Shown here one piece after another: positions 1 through 52,951 of a stretch of 52,951 bases of DNA (positions are counted from its first letter, which is position 1; the number at the start of each line of letters is the position of its first letter). Both the position numbers and the translations under genes were made by a program. The notes under the pieces were generated by a model, which was given only the letters and a program-made list of their open reading frames with translations, was not told the origin of the DNA and made no database searches. The DNA comes from Deltaproteobacteria bacterium (GTDB lineage: Bacteria > Myxococcota_A > UBA796 > GCA-2862545), in contig SBGP01000112.1 in NCBI GenBank assembly GCA_006226595.1, forward strand, positions 1 to 52,951. The letters are read 5' to 3'.

Positions 1-109
1 CCAAGGGCACCGTAGGGGAGGAAGCGTGCTGAAGCACGTGACCGACGAGACGACGGGCGAAGGCGTGAAACGGGTCCAGAACGCGACGGGAGAGTCTTTC
101 AGCGGCCTG
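1..109. other. Unassigned window edge
   Basis: This short stretch lies beyond the 3' end of wecB. The minus strand stays open after the wecB stop and could hold the start of another gene running off the window (a GTG lies at 37-35), but no family is recognisable. A small inverted repeat, CGTGC-TGAA-GCACG, spans 25-38. Nothing firmer can be said. Confidence 0.3.
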
Positions 110-1234
110 CTAGCCCTTGGCGAGCGCGTCGAGGATGCGCTGGCTCGCGTGCCCATCGCCATAGGGATTGTGGGCGTCGGCCATTGCCGCGTATGCTGTC
201 GGATCGGTGAGCAGCCGGGTCGTCTCGCCGACGATCGCCTCGACCACCGTACCCACGAGCTTCACGGTGCCCGCTTCCACGCCCTCCGGACGCTCGGTGG
301 TGTCGCGCATCACGAGCACCGGCTTGCCAAGCGCCGGCGCCTCTTCCTGGATGCCGCCGGAGTCGGTGAGGATGATGTCGGCCCGGTCCATGAGCCGCAC
401 GAAGGGTGCGTAGCCGAGCGGGTCGACGAGCCGGATGTTGGCCACGCCGGAGAGGTGCTCGTTGACGGGCTTCTGGACGTTGGGGTTGAGGTGCACCGGG
501 TAGATGAACTGCACGTCGGGGAAGCGCTCGGCGAGGGTGGCGAGTGCCTGGCAGATGCGCAGGAAGCCGCCCCCGAAGGACTCGCGGCGATGCCCGGTGA
601 CGAGCACGATGCGCGCATCCGAAGCGAGGAGATCGGCGACGGGCGCGAGCGGCTCGTCGACCTCCGTCGCGGGCAGCGACGGCAGGCGGTCACGCATCCA
701 CAGCAGCGCGTCGATCACGGTGTTGCCGGTGACCACGACGCGCGCCGGGTCACAGCCCTCGGCGAGCAACGCGTTGGCCGAGCGCTGGGTCGGCGCGAAG
801 TGCCAGTGGCAGATGCGGTCGGCGAGCACGCGGTTGGCCTCTTCGGGCCACGGGCTCATCAGGTTGCCGGTCCGCAGGCCCGCCTCGACGTGACCCACGG
901 GGATCTGCGCGTAGAACGCGGCCAGGGTACCGGCGAGGGTCGTCGTCGTGTCGCCGTGGACGAGCACGGCGTCGGGCGCCTCCGCCTTGAGGACATCGCG
1001 CATGCCGAGCAGCACGCGGCTGGTCACGTCGTACAGGTCCTGGCCGGGCTTCATGATGCCCAGGTCGTGGTGCGGCTCGATCGCGAACTGGGCGAGCACC
1101 TGGTCGAGCATGCCGCGGTGCTGCGCGGTGACGCACACCCGGCTGTCGAAGCGGTCGTCCGCGTCGAGCGCCTTGACCAGCGGCGCCATCTTGATGGCCT
1201 CGGGACGGGTACCGAAGACGGTGAGCACCTTCAT
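110..1234 (-). CDS. wecB: UDP-N-acetylglucosamine 2-epimerase (non-hydrolysing)
   Basis: This cytoplasmic enzyme interconverts UDP-GlcNAc and UDP-ManNAc, the first step towards ManNAc/ManNAcA-containing surface polysaccharides. The 374-residue length is normal for the family. Visible motifs are [11 protein letters not shown] (8-18), [10 protein letters not shown] with Asp95, VEAGLRTGN with Glu117, PEEANR with Glu131, TGHRRESFG (about 213-221) and [16 protein letters not shown] towards the C-terminus. Asp95, Glu117 and Glu131 fall at the positions known to be catalytic in Escherichia coli WecB. The start at 1234 places [13 protein letters not shown] at the N-terminus as in the family, and it overlaps the wecC stop in an ATGA. 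The gene is therefore co-transcribed and probably translationally coupled with wecC. Function is very secure; which polysaccharide it serves is not visible. Confidence 0.97.
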
Positions 1235-2445
1235 CGGAACAGCCCACACGCGTCGATGACGACCTTCTCTTGCAGGCGGCTGCGGTCCATGCGCTTGAAC
1301 GGCGTGTGCGCCACCAGGCCGACGACGATGTCGGCGCGACCGATAGCCTCTTCGAGGGGCACCACGTCGAAGCCCTCGAGCTCACGGAGGTTGGGCTCGA
1401 CGGCGAGCACCTCGGCCTCGGGCATGGCCTCGATGATCGAGCGGGTCACGTGCAGGGCCGGCGACTCGCGCAGGTCGTCGATGTCCGGCTTGTAGGCGAG
1501 CCCCAGGCACGCGATGACCGGCTTGCGGAAGCGCTCGGCGCGGTCGAGTACCCGGCGGACCACCCAGTCCTCCTTGGCGACGTTGACCTCGCGAGCCGTG
1601 CGGATCAGGCGCGCCTCGTCCGAGGCGGAGGACACGATGAACCACGGGTCCACGGCCAGGCAGTGTCCACCGACTCCCGGTCCCGGGTTGAGGATCTGCA
1701 CGCGCGGATGGCGGTTCGCGAGGGCGATGACCTCCCACACGTCGATGTCGAGCGTGCCGCAGACCATCGACAGCTCGTTGGCGAAGGCGATGTTCACGTC
1801 GCGAAAGCTGTTCTCGGTGAGCTTGGCGAGCTCCGCGGTCCGCGCGTTGGTGACGAGCACCTCGCCGCTGACGAAGGTGCGGTAGAACGCCGCGGCCACC
1901 TCGGCGGAGGCCGGGTCCACACCGCCGACGATGCGGTCGTTGTCGACGAGCTCGCGGAGGATGTGTCCCGGAAGGACGCGCTCGGGGCAGTGGGCCACGT
2001 GGAAGGTGCGACGCCCATCCTCGACGAGGTCGGGCCGCAGTGCGGACAAGCGCTCGGCCACGCGCTCCGTGGTGCCGACCGGCGAGGTCGACTCGAGGAT
2101 GACGAGGTTGCCGGCGCGCACGTAGGGCGCAATCGACTCGGTGGCCGCGTCCACGTAGGACAGGTCGGGCACGTGCCCTTCGGCGAAGGGCGTCGGCACG
2201 GCGAGCACGAACAGGTCTGCCTCGGCAGGCTCGAGGGAGGCGACGAGGTTGCCGGAGTGCACCGCAGAGCGGACGAGCACGTCGAGCTCGGGCTCGACGA
2301 TGTGGATGCTGCCGCGGTTGATGGTGTCGACCACGTCGCTGCGCACGTCGACGCCGTGCACCTTGTGGCCCTTGGTCGCGAGCAGGCTGGCCGTCGGCAG
2401 TCCGATGTAGCCCAGGCCCATGACGCAGATCCGCTGTGTGTTCAC
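1231..2445 (-). CDS. wecC: UDP-N-acetyl-D-mannosamine dehydrogenase
   Basis: This NAD-dependent enzyme oxidises UDP-ManNAc to UDP-ManNAcA, using the product of the adjacent wecB. It has the UDP-glucose/GDP-mannose dehydrogenase architecture: Rossmann motif [10 protein letters not shown] near the N-terminus, [28 protein letters not shown], the active-site block [13 protein letters not shown] with Cys262, and [19 protein letters not shown] in the C-terminal UDP-binding part. I chose the GTG at 2445 because it follows GGAGG and leaves [15 protein letters not shown], a typical N-terminus. The upstream ATG at 2466 would add seven unlikely residues and an ATG further up adds more. The product is 404 residues. 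It is the first gene of the wecC-wecB pair and diverges from slyX. Confidence 0.95.
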
Positions 2446-2461
2446 TCGACCTCCGGTGCTC

Positions 2462-2490
2462 AGCATGCTTTCTTCGCGCACACGCGGCAA
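2462..2490 (-). promoter_or_regulatory. Possible wecC promoter
   Basis: On the minus strand TTGCCG (2490-2485) is followed after 17 bases by CATGCT (2467-2462). The GTG start of wecC lies 16 bases further on, with GGAGG in between. The -35 keeps TTG and the -10 lacks the first T, so this is only a plausible sigma-70-type promoter. Confidence 0.3.
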
Positions 2491-2542
2491 CGACGCTTCC
2501 GCAACGTCCGGGTACGCGATACAGCGCTGGTCGGGAGAGCGC

Positions 2543-2737
2543 ATGGAAGACCGGCTCATGGACCTCGAGATCAAGGTGGCCTTCGTCGAGAAGCACCTCG
2601 CGGAGCTCGACGAGATCGTCCGTCGCATGCACGACTCGCTGTCGCGCCTTCAGGCCGAGGTCGCCTCCCTCGCCGAAGAGCGGCAGGAGCACGGCGCCGT
2701 GCGCAGCCTCGCCGACGAGAAGCCGCCTCACTACTGA
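2543..2737 (+). CDS. slyX: SlyX family protein
   Basis: This 64-residue protein is almost entirely a heptad-patterned coiled coil (about 1-50) and ends in EKPPHY. The PPHY tail and the small size are hallmarks of the SlyX family, which is widespread in proteobacteria and has no established biochemical role. The ATG at 2543 follows GGGAGAG at a normal distance. A longer upstream reading would run through the wecC leader and looks non-coding. The gene diverges from wecC and is followed by a hairpin at 2768-2791, so it is probably transcribed alone. Confidence 0.85.
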   Translation: MEDRLMDLEIKVAFVEKHLAELDEIVRRMHDSLSRLQAEVASLAEERQEHGAVRSLADEKPPHY

Positions 2738-2767
2738 TCCTTGCGGGATCGGCCGGCACCGCCTAAG

Positions 2768-2795
2768 CCAGGGTCGTTGAGTTGACCCTGGTGTT
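2768..2795 (+). terminator. Putative terminator hairpin after slyX
   Basis: CCAGGGTC (2768-2775) and GACCCTGG (2784-2791) form a perfect 8-bp stem with an 8-base loop, followed by TGTT. The T-tract is weak, so it may be an intrinsic terminator of modest strength. It lies between slyX and the gene starting at 2799. Confidence 0.5.
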
Positions 2796-2798
2796 CGT

Positions 2799-3239
2799 AT
2801 GTCCGCGCCCATTGCCGTGCGGGTGCTGCGCGCGCGTGCGCTTCGCCACCGCGCCGTAGGCCACCTGTTTCGCGAGATCCCGGCCTCGCTGCGTCCGTTC
2901 TACGCGATGACGCCGCGGGAGACGCGCTTCGTGCGTGCGCTCCTCGCGGACCACCCGAACCTGTGGCTGTATCGCGTGCACCAGCAGCGCTTCGCCGGAG
3001 ACTTCGCGGTCATCGACATGTCGAGCCCGCGGTGGGAGCGCCGTCCCCTCTTCGTGGTGGACCTCAAGCTCGGCGCACCGGTCCGTCTCGGTCGCGGCCC
3101 GGCAGGAGTCCAGCTGTTGCGGGTTCCAGAGCTGGTGGACACGCTCCGCGGCCTCCGAGTCAGCGGCAGCGAGCCCATCCTCGCGACCGGGGACGGGCAG
3201 GCGCTGCACGCATGGCTCGGAAGCATGGACTCGGGGTGA
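2799..3239 (+). CDS. Hypothetical protein, 146 aa
   Basis: I do not recognise a named family. The protein is basic at the N-terminus (RVLRARALRHRAVGHL) and has a conserved-looking centre, NLWLYRVHQQRFAGDFAVID followed about 20 residues later by FVVDLKLGAP. A VVDLK strand with an upstream acidic DFAVID strand is vaguely reminiscent of nuclease-like folds, but this is speculation and no catalytic set can be assigned. No signal peptide or membrane segment is visible, so it is probably cytoplasmic. No clear Shine-Dalgarno precedes the ATG. The gene is monocistronic and flanked by hairpins at 2768-2791 and 3242-3280. Codon use fits the neighbours, so it is very likely a real gene. Confidence 0.75.
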   Translation: MSAPIAVRVLRARALRHRAVGHLFREIPASLRPFYAMTPRETRFVRALLADHPNLWLYRVHQQRFAGDFAVIDMSSPRWERRPLFVVDLKLGAPVRLGRGPAGVQLLRVPELVDTLRGLRVSGSEPILATGDGQALHAWLGSMDSG

Positions 3240-3241
3240 GC

Positions 3242-3280
3242 CGCCCCGCCGCTTGGTTAGGGGACAGGACGGGCGGGGCG
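3242..3280. terminator. Possible bidirectional terminator hairpin
   Basis: A 9-bp GC-only stem pairs 3242-3250 with 3272-3280 across a 21-base loop. It lies between two convergent genes (ends at 3239 and 3355). There is no T-tract, so it could act as a Rho-assisted or mRNA-end-protecting hairpin, not necessarily a true intrinsic terminator. Confidence 0.35.
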
Positions 3281-3354
3281 ACCCACCGAGAGTAGGCCGC
3301 CGACTCCGATGCAGTGCCTGCTGCCTCGAACGGAGTGGAGCCGACGGCGAGAAG

Positions 3355-3720
3355 TCAGGGCGACACGGCGAGGCCGATGCCGAGCGACAGGGTGTAGTTC
3401 TCTGTCTGCAGGTTGTGGGCGGAGACCGCGGGCCCGACGGTCAGGCTCAGTCCGTGCTGATCCGAGGCGAGCTCCACGGCGGCCGTCGCCGGCGCCAGCA
3501 TCTGCGCCGGGGCCCGCGGGGGATCCGTGTCCGTGTCGGTGTCGGTGTCCGTGTCGGTGTCGGTGTCCGTGTCGGCATCCGTATCGGCATCGGTGTCCGC
3601 ATCCGTGTCGGCGTCGACATCGGTGTCCGCGTCGCCGTCGACGCCGGTGTCGGTCACCTCGTCGCTATCGCCAGAACAAGCCGCCAAACAGAGCGCGAGC
3701 ACGAGGAAGAGTGAGCGCAT
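3355..3720 (-). CDS. Small lipoprotein with Asp-Thr/Asp-Ala repeat linker
   Basis: The 121-residue product starts with a lipoprotein signal peptide (MRSLFLVLALCLAAC, lipidated Cys15). A strictly alternating acidic linker of Asp-Ala, Asp-Val and Asp-Thr dipeptides follows (about residues 30-66), then an uncharged tail of about 50 residues rich in Ala, Leu and Thr. The tail resembles part of a beta-barrel or beta-rich domain (NYTLSLGIGLAVSP), but no family is recognised. AGGAGG precedes the ATG. The acidic linker is the kind seen between the lipid anchor and the folded domain of many myxobacterial surface lipoproteins, including the one at 32837-35494. The tail is short for a domain, so the gene may be a truncated relative of a larger lipoprotein. 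Confidence 0.75.
   Translation of the reverse strand: MRSLFLVLALCLAACSGDSDEVTDTGVDGDADTDVDADTDADTDADTDADTDTDTDTDTDTDTDTDPPRAPAQMLAPATAAVELASDQHGLSLTVGPAVSAHNLQTENYTLSLGIGLAVSP
3523..3633 (-). repeat. Hexanucleotide repeat encoding (Asp-X)n linker
   Basis: This tract is made of hexamers reading GTGTCG, GTGTCC, GCATCC or similar on the plus strand, which encode Asp-Thr, Asp-Ala and Asp-Val on the minus strand. The repeat is in frame, and each unit is two codons, so slippage by whole units would change linker length without a frameshift. The closest match in the window is at 35234-35383. Confidence 0.85.
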
Positions 3721-3838
3721 CGAACCTCCTGGGGACGCCGGGTCCCGACACCCTCAACCTTCCACGGCGGAACTCTCCGCGGACCTCACCAGATCTCACC
3801 GCGGACGATGAGGGCCCTCTCCATGCGGGCTCGGCGAG

Positions 3839-3851
3839 TATGCTTTCGACG
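3839..3851 (+). promoter_or_regulatory. -10-like TATGCT, leaderless geometry
   Basis: TATGCT at 3839-3844 lies 7 bases before the ATG at 3852, and no Shine-Dalgarno is present. The alternative in-frame ATG at 3840 lies inside this hexamer. If it is a -10 box, transcription starts at or next to the start codon. Confidence 0.5.
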
Positions 3852-6407
3852 ATGCCTCGCTACGCCCTCGACAACTTCGTCATCGACACGGACTCCGCCC
3901 GCCTGTGGCTGGACGGCGAACCCGTGGACGCGCAGCCCCTGGTCATCCAGATGCTGGCGTACCTCACCGAGCGAAAGGGCCAGGTGGTGAGCCGCGACGA
4001 GCTCGCCGCTCACTTGTGGCCGGACGTGCAGGTCACGGACCACTCCCTGACCCAGGCCGCGCACAAGCTGCGCCGCGCGCTCGGCGACCACCGGGACTGG
4101 ATCGCCACCGTGCCGCGCAAGGGCTTCCGTCTCGATGCGCCGGTCAAGTCCCTGCGGCGGCGCACGGGCCCGCCCCCACCGCCGATGCGCCCGCGCCTCC
4201 ACGGGCGGGACGCGGAGCTCGCGCAGGTCGAGGCCTGGCTCGGGGCTGGGGACCGCCTGGTGTCGATCACCGGACCCGGCGGCATCGGCAAGACGACGGT
4301 GCTCACCGAGATCGGCCATCGGATGGGAGTGAGCGCGCTGTTCGCCCCGCTCGGCGACGCCACCGACCGCCAGGACCTGTGCCGCGCACTCGCCGGCGCA
4401 CTCGATGCGACCGTGCCCGGCGACGTCGCGGTGAGCGCCATCGCCGAGCTGCTACGCAGGCGGGGACCGACCGTGCTGCTCCTCGACAACTTCGAGCAGC
4501 TCGCGAAGAGCGAGACCGCGACCGTGCAGCTGTGGCTGCGGGCCTGCCCCGACCTGCAGGTGGTGATCTCGACGCGCATCGCCCTGCGCCTGGTCCACGA
4601 GCGCCGCCTCGCGCTGGGTCCTCTCCCCCTACCCGAGGGGAACGACGCGACCAGCCTCTCCGAGAGCGCGGCCGGCGCCCTGTTCCTGGAGCGAGCACGC
4701 GCCGCCGACCCCGACCTGCAGCTGGGCGACGGGGACATCGCGGCGATCGCGGCGCTGTGCCGCGAGCTCGACGGACTTCCGCTGGCCCTCGAGCTGGCCG
4801 CGGCTCGCGTGCGCCTGATCCCGCCCAAGAAGCTGCTCGATACCCTCGGCAGGCGCCTCCACAGCCTGAAGAACGCACGGAGAGACGCCCCCGCGCGCCA
4901 CGAGTCCCTCGCGGCCGCCATCGAGTGGAGCTTCACGCTGCTCGACGCCGCCCAGGCCGACGCCATGGCCCGACTGTCGGTGTTCGAGGGCGACTTCGAC
5001 TTCGACGCCGCGGGCGCGGTGCTCGGCGACGAGGCCCTGGAGAGGGTCGAGGACCTGCTCGACCACAGCCTGCTCCGCCGGCTGCCGCGCGGACGCTTCG
5101 GACTGTTCGCGACGATCCGGGCTCATGCCGCCCAGCACCTGCCCGCGAACAGCGACGCCTCCGAGCGCCACGCCCGGCACTTCGTGGAGCGCGCCGAAGC
5201 CGGTGACATCGAGGCCGCCGATGTCGACAACCTGCTCGCAGCCAGCCGATGGGCGGCGCTGCGGGACGACGGACTCGCGCTCCGGTCCCATGCCGCGCTG
5301 ATGCGGGTGCTCCGCCGCAACGGACCGATCGCCGCCGCCCTTCCCAGCCTCGAGGCCGCGCTCACCCTGCCGCGTCCCGCCGAGATCGAGGCCGAGCTCC
5401 GCATGTTGCGCGCCGATGCGTTCCGCCTGCTCGGCCGCCGAGAGGAGGCCGCCCGCGACCTGCGTCGCGCCTCGACCCTGGCCCCAGGTGGCGACCTCGC
5501 GGGCCGCATCCTCCATGCCCAGGCCCTCGTTCACCGCGACAACGCGGACTCCGCGCGGGCGGAAGAGGCCTTCGAGACCGCCATCGCGCACTTCCGCACC
5601 GCGAACACGCCGGACCTCGAGAGCCGCGCCCTCCGCGAGCACGGCGAGCTCATGTGTCAGGTGGGCCGCTACGCCGACAGCGAGCGCCTGCTCTCCCAGG
5701 CCTCGGCCCTCGCCGCCGCCACCGCCGACCGCGCCGGTCTCGCCGCCGCGCGTGGCGCCATGGGTCGCCTGCAGCACGCTCGTGGCGAGCTGCACGAGGC
5801 GCGCCAGGGCATGGAAGAGGCCCTCGCCTTCCTCGAAGAGAGCGGAGATGCCGTGCTCGCCTCCGTGGCGCTCCAGCACCTCGCGCCAGTCCTCGCCGAG
5901 CTCGGCGAACACGAGGCCGCGCACGAAGCTCTCGACCGCGCCGAGAACCTCCAGGAGCAGACCGGACAGCTGCAGCTGCTCGCCTTCACCCGCGGCAAGC
6001 GGGGTCAGCTGTGGCTCGCCGAGCAGGCCCTCGAGGCCGCGTGGGACGAGCTGTCCTCGGCCGTGGAGCTGTGCCGTCAGTTCCACCTCGCCGGCGGCGA
6101 AGGCACGTTCCGCAGCAGCCTCGCGGTGATTCATGCCCGCCGCGCGGAGGACGAGGCCGCCCGACGCGAGCTCGCCCTCGCCCAGGCCCTGCTCGAGACG
6201 GCCGACTCGGCGCTGGATCTGCTCGAGGTCCACCTTCGCCGGGCCCGGCTCGATGCTGCTTCCGACCCGATCGCCGCCCACCGGGCCGCGGCCCAGGCCA
6301 CCGCCCTTCGCGATCGCATCGAGCTGCCGCCGGACAGTCGCCTCCACCGCGAGCTCGTCGACATCCATCGGCGCCTCGACGCCGCGGCCTTCCTGTCGAT
6401 GCGCTAG
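3852..6407 (+). CDS. Winged-helix / P-loop ATPase / TPR transcriptional regulator
   Basis: This 851-residue protein has three parts. Residues about 1-100 form an OmpR/PhoB-type winged helix (EPVDAQPLVIQMLAYLTERK, then ELAAHLWPDVQV and TVPRKGFRL), as in CadC- and SARP-like regulators, but without a receiver. Residues about 115-480 form an NB-ARC/STAND-type ATPase with Walker A GPGGIGKTT (Lys147) and Walker B VLLLDNF (Asp212). The remaining 350 residues are Ala/Arg/Glu-rich helical repeats of TPR type. Such STAND regulators bind ATP and oligomerise when a ligand or partner engages the repeats; the ligand here is unknown. The gene is monocistronic and convergent with the TVP38-type gene, sharing a CTAG at the stop codons. 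DNA targets cannot be inferred from the sequence. Confidence 0.88.
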   Translation: MPRYALDNFVIDTDSARLWLDGEPVDAQPLVIQMLAYLTERKGQVVSRDELAAHLWPDVQVTDHSLTQAAHKLRRALGDHRDWIATVPRKGFRLDAPVKSLRRRTGPPPPPMRPRLHGRDAELAQVEAWLGAGDRLVSITGPGGIGKTTVLTEIGHRMGVSALFAPLGDATDRQDLCRALAGALDATVPGDVAVSAIAELLRRRGPTVLLLDNFEQLAKSETATVQLWLRACPDLQVVISTRIALRLVHERRLALGPLPLPEGNDATSLSESAAGALFLERARAADPDLQLGDGDIAAIAALCRELDGLPLALELAAARVRLIPPKKLLDTLGRRLHSLKNARRDAPARHESLAAAIEWSFTLLDAAQADAMARLSVFEGDFDFDAAGAVLGDEALERVEDLLDHSLLRRLPRGRFGLFATIRAHAAQHLPANSDASERHARHFVERAEAGDIEAADVDNLLAASRWAALRDDGLALRSHAALMRVLRRNGPIAAALPSLEAALTLPRPAEIEAELRMLRADAFRLLGRREEAARDLRRASTLAPGGDLAGRILHAQALVHRDNADSARAEEAFETAIAHFRTANTPDLESRALREHGELMCQVGRYADSERLLSQASALAAATADRAGLAAARGAMGRLQHARGELHEARQGMEEALAFLEESGDAVLASVALQHLAPVLAELGEHEAAHEALDRAENLQEQTGQLQLLAFTRGKRGQLWLAEQALEAAWDELSSAVELCRQFHLAGGEGTFRSSLAVIHARRAEDEAARRELALAQALLETADSALDLLEVHLRRARLDAASDPIAAHRAAAQATALRDRIELPPDSRLHRELVDIHRRLDAAAFLSMR

Positions 6408-7093
6408 CTCTGCGGAAGCACGAGCGCGCGACTCGCGACGCGCGTCACCGCCACGGTCGCCACCAGCGTGAGCACCGCGCCCCCGATCATCACCCCGCCC
6501 GGAGGCGGCGCCCCGTCGAGCAGCTGGGTCAGGCTCGCGACGCCGGCGCCGATGATCGCGTTGAACACCACCACCGGAATCACACCGATCGCCGTGCCGA
6601 GCACGTACTCGCGAAAACTCACCGGTGAGGCGCCGAGCGCGTAGCTGATGATGTTGTACGGAAACAGCGGCGACATGCGGGTGAGCGCGACCACGTACAC
6701 CCCGCGTCGCCCCACCTCGCTCTCGAGGGCGCGCCACCGCGGCGAGTGCATGGCACGAGCGACCACCGCGTCTCGAAGCAGCGTACGGCCGAGCAGGAAC
6801 GCGATCGCCGCCGCCGTCACCGACAGCGCCCAGCCCACGACAGCCCCGACCACAGGACCATAGAGAAAGCCCGCGGAGCCCATCTGCACCGACGCCGGGA
6901 GCATCAGCAGGGCCCAGGCGAGCACGCCGAAGGCGAAGGGCACGGGACCAGCCTGCTCGAGGCGCTCGAGCCAGCCGAGCAGATCGCGGACGCCGAGGTC
7001 GCTCCACCAGATGCCGAGCACGAGACCGCCGAGCACGGCTGCAAACAGCAGCGCACGGCGAATGGGCAGGTTCGGCGAGGAGGTTCCGGACAC
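6404..7093 (-). CDS. TVP38/TMEM64 family inner-membrane protein
   Basis: This is a polytopic inner-membrane protein of the SNARE-associated/TVP38/DedA superfamily, thought to act in lipid scrambling or membrane homeostasis. Evidence is an N-terminal membrane segment (LLFAAVLGGLVLGIWW), a family-type block GFLYGPVVGAVVGWALSVTA with FLLGRTLLRD, then the signature RMSPLFPYNIISYALGAS, and two C-terminal membrane segments. I chose the GTG at 7093, preceded by GAGGG, which gives 229 residues. An in-frame ATG at 7129 and a TTG at 7141 would add a short charged tail. The stop overlaps the stop of the convergent regulator gene within the palindrome CTAG. A more distant relative, a DedA protein, is encoded at 46729-47316. 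Confidence 0.88.
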   Translation of the reverse strand: MSGTSSPNLPIRRALLFAAVLGGLVLGIWWSDLGVRDLLGWLERLEQAGPVPFAFGVLAWALLMLPASVQMGSAGFLYGPVVGAVVGWALSVTAAAIAFLLGRTLLRDAVVARAMHSPRWRALESEVGRRGVYVVALTRMSPLFPYNIISYALGASPVSFREYVLGTAIGVIPVVVFNAIIGAGVASLTQLLDGAPPPGGVMIGGAVLTLVATVAVTRVASRALVLPQS

Positions 7094-7245
7094 GTCGCCC
7101 TCGGTATCGCAGTGGTTCGGCCGGCGCATCCGACCGGACAAGGCATGACAGCGATTCCTTTCGCCTTCCTGTCACGAGATGACGCGCCTCGAATGTCCGG
7201 CGAGCTCCGGCGTCCCACAGGCGTCTTTCCAGGGAGGAAAGCCCC

Positions 7246-7989
7246 ATGCTCCATCACCTCAAGACCCTGCGCGACCTCGGCCTCTCCGCTGCGATCACCC
7301 TGGTCCTGTTCGGAAGCCCCGTCGGCGTGGCCGCCATCAAGAACGTGCCCATGCTCCAGGAAGCCATCGAACAGCCCGAGGAGACCCGGGTGGTGTACCT
7401 GCCCCCGCCGCCGCCTCCGAAGGCGCCCGCCGCGGACGACTCCGGCAAGGAGAGCACCCCCTCCGAGAGCCCGGACACCCAGAAGCTCGGCGGAAGCGGC
7501 GTGCCCGTCGAGGCGGTCGCCAAGGCCGGCGCGACCAGCGCCCGCCACTACGGCGGCACCGCCGGCACCGTGCGCGGCACCCGGTTCACCCCGGCCAAGA
7601 AGGCCAAGACCCCGCGGACCAGCCGCTGCACGCCGGACAACCCGCAGATCGTCGTCGAGGACCGCAACTACCGCGTCGTCGAGCGCGCGCTGGTCGACCA
7701 CTACACCGGCGACCTCTCCGAGCTCAACCGCCTCGGCTACGTGAAGAAGCACGTCGGCGAGGACGGCGGCAAGTCCGACGGACTGCTCGTCCGCGGCATC
7801 CGCTGCGGCAACGACCTGCACGAGCTCGGCATCCGCAACAACGACATCGTGCACACGGTGAACGGCAAGAAGGTGCGCAACCTGCTCCAGGCCGTGGCCG
7901 TCTACCTCAAGCTCAAGGGCCAGGAAGACTTCGTGGTCGAGCTCACCCGCGGCGGCAAGCGGGTCACCCTCCGCTACCGCCTGACCTGA
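7246..7989 (+). CDS. Secreted/periplasmic PDZ-domain protein, GspC-like
   Basis: This 247-residue protein begins with a membrane segment or signal (SAAITLVLFGSPVGVAA), followed by a Pro-rich linker (LPPPPPPKAP) and a low-complexity region to about residue 125. The C-terminal 110 residues resemble the PDZ end of type II secretion protein GspC: a RNYRVVERALVDHY helix, GLLVRGIRCGNDLHELGIRN, then DIVHTVNGKKVRNLLQAV and a final strand. The linear order of N-terminal anchor, Pro-rich linker and C-terminal PDZ also matches GspC, but no other secretion gene is nearby, so I call it only GspC-like. GGGAGGAAA precedes the ATG at a good distance. There is no recognisable protease domain. Confidence 0.75.
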   Translation: MLHHLKTLRDLGLSAAITLVLFGSPVGVAAIKNVPMLQEAIEQPEETRVVYLPPPPPPKAPAADDSGKESTPSESPDTQKLGGSGVPVEAVAKAGATSARHYGGTAGTVRGTRFTPAKKAKTPRTSRCTPDNPQIVVEDRNYRVVERALVDHYTGDLSELNRLGYVKKHVGEDGGKSDGLLVRGIRCGNDLHELGIRNNDIVHTVNGKKVRNLLQAVAVYLKLKGQEDFVVELTRGGKRVTLRYRLT

Positions 7990-7995
7990 CGCGAC

Positions 7996-8163
7996 TCAGG
8001 GGGCGTCCTCGCGCTCCGCCGACGTGGCCCTCCCCGGCTCCGTCACTCCCTCCCTGGTTTCCAGGAGCCCGAGGACGCCTCCCTTCGCGTGTCGCATGCG
8101 CAGTTCGCGCACCGTCACCTTCGCCTTCGGCACATGACGGAATTGGCGGTTCCACCCTTCCAT
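7996..8163 (-). CDS. Possible small basic protein, 55 aa
   Basis: A 55-codon frame on the minus strand starts with ATG at 8163, preceded by GAGG at about 8 bases, and stops just beyond the end of the PDZ gene. The product is basic in its first half (RQFRHVPKAKVTVRELRMRH) and acidic and Thr/Glu-rich at the end. It has no signal peptide and no recognised family. It fills most of an otherwise empty gap between the PDZ gene and the signalling operon. The Shine-Dalgarno and even composition favour a real gene, but at this length chance is not excluded. Confidence 0.35.
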   Translation of the reverse strand: MEGWNRQFRHVPKAKVTVRELRMRHAKGGVLGLLETREGVTEPGRATSAEREDAP

Positions 8164-8210
8164 GCGCCCATCCTCACGGATTTGCCTGCCGCGAGGGCGT
8201 CTCCAGGCAG

Positions 8211-8236
8211 TATCCTGCACGTCAACCGGGGAACGC
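8211..8236 (+). promoter_or_regulatory. -10-like TATCCT for the signalling operon, short leader
   Basis: TATCCT at 8211-8216 lies 20 bases before the ATG at 8237, with GGGGAA in between as a weak Shine-Dalgarno. A TTGCCT at 8182-8187 is 23 bases upstream of it, too far for a standard -35. This is the only promoter-like site I see for the operon that follows. Confidence 0.4.
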
Positions 8237-10732
8237 ATGCAGGTACTGGAGCTCGAGCTGTGCGCCGCCCTCCGCCTTGGAGATGATGGCACCGTCGAAC
8301 GCGTCGGCGTTGGCTTCGAGCGCATCCTCGCCTGGGAGGCGCGGGAGCTCGTCGGTAAGAAGTGGCACGAGGTCTGCGACGAGGCCCATACAGAGCGCTT
8401 CGCCCGGGCCTACGAGAACGTCCGCAGCGGCGCGCCCTCGGCCTCGGTCCGCGCGCGATTCCCCCGCTACCCGGATCCGGTGACCCTGGTCAGCCGCCTC
8501 GCCCGCGAAGGCGATGGCTTCCTCGTCGTGTGCGAGGACCAGACCAAGAAGACCGCGAACGTCGCCAACGTGTCGAGCATGGCCAACCTGGTCGACTTCG
8601 CCGCCGACTCCTGGTTCGTGCACGACCTCGAGGGACGCATCCGCGACGCGAACAGCTGGGCGTGCAAGAACCTCGGCTACACCCGCGAAGAGATGCTTCA
8701 GCTGCACGTCGCGGACTTCGAGACCACGATTCGCCCCGGCCGCATGGACGGCGTGTGGAACCGCATGGAGATCGGCGTGCCGATCTCTGTCGAGGGATGC
8801 CAGAAGCGCAAGGATGGCAGCACCTTCCCCGTCGACGTCCGCCTCGGGCTGTTCGAGTCCGGCGACGAGGTCCTGATGCTCGCCATCGCTCGCGACATCA
8901 CCAAGCTCAAGCGCGTCGAGGCCGAGCTCCAGGAGTTCAACGACGCGCTCGAGCGCAAGGTATCGGACCGCGCCCGCGAGATGAACATCACCCTGACCCA
9001 GCGTCAGGCCATGCTCGACAGCATGAGCGATGGACTGGTCGCGGTGGATGCCGAGGGCATCATCGAGCTCGCGAACCCCGCACTGGGCGAGCTCCTCGGC
9101 GGCACCCTGCCCCACGGCATCCCCGCCGCGGACGTGCTGCCGGGCAAGATCCTCCAGGTCATCGACGAGGCACTCGAGACCGGCGCGCCCACCGTGGGCG
9201 AGGCGCGCTGCCCCGGCGACCGCATCTGCCAGGTCGCCGCGTCGCCCATCCTCCACGACGGCGTGCTCGACGGCGTGATCGCCCGAGTTCAGGACGTCAC
9301 GCTCGAGCGTGAGATCGACCGGATGAAGACCGACTTCATCGCCACGGTCAGCCACGAGCTGCGCACCCCGCTCACGTCGGTGCTCGGCTTCGCGAAGGTC
9401 ACCCGCAACCAGCTCGAGTCCAAGGTCTTCCCGCACCTCGACCTCGAGCAGAAGGGCATCCAGCGCGCGGTCGCCCGGGTCCGCAGCAACATCGACATCA
9501 TCCGCAGCGAAGGCGAGCGGCTGACCGCGCTGATCAACGACGTCCTCGACATCTCGAAGATGGAGTCGGGGCGCATGGAGTGGAACTTCGCGCCGGTGGA
9601 CGTCGAGTCGCTCGTGTCCCAGGCCGCCGAAGCGACCAGTGCGCTGTTCATGGAGGAGCCGGGCCTCGAGGTCGAGGTCGAGGAAGGCCTGCCGGCGATT
9701 CACGGCGACCGGGCGCGCCTGCTGCAGATCCTCATCAACCTGCTCTCGAACGCGGCGAAGTTCGCGCGGAGCACGGTGCGCCTCACCGCCTTCCAGCAGG
9801 GTGGTGGGGTCGAGTTCGCGGTGGAGGACGACGGCATCGGCATCGATCCCGCCCTGCAGGCCTCGATCTTCGAGAAGTTCAAGCAGGTCGGCAACACGCT
9901 CACCGACAAGCCCAAGGGCACCGGCCTCGGCCTGCCGATCTGCCAGCAGATCGCCCGCGCCCACGAGGCGGAGATCACGGTCGCCAGCGACGTGAACGAG
10001 GGCGCGCGCTTCGCGTTCTCGATCGGGGTCACCCAGGCCAAGCCCGATGCGGCGAGCCAGGTCGAGGCGCTGCTCCGACGGATCGAGCACAAGGTGCCCC
10101 GCTTCGACGCCGGCGCCCGCGACATCCTCGTCGTCGACGACGACCCGAACATCCGCGAGCTGCTTCGACAGGAGCTGTCCGAGCGCGGCTACACCGTGCG
10201 CCAGGCCGCGAACGGCTACGAAGCCATCGGGCAGGTCCGCGCCCAGCGCCCGGATCTGATCATCCTCGACGTGATGATGCCCGAGCTGTCGGGCTTCGAC
10301 GTCGCCGCGATGCTCAAGAACGACCCGCAGACCGAGTCGATCCCGATCCTCATCCTGTCGATCATCGAGGACGAGGACCGCGGACTGCGACTGGGCGTGG
10401 ACCGCTACCTCACCAAGCCGGCCGAGACCGAGGACCTGCTCGAGGCGGTGCGCGACCTGCTCGAACAGGAGACCTCGCCGAGAAGGGTGCTCGTCGTCGA
10501 CCAGAACAAGACGATGACCTCCGAGATCGCGCGACTGCTCGAGCTTCGCGGCTACCAGGTCGTGGGGACGGCGAGCGAGACCGACTTCATCGAGAAGGCC
10601 CGCGAGGCGCGTCCCGACCTGATCATCCTCGAGTCCATCCTCGACGGGCACGAGGAGCTGCTCCGCACGATTCGCTACGAGAAGGATCTCGAGCACGTGT
10701 ACATCGTGCAGCTCGTCGAGGACCGCGCGTGA
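8237..10732 (+). CDS. Hybrid sensor histidine kinase with two receiver-like domains
   Basis: This 831-residue cytoplasmic sensor has no membrane segment. An N-terminal PAS-like region (about 1-110) precedes a PAS domain (about 115-230), a coiled coil, a third PAS-like domain (about 255-350), then the transmitter. HisKA carries SHELRTPL with phosphoaccepting His373. HATPase has NLLSNAAKFA with Asn505, DDGIGID and GTGLGLPI. The first receiver (about 630-745) is canonical with Asp678 in LIILDVMMPE. The second (about 750-831) is short and degenerate: Glu799 replaces the phosphorylated Asp in LIILES, and the conserved C-terminal Lys and last helix are missing. The stop overlaps the next start in a GTGA, so the four genes to 14997 look like one coupled operon. 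The PAS domains suggest a soluble ligand or redox signal, but the stimulus is unknown. Confidence 0.9.
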   Translation: MQVLELELCAALRLGDDGTVERVGVGFERILAWEARELVGKKWHEVCDEAHTERFARAYENVRSGAPSASVRARFPRYPDPVTLVSRLAREGDGFLVVCEDQTKKTANVANVSSMANLVDFAADSWFVHDLEGRIRDANSWACKNLGYTREEMLQLHVADFETTIRPGRMDGVWNRMEIGVPISVEGCQKRKDGSTFPVDVRLGLFESGDEVLMLAIARDITKLKRVEAELQEFNDALERKVSDRAREMNITLTQRQAMLDSMSDGLVAVDAEGIIELANPALGELLGGTLPHGIPAADVLPGKILQVIDEALETGAPTVGEARCPGDRICQVAASPILHDGVLDGVIARVQDVTLEREIDRMKTDFIATVSHELRTPLTSVLGFAKVTRNQLESKVFPHLDLEQKGIQRAVARVRSNIDIIRSEGERLTALINDVLDISKMESGRMEWNFAPVDVESLVSQAAEATSALFMEEPGLEVEVEEGLPAIHGDRARLLQILINLLSNAAKFARSTVRLTAFQQGGGVEFAVEDDGIGIDPALQASIFEKFKQVGNTLTDKPKGTGLGLPICQQIARAHEAEITVASDVNEGARFAFSIGVTQAKPDAASQVEALLRRIEHKVPRFDAGARDILVVDDDPNIRELLRQELSERGYTVRQAANGYEAIGQVRAQRPDLIILDVMMPELSGFDVAAMLKNDPQTESIPILILSIIEDEDRGLRLGVDRYLTKPAETEDLLEAVRDLLEQETSPRRVLVVDQNKTMTSEIARLLELRGYQVVGTASETDFIEKAREARPDLIILESILDGHEELLRTIRYEKDLEHVYIVQLVEDRA

Positions 10733-12060
10733 GGCCGCTGAACCTGCGCAAGGTGCTCCGGGGCGGCCAGAAGGCGGCCCTGATGGACGTGCTCGCCCTC
10801 GCGCCAGATGTCGTTCGCATCGAGGACCTCGACGGAAAGCCCCTGTTCGGCGGCGAAGGCGACGGCGAGGTCACCGACATCCGCCACGGAGACGCGCTGA
10901 TCGGACGGGTGATCGGCGGCGCGTCCAGCGAGCGCATCGCCGGCGTCGTCGCATGGATCTACGACCGCGAGCAGGAAAAGCGCAGCCTCGCCGCCGAGAC
11001 CCTCGACCGGTACAAGGAGCTATCGCTGCTCTACGACCTCGGCGAGAAGCTGTCTCGCGAGCTCGAGCTCGCCGACGTCGCCCGTGCCGTCCTCACCGAC
11101 GCCCAGCGTCACCTGCGGGCCTCCGGGGGTGCGTTGTACCTGCTCGATCGGCAGCACGGCACCCTCGAGGCCGTCGCGTGGGTCGGCGACGACAGCGTGC
11201 CGAAGATCCTACCCGCCGACCGCGGCATCGCCAGCCAGGTCCTCGAGACCGGCAGGGCCCTGTTCGTCGACGAGAGCAGCGGCGGACAACCCGAGTCCAG
11301 CCTGGACCAGGGCCCAACCTCGATGATCTGCGCGCCGCTGCGCATCGGGGAGCGCGTGTTCGGCGTGATCCGCCTGTGGCAGGAAGGCCTCGGCACGTGG
11401 ACCTCGGGCGACCTGAAGCTCGTCGCGGCCCTCGCTGCCAACGCGTCCTCCGCGGTCTCCGCCGCGCAGCTCCACACCCAGCGCGTTCGCGAGCTCGCCC
11501 TGCTGCATCAGCTCGAGCGCCACGTGTCCAGCGGCTTGCTCCAGGCCTGCTACGGCGACACCCCGCCCACCCAGGGCAAGATGGTCATCGCCTGCTGCGA
11601 TCCGCGCACGCTCGTCAGCGTTCGCGGCGCCGAGCGTGTCGAGCACGTCGTCGAGGCCGTCGAGGGCGGCACCGCGCGAGCCATCGGCGCCTTCCTCGAG
11701 GCGGGCGCCGTGGTCGACACCCCCCAGGGCATCGTGCTCGGCCTGTTCACGGGCGAAGCCGCGCCCGCGAATGCCGTCGAGGCCGCACGCCGCGCGATCC
11801 GCGCGGTCGAGGCCTTTGCTCCGACCGGACTCGGAGCCTCCACACCCGGCGTGGGCATCGCCTGCGCCAACATCGAGGGCGAAGCCACCGAGGGCCTGTA
11901 CGCGGGAATCAATACCGCGGCAGTGCTCCAGACCGACAGCAGCGGCCGACTCATCGTCGACGCCGACGTCGCGCAGTCGCTCGGTGAGCTGACCCTGACC
12001 TCGCTCGGCACGCGTGAGCTGCCGCGGGGAACCCATGAAGTCTTCGAGGTGAACTGGTGA
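10729..12060 (+). CDS. GAF-domain protein with degenerate class III cyclase domain
   Basis: This 443-residue protein starts at a GTG overlapping the kinase stop. Residues about 1-90 are an unassigned alpha/beta region and about 105-260 are a GAF sensor domain (LYDLGEKLSRELELADVARA, then SGGALYLLDRQ and ICAPLRIGERVFGVIRLW). Residues about 285-443 follow the strand order of a class III nucleotide cyclase. First-strand Asp291 is kept (ACCDPRT), but the second metal-binding Asp of the GDG turn is Gln333 (PQG). In the NxxxR motif, Asn395 is kept and the transition-state Arg is Val399 (NTAAV). I infer a catalytically dead cyclase fold used for binding or regulation. No Shine-Dalgarno is evident, so translation is likely coupled to the kinase gene. 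Confidence 0.8.
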   Translation: MRPLNLRKVLRGGQKAALMDVLALAPDVVRIEDLDGKPLFGGEGDGEVTDIRHGDALIGRVIGGASSERIAGVVAWIYDREQEKRSLAAETLDRYKELSLLYDLGEKLSRELELADVARAVLTDAQRHLRASGGALYLLDRQHGTLEAVAWVGDDSVPKILPADRGIASQVLETGRALFVDESSGGQPESSLDQGPTSMICAPLRIGERVFGVIRLWQEGLGTWTSGDLKLVAALAANASSAVSAAQLHTQRVRELALLHQLERHVSSGLLQACYGDTPPTQGKMVIACCDPRTLVSVRGAERVEHVVEAVEGGTARAIGAFLEAGAVVDTPQGIVLGLFTGEAAPANAVEAARRAIRAVEAFAPTGLGASTPGVGIACANIEGEATEGLYAGINTAAVLQTDSSGRLIVDADVAQSLGELTLTSLGTRELPRGTHEVFEVNW

Positions 12061-12440
12061 GCAAGAAGGTCCTGATCGTCGATGACGAGCCCCACATCCG
12101 GCTCCTGTTGGAGCAGACCCTCGACGAGCTCGAGGATCACGACGTGGAGCTGCTGACGGCGACGAACGGCCGCGAGGCACTGGAGATGCTCTCCGAAGAG
12201 CACCCGGAGCTCGTGCTGCTCGACGTGATGATGCCTTTCGTCAACGGCTTCGACGTGTGCAAGCAGATGAAGGCCGACCCCAGGCTCGCGGACATCTTCG
12301 TGATGATGCTCACCGCGAAGGGCCAGGAGTTCGACCGAGCCATGGGCGAAGAGGTCGGTGTCGACCTCTACATCACCAAGCCCTTCGACCCGGACGAGGT
12401 CCTCGAGAAGGCGGCGGAGGTGCTCGGCATTGAGCTCTAA
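12057..12440 (+). CDS. Single-domain response regulator (CheY-like)
   Basis: The 127-residue product is a stand-alone receiver with all key residues: Asp9-Asp10 in IVDDEP, phosphorylated Asp56 in LLLDVMMP, Thr in MMLTAKGQ and Lys in YITKPFDPDE. It has no output domain, so it should work by protein-protein contact or as a phosphorelay intermediate. The GTG start overlaps the preceding stop (GTGA), and the following kinase gene starts inside its last codons. It is the likely partner of the hybrid kinase at 8237-10732, and perhaps the route by which signals reach the Ser/Thr kinase. Confidence 0.92.
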   Translation: MSKKVLIVDDEPHIRLLLEQTLDELEDHDVELLTATNGREALEMLSEEHPELVLLDVMMPFVNGFDVCKQMKADPRLADIFVMMLTAKGQEFDRAMGEEVGVDLYITKPFDPDEVLEKAAEVLGIEL

Positions 12441-14997
12441 GGTCCCGGATTCCATCGACTTCCGCGAGCAGCTGGTTCGGCGGTTCCTCGACGAGCACGG
12501 GCTCGAACAGGACCTGCTGCAGCCCCTGCTGCGGATCTTCCGTGCGTCGAGCATCGGCACGCCCACGGTGATCCGCGAGCCGAGTCCGTCGTCCGTCGAG
12601 ACCTTGTTCATTCCCGATAGCCAGACGCTCGAGAGCGACTCGGCACCCCCGACGCTGCCCTCGCTGTTCGAGGACGAGCAGCCGCTCACCATCGACGAGC
12701 AGCCAGCGCTGCCCAAGGTCGCGTTCGACTCGCTGGGTCTGCTCGGCCGCGGTGGCATGGCCGAGGTGCATCGCGCCCGCGATGCGGCGCTCCACCGCGT
12801 CCTCGCGATGAAGATCCTCGATGCGCGCTACCTCGGCGACCATCGCATGCGCGCCCGCTTCCTCGCCGAGGCCCAGATCACGGCACAGCTCGCCCACCCG
12901 TCGATTCCCGCGGTTCATGGTGTCGGCGAGATCGACCGCGGCCTGCCCTTCTTCACGATGAAGGAGGTCGCCGGCGAGACGCTGTCGGCCACGATCCAGC
13001 GCGTGTACGCGGGCGATGCGGACCACCACTGGACCCAGACCCGCCTGCTCTCCGTGTTCCAGAAGGTCTGCGAGGCCGTCGCCTACGCGCACGCTCGCGG
13101 CGTGATCCATGGCGACCTCAAGCCCGCGAACATCATGGTCGGTGACTTCGGCGAGGTACTCGTCATGGACTGGGGCGTGGCCCGGCTCGTCGACCCGGCG
13201 AGCGAGGACGAGGGCGGCCTCGTTCCGGTCAGCCTCGGCCCAGGCGCCCGCACCGCCAACGAGTCCGCCGTCGCGGGCACTCCCGCCTACATGCCGCCAG
13301 AGCAGGCCCTCGGCCAGGGCGACAAGCTCGGGCCGCCCGCCGACATCTACGCCCTCGGCGTCGTGCTCTTCGAGCTGCTGTGCGGCTTCCGGCCCTACAC
13401 GGGCAGCCAGGTTCAGCTGCTCGTGCAGGCCTCCGAGGGCAAGCTTCCGCCGATGGAGCCGCTCACGGGCGGCCAGGTCCACGAAGGGCTCGCCGCCATC
13501 GTGCGCAAGGCAATGGACCCGAATCCAGACAGCCGCTACCCGCACGCGGGTGCGCTCGCCGAAGAGATCGCGCGGTGGCTCGAAGGCAGCATCCGCCGAG
13601 ATCGCGCGCTCGCCGAGGTCCGGACGGCACAGCGCCAGCTCGCGGACACCCACCCGATCCGCCGCCGGGCCGCGCACCTGCGCGAGCTCGCCGATGAACG
13701 CCTGCGCGAGCTGGGACCGGACGCGCCCGCCGCCGAGAAGGCCGCGGCGTGGAACCTCCAGGACGAGGCGGACAAGCTCGAGCGTGAGTCCGAGCTCGCC
13801 GTGGCCGAGATCACCCAGCGTCTCAACGCCGCGCTCGCCCAGGCACCGGACCTGCGCGAGGCCCACGAGCTGCTGGCACGCATCCACCTCGACCAGCACC
13901 AGGCCGCCGAGCGCCGACGCGACCGACGAGAGGCCGCGCGCCTCGAGGTCCTCCTGCGCGCGAACGACGTGGGCTCCTACGAGGCGTACCTCGCGGGCAC
14001 CGCCGCGCTCACCCTGCACACCCACGTGCCCGCCGAGGCCATCGTTCATCGCGTCGTGGAGCGCGACCGCCGCCTCGTGACCGAGCGGTTCGAGAGCCTG
14101 GGAACCACGCCGCTGACCGAGGTCGAACTGCCCATCGGCAGCTACGTGATCGAGCTGCGCGCCAAGGACCGGCCGCCGCTGTTCTACCCGGTCTCCCTCG
14201 ACCGCATGCAGCCCTGGCTCACCCGTGCGCCGGGCGAGACGTCACCGACGCCCGTGTACCTGCCCGCCGAGGGCGAGATCGGAGCCGACGAGGTGTACGT
14301 GCCCGCCGGGTGGTGCACGATCGGCGGCGACCCGAGCGCCCCGGGGAGCACCCGTCGGCAGCGGGTCTGGGTCGACGCCTTCGCCATGCGCCTCGATCCG
14401 GTGACCAACCGCGAGTTCTTCCCGTTCCTCGGCACCTCCGAGCCCTCTGCGGCACGCGCGCGACGCGAGCTGTTCCGAGCCCGCGTTCACCTGTACCGGC
14501 ACGACTCCCCGGCGGTGGGCATGTCGTGGCAAGGCGCCCAGGCGTACACCGCGTGGCTCGCGAAGACCGAGAAGCGCAGCTGGCGCCTGCCCACCGAGCT
14601 CGAGTGGGAAAAGGCCGCACGCGGCCCCGATGCGCGCTTCCACCCCTGGGGGGACCGCTTCGACGCGTCCTTCGCGCTGGTGCGCGCGGGGACGCGACTC
14701 CCGCAGTTCCCCGGTGCGTGCGGCGAGCAGCAGCTCGACACCTCGCCGTACGGCATCCGCGGCATGGCAGGCAATGTGCGCGACTGGTGCCTCGACGGGT
14801 TCCACGCCGACGCCCCCGAGAGCCTCGGTGAGCGACGCTCCATCATTCCGGAGAGCGACGGCCCACTGCGCGCGGTGCGCGGCGGCTCGTGGCGACAGCC
14901 CCCGGACGCCGCCCGGTCCGCTGCCCGCGCTGGGCTGTCCGCGGACCAGGGCTACGCCGACGTCGGGCTCCGACTCGTGCGCACCCTGGAAGGCTGA
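12430..14997 (+). CDS. Ser/Thr protein kinase fused to a formylglycine-generating-enzyme-like domain
   Basis: The start is a TTG at 12430, with GGAGG eight bases upstream, overlapping the response-regulator stop by 11 bases. The 855-residue product has an acidic N-terminal region (about 1-100), a PknB-type kinase domain (about 100-375), a charged coiled-coil/helical region (about 390-540), a linker, and an FGE/sulfatase-modifying-factor fold (about 620-855). Kinase features are LGRGGMAEVH, Lys128 in LAMKIL, VIHGDLKPANIMV with Asp229, DWG in place of DFG (Asp247) and GTPAYMPPEQ. His-Gly-Asp replaces His-Arg-Asp, so it is a non-RD kinase. The FGE part has RLPTELEWEKAARG, GNVRDWCLDGF and AVRGGSW. 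It lacks the C-terminal cysteine pair needed for formylglycine formation, so it is probably a binding module. No membrane segment is visible. Confidence 0.9.
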   Translation: MSSKVPDSIDFREQLVRRFLDEHGLEQDLLQPLLRIFRASSIGTPTVIREPSPSSVETLFIPDSQTLESDSAPPTLPSLFEDEQPLTIDEQPALPKVAFDSLGLLGRGGMAEVHRARDAALHRVLAMKILDARYLGDHRMRARFLAEAQITAQLAHPSIPAVHGVGEIDRGLPFFTMKEVAGETLSATIQRVYAGDADHHWTQTRLLSVFQKVCEAVAYAHARGVIHGDLKPANIMVGDFGEVLVMDWGVARLVDPASEDEGGLVPVSLGPGARTANESAVAGTPAYMPPEQALGQGDKLGPPADIYALGVVLFELLCGFRPYTGSQVQLLVQASEGKLPPMEPLTGGQVHEGLAAIVRKAMDPNPDSRYPHAGALAEEIARWLEGSIRRDRALAEVRTAQRQLADTHPIRRRAAHLRELADERLRELGPDAPAAEKAAAWNLQDEADKLERESELAVAEITQRLNAALAQAPDLREAHELLARIHLDQHQAAERRRDRREAARLEVLLRANDVGSYEAYLAGTAALTLHTHVPAEAIVHRVVERDRRLVTERFESLGTTPLTEVELPIGSYVIELRAKDRPPLFYPVSLDRMQPWLTRAPGETSPTPVYLPAEGEIGADEVYVPAGWCTIGGDPSAPGSTRRQRVWVDAFAMRLDPVTNREFFPFLGTSEPSAARARRELFRARVHLYRHDSPAVGMSWQGAQAYTAWLAKTEKRSWRLPTELEWEKAARGPDARFHPWGDRFDASFALVRAGTRLPQFPGACGEQQLDTSPYGIRGMAGNVRDWCLDGFHADAPESLGERRSIIPESDGPLRAVRGGSWRQPPDAARSAARAGLSADQGYADVGLRLVRTLEG

Positions 14998-15031
14998 CAG
15001 CACCCGCACGCGGCCGACCCTCGCACCGCGT

Positions 15032-15043
15032 TAGCATGCGCCC
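15032..15043 (+). promoter_or_regulatory. -10-like TAGCAT, leaderless geometry
   Basis: TAGCAT at 15032-15037 lies exactly 6 bases before the ATG at 15044, with no Shine-Dalgarno. In a sigma-70-type promoter this puts the transcription start on the A of the start codon. No good -35 is seen. Confidence 0.5.
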
Positions 15044-15577
15044 ATGACGTCCCTCGTCCTCTGCCTGCTCGCCGCCCATGCCCTGGAACCCGAGTCCGTG
15101 TCCGACGACAGCGGTGCCATCGCGAGCACCGAGATCGGAACCGACTACGACATCGGCCTCGGCGTGTCCCTCGGCAACCCCACCGGGGTCACCGGCAAGT
15201 TCTACCTGGATGGCCGTCGCACCGCGATCGAGGCCGCTCTCGGCACCGAGACCTGGGGCCCCGGCTACGGCGGGCTGTACCTCCACGGCGCCTACCTGTG
15301 GCACCCCGGCACGGTGCTGTACGACGTCGACTTCGAGATGGCCTGGCACATCGGCGGCGGCGCGTTCCTCTCGAACTTCGGGCGGGACCCTGGAAACCGC
15401 TTCGACAACTGGAGCGAGAGCCACCTCGCGACGGGCCTGCGCGCGCAGGTCGGGCTCGATCTCGACCTCACCGTACTGCCGCTCCAGATCTACGGCGACG
15501 TGGCGATGAACTTCCTGATCATCCCAAAGCCCTGGCCCGGGCTACACATTGCGGCGGGTGTGCGCTACTACTTCTGA
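15044..15577 (+). CDS. Outer-membrane-like secreted protein, 177 aa
   Basis: A short hydrophobic N-terminus (MTSLVLCLLAAHA) looks like a signal peptide. The rest is made of alternating strand-like segments rich in Gly, Tyr and Trp (TDYDIGLGVSLGN, TETWGPGYGGLYLHGAYLW, FEMAWHIGGGAF) and ends in VRYYF. A C-terminal aromatic residue is typical of beta-barrel outer-membrane proteins, and the size would suit an eight-strand barrel. No specific family is recognised. It has its own promoter-like site and lies in the same direction as the preceding operon and the M15 peptidase gene 36 bases later, with which it may be co-transcribed. Confidence 0.72.
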   Translation: MTSLVLCLLAAHALEPESVSDDSGAIASTEIGTDYDIGLGVSLGNPTGVTGKFYLDGRRTAIEAALGTETWGPGYGGLYLHGAYLWHPGTVLYDVDFEMAWHIGGGAFLSNFGRDPGNRFDNWSESHLATGLRAQVGLDLDLTVLPLQIYGDVAMNFLIIPKPWPGLHIAAGVRYYF

Positions 15578-15613
15578 CGCGCGGCCCTCTGGTCGCCGTC
15601 TGTGGAGTCTTCT

Positions 15614-16582
15614 ATGCGCATCCTGCCGCTTCTTCTCACGCTCGTGGCCTGCTACCGGGCCAACGACGTCCGCCAGGCCCCGCTCGACACCGGGCCCGAG
15701 GGCGAAGCCGAATTCGACCTCCCGACCGAGGACACCTCGTCGGACACCGGCGAGCCCGGGACCGAGGACACAGGAACCGTCGTCGACACCGACGAGCCCG
15801 ACCCCGTTCTGACCGGCGACGAGGCCTGCTACCTCGGCCCGAACCGCGACGACGGCGTGTGCTTGCCGGTGGGCGCGCCACAGCCGATGCCGCAGGGCTA
15901 CGTGTACCCGGAGCCGATGAACGGCAGCGCGCAGTACCTCGCGCCGCTCGCGTTCCTCGATCTCGACGTCGAGGACCCGGGCCTGGCCCTCGCTCCGAAC
16001 TTCGTGCTCGAAGAGTTCGGCCAGGCGTGGAAGGGCCGCTACGCCGTGGTCCAGCCCCACGCCGTGGAGCGCGTGCAGGACCTGCGCGACGAGCTCGGTC
16101 CACTCATCGTGAACAGCGGGTACCGCAACCCCGACTACAACGCCGGAATCGGCGGCGCGACGTGGTCTCGCCACATGTACGGTGACGCCTTCGACCTCGA
16201 CCCCGTCTCCGTCGACCTCGCCACGCTCGAGGCGGCCTGCCGCGCCCACGGCGCCGGCTACGTCGGCGTGTACACCACCCACATCCACTGCGACTGGCGC
16301 AACGACCCCCTGTCGATCCCGTTCTATGGCGGTGCGCGGGGCCAGGTGCACACCACGCCTCTGCCGGCGCTGGACGCACGCATCGCTCGCGACGGACGCG
16401 CGCTTCGTGCTCCGGCCACCGGATGGGACGAGGGAGAGCCCTTGCGCGAGTGGCGCGCCTATTCGGCGGAGGGTGCGATCCTCGAGCGCGCGACCGGGGA
16501 GCAGTTCACCTTCCCCGCAGGTGCCGCCCGCGTCGAGGTCACCGTCGGGCGGGCGCTGACCCGATCGATCCGAGTCGATTGA
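15614..16582 (+). CDS. Peptidase M15-type lipoprotein (D,D-carboxypeptidase-like)
   Basis: The 322-residue product has a lipoprotein signal (MRILPLLLTLVAC), an acidic Thr/Asp/Glu-rich linker (about 30-75) and then an M15A-like domain. Zinc ligands are His187 and Asp191 in SRHMYGDAFDLD and His225 in THIHCDW, preceded by the family block LIVNSGYRNPDYNAGIGGA. M15 enzymes of this type cleave peptide stems of peptidoglycan between D-amino acids or close to them, so the enzyme is probably anchored in the periplasm and acts on the cell wall. The last 80 residues form an extra beta-rich tail of unknown role. GGAG precedes the ATG at 15614. Confidence 0.82.
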   Translation: MRILPLLLTLVACYRANDVRQAPLDTGPEGEAEFDLPTEDTSSDTGEPGTEDTGTVVDTDEPDPVLTGDEACYLGPNRDDGVCLPVGAPQPMPQGYVYPEPMNGSAQYLAPLAFLDLDVEDPGLALAPNFVLEEFGQAWKGRYAVVQPHAVERVQDLRDELGPLIVNSGYRNPDYNAGIGGATWSRHMYGDAFDLDPVSVDLATLEAACRAHGAGYVGVYTTHIHCDWRNDPLSIPFYGGARGQVHTTPLPALDARIARDGRALRAPATGWDEGEPLREWRAYSAEGAILERATGEQFTFPAGAARVEVTVGRALTRSIRVD

Positions 16583-16606
16583 CAGCTTCTCGGGTTTCTC
16601 CTCCGG

Positions 16607-16633
16607 TATGCTGAACACAGCGTAGGGAGCGAG
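16607..16633 (+). promoter_or_regulatory. -10-like TATGCT, short leader
   Basis: TATGCT at 16607-16612 lies 21 bases before the ATG at 16634, with GGGAGCGAG in between as Shine-Dalgarno. A perfect TTGACA at 16579-16584 is 22 bases upstream of it, longer than a normal spacer. Confidence 0.45.
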
Positions 16634-17878
16634 ATGGTCCGGATCATCCTGGCAGGCATGTTGCTCGCAGGTTGCGGAGACGCACAGGCACCGCAGACCA
16701 GCGAGAGCCAGCGCGTCATTCGCATCGCGGGCAGCTCCAGCGTCAACGACAAGCTGATGCCGGCACTCGCAGCCGAGTATCAGCGACTCCATCCGGAGGT
16801 TTCGTTCGAGATCACCTCCGGAGGTAGCGGCGCCGGCATGCGGGCCCTGCTCGACGGGGAAGTGGAGCTCGCCGCGGCTTCGCGCGGACACACGCCCTCG
16901 GAGCAGGAACAGGCCAGCGTCAACGGCATCGACCTCGACGCCGAAGGCGTGCGCCACGTGGTCGCCGTCGACGTGGTCGCGCTCACCGTGCACCCCGACA
17001 ACCCGCTCGAGGCGATGACCTACGACCAGGTCATCGGCGTGTACTGCACCCACGGCACCGACAGCTGGGATCTGCTCGGCCAGGAAGAGCGACCGATCCG
17101 CGCCCTGACCCGCGACACCTCCTCGGGCACCCGCGCGCTGTTCGAGGACTTCTTCTGTGGCCCCAGCGGCATCCACGATCGCATCGAGGTGCGGAGCACG
17201 ACCGAGATGCTGTCCATCGTGCGCGAGGACACGAGCGCCATCGCCTACGCCTCCATGGCCGAAGAGCCTGGCAAGATCGTCGGTCTTCGACCGGACTCTC
17301 AGTCTCCCGCGGTGAAGCCCTCCCAGGCGAACATCATCCGCGGCATCTACCCGCTGTACCGCGACCTGTACGTGTACTCCTCACCGAAGTCGATGTCGGA
17401 GGACGCCCGCGCGTTCCTCGAGTTCATCGACAGCCCGGCGGGCCAGGAGATCGTCGACGAAGAGGGCTTCGTCCCGCTGTTCCTTCGTCCGGACCGCATG
17501 GACGGCCCGCGCCCGATGCGCGAGACCATCCACTTCGAGCCGCACAGCTCCCAGCTCACCACCCGCTCGCAGGCCCGCCTGAAGGTGCTCGCCGAGGAGC
17601 TCAAGGAGCGGTCCAGCGACTTCCGCCACGTCGTGCTCGAGGGCTATGCCGACTCGCACGAAGAGGAGCCGGAGCGCCTGAGCAGCGAGCGCGCCGCCGC
17701 CGTCGAAGCGGCGCTCAAGACCGAGCTCCCCGACCTGTTCTTCGAGACGATTCCGCGCGGCGCCAGCAACCCGCTCGCCCCGAACGCGACGCCGCATGGG
17801 CGCCACCGCAACCGACGCGTCCAGATCTACCTGGCCGAAGAAGAGGTCGACACCCCCGCCCCGACCGAGGGCGAGTAG
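16634..17878 (+). CDS. PstS-like phosphate-binding lipoprotein fused to OmpA C-terminal domain
   Basis: This 414-residue lipoprotein (signal LAGMLLAGC) has two domains. Residues about 28-280 are a periplasmic phosphate-binding-like domain with GSSSVN, EITSGGSGAGMRALLDGE, AAASRG, RDTSSGTRALFEDFFCG and a final DSPAGQEI helix. Residues about 295-405 are an OmpA/MotB-type peptidoglycan-binding domain (TIHFEPHSSQLTTRSQARL, LEGYADSHEE, LSSERAAAVEAAL, GRHRNRRVQIYL). Such a protein could bind phosphate or a related anion while tethered to both a membrane and the peptidoglycan. No ABC permease or ATPase gene is nearby, so its transport role is not shown. A phosphate-scavenging or surface-attachment role is inference. 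Confidence 0.85.
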   Translation: MVRIILAGMLLAGCGDAQAPQTSESQRVIRIAGSSSVNDKLMPALAAEYQRLHPEVSFEITSGGSGAGMRALLDGEVELAAASRGHTPSEQEQASVNGIDLDAEGVRHVVAVDVVALTVHPDNPLEAMTYDQVIGVYCTHGTDSWDLLGQEERPIRALTRDTSSGTRALFEDFFCGPSGIHDRIEVRSTTEMLSIVREDTSAIAYASMAEEPGKIVGLRPDSQSPAVKPSQANIIRGIYPLYRDLYVYSSPKSMSEDARAFLEFIDSPAGQEIVDEEGFVPLFLRPDRMDGPRPMRETIHFEPHSSQLTTRSQARLKVLAEELKERSSDFRHVVLEGYADSHEEEPERLSSERAAAVEAALKTELPDLFFETIPRGASNPLAPNATPHGRHRNRRVQIYLAEEEVDTPAPTEGE

Positions 17879-17948
17879 CCGCCACGCACCGCGAAGCCTC
17901 TTCCTCTGCGAAGTTGCGCCCGCACATCTACAGCCGCGCGGAGGCCGG

Positions 17949-18452
17949 CTAGGTCGCCAGCGCAGCGAGGGCATCGCGCACCCGTTGCGGCGAGACCCCT
18001 TCCGGCGGAATGTGCACGAACACAGCGGGCACGGCGGACCGCCAGGCGACCTGGTGGAGCCAGGCATTGCAGACGTAGGCCCCCGCGTCGTCCGACACCC
18101 GACACGCGAGCGCGGTGGCGAGTGCCGCTGCATCCGCCGTGGCGCGCACCTCGTCCGGACCCTCGAGCCGCGCCGGCCGCTCACCGCGCACGTCGGGAGT
18201 CGTCCCGAGCCGTGCTCGTCCCGTACGCTCGACCCGAAGTCCGCCCGTACGCGACACCCCGAAGCCGACGATCAGCGCGGCTCCCACGAGCTCGGCCTGG
18301 CGCAGCGCCTCGGCGGGTCCGCCGGCGTAGCTCACCTCGAGGACTCGGCCGACGACACGCCACGGACCCGCACGCACGCCGTCGAGCGCACGCACCAGAC
18401 GGGCCGAGGGGTTGTCCGCCACCGAGAGGAACGGGCCAAAGCCCGTGATCAA
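17949..18452 (-). CDS. Pyroglutamyl-peptidase I-like protein (peptidase C15)
   Basis: This family removes N-terminal pyroglutamate from peptides in the cytoplasm. The 167-residue frame has the C15 triad: Glu75 in VER, Cys128 in YVCNAWLH and His147 in FVHIP. The N-terminal strand and loop TGFGPFLSVADNPSA also match, with a typical NPS. The length is short compared with the usual 200 or so residues. The start is uncertain. The TTG at 18452 gives MITGFGPF, which loses part of the first strand. An ATT at 18470-18468 has GGAGG six bases upstream and would restore EPVALITGFGPF. The gene diverges from the RnfD-like gene at 18500. Confidence 0.78.
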   Translation of the reverse strand: MITGFGPFLSVADNPSARLVRALDGVRAGPWRVVGRVLEVSYAGGPAEALRQAELVGAALIVGFGVSRTGGLRVERTGRARLGTTPDVRGERPARLEGPDEVRATADAAALATALACRVSDDAGAYVCNAWLHQVAWRSAVPAVFVHIPPEGVSPQRVRDALAALAT

Positions 18453-18488
18453 CGCGACAGGCTCGTGAATGTCTCGCCTCCTCGCGCG

Positions 18489-18499
18489 TAGGATGGCCC
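18489..18499 (+). promoter_or_regulatory. -10-like TAGGAT, leaderless geometry
   Basis: TAGGAT at 18489-18494 lies 5 bases before the ATG at 18500. GTGAAT at 18465-18470, 18 bases further up, is a weak -35 candidate. AGGA inside the hexamer could alternatively serve as a weak Shine-Dalgarno, so this case is less clear than the others. Confidence 0.4.
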
Positions 18500-19354
18500 A
18501 TGGACCCCCGCCTGTACCAGATCGCTACCCTCGGAGGGCTGCTCGCCTGGGGCGTGATCGCGCTCGATCACGACATCCGCTGGGAGCTGGCACTCGCCAT
18601 GGCCCTCGCGGCCCAGGGCACGCAGCTGCTCGCCTGTCGGTGGCTGGGGCTGCGCTACGACCCGAAGAGCCCGCTCATCAGCACCTTGTCGCTGATCCTC
18701 CTGCTCCGGACCCACAGCCTGGCCATCGCCGTGCTCGCCGGCGTGCTCACCATCGGCAGCAAGTTCGTGCTGCGCGTGCGCGGCAAGCACGTGTTCAACC
18801 CGACGAACTTCGGGATCGCCGTGTGCCTGCTCGCCTTCGACGGCGCGTGGGTCTCGCCAGGCCGCTGGGGCACGGCGGCGACCTGGGCCTTCGGCCTCGC
18901 GTGCATCGGCGGACTCGTCGTCAACCGCGCCCGGCGAGCGGACGTGACCTGGGCCTTCCTCGGCTTCTGGCTGGCTCTCGTGTTCGGGCGCGCCCTCGTC
19001 CTCGGAGACCCGCTGCGCATCGCGCTTCACCAGGTCCAGAACGGCGCCTTCCTGATCTTCGCCTTCTTCATGATCAGCGACCCGAAGACCACGCCGGACA
19101 GCCGCCTCGGACGCGTACTCTTCGCGCTGCTGGTCGCGCTGTTCGGCTACTACGGGACGTTCTTCCGCTTCGAGCCGAACGCGCTGCTGTACAGCCTGGT
19201 CGGCTGCGCCGTGCTCACGCCGCTGCTCGACCACTGGCTACCCGGCGAGACCTACTCCTGGGCGGGCTCGGCCGGGGCCGCGTCGCCCGCGGGAGCCGCG
19301 TCCTCGGCCGGCGCATCGCCAGAGGCCGGATCCGCGGCGTCGCCGGTGATGTAG
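18500..19354 (+). CDS. RnfD/NqrB-like multi-spanning membrane protein
   Basis: This 284-residue polytopic inner-membrane protein resembles the D subunit of RnfABCDGE complexes and NqrB. It has about eight hydrophobic segments and the characteristic HVFNPTNFGIAV and FMISDPKTTPDS motifs. No other Rnf/Nqr subunit is encoded nearby, so it is a stand-alone homologue whose partner is unknown. The last 35 residues, after LLDHWLPGE, are an Ala/Gly/Ser/Pro repeat unlike the family. They lie entirely on the reverse complement of the 3' end of the convergent gene (19252-20409). The frame reaches its stop only after a 103-bp overlap. It is preceded by a close -10-like box, so it may be leaderless. Confidence 0.8.
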   Translation: MDPRLYQIATLGGLLAWGVIALDHDIRWELALAMALAAQGTQLLACRWLGLRYDPKSPLISTLSLILLLRTHSLAIAVLAGVLTIGSKFVLRVRGKHVFNPTNFGIAVCLLAFDGAWVSPGRWGTAATWAFGLACIGGLVVNRARRADVTWAFLGFWLALVFGRALVLGDPLRIALHQVQNGAFLIFAFFMISDPKTTPDSRLGRVLFALLVALFGYYGTFFRFEPNALLYSLVGCAVLTPLLDHWLPGETYSWAGSAGAASPAGAASSAGASPEAGSAASPVM

Positions 19355-20409
19355 AGCATCGGTCCCGTGGCACCGAGCTCGGGCACCTCACCCTCGCCGA
19401 GCACGTACACACGCGCGGTCTCGAGGTAGGCGTCGGGGTCGTAGGCGCCGCCGCGGGTGAGGGAGCGGTCGAGCCCACCGCCGCCCGCCGAGGCCTTGGA
19501 CACGTCACCCGTCGGCTCCTTCACGCCACCCGCCGAGGCGACGTCGGTGATCGGGGAGCTGTTCGCCGAGGCACCCTCGGGACGACGACCCGGGAGGGCC
19601 ACGGAATTCGCGGTCAGCGTGCCCGTCGAGCGATAGGCATGCGCCGCCAGCTCGCCGCGCTCGGTGTCGAAGCGGACAATGCCGTCCATCTCGAAGGAGA
19701 AGGCGCGGGGAGTGTTCGCGTCGACGCCCTCCATGATCGTGCCCTCACCCCGCGTCAGCGCATCGACGAACGAGCCCTCGGTCCCGTCGATGGTGAACTG
19801 CACCTTGTTCATGCCGTTACCGCCACTGCTGGTCGGGATCATCATCGACTGGTGGTTCTTCGCGACCCAGCCGTCCTCCCACGCCGAGCCGACCTTGGGC
19901 AGGCCCACGTCAAGGCTCGCGAACAGGCGGTCCACGACCTGCTCCATGCCGTTGAGGATGCGGTTCGTACGACGGTTCTCGCTAGGCCAGCTGACGCCAT
20001 CGAGCTCGCCGGGGCCGAGGCGTCCGTCAGGAGTCATCGTCGTCGTGTACGTCGCACCGGTGAGCTTCGTGCGCCACTCATCGAGGACGGCCTGGATCTC
20101 CTCGGTGCTGGCGGCGTTGCCCGCGCCCGCGAGCAGCTCGACGCGCTCGATCGTGCACAGCAGGGTCGTCTTCTTCTTGCGCAGCTCGGTAGCCTCGCAG
20201 TCGACGATGCTCGTCACCAGGAGGTCCTGGGCCGAGAAGCCGTACTTGATCGCCGCGCCCATCGGGAAGTTCGACTGGAACTTGATGCCCGTCTGCATGA
20301 AGTACCGACGGTGCTGACCTTGGTCCCACTTCCACGTCAGGTCGCTGGCAGAGGCGGTGGCAGGCAGGGCCACGGCGAGAGCGAGAAGAGCAGCGGTGTG
20401 CGGACGCAT
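19252..20409 (-). CDS. Secreted protein of unknown function, 385 aa
   Basis: I recognise no family. The N-terminus is a clear signal peptide (TAALLALAVALPATASAS), and the mature part begins with DLTWKWDQGQHRRYFMQTGI. The central 250 residues are mixed alpha/beta with conserved-looking stretches (PDGRLGPGELDGVSWPSENR, KNHQSMMIPTSSGG) and may form a beta-rich domain. The C-terminus is a low-complexity Asp/Ala/Glu/Pro tail (GDAPAEDAAPAG). GGAGG precedes the ATG at 20409. It is convergent with the RnfD-like gene and overlaps it by 103 bases through the two tails. It is probably periplasmic or exported. Confidence 0.78.
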   Translation of the reverse strand: MRPHTAALLALAVALPATASASDLTWKWDQGQHRRYFMQTGIKFQSNFPMGAAIKYGFSAQDLLVTSIVDCEATELRKKKTTLLCTIERVELLAGAGNAASTEEIQAVLDEWRTKLTGATYTTTMTPDGRLGPGELDGVSWPSENRRTNRILNGMEQVVDRLFASLDVGLPKVGSAWEDGWVAKNHQSMMIPTSSGGNGMNKVQFTIDGTEGSFVDALTRGEGTIMEGVDANTPRAFSFEMDGIVRFDTERGELAAHAYRSTGTLTANSVALPGRRPEGASANSSPITDVASAGGVKEPTGDVSKASAGGGGLDRSLTRGGAYDPDAYLETARVYVLGEGEVPELGATGPMLYITGDAADPASGDAPAEDAAPAGDAAPAEPAQE

Positions 20410-20571
20410 CCAGTTCCTCCAGGAAGCAGCGGTCGAGCCGACATCACGACGTCGGCCGGAGCGAGAAGGTAGCCACTTCACGCCGTCCGTAAACCATCGA
20501 CCTGCGATGTTGACACTCCCCTACAACGCGCGGGTGGCACGCAGATTCCACGCGGCGGCACGCGAACGAAG
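20410..20571. other. Divergent intergenic region
   Basis: This gap separates the secreted-protein gene (-) from the MoxR operon (+). It holds TTGACA at 20510-20515 on the plus strand, which has no -10-like box at normal spacing, and TACCTT at 20471-20466 on the minus strand, which could be a -10 for the minus-strand gene. No open frame stands out. Confidence 0.35.
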
Positions 20572-20595
20572 TACGCTGTCCCCAGTGGAGGACGG
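20572..20595 (+). promoter_or_regulatory. -10-like TACGCT, short leader
   Basis: TACGCT at 20572-20577 lies 18 bases before the GTG at 20596, with GGAGG (20587-20591) in between. It has the same geometry as the site at 31152 and is a likely promoter of the MoxR-VWA operon. Confidence 0.45.
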
Positions 20596-22695
20596 GTGAG
20601 TCAGGAGTGGCCGGACATTCCGGGGGTGACCGTGGCCGGTGGGCTGCCGCGCCTTCCCCGACGCCCCGAGGTCGTCGTCCGCGGCCTCGCCACCGCGCTC
20701 GCGCTGGCCGACAGCGGGGGCACGACCCAGGATGCGCTGGTCGAGCACCTCGTCGCCGCGACCCGCGACGACCGGGCGCGTCTGGCGGGCCTCGCGGGCT
20801 GGTTGCCGCTGTCGCGCGTGGCGCGGTGGGACCCGGAGAGCGGTGCCCTGTGGGTCGACCCCGGCACCGATCTCGCCGACCTCGCGCTCCGCTTCGCCGC
20901 GTGGGTCTCGTCCCAGCCGGTGCCCCGACAGAGCCTCGAGCAGATCAAGCAGTACGCGGGAGCCGTGGTCTCCGGCGCGCACGCGACCCAGCACCGCCGA
21001 AGCCCCCAGGTCAGCGGTCCCGCGCCCGAGGTGCCGCCCCACAGCCCGGTGAGCCCGACGGAGTCGCGTGAGAGCGACGTGCCCGCGGAGCTGACCGAGA
21101 AGCTGCGCCGCATCCTCGGCCACCTCGACGCGGCCTTCCTCGAGCGCCGCACTCACACGCGCATGGCGCTGCTCACGCTGCTCTCGGGCCAGCACGTGCT
21201 CCTCCTCGGGCCTCCGGGCACCGCGAAGAGCCTGCTCGCGCGCACGCTGTGCACGGCCTTCGAAGAGGCGAACTACTTCGAGTACCTGCTGTCGCGCTTC
21301 ACCCACCCGGACGAGCTCTTCGGACCCGTGTCGATTCCAGGCCTCAAGGAAGAGGACTACCGGCGCCTCACCGAGGGCTACCTGCCGGCCGCACACGTGG
21401 CCTTCCTCGACGAGATCTTCAAGGCGAACAGCGCGATCCTCAACAGCCTGCTCACCCTGATCAACGAGCGTGTGTTCCATCACGGACGCCACCGTGATCA
21501 GGTGCCACTCATCGGCCTGATCGGCGCGAGCAACGAGCTGCCCGACCCGGAAGGCGGCCTCGAGGCCCTGTTCGACCGCTTCCTCACCCGCATGGTGGTG
21601 CCGCCGCTCGGGGAGGCTGCAAGCTTCGTGTCGGTGGCGACCGGACGCGTCGCCTCGCCGGAGATCCCACTCGAAGACCGCATCTCCCCGGCCGATCGCG
21701 CGCAGCTGCTCGCCGCCGCCGAGAAGGTCGCGGTGCCCGACGAGATCGCCGACGCGCTCGTCGTGCTGTGGAAGCGCGCGGGCAAGGAGGAGTGGCTGGT
21801 CAGCGACCGCCGCTGGCGCCAGGCGCTGCGCCTGCTCAAGGTCGGTGCGGCCGCCGACGGACGCGACGCGCTGAACTCGCTGGACCTCCTGCTGCTCGAG
21901 CACGTGCTCCCCACCGAGCCCTCCCAGGCCTGGGACGTGCGTCAGGCGCTGTACGACGCCGTCGGCGCGAGTGCGGTGCCGGGCCACGACCTGCGCGCCC
22001 AGTGGGTGCTGCTGCACACCGACCGGGTCGCGCCGACACCGGACCAGCCGCTGATGCCGCCGCCGGCGAGCCGCGGCCACTGGAGCGACCGCCTGGCGCG
22101 TCGCCGCGACACCGTGCACCGCTTCCTGCATCACCACCAGGAAGCGGTGGAGCGTCTGGCCGCGGACCGCGCGCGCATCGAGTCGAGCGGTGAGCGGCAC
22201 CTGTGGATCGACCGGCTGCCGACACCGCTGCTCGCGGCCCACATCGAGGCCAGTCGCGATCTCGCGCGCATCCTCGACACGGCGGAGTCCTACCGCGCCC
22301 GGCTCGGCAGCCCGAAGTCGGTTGCCGCAGCCCTGCTCGCCGAGCTGCCGGAGCGCTCGCGGCGGGTGTATGGCCACGACATCGCGCTGGTCCTCGTCAT
22401 CGACGAGCTGCACTTCCGCGTGGGGCTCACCCTCGCCGGCGAGCGCGTACCCCTCGCCGATCCGGCCGCCGCCTCCGGCGCGGGCGGCGGGTTCGAGACC
22501 CCCCCGGATGCGCCCATCCTCGAGCTCGCGCCGGCCGAGCTGCTCGACTGGGTCGATGGTGACGTGAGCTCCCAGGAGCTGCTGCGCCGGTCCCCCGCCC
22601 GCTTCCCGCGCAACGCGATCACCGCGCTCGACTCGGCCTCGCGGCTGCTCGGCACGCGCGTGGTTCCGCGAGCCCCCGAGCTGCCCAGCCCATGA
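20596..22695 (+). CDS. MoxR-family AAA+ ATPase (RavA-like)
   Basis: This 699-residue MoxR-type AAA+ ATPase probably acts with the VWA protein encoded next, like the RavA-ViaA or MoxR-VWA pairs that remodel or insert cofactors into protein complexes. An extra N-terminal region (about 1-150) precedes the ATPase core. Walker A is GPPGTAKSLLAR with Lys211 and Walker B is VAFLDEIFKA with Asp272-Glu273. Sensor 1 is IGASNELPD and the family block FTHPDELFGPVSIPGL is present. The C-terminal third carries helical modules, as in RavA, including LARRRDTVHRFLHHHQEAVE. The GTG start follows GGAGG. The stop overlaps the next ATG (ATGA), which fits a tight two-gene operon. The substrate complex is not identified. 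Confidence 0.9.
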   Translation: MSQEWPDIPGVTVAGGLPRLPRRPEVVVRGLATALALADSGGTTQDALVEHLVAATRDDRARLAGLAGWLPLSRVARWDPESGALWVDPGTDLADLALRFAAWVSSQPVPRQSLEQIKQYAGAVVSGAHATQHRRSPQVSGPAPEVPPHSPVSPTESRESDVPAELTEKLRRILGHLDAAFLERRTHTRMALLTLLSGQHVLLLGPPGTAKSLLARTLCTAFEEANYFEYLLSRFTHPDELFGPVSIPGLKEEDYRRLTEGYLPAAHVAFLDEIFKANSAILNSLLTLINERVFHHGRHRDQVPLIGLIGASNELPDPEGGLEALFDRFLTRMVVPPLGEAASFVSVATGRVASPEIPLEDRISPADRAQLLAAAEKVAVPDEIADALVVLWKRAGKEEWLVSDRRWRQALRLLKVGAAADGRDALNSLDLLLLEHVLPTEPSQAWDVRQALYDAVGASAVPGHDLRAQWVLLHTDRVAPTPDQPLMPPPASRGHWSDRLARRRDTVHRFLHHHQEAVERLAADRARIESSGERHLWIDRLPTPLLAAHIEASRDLARILDTAESYRARLGSPKSVAAALLAELPERSRRVYGHDIALVLVIDELHFRVGLTLAGERVPLADPAAASGAGGGFETPPDAPILELAPAELLDWVDGDVSSQELLRRSPARFPRNAITALDSASRLLGTRVVPRAPELPSP

Positions 22696-24326
22696 GCACG
22701 AGCCGCTGGGACCTCGGCGTGGTCGCCCGCCACCCGCGGGTCGCCGAGCTCGGTCGCACGGCTCGCGAGCAACGCCGCGTCGAGGCCTTCGCCGTCGACC
22801 TCGCCCGGTGGCTGGTCGGCGAACCCCGTGAGAACCTGCGTCCTCTCGCCCGAGTCGTCACGGTGGTCGCCGCCCGCGAGCTGCGGGACCCTCGCCGCCT
22901 GTGCCGCGACCGTCCGCTGATGGCCGTCGAGAGCGCCGCACGGGCCACGGAGGCGCTGTGGCCCTACCTCCGGGGACCGCTCGACGAGGACGAACCCCTT
23001 CCGCCGCCGCCGTCGCGTCCCGGGCCTCCCGGAGAGCCGGGTCCTGGCGGTGAGAGCGGCGCGGATGCCGGCGAGGCAGGAGAAGGAGAAGGCGGAGACG
23101 GCGAAGGCGAAGAGGAAGCCGAGGAGGCAGAAGGCGAGGGCGAAGGCACCGCCGAGGGCGAGGCCGACGGGGAGGGCGAGGCCCAGGGCGACGGGAGTGG
23201 CGAGGGCGTGCCCGAGCCCGGCGAGGCCATCGACCCGACCGAGCTTCTGCGCGAGCTGGCCGGCGAAGGCGCCGAGGACCTCGAAGACCCCGATCTCGCC
23301 GGACTCGCCGAGCAGCTGCGCAAGCTCATGGGCGACCACCGCGACCCGGTCGAGGCAGGCACCGAGGCTGGCGAAGAGCTCGAGACCGTCGGCGAGGCCG
23401 CGCTCCAGGCCGCTCTCGAGACCCAGGACGTCGCCGAGCGCATCGAGCGCTTCCTGCCCGGCGTCGGCTGGTCCACCGCACCCGGCGCACTCACCGGCAC
23501 ACTGCTCGAGCGGCTCGACACCCTCTCCCAGCTCCTCGACGACCTCGAGGGACTGCGCGAGCTCGCGGATCGCCTCGGTCGCATGGAGGAAGCCGACCGC
23601 AGCGAGGGCCGACAGGACGGCGGCAGCGAGGAGGTCGCGGGCGTGCGGCTCTCCGGCGACGTGTCCCGTGCCCTGCCCTCCGAGCTCGCGCTGCTCTCGG
23701 ACCCGAGCACCGAGGACCTGTTCTACCAGCGCCTGATGGAGCAGCGACTGGTGAGCCTCGAGCTCACCGGCTCAGGACTCGACGGCCGCGGCGGCGGCAC
23801 CAAGCGCGGCCCGGTCATCGCGTGCATCGACACCTCCGGCTCGATGCAGGGCGCTCCCGAGCTCGCCGCCAAGGCGCTCGTCCTCGCTCTCGGCCGCAAG
23901 GTGTTGCCGCAGGGCCGGGTCATGCACCTGCTGCTGTTCGGCGGACCCGAAGACCGCACGGAGCTGCGCTTGAAGCGCGGACGCGGCGGCCTGGAGCAAC
24001 TGCTCGACTTCCTGTCGCTCTCGTTCCAGGCGGGCACCGACTTCGACATGCCCCTGCTGCGGGCGATGGAGCTTCTCGCGGAAGAGGAGCTCGACCGGGC
24101 CGACGTCCTCGTCGTCACCGACGGACTCGCGCGGGCCAGCAAGCCCATCCTCGATCGCGTGGAAGAGGTCAAGGAAGCCCGCGGCGCACGCATCTACAGC
24201 GTGGTGCTCGGCCACGGCGACGTGCGCGGCGTGGAGCCATTCTCGGACGAGGTCCACGTGCTCGACCCGAACGACAGCGCCAAGGCCCTGTCGCTCCTGC
24301 GCAAGGTCACGGGGAAGCGACGCTGA
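22692..24326 (+). CDS. VWA-domain protein with acidic linker (ViaA-like)
   Basis: This 544-residue partner of the preceding MoxR ATPase has a helical N-terminal region (about 1-100), an extreme acidic Glu/Gly linker (about 115-180), a helical middle, and a C-terminal von Willebrand A domain (about 370-540). The MIDAS is DTSGSM with Asp380; TDFD and VTDG complete the pattern. In ViaA/CobT/BchD-like proteins such a domain binds a metal and delivers substrate proteins to the AAA+ ring. Here it follows the ATPase with an ATGA overlap, so the two are probably made in equal amounts. The 3' end runs 20 bases into the 3' end of the convergent MopE-type gene. Confidence 0.88.
   Translation: MSTSRWDLGVVARHPRVAELGRTAREQRRVEAFAVDLARWLVGEPRENLRPLARVVTVVAARELRDPRRLCRDRPLMAVESAARATEALWPYLRGPLDEDEPLPPPPSRPGPPGEPGPGGESGADAGEAGEGEGGDGEGEEEAEEAEGEGEGTAEGEADGEGEAQGDGSGEGVPEPGEAIDPTELLRELAGEGAEDLEDPDLAGLAEQLRKLMGDHRDPVEAGTEAGEELETVGEAALQAALETQDVAERIERFLPGVGWSTAPGALTGTLLERLDTLSQLLDDLEGLRELADRLGRMEEADRSEGRQDGGSEEVAGVRLSGDVSRALPSELALLSDPSTEDLFYQRLMEQRLVSLELTGSGLDGRGGGTKRGPVIACIDTSGSMQGAPELAAKALVLALGRKVLPQGRVMHLLLFGGPEDRTELRLKRGRGGLEQLLDFLSLSFQAGTDFDMPLLRAMELLAEEELDRADVLVVTDGLARASKPILDRVEEVKEARGARIYSVVLGHGDVRGVEPFSDEVHVLDPNDSAKALSLLRKVTGKRR
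23038..23230 (+). repeat. Acidic Glu/Gly repeat tract
   Basis: This part of the VWA gene is a nearly pure run of GAA/GAG/GGC/GGA/GCC codons, giving (Glu-Gly) and (Ala-Glu-Gly) units. It probably forms a flexible, very acidic tether between the N-terminal and VWA parts. Such imperfect trinucleotide runs can expand or contract. Confidence 0.7.
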
Positions 24327-27147
24327 CGCTACTCCCGAGCACGTAGTAGACGTACCCGCTGAGGTTCGACTGCTGCGGCACGCCAATGGCGAGGTCGTTC
24401 ACGCCATCTCCGCTCACGTCGCCGACGGCGAAGGCCCGGTACATCGCGCCGCCCGACGGCCCGACCAGGGTCAGCGCCAGTGCCTGGGCGGGAGCCGTGG
24501 CATCCGAGAGCTGCCCGCTCGCGAGCACGTACACCGCGCCGTTGTTGCCGTAGGCGGTGGGGTCACCGATCACCAGCTCACCCTGCCCGTCGCCGTCGAG
24601 GTCGCCGGGCAACGCAACCGACGCCCCGAGCCCCGCGCTCGTCGCCGAGAGCACGGTCAGCGGGTTGACCGTCTCGAGGGTGGTCGAGGACAGGTCGGAG
24701 GCCAGGTAGATGGACACCTTGCCGCCGCCGCTGTTCGGCTCTCCAACGGCCAGCACCAGCTGACCGAACAAGCTCCCGTACGCGAGCGAGCTGCCGAAGC
24801 CCGTGCCACCGGAGAGCGTGCGCACGATCGGGTTGCTGCCACCCTGGATGAGCTTCGGGCCGAGGATGTGGACCTCGCCTGCCCCCGGCGCACCCACGGC
24901 GACGACGTCGGCTCCGGCGGCGCGCGGGATGCCGACGAGCGCGGAACACGCGCCGTCCCCGGCGCCGAAGGTGTAGCCCTCGGCACCGAGCAGCAGACCG
25001 ACATCGGAGGTCACCGGCCCGGGAACCGCGTAGATCCGACCGTCCGGCTCGCCGAGCAGGTTCAGTGCGCGGCGGTAGCCGGGCGCGCAGACGACGACGT
25101 CGAGGTCGTTGTCGCCGTCGAGGTCCGCGGTGGCCACCGCGTGGCCTGCCTCGTCGTTCAGCCCGCCATCGAGGAAGGCGCCGTCGTCGAGGCTGTGGGT
25201 TCCTGTCGCGACCGCGTCGTACACGAGGGCGCCCGACTCGTCCGGCGTGCCGGTGGTGAAGCGGAGCACACTCGAACCGCTGGAGGTGATCTTGCCGTGC
25301 ACGACCAGCGAGCTGCCCGCGCCCGCGAGCTCGCTCTGGTAGGTGGCCGGGTTGCTCGCGAGCGGACGGGTGCCGCCAATGTCGCCGACCCGGTACACGG
25401 AGGCGACGCCAGGGGCGCCGATGAGCACCTCGCGGACCCCGTCGCCATCGAGGTCCGGAGCACCCGCGACCACGGTGCCGGCCCGCGCGCCCGCGGGCCC
25501 GTAGTTGCGCAGGTCGAGGGTGTCGACGTTGCGAATGCCGGTCGGGAAGCAGCGATCGTCGCCGTTGCCGTCGCAGTCGTTGACCACGCCGTCCTGGCAC
25601 AGCTCGGCCGCTCCCGGGAAGGTGTCGACGTCGCTGTCGTCGCAGTCTCCACCCTGTTCGACCCACGACGGTCCCGGCGCGGTGCACGACTCGACGAGCG
25701 TCGCCGAGTCGCCGAAGCCATCACCGTCCACGTCCTCGAACCAGGTGGCCGTGGGGTCGGTGTCGGCCACGGAGTCGTCGCAGTCGAGGCAGTTGGGCAC
25801 GTAGCCGGCCCCTGGACGGGTGCAGCTCGCGGTCGGCGCGAACTCGACGCTGCCGAAGCCGTCCCCATCGTCGTCCGGGCACCACACCGCATCGGGATGC
25901 TCGGCCGGGTCGGCATCATCGCAGTCCCCGTCCGTGGTCACGCGGCCGGCGACGACGTCGCAGCTGGAGATGGGTGTGCCGGCGCCGTAGCCGTCCCCGT
26001 CGCCATCCACGTACCAGTCCGTGCTGTCGCTGACGCCCGGATCCGCACCGTTCGCGAGGCCGTCGCAGTCCTCGTCGATGCCCTGCTCGTCGCAGACCTC
26101 GGCGGCGCCGGGGTTCACCGTGGGGTCCGCATCGTCGCAGTCGCCGCCGTTCTCGGCGGTGAGCGGTGGAATCGAGCAATAGGAGCCGAGCGTGTCGTCG
26201 TCCCCGTAGCCGTCGGCATCGAGGTCGTCGTAGCGCGTGACCAGTCCCTGCGCGCCTTCCGGGTCGAGCTCGTTCGCCAGGCCATCGCAGTCGTCATCGG
26301 CGCTCGTCGCGCACAGCTCACGCTGCCCGGGATTCACGCTCGCATCGCCATCGTCGCAGTCCCCGCCGACGAGCACGCCAGTGCCCTGGCAACCGACCAC
26401 ACCCGTCTGTGCACCGCCGTAGTCGTCGCCGTCGCCGTCGCTGAACCACACCGTGTCCGGGTGGAGCAGTGGATCCGAGTCGTCGCAGTCCGTGTCGACC
26501 GCGCTGAGGCCCGGACCGCCGTCGCACGAGGTCTCACTGGCGACCTGCCCGCTGCCGTAGCCGTCGCCGTCGCCATCCGTGAACCAGGTCACCTGCCCGG
26601 TGGTGTCGTCGTCCTCGTCGTCGGCGGCGCCGTCGCAGTCCTCGTCGATGTCGTTCTCGTCACAGACCTCGGTGCCCTCGGGGTTCACCGCCGCGTCGGT
26701 GTCGTCGCAGTCCCCGCCGTCGGCGATCCATCCCGCGGGGGGAGCACAGGTCGAGACGGCGGAGCTCTCGTCGCCATAGCCATCCCCGTCGTCGTCCGGA
26801 TACCAGAGCTCGGCCTCGGTGATGCTGTCGTCGGCGTCGTTGCAGTCCCCGGTGACCTGGACGTAGTTCGGCGGGGCATCGCATCCGGTGAAGGTCGTGG
26901 ACGAGCCGACGCCATCACCGTCCTCGTCGAGGTACCAGACGGCCGGCAGGTCCTCGTCGACCCGGCCGTCGCAGTCGTCGTCGGCGTCGTTGCAGCGCTC
27001 CTCGCCCCCGGGGAACACGCTGTCGTCGGCGTCGTCGCAGTCCTCCGCACCGACGATGCCGTCCCCATCGCCATCCTGGAGGGCAGATGGACGCTCGAGA
27101 GCCGGGAAGCAGCCCGCGAGGAGGAGCAGCAGCGGCAGACGCGTCAC
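24307..27147 (-). CDS. MopE-type/FG-GAP repeat lipoprotein, 946 aa
   Basis: This surface or periplasmic lipoprotein (signal LPLLLLLAGC) has two repeat regions. The N-terminal half carries nine units with the MopE-like pattern DCDDxDxxxxP followed by DGDGDGxG. Long units that also contain a CDG-type block are mixed with shorter ones. Such units are predicted calcium or copper binders. The C-terminal half has at least four FG-GAP/integrin-like units (PDLDGDGVREVLIGAPG, ADLDGDNDLDVVVCAPG, PGDLDGDGQGELVIG, GDVSGDGVNDLAIGVPQ), which suggests a beta-propeller. The start is a GTG at 27147 overlapping the stop of the upstream gene in a GTGA. Its ligand is unknown; adhesion or matrix roles are common for this type. 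Confidence 0.85.
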   Translation of the reverse strand: MTRLPLLLLLAGCFPALERPSALQDGDGDGIVGAEDCDDADDSVFPGGEERCNDADDDCDGRVDEDLPAVWYLDEDGDGVGSSTTFTGCDAPPNYVQVTGDCNDADDSITEAELWYPDDDGDGYGDESSAVSTCAPPAGWIADGGDCDDTDAAVNPEGTEVCDENDIDEDCDGAADDEDDDTTGQVTWFTDGDGDGYGSGQVASETSCDGGPGLSAVDTDCDDSDPLLHPDTVWFSDGDGDDYGGAQTGVVGCQGTGVLVGGDCDDGDASVNPGQRELCATSADDDCDGLANELDPEGAQGLVTRYDDLDADGYGDDDTLGSYCSIPPLTAENGGDCDDADPTVNPGAAEVCDEQGIDEDCDGLANGADPGVSDSTDWYVDGDGDGYGAGTPISSCDVVAGRVTTDGDCDDADPAEHPDAVWCPDDDGDGFGSVEFAPTASCTRPGAGYVPNCLDCDDSVADTDPTATWFEDVDGDGFGDSATLVESCTAPGPSWVEQGGDCDDSDVDTFPGAAELCQDGVVNDCDGNGDDRCFPTGIRNVDTLDLRNYGPAGARAGTVVAGAPDLDGDGVREVLIGAPGVASVYRVGDIGGTRPLASNPATYQSELAGAGSSLVVHGKITSSGSSVLRFTTGTPDESGALVYDAVATGTHSLDDGAFLDGGLNDEAGHAVATADLDGDNDLDVVVCAPGYRRALNLLGEPDGRIYAVPGPVTSDVGLLLGAEGYTFGAGDGACSALVGIPRAAGADVVAVGAPGAGEVHILGPKLIQGGSNPIVRTLSGGTGFGSSLAYGSLFGQLVLAVGEPNSGGGKVSIYLASDLSSTTLETVNPLTVLSATSAGLGASVALPGDLDGDGQGELVIGDPTAYGNNGAVYVLASGQLSDATAPAQALALTLVGPSGGAMYRAFAVGDVSGDGVNDLAIGVPQQSNLSGYVYYVLGSSVSVASP
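25545..27075 (-). repeat. Tandem MopE-like DCDD/DGDGDG coding repeats (nine units)
   Basis: Nine imperfect units of about 27-60 codons repeat within the lipoprotein gene. At DNA level the repeats show as recurring GTCGTCGCAGTC and CCGTCGCCATCC motifs on the plus strand. Long and short units are mixed, which suggests growth by duplication of blocks containing more than one unit. Confidence 0.75.
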
Positions 27148-28376
27148 CAGCGCCCACCGAGCTGCAGCCCACCACCGCCGGGCAGGAGGAACGGCTCGGC
27201 GTCGATGCCCTGGACGATGCCGACGGTCGCCAAGCCCGCTCCGAGCACAGCCACCCCGGCCCCGGCGTAGAAGCGCATTCCGGCGCCCTTGTAGCGCTTC
27301 TCGGCCGCCTGGAAGTCCGTCTCGGTGGTCGCGTCGGCCGCGTCCCGCTTGGCCGCCTGGGCCTGCGACCAGCTCACTCCCGCGAGCGCCCCGCCCAGGA
27401 CCACGACGCCAGAGCCCACAGCCAGCAGCGGTCGGCCAGGGCCAGCCTCCGGACGCGGCTCCGGGACCTCTTCCGGCTCGGGCTCGGCGAGGGTCTCCCA
27501 CGCGGTCTTGCCGACCGTGGTGCGGAACACCGCCTCCCCTTCGGCGGCGACCACCACCACCTGATCACCGTCGCTCAGGGTCACCTGGAGCAGCTTGGAG
27601 AGCGACCCCTCGCGCCCCTGGAGCGGCCACAGCAGAACATCCGCGCGAAGCTCCGTGGGCATGACCACCGCCGACTGCGTGCCCGTCTCGAGGCTGATGC
27701 CGATGGTGAGCACCGGGTCGCTGCCGACCTGGAGGTAGTGCCGGCCGCCATCGACTCGCACGAAGCCGTCGCGGGACTCGATGGGCTTGCCGTCGAGGTG
27801 CAGGGGGTTCGGATCGGGAATGAGCTCGATCACCGCGAAGGCCTCGTCGACGAGCGCCTCCTTGGCCTCGAGGAACAGCGGCTTGCCGTCCGGAGCGAAC
27901 TGCTCGTCCCACACGAGGTCGCTGTCGATCACGTGGGCCTGGCGCCAGGCCTCGCGCGCCCCGCCCGCGTCCTCGGTGAACCAGGCGAGCAGCCCACGCA
28001 GGTAGTAGAGCCGCCCTACCTGCGCCGGGTCGACGAGGTCGCGGAGGCAGACGACGACGTCGTCCGCGGCATCCAGACCCGACGCCGCCTTCTCGAGCTC
28101 GAGCAGCGTCAGGGACTCCTCGACCGCTGCGATCGCCTTGGCCACGTCATCGCGGGTGGCTGGGTTGCGGGCGCAGGTAGCCACCTCGCCACGACCGACG
28201 ACAGTCGGCACCCGGCCGGTGACGAGATCCGCGAAGCTCACGACGTCGACCGCGTTCGGGTCGACTTCGGCGAGCTCGGCGGCGCGGTCCAGTGCGAGCT
28301 TGGCGTCGCCGTCGTGCACGAGCACGTCAGCAGCCCAGGCTCCGCCGAGGAGAAGCGAGAGGAGAGCGATGGTCAT
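27144..28376 (-). CDS. Secreted/membrane protein with C-terminal membrane segments
   Basis: The 410-residue product starts with a short signal (MTIALLSLLLGGAWA). Residues about 20-170 are helical and tetratricopeptide-like (VGRLYYLRGLLAWFTED, GGAREAWRQAHVID). A middle beta-rich part contains a PEGA-like strand pattern (LHLDGKPIESRDGFVRVDGG). A Glu/Pro linker leads to two Gly/Ala-rich hydrophobic segments (about 320-340 and 375-395) that may be membrane helices. I recognise no specific family, but this arrangement is common in myxobacterial envelope proteins. It sits directly upstream of the MopE-type lipoprotein gene with a GTGA overlap, so the two likely work together at the cell surface. 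Confidence 0.75.
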   Translation of the reverse strand: MTIALLSLLLGGAWAADVLVHDGDAKLALDRAAELAEVDPNAVDVVSFADLVTGRVPTVVGRGEVATCARNPATRDDVAKAIAAVEESLTLLELEKAASGLDAADDVVVCLRDLVDPAQVGRLYYLRGLLAWFTEDAGGAREAWRQAHVIDSDLVWDEQFAPDGKPLFLEAKEALVDEAFAVIELIPDPNPLHLDGKPIESRDGFVRVDGGRHYLQVGSDPVLTIGISLETGTQSAVVMPTELRADVLLWPLQGREGSLSKLLQVTLSDGDQVVVVAAEGEAVFRTTVGKTAWETLAEPEPEEVPEPRPEAGPGRPLLAVGSGVVVLGGALAGVSWSQAQAAKRDAADATTETDFQAAEKRYKGAGMRFYAGAGVAVLGAGLATVGIVQGIDAEPFLLPGGGGLQLGGRW

Positions 28377-28412
28377 GGAGCAAGCCTAGCCGCAGACCTC
28401 GTCACGTGTCGA
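28377..28412 (-). promoter_or_regulatory. -35/-10-like promoter with leaderless geometry
   Basis: On the minus strand TCGACA (28412-28407) is followed by an 18-base spacer and TAGGCT (28388-28383), then exactly 6 bases to the ATG at 28376. TCGACA differs from TTGACA at one base. This is the best full promoter match in the window and has no Shine-Dalgarno. It overlaps the 3' end of the gene at 28402-29847. Confidence 0.6.
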
Positions 28413-29847
28413 ACGACTGCGGCGGCTCGCTGGCTGAGGGTGAGGCACGCCAGCGCTGCACCACGATCTCACTGCCGCGACGACCGAACCACACCACGGG
28501 TCCCACGTCGTCGAGTGGCACTGCGAGGAGCGCGGCGAGACTCTGGGAGAGCGCGCGCGGGTCGAGCGCCTCACGCGCGTCGAGGCAGAGCTCGAAGCCG
28601 GCCGTGCCCGCGGGATCCTGCACGGGACGCACCAGACGCTCCGCCGGGAGCCAGCTCGCTCCCGGAGCGTCGCCGAGTCCCGCGTACAGCGCCGCCTCGA
28701 CGGCGTCATCGCGTGCATCGAACGCGCGCGGCTCGACGCGGGGCAACAGATCGCGGCCCGACAGGCCATTGCGCATCCGCAGGGCCCAGCCCTGGTCCGT
28801 GGCGAGACCTCCGGGGTCGAGCACCTCGAAGGGCAGGTCCAGACCGGCCGGATCGGCGGGGAGGACCCGTATGGACGCAATGGCTGCGTGTTCGCCGAGG
28901 GCCGCCAGCACATGCAGGCTCGGCGCGCCCTCGGCGAGCTCGACCGTCCACGTCGGGCTGAACACCTCCCCGACCCAGCGCGGAACACCGGGCGAAGCCT
29001 CGGGCAGGTGCTCCTCGAAGTACGCGGCCGCGGCAAGAGCCGCCTCGTCGTGAGCGCTCTCGGGCACGACCTGGATCTCCAGGGTGCGCACCGAGTCGCC
29101 GAGCGCGTCGACGAGCGCTGGCAGCGCCTCCACCGAGGGCCAGACACCGGGGCCACACGGTAGATCCGCCGGCAGCACGGGCACGGCGGGAGCCACGACC
29201 CACATCAGCAACGACAGGCCCATGCGGCGGTCCAGCTCCATGGCCGGGTCCAGGCGAAGGTCCGGATGCGCGGCGCGCGCGCGCACCACCGGCGCGAGCG
29301 CCTCCGCCAGCACCGGCAGGTCCGGCGGCTCCGTCCAGGCGAGCACCACACCGAAGCGGCCGGTGTGGGGGCAGAGCACCGGCTGCACCGTGCCCGACCC
29401 GCGATCGGAGGCGAAGCCCCGCCCCAGGGCCTCGGCGAGCTCGGCCTCGAGGGCCAGCACCGGCGGATCCGGCAGCCCGGGAATGAGCTGCGGCCAGGCC
29501 GACAGTCCCTCCTCCACGTCCACGCGGTGAACCAGGTCCACCGGGTCGTGGCTCACCACCTCGTCCACCAGCATCCCCAGGTCCACGGCCGCACGCCGGC
29601 CGGGCGCATCCCCCGGCACCAGCCGAGATCCCGAAGGAAGCGCCTCGCGGACCGCGAGCCAGGTCTCCGCCGTAAGCCCAGGCAGCTCCGCCCAGATCTC
29701 GCAGTCCGCGGCGAGCTCCGCCTGGGGCAAGGACCCGAGCACCCCCTCCAACACCGCCAGCGTCGCCGGCGGGTCCGCGGTCGGCACCACGAGCATGGGC
29801 AGGTGCGAAGCCAGGGCGGCGGCGGTGCGAAGGTCGTCGACGGACAT
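28402..29847 (-). CDS. Hypothetical protein, 481 aa
   Basis: I recognise no family. The protein is soluble, with no signal peptide and many hydrophobic alternating strand-and-helix segments (LVVPTADPPATLAVL, LAWTEPPDLPVLAEALAPVV, SLLMWVVAPAVPVLPADLP). It is acidic overall and has few Lys. The start is uncertain. The ATG at 29847 was chosen, but GTG codons at 29862 and 29868 would add VGVIVAG, which continues a plausible strand. A near-miss of the -10-like box (TAGTCG, 5 bases upstream) precedes the ATG. The gene is the first on the minus strand after a C-rich divergent region, and its stop is 25 bases before the next gene, so it may share that transcript. Confidence 0.65.
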   Translation of the reverse strand: MSVDDLRTAAALASHLPMLVVPTADPPATLAVLEGVLGSLPQAELAADCEIWAELPGLTAETWLAVREALPSGSRLVPGDAPGRRAAVDLGMLVDEVVSHDPVDLVHRVDVEEGLSAWPQLIPGLPDPPVLALEAELAEALGRGFASDRGSGTVQPVLCPHTGRFGVVLAWTEPPDLPVLAEALAPVVRARAAHPDLRLDPAMELDRRMGLSLLMWVVAPAVPVLPADLPCGPGVWPSVEALPALVDALGDSVRTLEIQVVPESAHDEAALAAAAYFEEHLPEASPGVPRWVGEVFSPTWTVELAEGAPSLHVLAALGEHAAIASIRVLPADPAGLDLPFEVLDPGGLATDQGWALRMRNGLSGRDLLPRVEPRAFDARDDAVEAALYAGLGDAPGASWLPAERLVRPVQDPAGTAGFELCLDAREALDPRALSQSLAALLAVPLDDVGPVVWFGRRGSEIVVQRWRASPSASEPPQSFDT

Positions 29848-30070
29848 GCCCGCGACTATCACACCCACGTCCCCATCGCGCCAGGGCCGCCCGACCCCGT
29901 GCAATCCAGCCGCCGCTCCCCTCCACACCCCTACTCTCCGGGCCCGCAGCCCAACCCCTCCCCTCGACGCGCCTCCTCTCCCAAGCCGAGACCTCGACCC
30001 GCCTCCGGCCGACAGATCCCGTGTGCTCCTCCAGGAACCCCCACCGCACACCGCGTGTTAGCCCAGAGCC
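29848..30070. other. Divergent intergenic region with strong strand asymmetry
   Basis: Between a minus- and a plus-strand gene, the plus strand here is nearly G-poor and pyrimidine-rich (C and T) from about 29900 to 30030. On the minus strand this gives runs of G, including four G3-4 tracts at 29963-29943 with short loops. Near the right end, TAGCCC at 30059-30064 lies 6 bases before the GTG start at 30071, a near-miss of the window's -10-like box. No convincing open frame is seen. Confidence 0.45.
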
Positions 30071-31105
30071 GTGCTGCCCTTCCTGCTCGCCATGGGCGCC
30101 CTCGCCGGGGACGCCTCCATCCACCTCGTGTTCCCCCCCGGGGACACGCCGATGCTCGATGGCCAGCCGATGCAGGTGCACCGGACCACGCCCGACGAAG
30201 CCCGGATGTTCGCCGAGCCCGGCACCCACGAGCTGCGACTGGTCGATGGCGTCGGGCGCGTCCAGGCTCGCGGCAGCGTCGAGCTTCCCGAGGGCTTCGA
30301 GCTCCGCTGTACCGCCACTCGCGGAGAGCTCGACTGCGCCTCGGCCTCAGCGATGCATGGCGCCACGGAAGCGCCGGAAGCGTGGGGGCTCGCGGGCGGC
30401 GTGAGCCTCGCCGTGCACACGGACGGAGAGTGGGTCGACGTGTGGGTCGACGGTCGCCGTGCCCTCGAGCTCCGCAACGAACCGCTGGGGCTCGTCCGCA
30501 TGGACAAGGGGCTGCGCCGCATCGAGCTTCGCGACGCAGGCGCCGACCGGGGCTGGGCGGACGGCGAGATCCAGACCGGACACCGCACCGCTGTCACGCT
30601 CCGCTTCGACATCGACAGAACCGCGCGCTTCGACGACGGCGTGCGCTGGCACAGCGGCGGGGGCGCTGGTGTTCCCAGGCTCGCGCGCCCATCGGCGACC
30701 ACCGTGCAGACGTCCACGGTGTTCGGGCACGACCTCGATCAGCCCACCGTGCACATCGCGACCTCGGACCCGTGGAACAAGGCCCCCCCGCGGGCCACGA
30801 TTCCCGACGTCGTCGTCCTCCACCTGCGCAACCTCGACCGAGAGTGGGGCGACGTACGCATCGACGGCGAGGTCGTCGCCGAGTTCCGAGGCAGCGAGCT
30901 CCGCGAGGTTCGCCTCCCTCCGGGACGCCACCGCATCGCGGTCCACGAGTTCCTCGAAGAGCTGCCGTACGCCACGGGCACCCTCGACACGGGAACCGCC
31001 GGAGACATCACCCTGGAGCTCACCGAGGGCGAGCCGCCCCGCACGCCGACGGGCGCCCACTTCGTCGCCGACCCGACACCTCGCCTCGATCCCGGGCAGC
31101 GCTAG
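30071..31105 (+). CDS. Secreted PEGA-like protein of unknown function
   Basis: This 344-residue protein starts at GTG with a short signal (LPFLLAMGALAGDA). The body repeats strand-loop-strand units of PEGA character: VDVWVDGRRALELRNEPLG followed by VRMDKGLRRIELRD, and GDVRIDGEVVAEFRGSELRE followed by VRLPPGRHRIAVHE. PEGA domains are small surface or periplasmic beta modules common in myxobacteria and chloroflexi. A low-complexity Pro/Thr/Gly tail ends the protein. No enzyme motif is visible and the function is unknown. Confidence 0.68.
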   Translation: MLPFLLAMGALAGDASIHLVFPPGDTPMLDGQPMQVHRTTPDEARMFAEPGTHELRLVDGVGRVQARGSVELPEGFELRCTATRGELDCASASAMHGATEAPEAWGLAGGVSLAVHTDGEWVDVWVDGRRALELRNEPLGLVRMDKGLRRIELRDAGADRGWADGEIQTGHRTAVTLRFDIDRTARFDDGVRWHSGGGAGVPRLARPSATTVQTSTVFGHDLDQPTVHIATSDPWNKAPPRATIPDVVVLHLRNLDREWGDVRIDGEVVAEFRGSELREVRLPPGRHRIAVHEFLEELPYATGTLDTGTAGDITLELTEGEPPRTPTGAHFVADPTPRLDPGQR

Positions 31106-31140
31106 TCCTTCCCCCGAGGGCTCTGGATCCGTTCTGCAGG

Positions 31141-31150
31141 CCCACGTGGG
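31141..31150. promoter_or_regulatory. Palindrome CCCACGTGGG, possible operator
   Basis: A perfect 10-bp palindrome with a CACGTG core lies one base upstream of the TAACTT box at 31152, inside the spacer of the predicted promoter for the K+ channel gene. A protein bound there could block RNA polymerase. Palindromes of this length arise by chance about once per kilobase, so confidence is low. Confidence 0.25.
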
Positions 31151-31151
31151 G

Positions 31152-31174
31152 TAACTTGCCCTCGTGGAGGCGCG
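31152..31174 (+). promoter_or_regulatory. -10-like TAACTT, short leader
   Basis: TAACTT at 31152-31157 lies 17 bases before the GTG at 31175, and GGAGG (31166-31170) lies in between. It is the probable promoter of the K+ channel gene. Confidence 0.45.
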
Positions 31175-31999
31175 GTGACCGAGAGTTGGAAGCGTAGGGT
31201 CGACCGACTGTTGAACCCTGGCGACGACGACAACAAGTGGATGGACACGTTCATCATCGTGCTCATCGCAGCCAACGTGCTCGCGGTGATGATGGAGACC
31301 GAGCCCGAGTACCACGAGGCCTACCAGCAGGCGTTCTGGGCCTTCGACGTCTTCTCGTCCCTGTTCTTCACGGTCGAGTACGTCGCGCGCCTGTGGATCT
31401 GCACCCTCGACGAGGACTATCGCCACCCCGTGTTCGGGCGTGTGCGCTACGCGTTCACGGTCATGGCCTTCGTCGACCTCATCGCCATCCTGCCGTTCTA
31501 CCTGCCCTTCCTGATCACGATGGACCTGCGCATCCTGCGCGCCATTCGCCTGCTCCGCCTGGTGCGCATCCTCAAGATGGGCCGCTACGCCCACGCCGTG
31601 CGCACGCTCACCAACGTGCTCGTCCGCAAGAAGGAAGAGCTCGCGATGACCTGGCTCGTGCTCGTGCTCCTGCTCGTGATGAGCAGCTCGGGCATCTACT
31701 TCGTCGAGCACGTGGAGCAGCCCGAGGCCTTCCGCAGCATCCCCTCGTCGATGTGGTGGTCCGTCGTCACGCTCACCAGCGTCGGCTACGGCGACGTGTA
31801 CCCGGTGACCAGCATGGGCCGCTTCGTCGGCGCCATCGTGTCCATGGTCGGCGTCGGCTTCGTCGCGCTGCCCACCGGCATCCTCGCGGCAGGCTTCAAC
31901 GAGGAGATCCGCGAGCAGAAGCGCGGCAAGGACGCCGAGACCTTCGGCTACTGCCCACACTGCGGCGAGAAGCTGATTCCCGGCGAAGAGCTCGACTGA
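31175..31999 (+). CDS. Voltage-gated potassium channel, six-TM
   Basis: This 274-residue inner-membrane protein has the Kv/KvAP plan: S1-S3 in the first 120 residues (WMDTFIIVLIAANVLAVMME, AFDVFSSLFFTVEYVARLWI), an Arg-rich S4 (RILRAIRLLRLVRILKMGRY, about 118-137), S5, a pore loop with selectivity filter TSVGYGD (Gly204-Asp207), and S6 (GAIVSMVGVGFVALPTGILA). Four subunits should assemble to carry K+ outward or to sense voltage. The cytoplasmic tail ends in FGYCPHCGEKL, a single CxxC zinc-ribbon half that could bind metal only if subunits pair. The GTG start follows GGAGG. The stop abuts the SDR stop in the palindrome TGATCA. Confidence 0.9.
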   Translation: MTESWKRRVDRLLNPGDDDNKWMDTFIIVLIAANVLAVMMETEPEYHEAYQQAFWAFDVFSSLFFTVEYVARLWICTLDEDYRHPVFGRVRYAFTVMAFVDLIAILPFYLPFLITMDLRILRAIRLLRLVRILKMGRYAHAVRTLTNVLVRKKEELAMTWLVLVLLLVMSSSGIYFVEHVEQPEAFRSIPSSMWWSVVTLTSVGYGDVYPVTSMGRFVGAIVSMVGVGFVALPTGILAAGFNEEIREQKRGKDAETFGYCPHCGEKLIPGEELD

Positions 32000-32833
32000 T
32001 CAGGCGTCGGGGTCGAGCCGCGCGCGCAGCAGATCCGTGTCCACCTGCTCCGCGTCCCACAGCCGGCGCCCTTCCATGCCGCCCGCGACGGTGAGCACCT
32101 CGCCCGTGATGTGCCGCGCGGCCGTCGGGCTCGACAGGAACACCGCGGTGCGCGCGATGTCCTCGCAGCGGGCGAGCTGACGCAGCGCCATCGTCTGAGT
32201 CGCCCGCACGGCGCCCTCCGGACGCGCCACGAGTCCCTCCTTCACGCGGTCCGTCGCCGTCCACCCTGGCTCGACCACGTTGATGCGACCCCACGGATCG
32301 AGGGTCACCAGCTCGTTCTTCAGCGTGCGTGCGAGGCCGACGAGCCCAGCCTTAGCCGCGGCATACGCCGCGTGACGCGCCTCGCCGAAGCGACCCGCCG
32401 TGCTTCCCGTGAGCACGATGCTCACGCCCTCCCCATCGCGCGGACCCGTGCGCGCGAGCAGTCCCATGAATGCGCGCGTCGTCCACATCGCCGTCGAGAG
32501 GTTGTCGACGAGGGTCGCCTGCAGGTCCTGGACCGGCGTCTCGTGCAGGCGGAGCTCGGGCTGCGGCCACCGACCGGCATTCGCCGCGAGCACGTCGAGC
32601 CGGCCGAAGCGCTGCTCGATCTCGTTGAACAGGGCATCCACGGACCAGGGGTCGCCAAGGTCCGCACGCAGGGCCACCGCACCGGGCAAGCGCTCGGCGA
32701 GCCCCTCGAAGCGGGTGTGCCCCTGCACGACCACGGTCGCCCCCTCGGCGAGGAAGGCCTCGGCCATCGCGTGTCCGATGCCGCCCGATGCGCCGGTGAC
32801 GAGCACCACGCGCTCACGAAGTCCCAGATCCAT
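32000..32833 (-). CDS. Short-chain dehydrogenase/reductase (SDR)
   Basis: This 277-residue NAD(P)-dependent oxidoreductase has the classical SDR Rossmann motif TGASGGIG (13-20), the structural NAG (AANAG), the catalytic Ser in VLTGSTAG and Tyr-x-x-x-Lys in YAAAK. A C-terminal GEVLTVAGGM fits fatty-acid or 3-oxoacyl reductase-like members. The substrate cannot be told from the sequence. The start is 3 bases after the stop of the upstream lipoprotein gene, so it is the last gene of a minus-strand operon from 36844. That is a surprising partner for two lipoproteins, and the co-transcription may be incidental. Length is normal. Confidence 0.88.
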   Translation of the reverse strand: MDLGLRERVVLVTGASGGIGHAMAEAFLAEGATVVVQGHTRFEGLAERLPGAVALRADLGDPWSVDALFNEIEQRFGRLDVLAANAGRWPQPELRLHETPVQDLQATLVDNLSTAMWTTRAFMGLLARTGPRDGEGVSIVLTGSTAGRFGEARHAAYAAAKAGLVGLARTLKNELVTLDPWGRINVVEPGWTATDRVKEGLVARPEGAVRATQTMALRQLARCEDIARTAVFLSSPTAARHITGEVLTVAGGMEGRRLWDAEQVDTDLLRARLDPDA

Positions 32834-32836
32834 GTG

Positions 32837-35494
32837 TCACGGTCCGTAGTACACGAGGTTGCCGTCACGGAAGAAGCAGGCGCGGAGCAGGCCGTCGTCG
32901 CCGACCGCCACCCCCGGCCAGGCCGCGTCCATCGGGCCCTCGTAGGTGGGAAGGAAGAAGCTGCCGAGTGCCGCGGAGAGGATCTCGGCCTGATCGCCGC
33001 GACGGGTGAGTACCCACACGACGTTGCCGGGCCCGACATCGAGGTCGAAGAAGGTGCCGTCGCCGGGGATGACCTCGTCGTTGGTGAGCCCGGACGCGGG
33101 CCAGTAGGCGAGCCCGTCCGGATGCAGCATCACCGGGCGCTCGTCGTCGTCGAGCGCGAGGCGACTCACGTAGGTCGAGTACTCCGCCCACGCCGCCCAG
33201 GTCAGCGTGGAGAAGCCCGCGGAGGCCGACCAGGTGCGGAAGGCCTTGGTGCTGCTGCCCTGCGACAGCCACGCGGTCCCGTCGCTCGCGAAGGCCAGTC
33301 CCCCGCCGAACTCGCGGTAGGAGCTGTTCTCGGAGGAGTAGGTGGTGGTCCACGACGAGGGTCCGTCGCGGAAGGCGAGACCGATGCTGTCGTAGCTGCG
33401 GTCCTCGGTCCACGCGACCACCGGGCGGTCGCCGTTGGCGGGGTCGAGGTCGATGGCGACGGGGGTGTACGGGAAGCCGTCGGTGCTCGACCCGACACCC
33501 TCCAGCGTCCACGTGCTTCCGTCGAGGCGCGCGTAGCGCGGCTGGAAGTCCGGTCCGATGTAGGGCTCGCTGCCGTAGGTGTAGGCCACGTGCACCACGC
33601 CATCCGGGCCGATCACGACCTGCCCGGGCATCACACCGACCGAGGAGCCGATCTGGAAGCCGGGGCCGTCGACCCGCTGCACGACCCAGGCCCCGCTGCT
33701 TCGCTCGGCGTAGAGCAACCGTCCGTGGTCCGTCTCGCGGAAGATGATGTGCGGCTCGCCCGCGGCGTCGAGGGCGATGTCGCAGAAGTCCCCGAGCGGG
33801 AGCGCATCGTCGATGACCACGCTCGGCACCTCGACCGGGTCCTCGACGACCACCGTGAGGCTGTCGCTGTCGGTGAGCCCGCCGTCGTCGGTGACGGTCA
33901 AGGTGACGGTGTAGGTGCCCGCGGTGCCCCAGCTGTGGGTGACGTTGCTGCCGGTCTGGTCGGGGGTGCCGTCATCGAAGGCGAACACCGAGCTCACCAC
34001 GTTGCCATCGGGGTCGTAGGAGGAGGACCCATCGAGGGCGACGACCGCGTCGGTCACGGTGCGCACCGGACCTGTGAGCACGGCGACCGGCGGCAGGTTC
34101 GCGGGCAGGCTGTTCACGGTCCACGCGATCTGGTCGCTGCCAGTGAGCCCACCGCCATCCGTGGCGGTGAGCGTCAGGGTGTGCAGCCCGGCGGACAACG
34201 AGGCGGTGGCGAGCGGAGAGCCGGTCCCGAGCACGCCGTCGAGGTCCGAGGCCCAGCGCAGTGACGCTCCGGTCAGCGCGCCATCCTCCGCGTCGTTGCC
34301 CGTTCCGACGAGGTCGATGGACACGCCGGCGTCGGAGTTGCCGCCACTCGCCGGTGCCGTGATCGTCGCCGTCGGTGCGGTGTTCGGCGCGAGCACGGTG
34401 AGCGCGATGCTGTCCGTCGCCGACGCGCCGCCCGAGTCCGTGCCCACCAACGTCAGCGTGTGCCCCCCCACGGTCAACGCGCTGGTCACGAGGGGGGAGC
34501 CGGTCCCCAGGTCGCCGTCGACGCTCGAGCGCCACGCGAGGCTCGCGCCGGTGAGCGCGCCATCCTCGGGATCGCTCCCCTGCCCTTCGAGGCTCACGGA
34601 GGTGCCGCCGACCACGGTGCTGCCATCGGCGGGCGCGTCGATCTGCACGCTCGGCGCCTGGTTGTTGGGCGGGTTCACGGTCACGGTCACGCTGTCGCTG
34701 CCGGAGAGGCCGCCGCTGTCGGTCGCGGTCAGGGTGAGCACGTGCACCCCCGCGGAGAGTGCCGAGGTCTGGACCGGCACGCCGGTGCCGAGCCCGCCAT
34801 CGCGATCGGACGTCCACGCGAGGTCCGCCCCGGAGAGCGCCCCATCCTCGGGGTCGACGGCGCTGCCGTCGAGGGTGACGGCATCCCCGACCACGAAGCC
34901 GCTCGCGTCGGTCGGCGAGCTCACGGTGACCACCGGGGCCTGGTTCACGCCCACCGCGACCACCTCGACCTGCACGGAGGTCAAGGCCGAGAGGCCCTGG
35001 CTGTCGGTGGCGGTGAGCACGAGGTCGTGGGTGCCGAGGCTCGCGTTCGTCCAGCCCAGGCTCGTGCCGCTACCCAGCGGACCATCGAGGCTCGACGACC
35101 ATGAGAGGGCCGAACCGGGAAGCGCGCCCTCCTCGGGATCGTCGGCGTGCCCGCTGACGTCGATCTGCACGCCCTCGTCGAAGCGTGCCCCGGTCGTCGG
35201 CACGTCGATCACCGGCACCGGGGCCAGGTTCACGTCGGTGTCGGTGTCCGTATCGGTATCCGCGTCCGTGTCGGTGTCCGCGTCCGTGTCGGTGTCCGCG
35301 TCCGTGTCGGTATCCGCGTCCGCATCGGTATCCGCGTCCGTGTCGGTGTCCGCGTCCGTGTCGGTATCCGTGTCGGTGTCGGTCTCACCCGAGTCCTGGG
35401 GGTCGTCCTCGCCATGGCAGGCGCAGCCCACCGCGAGCACGGGGGCGGCGACGCACAAGGCGGCACGCAGCAGGAACGAGTGGAACAGGCGCAA
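32837..35494 (-). CDS. Lipoprotein with four Ig-like repeats, a PKD domain and a C-terminal beta-propeller
   Basis: This 885-residue surface lipoprotein (signal ending VLAVGC) has five parts. An Asp-Thr/Asp-Ala linker spans about residues 38-87. Four tandem Ig-like repeats of about 94 residues follow, each with a DGALTGASLAWxSxxDG-type core. A PKD domain comes next (DGSSSYDPDGN, HSWGTAGTYTVTLTVTDDGG). A C-terminal repeat domain of about 330 residues (PHIIFRETDHGRLLYAERSS, SWTTTYSSENSSYREFGGGL) ends the protein. That last domain is clearly paralogous to the upstream gene. The start is a TTG at 35494. An in-frame TGA five codons upstream leaves no earlier start, so translation may depend on coupling. 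Its role, perhaps adhesion or binding at the surface, is inferred from architecture. Confidence 0.85.
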   Translation of the reverse strand: MRLFHSFLLRAALCVAAPVLAVGCACHGEDDPQDSGETDTDTDTDTDADTDTDADTDADADTDTDADTDTDADTDTDADTDTDTDTDVNLAPVPVIDVPTTGARFDEGVQIDVSGHADDPEEGALPGSALSWSSSLDGPLGSGTSLGWTNASLGTHDLVLTATDSQGLSALTSVQVEVVAVGVNQAPVVTVSSPTDASGFVVGDAVTLDGSAVDPEDGALSGADLAWTSDRDGGLGTGVPVQTSALSAGVHVLTLTATDSGGLSGSDSVTVTVNPPNNQAPSVQIDAPADGSTVVGGTSVSLEGQGSDPEDGALTGASLAWRSSVDGDLGTGSPLVTSALTVGGHTLTLVGTDSGGASATDSIALTVLAPNTAPTATITAPASGGNSDAGVSIDLVGTGNDAEDGALTGASLRWASDLDGVLGTGSPLATASLSAGLHTLTLTATDGGGLTGSDQIAWTVNSLPANLPPVAVLTGPVRTVTDAVVALDGSSSYDPDGNVVSSVFAFDDGTPDQTGSNVTHSWGTAGTYTVTLTVTDDGGLTDSDSLTVVVEDPVEVPSVVIDDALPLGDFCDIALDAAGEPHIIFRETDHGRLLYAERSSGAWVVQRVDGPGFQIGSSVGVMPGQVVIGPDGVVHVAYTYGSEPYIGPDFQPRYARLDGSTWTLEGVGSSTDGFPYTPVAIDLDPANGDRPVVAWTEDRSYDSIGLAFRDGPSSWTTTYSSENSSYREFGGGLAFASDGTAWLSQGSSTKAFRTWSASAGFSTLTWAAWAEYSTYVSRLALDDDERPVMLHPDGLAYWPASGLTNDEVIPGDGTFFDLDVGPGNVVWVLTRRGDQAEILSAALGSFFLPTYEGPMDAAWPGVAVGDDGLLRACFFRDGNLVYYGP
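34101..35233 (-). repeat. Four tandem Ig-like domain repeats
   Basis: Four in-frame units of about 280-287 bases lie at 35233-34954, 34953-34669, 34668-34388 and 34387-34101. Each encodes about 94 residues with the shared core EDGALTGASLAW and the pattern DGxLGTGSPL. The similarity between units indicates recent internal duplication. A single PKD unit follows at about 34100-33850. Confidence 0.8.
35234..35383 (-). repeat. Hexanucleotide repeat encoding (Thr/Ala-Asp)n linker
   Basis: About 25 units of GTGTCC/GTGTCG/GCGTCC type on the plus strand encode Thr-Asp and Ala-Asp on the minus strand. It links the lipobox to the first Ig-like repeat. It is the same kind of tract as at 3523-3633, in an unrelated lipoprotein gene. 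Confidence 0.85.
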
Positions 35495-35506
35495 GGACCG
35501 ACCCGA

Positions 35507-36844
35507 TCAGTAGTAGTAGAGGGCGCCGCCCTTCTGGTAGCAGGCGTGGGGGTCCCCATCCGCGTCGACGGCGATGCCGGGGTACGCCGCGTCGACGCCG
35601 GTCGCGATGACGGTGTACTCCCAGTAGCCATCGGTGTCCGTGGTCACGAGCTCCAGGGCGTCGTCGTGGACCACCGCGAGGTGCGGTGCCCCGCCGCCCC
35701 AGGCCAGATCGAAGTGATCCATGTCGAACAGCTCGACCTCGGAGTGGTGCCAGGAGCCGCCGCTGTCCTCGTAGCCGATGCCGCCGCGATGCCCGTAGAC
35801 GATGTTCTCGCCGTCATCGAGCACGAGCACGCTGCGCATCTCGGTGTAGTCGCCGTAGTCCATGAGCGTGTAGCTGGAGAAGCCGCCGGACTGGGTCCAC
35901 GAGATGTACCGCGGCGAGTCGTAGCCCTTGGTGATGTGCAGGGTGCCATCGCTGGTGAACGCCGAGCCTCCCGTGTGCCACTGGTAGGAGGTGTTCTCCG
36001 GGTACAGCGCCTGCGTCCAGGCGTTGGCTCCGGTGCGATACGCCACCGCCGTGCGGTCGTAGGAGGTGTCCTGGGTGTAGGTCACCGTCGGTCGCTCGCT
36101 GTTCGTCGGGTCAAGGGCGATGGAGGGCCACGCGGTCGCGAAGCCGTCGTAGTTGGACACCAGCTCGCGCGTCCAGCCGCCGCCGCTGTCGGTCGCCCAC
36201 CACACGGCGTACTCGAAGCCGATGTACTGCTCGTCGGCCCAGGCATACGCGATGTGGTGGTCGCCGTTGCTGTCGAGGACCATGTCGAAGCGGTCCGACA
36301 GGGTCGAGCCGACGTTGAACCCGGGCCCGTCGACGAAGCTGTGCACCCAGGTCGCGCCGTTCCACACCGCGAGGTGCAGCTGACCGTGCTCGGCGTTGCG
36401 GTACAGGATGTGCGGCGTGTTGCCGTCGAAGGCGAGCACGCAGGTGTCGCCGACGAGGTTCGCGTTGGTCGCGATCTCGCCCTGCTGAGCGCCGGTGTAG
36501 GCGCGCGTGCTGCCGACGCCGACCGCGAAGTTGCCCGACAGCACCTGACCGAGCGCTTCGGTGTGCACCTCGATCCGCTGCTTGCCCGGGTCCTCGGGAA
36601 GCAGCCAGCGCGCGTGATCCCCGTCGACCTCGAGCTGTCCGGCGCTCACCTGCCAGTGCAGGTCCGCCACGTCCACGCCCTCGGGCACCACCACCGCGAA
36701 CTCGGCCCACGCACCGGTCTGGAACGCGCCCTCCGCGCCCACCCGGCGGATCGGGAGCTCTCCACCATGAGCGGCGAGCTCGTCGGGAGCCGTGTCGGGG
36801 GCGGCGCAGGAAGCGAGCGCAAGGGCGATCAGGGCAAGGCGCAT
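35507..36844 (-). CDS. Lipoprotein with beta-propeller-like repeats, paralogue of the downstream gene
   Basis: This 445-residue lipoprotein (signal MRLALIALALASC) begins with an N-terminal beta domain of about 100 residues (FQTGAWAEFAVVVPEGVDVA) and ends with a repeat domain of about 330 residues. Shared landmarks with the end of the following gene include LDxxGEPH/DGNTPHILYR, DGPGFxxGS, TYTQDTSYDRTAVAY versus AWTEDRSYDSIGLAF, and ENTSYQWHTGGSAF versus ENSSYREFGGGLAF. GGAGGTCCC precedes the ATG, and the next gene starts 12 bases after its stop. It lacks the acidic linker, Ig-like and PKD parts. The pair looks like a tandem duplication in which one copy gained repeats. No ligand is known. Confidence 0.8.
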   Translation of the reverse strand: MRLALIALALASCAAPDTAPDELAAHGGELPIRRVGAEGAFQTGAWAEFAVVVPEGVDVADLHWQVSAGQLEVDGDHARWLLPEDPGKQRIEVHTEALGQVLSGNFAVGVGSTRAYTGAQQGEIATNANLVGDTCVLAFDGNTPHILYRNAEHGQLHLAVWNGATWVHSFVDGPGFNVGSTLSDRFDMVLDSNGDHHIAYAWADEQYIGFEYAVWWATDSGGGWTRELVSNYDGFATAWPSIALDPTNSERPTVTYTQDTSYDRTAVAYRTGANAWTQALYPENTSYQWHTGGSAFTSDGTLHITKGYDSPRYISWTQSGGFSSYTLMDYGDYTEMRSVLVLDDGENIVYGHRGGIGYEDSGGSWHHSEVELFDMDHFDLAWGGGAPHLAVVHDDALELVTTDTDGYWEYTVIATGVDAAYPGIAVDADGDPHACYQKGGALYYY

Positions 36845-36892
36845 GGGACCTCCGGGGCGAGAAGCGTGCCCCGTGAACGGCCTCGGATCAAG

Positions 36893-36906
36893 TAGACTCC
36901 CGCGCC
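36893..36906 (+). promoter_or_regulatory. -10-like TAGACT, leaderless geometry
   Basis: TAGACT at 36893-36898 lies 8 bases before the ATG at 36907, with no Shine-Dalgarno. It is in a 62-base divergent gap to the lipoprotein gene at 36844. Confidence 0.45.
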
Positions 36907-38040
36907 ATGGCGCCTCCCCTCTCCCGCAGCCTCGGCATCGCCGGAGCCCTGCTCGGCTTCCGGGCGGTGCTGTTGTTCCTCGGCGCGACCGCCAACCACT
37001 GGCTGCCGCTCGAGTACAACCGCATCGCCGCCACCGTGAACAACCCGCGATCGGTGCCCGACGAGCCCGACTTCTGGTTCCAGCTCACGTCGTGGGATGT
37101 CGAGCACTACATGACGCTCGCCACCGACGGCTACGTCGCCGGCGACCCGTCCACCGCCTTCTACCCGCTGTGGCCGGCGCTGATGCAGGCTGGCGCCGTC
37201 GTGCTCGGCGACCCGCTGCTCAGCGGCATGATCCTCGCGAACCTGCTGTTCTTCGGAGCCGTCGCGTTGCTGCACCACTGGGCGTGCAGCCGCATGGACA
37301 CCGACGCCGCCGACCGCTTCGTGCTCCTGCTCGCGATGTTCCCGGGCAACGTGTTCCTCACCCTCGCCTACAGCGAGTCGCTGTGGCTCTTCCTGTCGGC
37401 CGCCCTGTTCGTCGCCATCGACAGGAAGCACTGGCTCGCGGTCGCCGGGCTCGCGTTCCTGCTGCCACTGACGAAGGCGGTGGGCCTCGTGGCACTCGTG
37501 CCGCTCGGCTGGGCGGCGCTGCACGCCAACGACAAGAAGGCATGGCTCGCGCCCGTCGCCTCGGTCGTGGGCTTCGCGGCGACCCTGGGCCTGATGCAGC
37601 TGCGCACCGGCTCGGCGTGGACCGGCTTCGAGGCACAGAAGCTGTACATCAACAACGCCTCGGCACTCGCGGTGTTCGACATCCCGCGCTTCGTGCGCGC
37701 GATGCTCGCGGTGGACGGCGTGCACAGCGTCACGGGCTCGGCCATCGACCGGCTGTGCTTCCTCGTGTGGCTCGCCGTGCTCGTGCCCCTGTGGCTGCGC
37801 GACAAGACGCTGTTCCTGTGGACCGCGGCCATCGGCTGGGTCGGCGTGTCCGGGGTGAACTTCATGAGCTTCACCCGCTTCCTCGGCGTGCTGTTCCCGG
37901 TGTTCCTCGTCGCGAGCCAGGCGCTGGAGCCCGAGACGCCGGAGAGCCCGCGCACGACCTACGCGTTCGTCGTCGGGCTGATGACCGTGCTCCAGGCCAT
38001 CTTCCTGTTCCGCTTCCTCGCCCACTGGTGGGTGGGCTAG
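36907..38040 (+). CDS. PIG-V-like mannosyltransferase family membrane protein
   Basis: This 377-residue polytopic membrane protein resembles bacterial members of the GPI mannosyltransferase 2 (PIG-V) family, which use polyprenyl-phosphate-linked sugar on the periplasmic side. Visible family features are SWDVEHYMTLATDGY, STAFYPLWPALMQAG and LAYSESLWLFLSAALF, followed by TKAVGLVALVPLGW. The rest is about ten membrane helices. The acceptor is not known. It is convergent with a second membrane glycosyltransferase-like gene ending 10 bases away, so both may serve glycan or lipid modification. Confidence 0.75.
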   Translation: MAPPLSRSLGIAGALLGFRAVLLFLGATANHWLPLEYNRIAATVNNPRSVPDEPDFWFQLTSWDVEHYMTLATDGYVAGDPSTAFYPLWPALMQAGAVVLGDPLLSGMILANLLFFGAVALLHHWACSRMDTDAADRFVLLLAMFPGNVFLTLAYSESLWLFLSAALFVAIDRKHWLAVAGLAFLLPLTKAVGLVALVPLGWAALHANDKKAWLAPVASVVGFAATLGLMQLRTGSAWTGFEAQKLYINNASALAVFDIPRFVRAMLAVDGVHSVTGSAIDRLCFLVWLAVLVPLWLRDKTLFLWTAAIGWVGVSGVNFMSFTRFLGVLFPVFLVASQALEPETPESPRTTYAFVVGLMTVLQAIFLFRFLAHWWVG

Positions 38041-38050
38041 GCCCGCGCGG

Positions 38051-39454
38051 CTAGGGCGTGCGCCGCCACAGCCGCTCGCCCGCGACCTCCCACCCCGCAT
38101 CCGGCGTGGTCATCGCGTGCTCGCGCTCGTCCCCTTCTCGCGGAGCGAGGGCCCAGGCGATGCCGTAGCGATCGGCCAGCTCGGCGCGCTGCTCCGGGCT
38201 CTGGTGCGCGGAGTGCAGCACCGCGGGCCGGCCGCAGCGCTCGGCCAGGAACAGCGGGTCCGCCGTGAACACGGGCCCGTCGACCTCGCCGAGCAGGGCG
38301 CACTCGGCCTCACCGAGCGGCGTGGGACGCGTGGGCGGCTTGGCCGGCCCCGCGAGCGTGATCAACGCGAGCCAGCCCCCGAGGATCGACACGGGCAGCG
38401 CCGCCGGGTGGAGCTTGAAGCGCGCGTGGCTCCACGTGCCGAAGCTCGTGAGTGCGACGGCCGAGGTCGCGGCGAGCAGCGGCACGAGCGCGCTGGAGCT
38501 GCGGTACAAGCTGCCGTAGGTCGCCACCGCGGGCGCCGCGAGCACCGCGAACACCGGCATGCCGAGCGCATACGCGAGTCCCGCGCGGGTCACCGGGTGC
38601 TCCCGCAAGCGCGACGGCAGCGCGAACACGCCGGGCAGCGGCATCACGAGCAGCAGCACGACGAGGATCACGCCGATGCCGTCGGACCACAGGAAGGCCA
38701 GTCGCTCCGAAGCCGCGAGGGTCGTCGGCTCGGCACCGAGCAGGCCCTGCTTGTCCGCGAGCTGGCCGATGGTCGAGCGCGCCGCGAGGTAGCCCTCTCC
38801 GCCGAGCGACGCGCTGCGCCACGTCCACAGCGCCGACGCCAGCGGACCGGAGGCCGCCACGGGGAGCATGCGCCACCCGGTGAACGCGAGCGCGATGCAC
38901 GGCGCAAGCAGCAGGCCGTCGTTGCGGGTCAGCGCCGCGAGTGCACACGCCACCGCCGCCCAGCCCCACTTGTCGCGGGACGCCGCGAGAAACGCGAGTC
39001 CGCCGACCGCACCGAACAACGCGATGCTGTCCGGCTGGTCCATCTTGCGCAGGAAGCCCGGTACCCACATCGCAAGAAGCGCGGCCCCCGCGTTCGAGAC
39101 CCGCTGTCCGCCGAGCTCTCGGGCGAGCAGCCACGCGATCGGCGCCCACAAGGCGGCGATGGCGGCGTTGGTGAGCTCGGCACCCCACGCCGGCCACAGC
39201 GCGAGGCCCGGGACGAGCACCCGCGACGGCAGCGGCATCCAGTACAGGTCCGCGGGTGCTGGCAGGCTCTCGGGCGCGGCGAGCAGCTGCCACACCGCAG
39301 TGGTCACCGCCCCGTCTCCGGCGGCGATGTGCCCCGCGACGAGCCGGTAGTACGACGGGTCCACGTCCGTCGGCGCCGGCACCTGCAGCGACCAGCCGAC
39401 GTGCACGCCGAGCGCGAGGAGGAACAGCAGCCACGGGTCGTAGGCGGTCTTCAC
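38051..39454 (-). CDS. Glycosyltransferase family 39-like membrane protein
   Basis: This 467-residue polytopic protein starts at GTG (39454) with a first membrane helix (LLFLLALGVHVGWSLQVP) and an early acidic pair in APTDVDPSYYRLVAGHIAAG, as in GT39/PMT-like or ArnT-like enzymes that transfer sugar from polyprenyl phosphate. There are about ten hydrophobic segments, then a 90-residue C-terminal extramembrane part (ECALLGEVDGPVFTADPLF) that looks like a soluble cap. The gene diverges from the quinone oxidoreductase gene and has a -10-like box 6 bases upstream. The sugar and acceptor are unknown. Confidence 0.72.
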   Translation of the reverse strand: MKTAYDPWLLFLLALGVHVGWSLQVPAPTDVDPSYYRLVAGHIAAGDGAVTTAVWQLLAAPESLPAPADLYWMPLPSRVLVPGLALWPAWGAELTNAAIAALWAPIAWLLARELGGQRVSNAGAALLAMWVPGFLRKMDQPDSIALFGAVGGLAFLAASRDKWGWAAVACALAALTRNDGLLLAPCIALAFTGWRMLPVAASGPLASALWTWRSASLGGEGYLAARSTIGQLADKQGLLGAEPTTLAASERLAFLWSDGIGVILVVLLLVMPLPGVFALPSRLREHPVTRAGLAYALGMPVFAVLAAPAVATYGSLYRSSSALVPLLAATSAVALTSFGTWSHARFKLHPAALPVSILGGWLALITLAGPAKPPTRPTPLGEAECALLGEVDGPVFTADPLFLAERCGRPAVLHSAHQSPEQRAELADRYGIAWALAPREGDEREHAMTTPDAGWEVAGERLWRRTP

Positions 39455-39466
39455 CCGGGCAGTGTA
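39455..39466 (-). promoter_or_regulatory. -10-like TACACT, leaderless geometry
   Basis: On the minus strand TACACT (39466-39461) lies exactly 6 bases before the GTG at 39454, with no Shine-Dalgarno. It is in a 57-base divergent gap. Confidence 0.5.
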
Positions 39467-39511
39467 CGCGCCGCGACCGCGGGGGTTATCGATCCGCCTC
39501 CAGGAGTTGCC

Positions 39512-40480
39512 ATGCGCGCCGTGCAGATCCCCCGCACCGATGGGCCGAGTGCCGCCGAGATCGTCGACCTGCCCACCCCCGAGCCGACCGGCGATCAGCT
39601 GCTGATCAAGGTCGCCGCCGCGGGCCTCAACTACGCGGACGTCGCGCAGAGCCAGGGCATGTACCCGGGCGGTCCCAAGGCGCCGTACATCGCCGGGCTC
39701 GAGGCCGCCGGCACCGTCGTCGCCGCCGGGCCCGACTCCCCGGTGCCCGTGGGCACGCGCGTCATGGGTATGGGGGCGGGCGCCCTCTCCGAGTACGTGT
39801 GCTGGCGCACGAACCAGGTGTTCCCGACGCCGGACCCGTGGACCGACACCCAGGCGGCGGCGTTCCCCGTGCAGTGGCTCACCGCCCACGCGTGCTTGCG
39901 CACGGTCGGCCGGGTCGAGTCCGGTGACAACGTGCTCATCCACGCAGCCGCGGGCGGCGTCGGACAAGCCGCGGTGCGCCTCGCGCGTCACTTCGGTGCC
40001 TTCGTCATCGGCACCGCCGGCTCCCCCGAGAAGTGCGAGCGCGTGCTCGCCGCGGGCGCGCATGCCGCGATCGACTACCGCGCCCAGGACTTCGTCGCCG
40101 AGACCCTGCGCGTCACCGAGGGCGACGGCATCGACCTGCTCCTCGAGATGGTCGGGGGCGAGACCTTCCGCAAGAACCTCGCGGTGCTGCGTCCGTTCGG
40201 CCGCATGGTCGTGTACGGCGCCGCGAGCAACGAGCAGGCCAACATCCACAACGTCCAGCTCATCTTCAAGCCGGTCGAGATCATCGGCTACCACCTCACG
40301 GTGATGATGGTGAAGCGCCCGGACCTCTTCGCGCGCCAGTGGACCGAGGTCGTGAGCCTCATCGCCCAGGGCGTCATCGTGCCCGAGGAGCCGGAGACCC
40401 TGCCGCTCAAGCAGGCGGCGACCGCGCTGCAGCGCATGGCCAATCGCCAGACCACCGGCAAGGTCGTGCTCACCCCGTAG
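39512..40480 (+). CDS. NADPH:quinone oxidoreductase / zeta-crystallin-like MDR protein
   Basis: This 322-residue soluble medium-chain dehydrogenase lacks the zinc ligands of alcohol dehydrogenases, as is usual for quinone oxidoreductases. N-terminal motifs are KVAAAGLNYADVAQSQGMYP and GLEAAGTVVAAG. The nucleotide-binding part has IHAAAGGVGQAAVRLARHFG and a downstream GRMVVYGAAS. It probably reduces quinones or enones with NADPH. The ATG follows CAGGAG at 6 bases. It is upstream of, and in the same direction as, the FKBP gene, but a 57-base gap with its own Shine-Dalgarno suggests separate control. Confidence 0.9.
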   Translation: MRAVQIPRTDGPSAAEIVDLPTPEPTGDQLLIKVAAAGLNYADVAQSQGMYPGGPKAPYIAGLEAAGTVVAAGPDSPVPVGTRVMGMGAGALSEYVCWRTNQVFPTPDPWTDTQAAAFPVQWLTAHACLRTVGRVESGDNVLIHAAAGGVGQAAVRLARHFGAFVIGTAGSPEKCERVLAAGAHAAIDYRAQDFVAETLRVTEGDGIDLLLEMVGGETFRKNLAVLRPFGRMVVYGAASNEQANIHNVQLIFKPVEIIGYHLTVMMVKRPDLFARQWTEVVSLIAQGVIVPEEPETLPLKQAATALQRMANRQTTGKVVLTP

Positions 40481-40537
40481 CAAGCGGACTGCACGCGGTG
40501 GCGGACGGGTTAGCGAGGGGAGCAACCCCGAGGAACG

Positions 40538-41752
40538 ATGCGCGCCCTGCCCCTGCTGCTCCTGCCCGTGCTGCTCGCAGCCTGCCCGAAGACCGATTCC
40601 AAGCCGGAAGCCGCCGCCGAGAAGTCCGATGGGCTCACCCTCGAGGCGACGGCGTGGGTCCTCACCGACAGCGGCCTTCGCTACGAGGACCTGGTGGTCG
40701 GCACCGGCGAGATCGTCACCCCCGAGAGCCGCATCGAGGCGCACTACACCGGCTGGCTCGGCGACGGCACCAAGTTCGACAGCAGCTACGACCGTGGCGA
40801 ACCGCTGGCCATCACCATCGGCGTCGGCCAGGTCATCAAGGGCTGGGACGAGGGCATCGTCGGCATGCGCGAGGGCGGCAAGCGCAAGCTGCTCGTCCCC
40901 CCGGACCTCGGCTACGGCGGCAACGACCTCGGCAGCATCCCCCCGAACAGCACACTGCTCTTCGAGGTCGAGCTGGTGAGCACCAAGCCGCCGCGCCGTC
41001 CGAGTGCCGCGCCCGCCGAGGTCCCGCTCGAGTCCTTCCGTCAGACGGAGTCGGGGCTGCTCATCGCGGACCTGAGCGACGCGTGCACCGGCGAGGCGCA
41101 CGCCGAAGGCACGCGCCTCACCGTCGACTACGACGGCTTCCTCGAGTCGGGCAAGCTCTTCGACTCCTCGCGCCTGCGGGACTCCGGGTTCACCTTCCCG
41201 GTCGGCATGGAGCGCGTGATCAAGGGCTGGGACGAGGGCCTCGCCGACGCGCCCGTCGGCTGCAAGCGCCAGCTGCGCATCCCGCCCCACCTCGGCTACG
41301 GCGAGGAAGGCTCGCGCGTGGTCCCGCCCAACGCGACCCTCGTGTTCGACGTCGAGGTGCTCGCCTCCTCCCCGCCGCGCGAGGTGCCCGAGAAGCCCGC
41401 CGAGGTGGATGGACACCTGCAGAGCGGCACCGGCCTCAAGGTGAAGATCCTCGAGCCCGGCGAGGGCAGCCCCGTCGGCATCGGCGGCGTCGCCGTGGTC
41501 GAGTACACCGGCTGGCTCGCGGACGGCACCCGCTTCGACAGCTCGTACCTCCGCGAGGGCCCGATCGACGTGCCCGTCGGCAAGGGTCGCGTGATTGCGG
41601 GCTGGGACGAGGGCCTGCTCGGCATGAAGCCCGGTGAGAAGCGCCAGCTCGTGATTCCCCCGAACCTCGGCTACGGCGAAGCCGGCCGCCCGCCGACGAT
41701 TCCTGGCGGCGCGACGCTGATCTTCGAGGTCACCCTGGTCGAGGTGCGCTGA
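40538..41752 (+). CDS. Lipoprotein with three FKBP-type peptidyl-prolyl isomerase domains
   Basis: This 404-residue protein (lipoprotein signal [13 protein letters not shown]) carries three FKBP domains, at about 45-148, 170-280 and 300-404. Each has the FKBP core: FDSS, VI(K/A)GWDEG and a PPxLGYG loop, so all three look catalytic. They should speed proline isomerisation of periplasmic or surface proteins. The middle domain is the most divergent and has two Cys (SDACTG, VGCKRQ) that might form a disulfide. GAGGAA precedes the ATG, and the next gene starts 2 bases after the stop, so they form an operon. Triple FKBP proteins are known in other systems but are unusual as lipoproteins. Confidence 0.88.
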
Positions 41753-41754
41753 TC

Positions 41755-43506
41755 ATGATCTGGCTGCTCGCCCTGCTCGCGCACGCCGCCCCCGGGTGGA
41801 CGCCCACGTCCGCGAAGGCCGCCGAGGCCTACAACGACGCGGTCGACCTCTTGAACCAGGCCGCGCCCGAGAAGGCCGAGAAGCTGCTCAAGAAGGCGAT
41901 GAAGACCGAGAGCAGCGGCATGATCCGCCAGATCCATGCCGCATCGGTCCTGCGTCAGAACCGCGCCGATGAGGCCATCGCGCTGTACGCAGAGCTCGCC
42001 GAGGAGTACCCCGACCAGCCGGAGGTGTGGGCCGGCTACTCCGAGGCCCTGTTCGTCGGCGAGGAGTTCGACGGCGCACGCGAAGCCGCCCTGCGCGGAA
42101 TCGATCTCGCCCCCGCCGACTTCAACTCCCAGCAGGCGGCACTTCAGGCCGACCTGCGCTTCGGAGACTACGACGCGTCGCGCGAGCGGCTCGCCGAGTA
42201 CGCCAAGGTCGACGGTAGCGGCATGTCGAGCTGTTTGTGGCTGCGGTGGGCCCTCGAGACGGACGACGAAGGCGTCGCCCGCCAACACCTCGACGGCTGC
42301 CGAACGGCCGACCCCAATGCCGCGCGGGTCGTCGAGACCGCGATGGCCGCCCAGGGCTGGGACTGGAGCGAGGCCGGCAACCAGGCGCGGGCCATGGGCG
42401 CAGACCGATACGCCGACCTCGCCCGCATCATGGACCTCGTGTCCCAGGGTCGGTTCGACGAGGCCCTGGTGGCCGCCAACGCCGCGATCGAGGCCTATGG
42501 CGACGACCCGGGCTTCCGCCTGCTCCGCGGGCTGACGCTGATCGAGATCGGCGAGGACGACGCGGGGCTCGCCGACCTCGAGTCCGTGTTCCTCTCAGAG
42601 GACTGGGTCGACGCCGAGCGCGGCGGCACGGTGACCGGCATCGTCACCGCGAAGTCCAAGGCCGCCTGGGACCGCAACGTGGTCACCGCCGTCGCCCTCG
42701 CCCTCGGCATCTACGAGGCACGGGGCCAGTCCGAGCAGGCCGACGAGCTGCTCGCCCGAACCAAGGCGCGCGTCGGCGATGCCTCGACCCTGGAGGTCGC
42801 CCGCACCGAGCTCGCCCTGCTCCGCGGCGAGAAGGACGCCTGGCGCCATGCGGTCGCGGTGGTCGACCAGATCGACGTCAATGGCCAGAACCGGCTCGGC
42901 GAGCTGATGTTCAACCACGCGAACCCGCCCGCGGCGCTCGTCACCTGGGCCGCCACCCAGGCCCCCGAGTCCGCCCTGCGCAACGCGATGGCCGGCGCGA
43001 CGAACCGCGGCGAGGACGCCGCTTGCCTGACCCTGGCCGAGGCCGTGGTGTCGCGCTTCGAGGGCAGCGGGAAGGTCGATGCCATCGGCTACAGCTGCGC
43101 CCTGCGCACCGGAGACCTGAAGCGGGCGGGCACCTGGCAGGCCCGGGCGCTGAAGTCGAAGGCCGCCACCTCGGTGCAGGTCCAGAACCACGCCGTCCTG
43201 CTCATCCAGGCCGAAGACCACGCCGGTGCCAAGGCCGCGCTCGACGCAGGAAGCAGCGTGCTCGACGACGCCATCGAGAACGACCTGCGCGCGTTCGTGC
43301 TCACCGCCCTCGGAGAGCTCGACGGCCTCGGAGCCCTCGCCGCCAAGCCCGGGGTGAAGGCCGCCACCCGCTACAACGCCGGCGTCGCCCTGTACCAGGC
43401 GGGCAAGGTCGACGAGGCGCGCCCGCTCGTCGAGAGCGCCTGTCCCGAGCTCGAGGGCGAGAACAAGGCCTTCTGCGAGGAAGCGCTTCGCGCGATGCAG
43501 CGCTGA
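41755..43506 (+). CDS. Secreted TPR-like repeat protein, 583 aa
   Basis: A short signal (MIWLLALLAHA) leads to a long Ala/Glu-rich helical protein with TPR-like pairs throughout (KAAEAYNDAVDLLNQAAPEK, NRADEAIALYAELAEEYPDQ, QGRFDEALVAANAAIEAYGD, VALYQAGKVDEARPL). TPR proteins bind other proteins. Its place directly after the FKBP gene (2-base gap) suggests it acts with that isomerase, perhaps as a scaffold for periplasmic assembly, but this is inference. No enzyme motif is visible. Eight Cys are scattered and could form disulfides. Confidence 0.75.
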   Translation: MIWLLALLAHAAPGWTPTSAKAAEAYNDAVDLLNQAAPEKAEKLLKKAMKTESSGMIRQIHAASVLRQNRADEAIALYAELAEEYPDQPEVWAGYSEALFVGEEFDGAREAALRGIDLAPADFNSQQAALQADLRFGDYDASRERLAEYAKVDGSGMSSCLWLRWALETDDEGVARQHLDGCRTADPNAARVVETAMAAQGWDWSEAGNQARAMGADRYADLARIMDLVSQGRFDEALVAANAAIEAYGDDPGFRLLRGLTLIEIGEDDAGLADLESVFLSEDWVDAERGGTVTGIVTAKSKAAWDRNVVTAVALALGIYEARGQSEQADELLARTKARVGDASTLEVARTELALLRGEKDAWRHAVAVVDQIDVNGQNRLGELMFNHANPPAALVTWAATQAPESALRNAMAGATNRGEDAACLTLAEAVVSRFEGSGKVDAIGYSCALRTGDLKRAGTWQARALKSKAATSVQVQNHAVLLIQAEDHAGAKAALDAGSSVLDDAIENDLRAFVLTALGELDGLGALAAKPGVKAATRYNAGVALYQAGKVDEARPLVESACPELEGENKAFCEEALRAMQR

Positions 43507-43513
43507 GCCTCGC

Positions 43514-44131
43514 CTACAGCCGGAACACCGCGGTGAGCCGTCCGTAGGCACGTGCGCCGAGCGCGTCCCACGCCGCGAACACGCCGAGGGTGGTCGCGTC
43601 GACCTGGAAGTTCGCCCGCAGCCCGAGCGGCAGTCCCGACTGCTTGGTGCCCTCGTCGAGGGACCACGTGGTGTTCGGCTCGAACTGTGCCCCCACCGCA
43701 AAGCCGGGCACTGCGCGGTACAGGAGCATGCTGCGCTGGTCGAGGTGAATCCGCGCATCGGCGGACCACTCGACCTGGGCGCGGTGCTCGAGCAGGAAAG
43801 GCAGCGGCGGCAGCTCGACCACCGCGTGCACCCGCCCGACGCCGAGCGGCTGGCGCTCCCAGCCGTCGTAGCCCGCGCCGAGCAACCCGAGGACGTGCAA
43901 GGCGCCCACTTCACCGACGAGTCCGACATCCCCGTGCAGGCGACCGACGCCGAGCCCCGGTGTCGCGAAGTCCACGCCGTCCTGCCAGGTCACCCCGGTG
44001 AGCAGGAACGCGCCTGGCGACACCACGGTGCTGACCGCGCCGGTGAGGTGCACCCCCTCGGGGTCGAGGTCGACGCGACCGAAGGGTGCGAAGTCCGACG
44101 CCGCCGCCAGCGAGAGGAAGAGCGCGAGCAT
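43514..44131 (-). CDS. Outer-membrane-like beta-barrel protein, 205 aa
   Basis: The ATG at 44131 gives a signal peptide (MLALFLSLAAA) and a mature part of strand-like segments (HLTGAVSTVVSPGAFLLTGV, VGRLHGDVGLVGEVGALHVL, LGLRANFQVDATTLGVFAAW) ending in TAVFRL. Size and pattern suggest a small outer-membrane barrel. Its start overlaps the stop of the two-haem cytochrome gene by one base (TGATG), so the two are co-translated. No family is recognised. An in-frame start 51 bases upstream would add an Arg/Pro-rich extension and is unlikely. Confidence 0.7.
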   Translation of the reverse strand: MLALFLSLAAASDFAPFGRVDLDPEGVHLTGAVSTVVSPGAFLLTGVTWQDGVDFATPGLGVGRLHGDVGLVGEVGALHVLGLLGAGYDGWERQPLGVGRVHAVVELPPLPFLLEHRAQVEWSADARIHLDQRSMLLYRAVPGFAVGAQFEPNTTWSLDEGTKQSGLPLGLRANFQVDATTLGVFAAWDALGARAYGRLTAVFRL

Positions 44132-46683
44132 CAGCGGTACCACTCGCTCAGGTCGGCGTAGAGGCCGGGCGTCTGTGGGCACGCCGCGAGTCCCTGGTCG
44201 GCGGGCACCGCGTAGGTCTCGGGACAGGCGTCGCCGTCGCGTCCAGGCAGGTCCCCCGGGCAGTCGTCAAGGGCGAGCAGGAACGCGACGAGCGCGGTCA
44301 CGTCGGGGCCGCCAGGGCGGTCGTCCACGTAGAACGCGTGCCCCTCGCCGCTCACGCCGAGGTCGACCATCGACACGTGTGACGGCTGGTCGTCGGGCTG
44401 GTACACGCTGGTGCCGAGCACCGCGACCACGTCCTCGGCATTCTTCGCGATCACACGCGCCCGCTCGCTCTCGAGCACCAGCGCTTGCAGCGACAAGGCC
44501 GCATCCGGCCGAAGTCCTGGCGTCGGGTTCGCCTCGTGGGCGGCGAGGATCTGCCCCATGCCGTGCACGACCTCCGGGCCGTCGACCGCCGCGAGATGGG
44601 CCGCGAGATCGGTGCCCACCGGCCGGGTGACCGCGACCCCCACCCCGCCGTCGTGCAGGTACGGCGCGGAAGCCCACACGTGCCGCAGCGGCGCGGTGCG
44701 GTAGCCGATGGTCTGCACCCGCGCGAGGTTGCCGATCGGTGTCGCCTTCGCCGCGGGCAGGCCCGTCTGCGGGTCATAGGGCGCCGACGCGAAACGCCGG
44801 ATCTTGCGCGTCGTCGTCGCCCGCTCCTCCTGGGTACCGATGGTCTCGGGCTGTCCGCGCATCGGCTCGCGCCAGCCCGTGGTCGACGGCACCCGCGGCG
44901 CGCCGAACAGCTGCTCGTCGTCGTCGGAGAGACGAATCACCCGGTTGTCGGTGAAGAAGGGCCCGGTGTGGCAGTCCGCGCAGCCCTCGGCCTCGAAGAC
45001 CTCACGGCCACGCGCCACGAGGCCGGCGCTGGCCGCGAGCAGCGCGGTCTCGTTCGCCGGCGGGTCGAGCCAGTCCATCATCACGTTCAGCGAGTGAGCC
45101 ACCATCTCGTCGGGCTGGAGGCCGATGTCGCGCGCGAGCTCCGCCATGCCGAGCGCCGCGTCCTCTTCGGGGGGCAGGGCCAGGCGATAGCCGAGCAGGG
45201 CCAGGCTTCCGCGCCGCATCTCCCCTGCCCGCCCATAGTCGCCGTACTCGCGGACGATGCCGCGCGCTTCGGCGCGGGCGAGCAGGGCGGGGTCGTCGAG
45301 CATCGTGCCCGCACCTGGCACGAGCACCACGCCGTCGGGGCCGAGCATGCCGGGGATGCCGTCGCTGTGCCCCAGGATGTCGGCCTTGAGCGCCGCCCGG
45401 GCCTCGTCGTCGACCGGCGCCTTGGCGAGCATCAGGTCGGCGAAGTCGTCGCAGGGCACTGCACCCACGTGCTGGAACGATGCCTCGCCGGGCACCTTGG
45501 TGCGTCCGCCGCGGTCGGCGCACAGCCCGATGAGTCCGGTGAAGTCCAGGGCTCCGGACCACACGGTGTTGTTGCGGTCGACCGGGTCGAAGATCGCGCC
45601 GTTCACGTTCGCGGGCCACAGATGCCGCGTGTACAGCGGAGGCAGCTGCATCGTGTTGAACGCGGCGTCCGAGTTCACGTCGGCGTAGCCACGCGGCTGC
45701 AGCAGCATGCCGCGAAGCACCTCGCGGGTCGCGCCGTCCACGTCCTCGCGGAAGTAGCCAGGCACGCGGCCCCGGTCCTCGACGTGCTTCTTCTGGGGGT
45801 CGGTGTAGGAGCCAGCGAGCCACGCCATGAACGCGGTCGCGTCGGCGCCCTTGTGCGGCGCCTCGGAGCCGATGTCGCCGCCGAGCACGAGCGCGCCCAT
45901 GAGCGGGTTCGCGGACAGCCCGAACAGCCAGCCGAAGTGCAGGTCCTGGTTGCCCACCCCCCAGGCGTCCTCGGGTCGGTAGGGCGAGCCCGGGGTGAGC
46001 TGCCCCCGCACGGAGGAGTCGAGGTCGACGACGCCATCGTTGTCGACGTCCAGCGAGTAGTGGCACGCCGCACACGTCAGCCGAAGCCGGAAGCGCCCCT
46101 CGGGAGCGCCGGGTCCAGCTCCCCACGCGCTGGGCTCGAACAACTGCGCGCCCTCGTCCTCGGTGGGTACGGGATGCAGGCCGATGGGCAGGAACGCGCC
46201 CGCCTCGACGTCGAGCCCCGTGTGCACCTCCTCGGGCACGGGCAGATCGTAGAGCGTGGTGCCGGGAGGAAAGCGGAACACGAGGTTCGAGGTGCGACCA
46301 GCCCCGTTGCCTTCGAACAGGTTGCCGCGCACCCCGTCGAGGTCGTCGACCGCCTGTACGTAGACGTCGAGCACCGCCAGCGGCTCGCGACAGTCCGGTC
46401 CCGCGTCACAGGGCACGTCCACGGTGCCCCCGAGCACCCCCATCACGTCGGTGACCGAGCGCTCGCCTCCATAGGAGCCCTCGCGAAAGAACTTCTCGCC
46501 CCAGCCAAGCACGGTCTCGTACTGCGCCTCGCTGACTGGAATGCCGCCCACCGCGCGATGCGGGGGACATGCCGGCGCGGAGAGCACGTCGAAGCCCTGC
46601 CAGTCGACGGTCGCGGTGGTCGCACACGCCGCCAGCCACAGCGGCAGCGCGAGCACCCCTCGTTCATGACCCAAGCGTAGCAT
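44131..46683 (-). CDS. Two-haem c-type cytochrome lipoprotein, cytochrome c peroxidase-like
   Basis: This 850-residue lipoprotein (signal LALPLWLAAC) contains two c-type haem motifs, CAACH (204-208) and CADCH (568-572), about 360 residues apart. The C-terminal half resembles di-haem cytochrome c peroxidase/MauG-like proteins: GREVFEAEGCADCHTGPFFT, then VQTIGYRTAPLRHVWASAPY and LHDGGVGV. The large part between the haems includes DLHFGWLFGLSANPLMGALV and may be a separate domain. It probably moves electrons or reduces peroxide at the outer membrane or in the periplasm. The barrel-like partner encoded next (43514-44131) may anchor or wire it, as in some outer-membrane redox pairs, but this is inference. 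Confidence 0.82.
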   Translation of the reverse strand: MLRLGHERGVLALPLWLAACATTATVDWQGFDVLSAPACPPHRAVGGIPVSEAQYETVLGWGEKFFREGSYGGERSVTDVMGVLGGTVDVPCDAGPDCREPLAVLDVYVQAVDDLDGVRGNLFEGNGAGRTSNLVFRFPPGTTLYDLPVPEEVHTGLDVEAGAFLPIGLHPVPTEDEGAQLFEPSAWGAGPGAPEGRFRLRLTCAACHYSLDVDNDGVVDLDSSVRGQLTPGSPYRPEDAWGVGNQDLHFGWLFGLSANPLMGALVLGGDIGSEAPHKGADATAFMAWLAGSYTDPQKKHVEDRGRVPGYFREDVDGATREVLRGMLLQPRGYADVNSDAAFNTMQLPPLYTRHLWPANVNGAIFDPVDRNNTVWSGALDFTGLIGLCADRGGRTKVPGEASFQHVGAVPCDDFADLMLAKAPVDDEARAALKADILGHSDGIPGMLGPDGVVLVPGAGTMLDDPALLARAEARGIVREYGDYGRAGEMRRGSLALLGYRLALPPEEDAALGMAELARDIGLQPDEMVAHSLNVMMDWLDPPANETALLAASAGLVARGREVFEAEGCADCHTGPFFTDNRVIRLSDDDEQLFGAPRVPSTTGWREPMRGQPETIGTQEERATTTRKIRRFASAPYDPQTGLPAAKATPIGNLARVQTIGYRTAPLRHVWASAPYLHDGGVGVAVTRPVGTDLAAHLAAVDGPEVVHGMGQILAAHEANPTPGLRPDAALSLQALVLESERARVIAKNAEDVVAVLGTSVYQPDDQPSHVSMVDLGVSGEGHAFYVDDRPGGPDVTALVAFLLALDDCPGDLPGRDGDACPETYAVPADQGLAACPQTPGLYADLSEWYR

Positions 46684-46718
46684 GGTCTGACGGTAGGCGG
46701 CCCCGCGTTCCGGCGCAA
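46684..46718 (-). promoter_or_regulatory. -35/-10-like promoter with leaderless geometry
   Basis: On the minus strand TTGCGC (46718-46713) is followed by a 17-base spacer and TACCGT (46695-46690), then exactly 6 bases to the ATG at 46683. There is no Shine-Dalgarno. Confidence 0.5.
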
Positions 46719-46728
46719 GCCCGCACTG

Positions 46729-47316
46729 CTACTCGACGGCGGGCTCCGGTCGCCGCAGGACCCACCACAGGCCGAGGGCCACCACAGCGGCAGCCGCGAC
46801 CCAGCCGCTGTGGGCAAGCACCCACTGCAGCGCGTGCAGCGCGGGCTCGCCGAAGTAGAAGCCGAGCAGCACCATGCCGGGGACCATGACGATACCGCCG
46901 AGCACGTCCCAGAGCAGGAACTGGCCGAACGGCACGCCGAGCGCGCCCGCAGCGAGGAACACCGGGGTCCGGAAGCCGACGAGGAAGCGCCCGATGAGCA
47001 CGGCGTGCACGCCGCGATTGCGCACGAGGTCCCGCGCCCGGTCGACCTTGGCACCGCCGATGAAGCGACGCACGCCCGGTCGGTCGAGCACCTTGGCCGA
47101 CAGCCCGCGTCCGAGCCCGTAGAACATCACGTCGCGCAGCATCACGCCCGTGAACGCGACGACCATGGACACGAGCAGGTTCGCGTGGCCCTCGGCGGAG
47201 GCCATGCCCGCGACGAGCGCCGGCAGATCCTCGGGCACGGGCACGATGCCGGCTGTCGCGCAGAACAGGAACAGCAGCGGGTAGGAGCCAGCGGTGCGGA
47301 GGACGAATTCGACCAT
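46729..47316 (-). CDS. DedA family inner-membrane protein
   Basis: This 195-residue membrane protein has the DedA pattern: an N-terminal re-entrant block (TAGIVPVPEDLPALVAGMAS), a membrane segment, GRFLVGFRTPVFLAAGALGV with the conserved Arg and Gly, and WDVLGGIVMVPGMVLLGFYF with a final helix. DedA proteins support membrane lipid (undecaprenyl-phosphate or phospholipid) translocation and proton balance. The gene is monocistronic with a close -10-like box. It is related at superfamily level to the TVP38-type protein at 6404-7093. Confidence 0.88.
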   Translation of the reverse strand: MVEFVLRTAGSYPLLFLFCATAGIVPVPEDLPALVAGMASAEGHANLLVSMVVAFTGVMLRDVMFYGLGRGLSAKVLDRPGVRRFIGGAKVDRARDLVRNRGVHAVLIGRFLVGFRTPVFLAAGALGVPFGQFLLWDVLGGIVMVPGMVLLGFYFGEPALHALQWVLAHSGWVAAAAVVALGLWWVLRRPEPAVE

Positions 47317-47328
47317 GTCCGCACCCTA
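47317..47328 (-). promoter_or_regulatory. -10-like TAGGGT, leaderless geometry
   Basis: On the minus strand TAGGGT (47328-47323) lies exactly 6 bases before the ATG at 47316, with no Shine-Dalgarno. The gap to the upstream gene is 46 bases. Confidence 0.5.
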
Positions 47329-47362
47329 CCGCGTTCGGCGATCCGCGGGGGCTAACGCGCGA

Positions 47363-47782
47363 TTACGCGGACGGGTCCCAGGCCTCTTCGGCCAGGTCGT
47401 TGAGCTCGACGGTGTTGCCGTCCGGGTCGCGGACGAACAGGGCCTGGCCGCCGAAGGGAAAGCGCATGCGCCCCGAGAGCGAGATGCCCGCCGCGTCGAG
47501 GACGCGCGCAGCGTGGTCCACGTCCGCCACGGACAGCGCGAGGTGTGTGTATCCGGGGTGCTTCTCGGGCACGTCCATGAGCACGTTGGTCGTGCACTCG
47601 GGGTGCGCGTTGATGACGAGGTTGATCTCGATGCCGGCAGGATGGCGCAGGATCGCGACGGGCTCGGGACCGATGGGCCCCGCGAGCAGCTCGAAGCCCA
47701 GGGTGGCGTAGAACGCGACGCTGCGCTCCATGTCGTGCACGCGCACGCCGACGTGCGAGAAGCGCTGAATGCCGATGTCCAC
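47363..47782 (-). CDS. VOC/glyoxalase superfamily protein
   Basis: This 139-residue metal-dependent protein has the paired beta-alpha-beta-beta-beta modules of the vicinal oxygen chelate fold. Likely metal ligands are His in FSHVGVRVHD, Glu in GIEINLVINA, His in GYTHLALSV and Glu in NTVELND. That set matches glyoxalase I or related lyases and dioxygenases. The substrate cannot be fixed from the sequence. The GTG start at 47782 is preceded by AGGAGGT. It lies 8 bases after the stop of the TraB/Tiki-like gene and is the last of a minus-strand three-gene operon. Confidence 0.85.
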   Translation of the reverse strand: MDIGIQRFSHVGVRVHDMERSVAFYATLGFELLAGPIGPEPVAILRHPAGIEINLVINAHPECTTNVLMDVPEKHPGYTHLALSVADVDHAARVLDAAGISLSGRMRFPFGGQALFVRDPDGNTVELNDLAEEAWDPSA

Positions 47783-47790
47783 GTGACCTC

Positions 47791-48960
47791 CTAGCGTCGA
47801 AACACGGTGCCCCAGCTCCACAACAGGCGCTCGGACCACTCCCCGGGCACGTAGCCCCGTTCCTCGAGCGATGCGCCCACCCCGGGCAGGTGCGCAGCCC
47901 CCCACGGCGCGATGATGTGGGCGAACTCGGGCTCCGCGGCCTCGATGGCGGCGAGCAACGCGTCGTTCCGCGCGAGGAGCACGTCCTCGTACAGCGGCCG
48001 GTACAGGGTCTCCGGGTCCGCGGTCGCGTACTTCGCGCTGTAGGACAGCCACGCGGCGACCGGGTCGTCTGAGCCCCAGATCGCGAAGCTCATGCGCAGC
48101 ATCTCCAGCGTCTCCTCGGAGAACTGCGCCACGTCGACATCGGCGTTGCGCACCACGAAGCCGTCGCCCTCGATTTCGTGCTGCTGCTCGAGACCGAGCC
48201 TTCCGGCCATGCGCGCGTAGCCCACGCCGCCGCGCCCGAGGCGGTCCTCGTCGTCGGTCACGCCCTCGGTGAGGACCACGGTGTTCGGCTGGGCCCCGAA
48301 GCTCGCGTACAGGTCCTCGTAGGCCCGCGCCTCGCCGATGTGCATCATGCCCTGCAGGGTCACAGTCGTGTCCGGGCGGGTGAAGGTGCGCGCGCGCACG
48401 ACGAAGCCCTCGGTGGTGATGCCGGCATAGCCACCGGTCGCGTACGACACGCTCCACGCTGCGCTTCCCGCGAGGTAGCCCGCCACGCCACTCGGAATCG
48501 CCACCCCGAGAGCGAGCAGCAGGCCCGCGGTGCGCAGCGGGGAGAAACCCGCGCGCTCGGCCACGAAGGCCTCGTCGATGGCGAAGCCCTGGCTGTGCGG
48601 CAGGCGACGCACGAGCAGTGCCGAGAGCGCCACCGCCACGCAGAGGAGCAGCCCGGGAACCAGGATGTAGCCCCGGTGGATGAGCATCAGCAGCCCGAAG
48701 GGCATCGCGCCGAGGCCGACGTAGGCCTGTGCGACCCACAGCGGCAGTACCACCCGCATCGGTACCTTCGGCGTGAGCACCGCCGCGACCAACCCCAGGT
48801 TCACCGCCGCGAACGCGAGGATCGCAAACGGCGTCGCGAGGTACTGGGCCGCGCGCCAGCCGGTGACCGCCCACAGCGCCCCGGTCAGCGTGAATGCGAT
48901 GGCGTGGGCCCCGACGGCGGCGACCACGCCCGTGCCCAGGACGGCGAGCAGGCGGTTCAT
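47791..48960 (-). CDS. Membrane protein with C-terminal TraB/Tiki-like domain
   Basis: This 389-residue protein has four or five N-terminal membrane segments (about 5-170). A soluble C-terminal domain of about 200 residues resembles TraB/GumN/Tiki proteins: MMHIGEARAYEDLYASFG with VVLTEGVTD, and the closing IIAPWGAAHLPGVGASLEER. In that family the two His-containing motifs are part of a metalloprotease active site. The sequence matches the pattern, but activity cannot be judged here. The start overlaps the M61 peptidase stop (ATGA), so two predicted peptidases are coupled in one operon. Its substrates are unknown. Confidence 0.68.
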   Translation of the reverse strand: MNRLLAVLGTGVVAAVGAHAIAFTLTGALWAVTGWRAAQYLATPFAILAFAAVNLGLVAAVLTPKVPMRVVLPLWVAQAYVGLGAMPFGLLMLIHRGYILVPGLLLCVAVALSALLVRRLPHSQGFAIDEAFVAERAGFSPLRTAGLLLALGVAIPSGVAGYLAGSAAWSVSYATGGYAGITTEGFVVRARTFTRPDTTVTLQGMMHIGEARAYEDLYASFGAQPNTVVLTEGVTDDEDRLGRGGVGYARMAGRLGLEQQHEIEGDGFVVRNADVDVAQFSEETLEMLRMSFAIWGSDDPVAAWLSYSAKYATADPETLYRPLYEDVLLARNDALLAAIEAAEPEFAHIIAPWGAAHLPGVGASLEERGYVPGEWSERLLWSWGTVFRR

Positions 48961-50690
48961 TCGGGCGTCTCCAGCCACGCGGCGAGCGCCTTCTTCTGTG
49001 CCCGGGAGGGCTTCTCCACCACCTCGAGCGTGTAGGACTCGGGCTTGACGCCGAGCGCGACCTTGCGCTCCTCGATGCGCCCGCGACGAGTGAAGAGCAC
49101 GGTGACTTCCTGTCCGGCGGCAAAGCGCCCCACGGTGTCGCCGATGTTCGTCACCCTGAGACCGTCCACCGCGAGCAGCTCGTCGCCGACGTTGAGCCCC
49201 GCCGCCCACGCGGGCGAGTCGCGAACCACCCGGCGGACCCGCGACCCGTCCATGTACACGCCGAGCCAGGGCTTCGGCTCGCCGACCTCCGCGAACTGCA
49301 GCCCGTAGAACGCGAGCGCAGGCCCGTAGTCGAGCTCCGCGGTCGAGCCGACCGCATGGTCGAGCCAGGGGCCGAGGTCCTCGCCCGCCACCTCGCTGAC
49401 GAGCGCGGTGAACTCGGCATCGGTGAAGCCGCGGTCGCCGGCGAAGCGCTCGAACGCCAGCCGCATCACGTCGTCGAGCGAGCGCTCGCTGTCGGTCCGG
49501 CGGCGGATCTCGGCGTCGAGCAACCAGCCGACCACCTGGCCCTTGCTGTAGTAGCTGATCGAGGTGTTGCCGGTGTTCTCGTCCGACTGGTAGTGCTTGA
49601 TCCACGCATCGAAGCTGGCTTCGCGCAGGCTGCGCACGTTGCGTCCCGGTGTGCGCTGCACGTACGAAATCTCGCCGGACAGGCCCTCGAGCAGGGAATC
49701 CTGGTCACGGAGCCCCGCGCGGTGGAGCAACAGGTCGCCGTAGTAGCTGGTCAGCCCCTCGGCGACCCACAGGCTCGGGCTGTACACCTCGTGCTCGTAG
49801 TCGAACGGGCCGTACGCCACGGGCCGCAGGCGCTTGATGTTCCAGGTGTGGAAGAACTCGTGGCTGGCCATGCCAAGCCAAGCCTCGTAGACCTGAAACG
49901 CGTCCGGGGGGGTCATCATCAGCGTCGACGCGCCGTGCTCGAGCCCCCCTGAACCGCCGATACCGAGCGCCAGGAACAGGTACCGGTCGTAGGGGAGCTC
50001 GCCCCAGAACGCGCGCTGGACCTCGACGACGCGCGCGAGGTCCGCGGCGACCTCCTCCGGCGCGAACGGGGGATCGAAGCCATAGCTCACGAAAGCGTGC
50101 GGCCGCCCCGCGACCTCGAAGCGCTGAACGTCGGCTTCGCCCAGCACCAGCGGGGAGTCGAGCAGCTCGTCCAGGTCGGCGGCGGAGCGCTGCGCGCCCT
50201 CCCCGTCCAGGGCGGTGTGCACGCTCCATCGCTCCGGCACCTCGAGCGACAGCTCCCACGGACCCTGGTGCGCGTCCTCCCACAGGAACAGGCTCGCACC
50301 GTTGAGCACGGCCACGTGCTCGTCGACGAACGAGGTCTGGACCTCGCTCTCGCGGGCGTACACCTGGTACTTCACGGTCACGGGGCCGTCGTGTTCGATG
50401 CGCCAGCGGTTCTTGGCCACCTTGCGCACCGCCACCGGCTCCCCGGCGGCCGTGGCCTGGAGCGCCTCGACGTGCTTCGCGTAGTCGCGGATCTTGTACG
50501 AGCCCGGCGTCCAGCTCGCCATCACCAGCTCGTGGCCCCCCTCCGAAGCGGGGTAGCTCGCGGTGACGTCGACCAGGTGTCGCGCAGCATCCTCGAAGGA
50601 CAGGGTGACCCGAACGGGCTCGGCTTGGGCGAGAAGAGATAGGAACAGGAGCATGGCGACGACGTATGCCCCTGCGTGCCTCACGGCCAT
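48957..50690 (-). CDS. M61 family aminopeptidase with C-terminal PDZ domain
   Basis: This 577-residue secreted enzyme resembles glycyl aminopeptidase (M61). After a signal-like segment (AMLLFLSLLAQA) comes a beta-rich N-terminal domain. The catalytic domain has HEFFHTWN (His277, Glu278, His281) and the downstream ligand Glu311 in VAEGLTSYYGD. A C-terminal PDZ domain follows (about 480-560; KPWLGVYMDGSRVRRVVRDS, DELLAVDGLRV). It probably trims peptides in the periplasm. The start is uncertain: the ATG at 50690 keeps a basic N-region, while the ATG at 50654 starts directly at the hydrophobic segment. It heads a three-gene operon with the TraB/Tiki-like and VOC genes and diverges from the M50-like gene. 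Confidence 0.88.
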   Translation of the reverse strand: MAVRHAGAYVVAMLLFLSLLAQAEPVRVTLSFEDAARHLVDVTASYPASEGGHELVMASWTPGSYKIRDYAKHVEALQATAAGEPVAVRKVAKNRWRIEHDGPVTVKYQVYARESEVQTSFVDEHVAVLNGASLFLWEDAHQGPWELSLEVPERWSVHTALDGEGAQRSAADLDELLDSPLVLGEADVQRFEVAGRPHAFVSYGFDPPFAPEEVAADLARVVEVQRAFWGELPYDRYLFLALGIGGSGGLEHGASTLMMTPPDAFQVYEAWLGMASHEFFHTWNIKRLRPVAYGPFDYEHEVYSPSLWVAEGLTSYYGDLLLHRAGLRDQDSLLEGLSGEISYVQRTPGRNVRSLREASFDAWIKHYQSDENTGNTSISYYSKGQVVGWLLDAEIRRRTDSERSLDDVMRLAFERFAGDRGFTDAEFTALVSEVAGEDLGPWLDHAVGSTAELDYGPALAFYGLQFAEVGEPKPWLGVYMDGSRVRRVVRDSPAWAAGLNVGDELLAVDGLRVTNIGDTVGRFAAGQEVTVLFTRRGRIEERKVALGVKPESYTLEVVEKPSRAQKKALAAWLETPE

Positions 50691-50741
50691 CTCGGGCTTG
50701 GCATCTCGGTCCTCTGCGTTTAGTTCTGCACTGGGAGGTCG

Positions 50742-51506
50742 ATGACCAAGGCACAACGCGCGCTGTTGATCAGCATCGTCGCCACCGTCGCGCTGTACGC
50801 GGTGCCGCAGCTGCACGCGCTCGCGTGGCCCCTGATCCTGCTCTCGACCCTCGCCCACGAGCTCGGCCACGGCATCGCCGCGATGCTCGTCGGCTGCTCC
50901 TTCGACCAGCTCGTGATGTACGCCGATGCCTCCGGGGTGGCGCGCTGGTCCGGCGACCCCGGTCGCTTCGCACGCGCGGCCATCTCGGCGGGCGGGCTCA
51001 TGGGCCCCTCCATCGTCGCCGGCGCCTTGTTCGGCGTCGCCCGCAACGAGCGCTCGGCGCGTATCGCCGCCATGGTGCTCGGCGTGGTGCTGCTCGCCGT
51101 CGACGTGCTGTGGGTGCGCAACCTGTTCGGCTTCGGCTTCGTCGCCCTGCTCGGGGCAGGCCTGCTCGGGCTCTCCGCGCGGGCCTCCGCGGAGGTCACG
51201 CGAACCACCCTGCTCTTCGTCGCCTGCCAGCTCGCACTGTCGGTGTTCTCGCGCGGGGACTACCTGTTCACCGACGTCGCCCACACCGGCGCGGGGGTGA
51301 TGCCATCCGACGTCGCCCACATCCAGGCCGCGCTGATCCTGCCGTACTGGATCTGGGGCGGGTTCATCGGCCTGCTCTCGGTGGCGGTGCTGTGGGCAGG
51401 CGTTCGGCCGTGGATTCGCGACTCACTGCCGAGCGTGGACGCGCCGAAGGCGAAGAAGGCGAGCAGCACGCGCAAGCCGCGGAGGCGCTCGCAGCGCGAG
51501 GGGTAG
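50742..51506 (+). CDS. M50-like integral membrane protein with HELGH motif
   Basis: This 254-residue polytopic protein resembles the M50B family of intramembrane metalloproteases. HELGHGIAA (His39, Glu40, His43) lies in the second hydrophobic segment, followed by a long run of membrane helices and a basic C-terminal tail (RKPRRRSQREG). The third metal ligand, usually an Asp in a later helix, is not certain; candidates are in VLLAVDVLWVRN. It might be a zinc protease or an inactive relative. GGGAGG precedes the ATG. The divergent gap to the M61 gene is only 51 bases. Confidence 0.78.
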   Translation: MTKAQRALLISIVATVALYAVPQLHALAWPLILLSTLAHELGHGIAAMLVGCSFDQLVMYADASGVARWSGDPGRFARAAISAGGLMGPSIVAGALFGVARNERSARIAAMVLGVVLLAVDVLWVRNLFGFGFVALLGAGLLGLSARASAEVTRTTLLFVACQLALSVFSRGDYLFTDVAHTGAGVMPSDVAHIQAALILPYWIWGGFIGLLSVAVLWAGVRPWIRDSLPSVDAPKAKKASSTRKPRRRSQREG

Positions 51507-51514
51507 GCGCGGGA

Positions 51515-51525
51515 TAGAGTGCGCC
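51515..51525 (+). promoter_or_regulatory. -10-like TAGAGT, leaderless geometry
   Basis: TAGAGT at 51515-51520 lies 5 bases before the ATG at 51526, with no Shine-Dalgarno. It sits in the 19-base gap after the M50-like gene. Confidence 0.45.
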
Positions 51526-52545
51526 ATGCCTCGCTTCCTGATCGCTCTGTCCCTCGTCGCGTGCACGCGCACGACCGTGGTCGACGGCGACAGCGACGCC
51601 AGCGAGGCCTGCGCGATCCCGGTGCCGGCGCAGACGGACCTGTCGAGCCCCGTGTGGGGTGAGCCCGGCGTGCGCTTCTACGTGCCCGATGGCCGCTGGG
51701 CCCTGGCCACCGCCCTCGCGTCCCGGCAGCTGCACGAGGTCGATGGCCTCGACCTCGACCTGTCGCCGAGCTGGTTCTTCGCCTCGGCGCTGGAGGCCTC
51801 GTTCCTCGGGTGCACCGAGCAGCCCGCCGACCCGGACGAGCCCGCGAACCGCTACGATCGCCAGCCGAGCACCGACAGCGAGGGCTGCTTCGAGCTGCCG
51901 GACTCGACCGTGTGGATCGAGCTGTGCCGCCTGTTCCCCGACGATCTCGCCTGCGAGGCCGCGTATGCGGACGTGATCCCGTCGACGGCGCGCCGGGATG
52001 CGGTGCCCACGGGGGCCCTTGGCCTCGCGTGGTTCGACGTGGCCGCATACGCCCTGTTCCAGCGCCGCGGAAGCGCCGACCCCGACGCGTTCTTCGCCGC
52101 CTCTCCAGACCCTCTGGCCCTCGAGAAGGCCCTCGCCGTCGCGCACGCCGCGGGCCCCTGGGAGCCGGAGCTGGACGCGCTGTTCGCGGGCTGCGCGGAG
52201 GCCGAAGACGTCGGCAGCTGCCTCACCGACGCGCCCCTCGCGGCCCGAGTCTCCGCCGTCGCCAGCCACACGGCCGACCTCGAGGCGAGCGTCGCCGCCG
52301 ACCACTGCTACGACGAGCCGCTCACCGAGGCCGAGGTCGAGGCCTTCGTCGCCGACCTCGGCGTGCTCTGGCCCCGCGCACGGGTGACCGAGGCGACCGA
52401 CGCAGCCCTCGCGGTGCTCGACGGCGGAAGCTTCCAGGAGGACGGCCCGGCCGTGCTCGACGCCGTGGCCGACGAGATCGGCGTCGCCCTGTCCTGTCCA
52501 GGCGCCCAGCTCGGCACCTGGTACGCCCTCGAGTGCCCCCCGTGA
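51526..52545 (+). CDS. Lipoprotein of unknown function, 339 aa
   Basis: The product has a short lipoprotein signal (MPRFLIALSLVAC) followed by an Asp/Glu-rich, Cys-containing soluble part with mainly helical segments (GRWALATALASRQLHEVDGL, LTEAEVEAFVADLGVLWPR). About ten Cys in the mature part suggest several disulfides. I recognise no family. Its stop overlaps the next start in a GTGA, so it is probably an operon partner of the truncated gene at 52542. It may be exported to the cell surface. Confidence 0.72.
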   Translation: MPRFLIALSLVACTRTTVVDGDSDASEACAIPVPAQTDLSSPVWGEPGVRFYVPDGRWALATALASRQLHEVDGLDLDLSPSWFFASALEASFLGCTEQPADPDEPANRYDRQPSTDSEGCFELPDSTVWIELCRLFPDDLACEAAYADVIPSTARRDAVPTGALGLAWFDVAAYALFQRRGSADPDAFFAASPDPLALEKALAVAHAAGPWEPELDALFAGCAEAEDVGSCLTDAPLAARVSAVASHTADLEASVAADHCYDEPLTEAEVEAFVADLGVLWPRARVTEATDAALAVLDGGSFQEDGPAVLDAVADEIGVALSCPGAQLGTWYALECPP

Positions 52546-52951
52546 TCGCGCTGTGGCTGGTGTGGGCTGCGGCCGCCGACCTCGCATGGGTCAGCGTCGG
52601 CGCGCCCGGGGAGCAAGCGGTTCACAGCGAGCTCGCCCTGGGTCTCGACGAGATCGGGCTCCGCGACGCCGCGCCTCCGGACGGCTTCGCTGCGATGCCC
52701 GTAGCCGAGCAGGTCGACGCCCTGCGCCCGCTGCTCGCGGACGACGAGGTGCGCGCTGCCGCGTGGCTCGATCCGAACCCGGGTGACGGCTTGCGCCTGC
52801 ACCTCGTGTTCGCCACCGAGACCCGCGCGGTGGTGCGCCTGGTCGAAGCGGGAGATGCCGCCGAGCTGGCGCTGGCCGTGCGGGAGCTGCTCGCCGAGCC
52901 GCCTCCGGCTCCCCCGCCGCCGCCGGCCCCCGAGCCAGCACCACTCCCGCC
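52542..52951 (+). CDS. Partial gene, secreted protein with Pro-rich region (cut by window end)
   Basis: A GTG at 52542 overlaps the preceding stop and opens a frame that runs to the window edge without a stop (136 complete codons). It begins with a signal-like stretch (MIALWLVWAAAADLAWVSVG), continues as a mixed helical and strand domain (ELALGLDEIGLRDA, LRLHLVFATETRAVVRLVEA) and enters a Pro-rich linker (PPPAPPPPPAPEPAP) before the end. The rest is outside the window and the family is not recognised. The Pro-rich linker suggests a two-part exported protein. Confidence 0.7.
   Translation, partial: MIALWLVWAAAADLAWVSVGAPGEQAVHSELALGLDEIGLRDAAPPDGFAAMPVAEQVDALRPLLADDEVRAAAWLDPNPGDGLRLHLVFATETRAVVRLVEAGDAAELALAVRELLAEPPPAPPPPPAPEPAPLP

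Follow-up and report, generated by a model that had tools for sequence, protein, structure and literature searches.

The window analysed here, a stretch of 52,951 nt on contig SBGP01000112.1 (assembly GCA_006226595.1) of a Deltaproteobacteria bacterium belonging to the GCA-2862545 lineage of Myxococcota_A, carries four open reading frames, genes A to D, that run in one direction on the plus strand at positions 8237-14997. They were originally predicted to form a coupled unit with two 4-base junctions and an 11-base junction, the last with a TTG start for D, and both the gene order and the overlaps (A/B 4 bases, B/C 4 bases, C/D 11 bases) are confirmed here. The products can also be regarded as soluble, with no transmembrane-grade stretch and a highest 19-residue Kyte-Doolittle mean of 1.5, and as lacking a DNA-binding output, since no such domain was found in A-D. 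The domain list given for them needs one correction, as it missed a second, degenerate receiver at the C-terminus of A. Just 5’ of A lies a gene for a PDZ-domain protein with a hydrophobic N-terminus (7246-7989), which is absent beside the operon of the sister species, and further downstream the sequence of 16634-17878 appears to fuse a PstS-like phosphate-binding domain to an OmpA-like C-terminus. A second, paralogous copy of the four-gene unit was looked for in the window genome and was not found.

The four genes and their domains

Gene A (8237..10732) encodes a soluble PAS-PAS-PAS hybrid histidine kinase of 831 aa, as read from its open reading frame and from Pfam matches to PAS, HisKA, HATPase and Response_reg, and it is 65% identical to its orthologue in the sister species. 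Its phospho-acceptor is His373 (nt 9353-9355). Receiver 1 (10124..10453; Response_reg at residues 630-739) has an intact Asp678, and receiver 2 (10478..10729), delimited through an alignment of 31 A tails, is a degenerate pseudo-receiver in which Glu799 occupies the phosphosite. With an intact receiver ahead of a degenerate one, A is like the bacterial hybrid kinases with pseudo-receivers treated in a review (PMC12632262), but it differs from them in having two fixed partners, an adaptor and a separate receiver. The partner receiver is the product of gene C (12057..12440; GTG start), a single-domain protein of 127 aa that matches Response_reg and has all of its phosphorylation residues intact (Asp9, Asp56, Thr86 and Lys108). 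With His373 and Asp678 in A and Asp56 in C retained, A and C carry the residues expected of a working two-component pair.

Gene B (10729..12060; GTG start) encodes a Bnt-GAF-pseudocyclase protein of 443 aa. Its N-terminal region, which we call Bnt (10729..11058), was defined from alignments, belongs to no Pfam family and ends in an ETLxRYKE signalling helix; it is conserved, and common to the B proteins of several phyla. Its fold has no confident match in the PDB, the best hits being a Foldseek E of 0.15 and a VIA Z of 6.0 over 76 residues at an rmsd of 3.4. It is followed by a GAF domain (11062..11457; Pfam GAF_2 at residues 112-243; structural Z of 20.2) and by a degenerate class III cyclase domain (11566..12057), for which Pfam gave no match in the window protein and which was recognised from its residues and from a predicted model (pLDDT 82). 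This model matches GAF domains at residues 88-251 and class III cyclases at 280-443, the latter with a Z of 18.3 against 1ybu_B (rmsd 2.9, 153 residues aligned), although it was partly guided by intact cyclases because its alignment included them.

An active class III cyclase has two metal-binding Asp, a Lys, an Asp or Thr, an Asn and an Arg. From this set the window protein keeps Asp291, the first metal Asp, and Asn395, and is without the second Asp, the substrate Lys, the Thr and the transition-state Arg. The losses are shared, as the substrate Lys, Thr and transition-state Arg are gone in all seven B proteins of the phylum, all of which retain the first metal Asp; the second is present only in G105, and the Asn is kept in the window protein and in the same-genus sister species (G001; the window genome is G000). 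The cyclase had been called degenerate in the original prediction, and the absence of the catalytic Lys, Thr and Arg upholds that description. As judged from these residues, the domain has lost catalysis, and the best reading is that B has been retained in a non-catalytic role, as an adaptor or a sensor.

Gene D (12430..14997) encodes a Ser/Thr kinase-FGE fusion of 855 aa. Its TTG start is preceded by a GGAGG some 8 bases upstream, which is the usual distance, and the start site is kept in relatives, where it overlaps C by 11, 14 or 4 bases when gene starts outside the window are set by simple ORF rules. The Hanks-type kinase domain (12733..13428; Pfam Pkinase) has its glycine loop, Lys128, the catalytic Asp229 (HGDLKP) and the DFG-type Asp247 (DWG). 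Since all six D proteins retain the Lys, the catalytic Asp and the DWG Asp, D is expected to be an active kinase. The C-terminal part (aa 619-851; 14284..14982) has an FGE-sulfatase fold according to Pfam. In FGE proteins the catalytic Cys pair sits near the C-terminus, and the C-terminal RGGSW...GLRLVR stretch of D contains no Cys at all, so that formylglycine formation by this protein is unlikely. Residues 1-95, before the kinase, include a modestly conserved helical stretch which, speculatively, could dock C. Matches to the kinase D number about 140 in the window genome as a whole, and FGE domains about 20, of which at least eight belong to kinase-FGE fusions.

Conservation of the unit within the phylum

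The gene order was also a point on which the original prediction had declared itself refutable: it would fall if the order were not conserved in related genomes. This refutation fails because A-B-C-D recurs in relatives, namely in five other genomes of the phylum. Among 58 relatives, a full-length B was found only in G001, where A-B-C-D stand in the same order with the same overlaps of 4, 4 and 11 bases as in the window, while none of the flanking genes that were tested is present there. Searches of the wider phylum added units in G264, G105, G999, G1081 and G983. As such, the complete order is seen in five of the six relatives and in the window, making six genomes across several families; in the remaining one, G983, the contig ends inside C, short of where any D would lie. 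D lies directly 3’ of C in all six readable cases. The unit is nevertheless rare and patchy, with the B front end present in 5 of 379 genomes, which are samples of the phylum and mostly metagenome assemblies (E <= 1e-12). Weaker matches to B in relatives were mostly ordinary GAF proteins without Bnt and were discarded.

For each of the four proteins the tree gives one clade, ((G000,G001),(G264,G105)), and when set against eight kinase-FGE paralogues from the window genome, the six D proteins form a single clade (98/99). These paralogues (e.g. C8:15482) share the kinase-linker-FGE layout and are mostly 36-45% identical to D, but those examined have no A, B or C gene within about 1.5 kb and fall outside the clade of D. 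Gene order and tree topology together indicate that A-D are one co-inherited signalling unit, for which the simplest reading would be that D was recruited once and that the four genes were then inherited or transferred together.

A Bnt-GAF module with exchangeable outputs

What the original prediction overlooked is that genes A, B and C represent a widespread module whose output can be exchanged. We define this module as a hybrid histidine kinase A, a Bnt-GAF protein B with an exchangeable C-terminal output, and a single-domain receiver C; at the window locus, B has Bnt followed by GAF, and an A-type kinase and a C-type receiver are adjacent on the same strand. A scan of genome contigs with the B sequence alone gave no matches, and other phyla were reached with a profile built from a two-row B alignment. 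Outside the phylum, the A-B-C module was thus found in Cyanobacteria, Desulfobacterota, a limnochordian and, as A and B only, a spirochaete, and a profile of Bnt (the first 124 residues of B) has matches in 27 of the 292 cyanobacterial genomes sampled and in 9 of the 297 sampled from Desulfobacterota. Among 54 B genes found elsewhere, a count that includes one locus present twice, 40 have an A-type kinase and 40 a C-type receiver as a nearby partner on the same strand, with both in 34; A or C is not adjacent at some loci, for instance L193, L194, L199, L201 and L202. The A-type kinase gene often overlaps B in these phyla, and the orders A-B-C, C-A-B, A-C-B and B-A-C all occur. The C-type receivers are 54-76% identical to the window protein and alignable end to end, with the phosphorylation residues kept and a TAKGQ motif in nearly all.

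The output behind Bnt-GAF varies. In many cyanobacteria and a few Desulfobacterota, B ends in a class III cyclase; other B proteins carry GGDEF, two have HD-GYP, several have a histidine-kinase core, and three cyanobacterial ones have a Ser/Thr kinase. In the latter, Bnt-GAF is fused to a Hanks-type Ser/Thr kinase (L117:9992-11779, L193:5094-6863 and L194:5410-7110), and these kinase outputs are of separate origin, as fusions to B. The limnochordian B (L124:1382-2854) has Bnt-GAF followed by a Rce1/CAAX-protease-like membrane domain. A further cyanobacterial locus encodes a giant protein whose N-terminal part is a Ser/Thr kinase and whose C-terminal part is a histidine kinase (L184:1-5599, minus strand), beside which are two Bnt-GAF-GAF-HATPase genes (5770-10673). 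Moreover, L208:5094-8240, L209:4344-7490 and L210:5056-8217 encode single proteins of about 1050 aa that join Bnt, GAF, PAS, histidine kinase and two receivers; a C-type receiver gene lies about 2 kb upstream, and the one that was scanned, L208, includes an Hpt, which makes these a fused version of the module with an Hpt. Because outputs vary behind a fixed front, gene and domain association suggests that A, C and Bnt-GAF are the controlling core and that the final domain of B is what this core controls.

The cyclase-type B proteins outside the phylum have all six catalytic residues intact in 16 of 17 cases, the exception being L214, and the conservation along the protein differs as well. Where the cyclase is intact, no other part of B is as well conserved (69-70% versus 39-54%). 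When the window protein is compared with those of G264 and G105, the cyclase is conserved least (31% and 24%, respectively, versus 34-44%), so that the pattern is reversed between intact-cyclase and D-associated proteins. D was found only with degenerate-cyclase B, never 3’ of a cyclase-type B elsewhere. As all of these cases sit on one branch, loss of the cyclase and gain of D count as one event and not as a statistical association.

Systems that resemble parts of the module are known. In Anabaena, the phytochrome-like kinase AphC has been proposed to control the class III adenylate cyclase CyaC by phosphorylation (PMC4284465). This pairing of a histidine kinase with a cyclase is like that of the module with a cyclase-type B, and the predicted model of the window pseudo-cyclase matches Arthrospira CyaC with a Z of 17.5 (rmsd 3.2, 165 residues, 19% identity). 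In CyaC, however, receiver and kinase domains belong to the same polypeptide as the cyclase, and to our knowledge no Bnt, separate C-type receiver or Ser/Thr kinase-FGE partner has been reported for AphC-CyaC. Also in Anabaena, the CdgK-CdgS operon encodes a multidomain hybrid kinase that controls a second-messenger enzyme; CdgK has one functional and one dispensable receiver, is membrane-bound and has an Hpt (PMC9927289). An operon with a two-receiver hybrid kinase is reminiscent of gene A, but CdgS differs from B and C in being a response regulator with its own GGDEF, receiver and output residing in one protein. CdgK-CdgS and Leptolyngbya Dgc2 were rejected as members of the module on their domain layout, and a possible link to Synechocystis slr1982/slr1983 was set aside as unconfirmed. 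Searches of an open-access library gave no published description of the module, and it is apparently undescribed.

Proposed signal flow and output replacement

In most lineages, the enzyme of B would be controlled by the phosphorylation state that A sets, probably with phosphorylated C as its carrier, and thereby the synthesis of cAMP or c-di-GMP, the hydrolysis of c-di-GMP, or a kinase. In the lineage studied here, a nucleotide second messenger would have given way to Ser/Thr phosphorylation by D, which is the likeliest output because the cyclase of B lost catalysis and D is joined to C. We consider this account as a whole, a three-gene module that lost its cyclase, was joined by D and now signals through Ser/Thr phosphorylation, to be somewhat probable. 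More tentatively, one may picture a family with a fixed core in several phyla of which a single lineage was rewired, such that C directly gates D and the old cyclase persists as a pseudoenzyme.

As for the route, the original prediction envisaged a phosphorelay ending in a Ser/Thr kinase. A strict His-Asp-His-Asp relay is doubtful because a Pfam scan of the four proteins found no Hpt and receiver 2 of A is without its Asp; this doubt concerns A-D only, as an Hpt could be encoded unlinked, elsewhere in the genome. Direct phosphorylation of C by A, for which an Hpt is not needed, would be simpler. Receiver 1 of A could then act as a sink or regulator and the pseudo-receiver as a binding surface, while phosphorylated C, perhaps with B as scaffold and GAF ligand sensor, would control D, whose FGE fold may serve in binding a substrate or ligand.

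So could the four genes simply be a chance neighbourhood in a genome rich in signalling genes? That genome does hold more than 100 kinase or receiver matches to A, but the identical order and overlaps amid different flanks in the sister species, together with the matching trees, in effect already refute this idea, and we give it hardly any credence. A closer rival has A and C acting on an unlinked target in parallel, with D only co-expressed for stoichiometry or timing. C is just as well conserved in modules without D, and with about 140 Ser/Thr-kinase-like matches and some 20 FGE domains, kinase genes are abundant in the window genome and can therefore land beside other genes; D may be under control other than C, or just be co-transcribed. 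Against this stand the same C-D pair with its overlapping start in six genomes and a D clade apart from the paralogues, and we consider parallel outputs unlikely.

Just as improbable, in our judgement, is that B is still the effector, its pseudo-cyclase binding a nucleotide or metal and allosterically regulating A or D, so that D would be nucleotide-gated and C a feedback or phosphate-sink receiver. The cyclase fold is full length, the first metal Asp is present in 7/7 proteins and the Asn in the window and G001, and since these are retained the domain does not appear to be in the course of deletion. The substrate Lys, Thr and Arg, in contrast, are missing from all seven proteins, and no part of B is less conserved than this domain. 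On balance, replacement of the cyclase output by D is the reading we prefer.

The module provides a natural experiment in which a pathway swaps its output and keeps its input, the same front end occurring with cAMP-type, c-di-GMP-type, histidine-kinase and Ser/Thr-kinase enzymes. Direct cross-signalling from His-Asp to Ser/Thr phosphorylation would find in A-D a concrete case, testable with four soluble proteins. Furthermore, Bnt, as a so far unnamed sensory or adaptor domain, and the signature receiver C can now be annotated across phyla.
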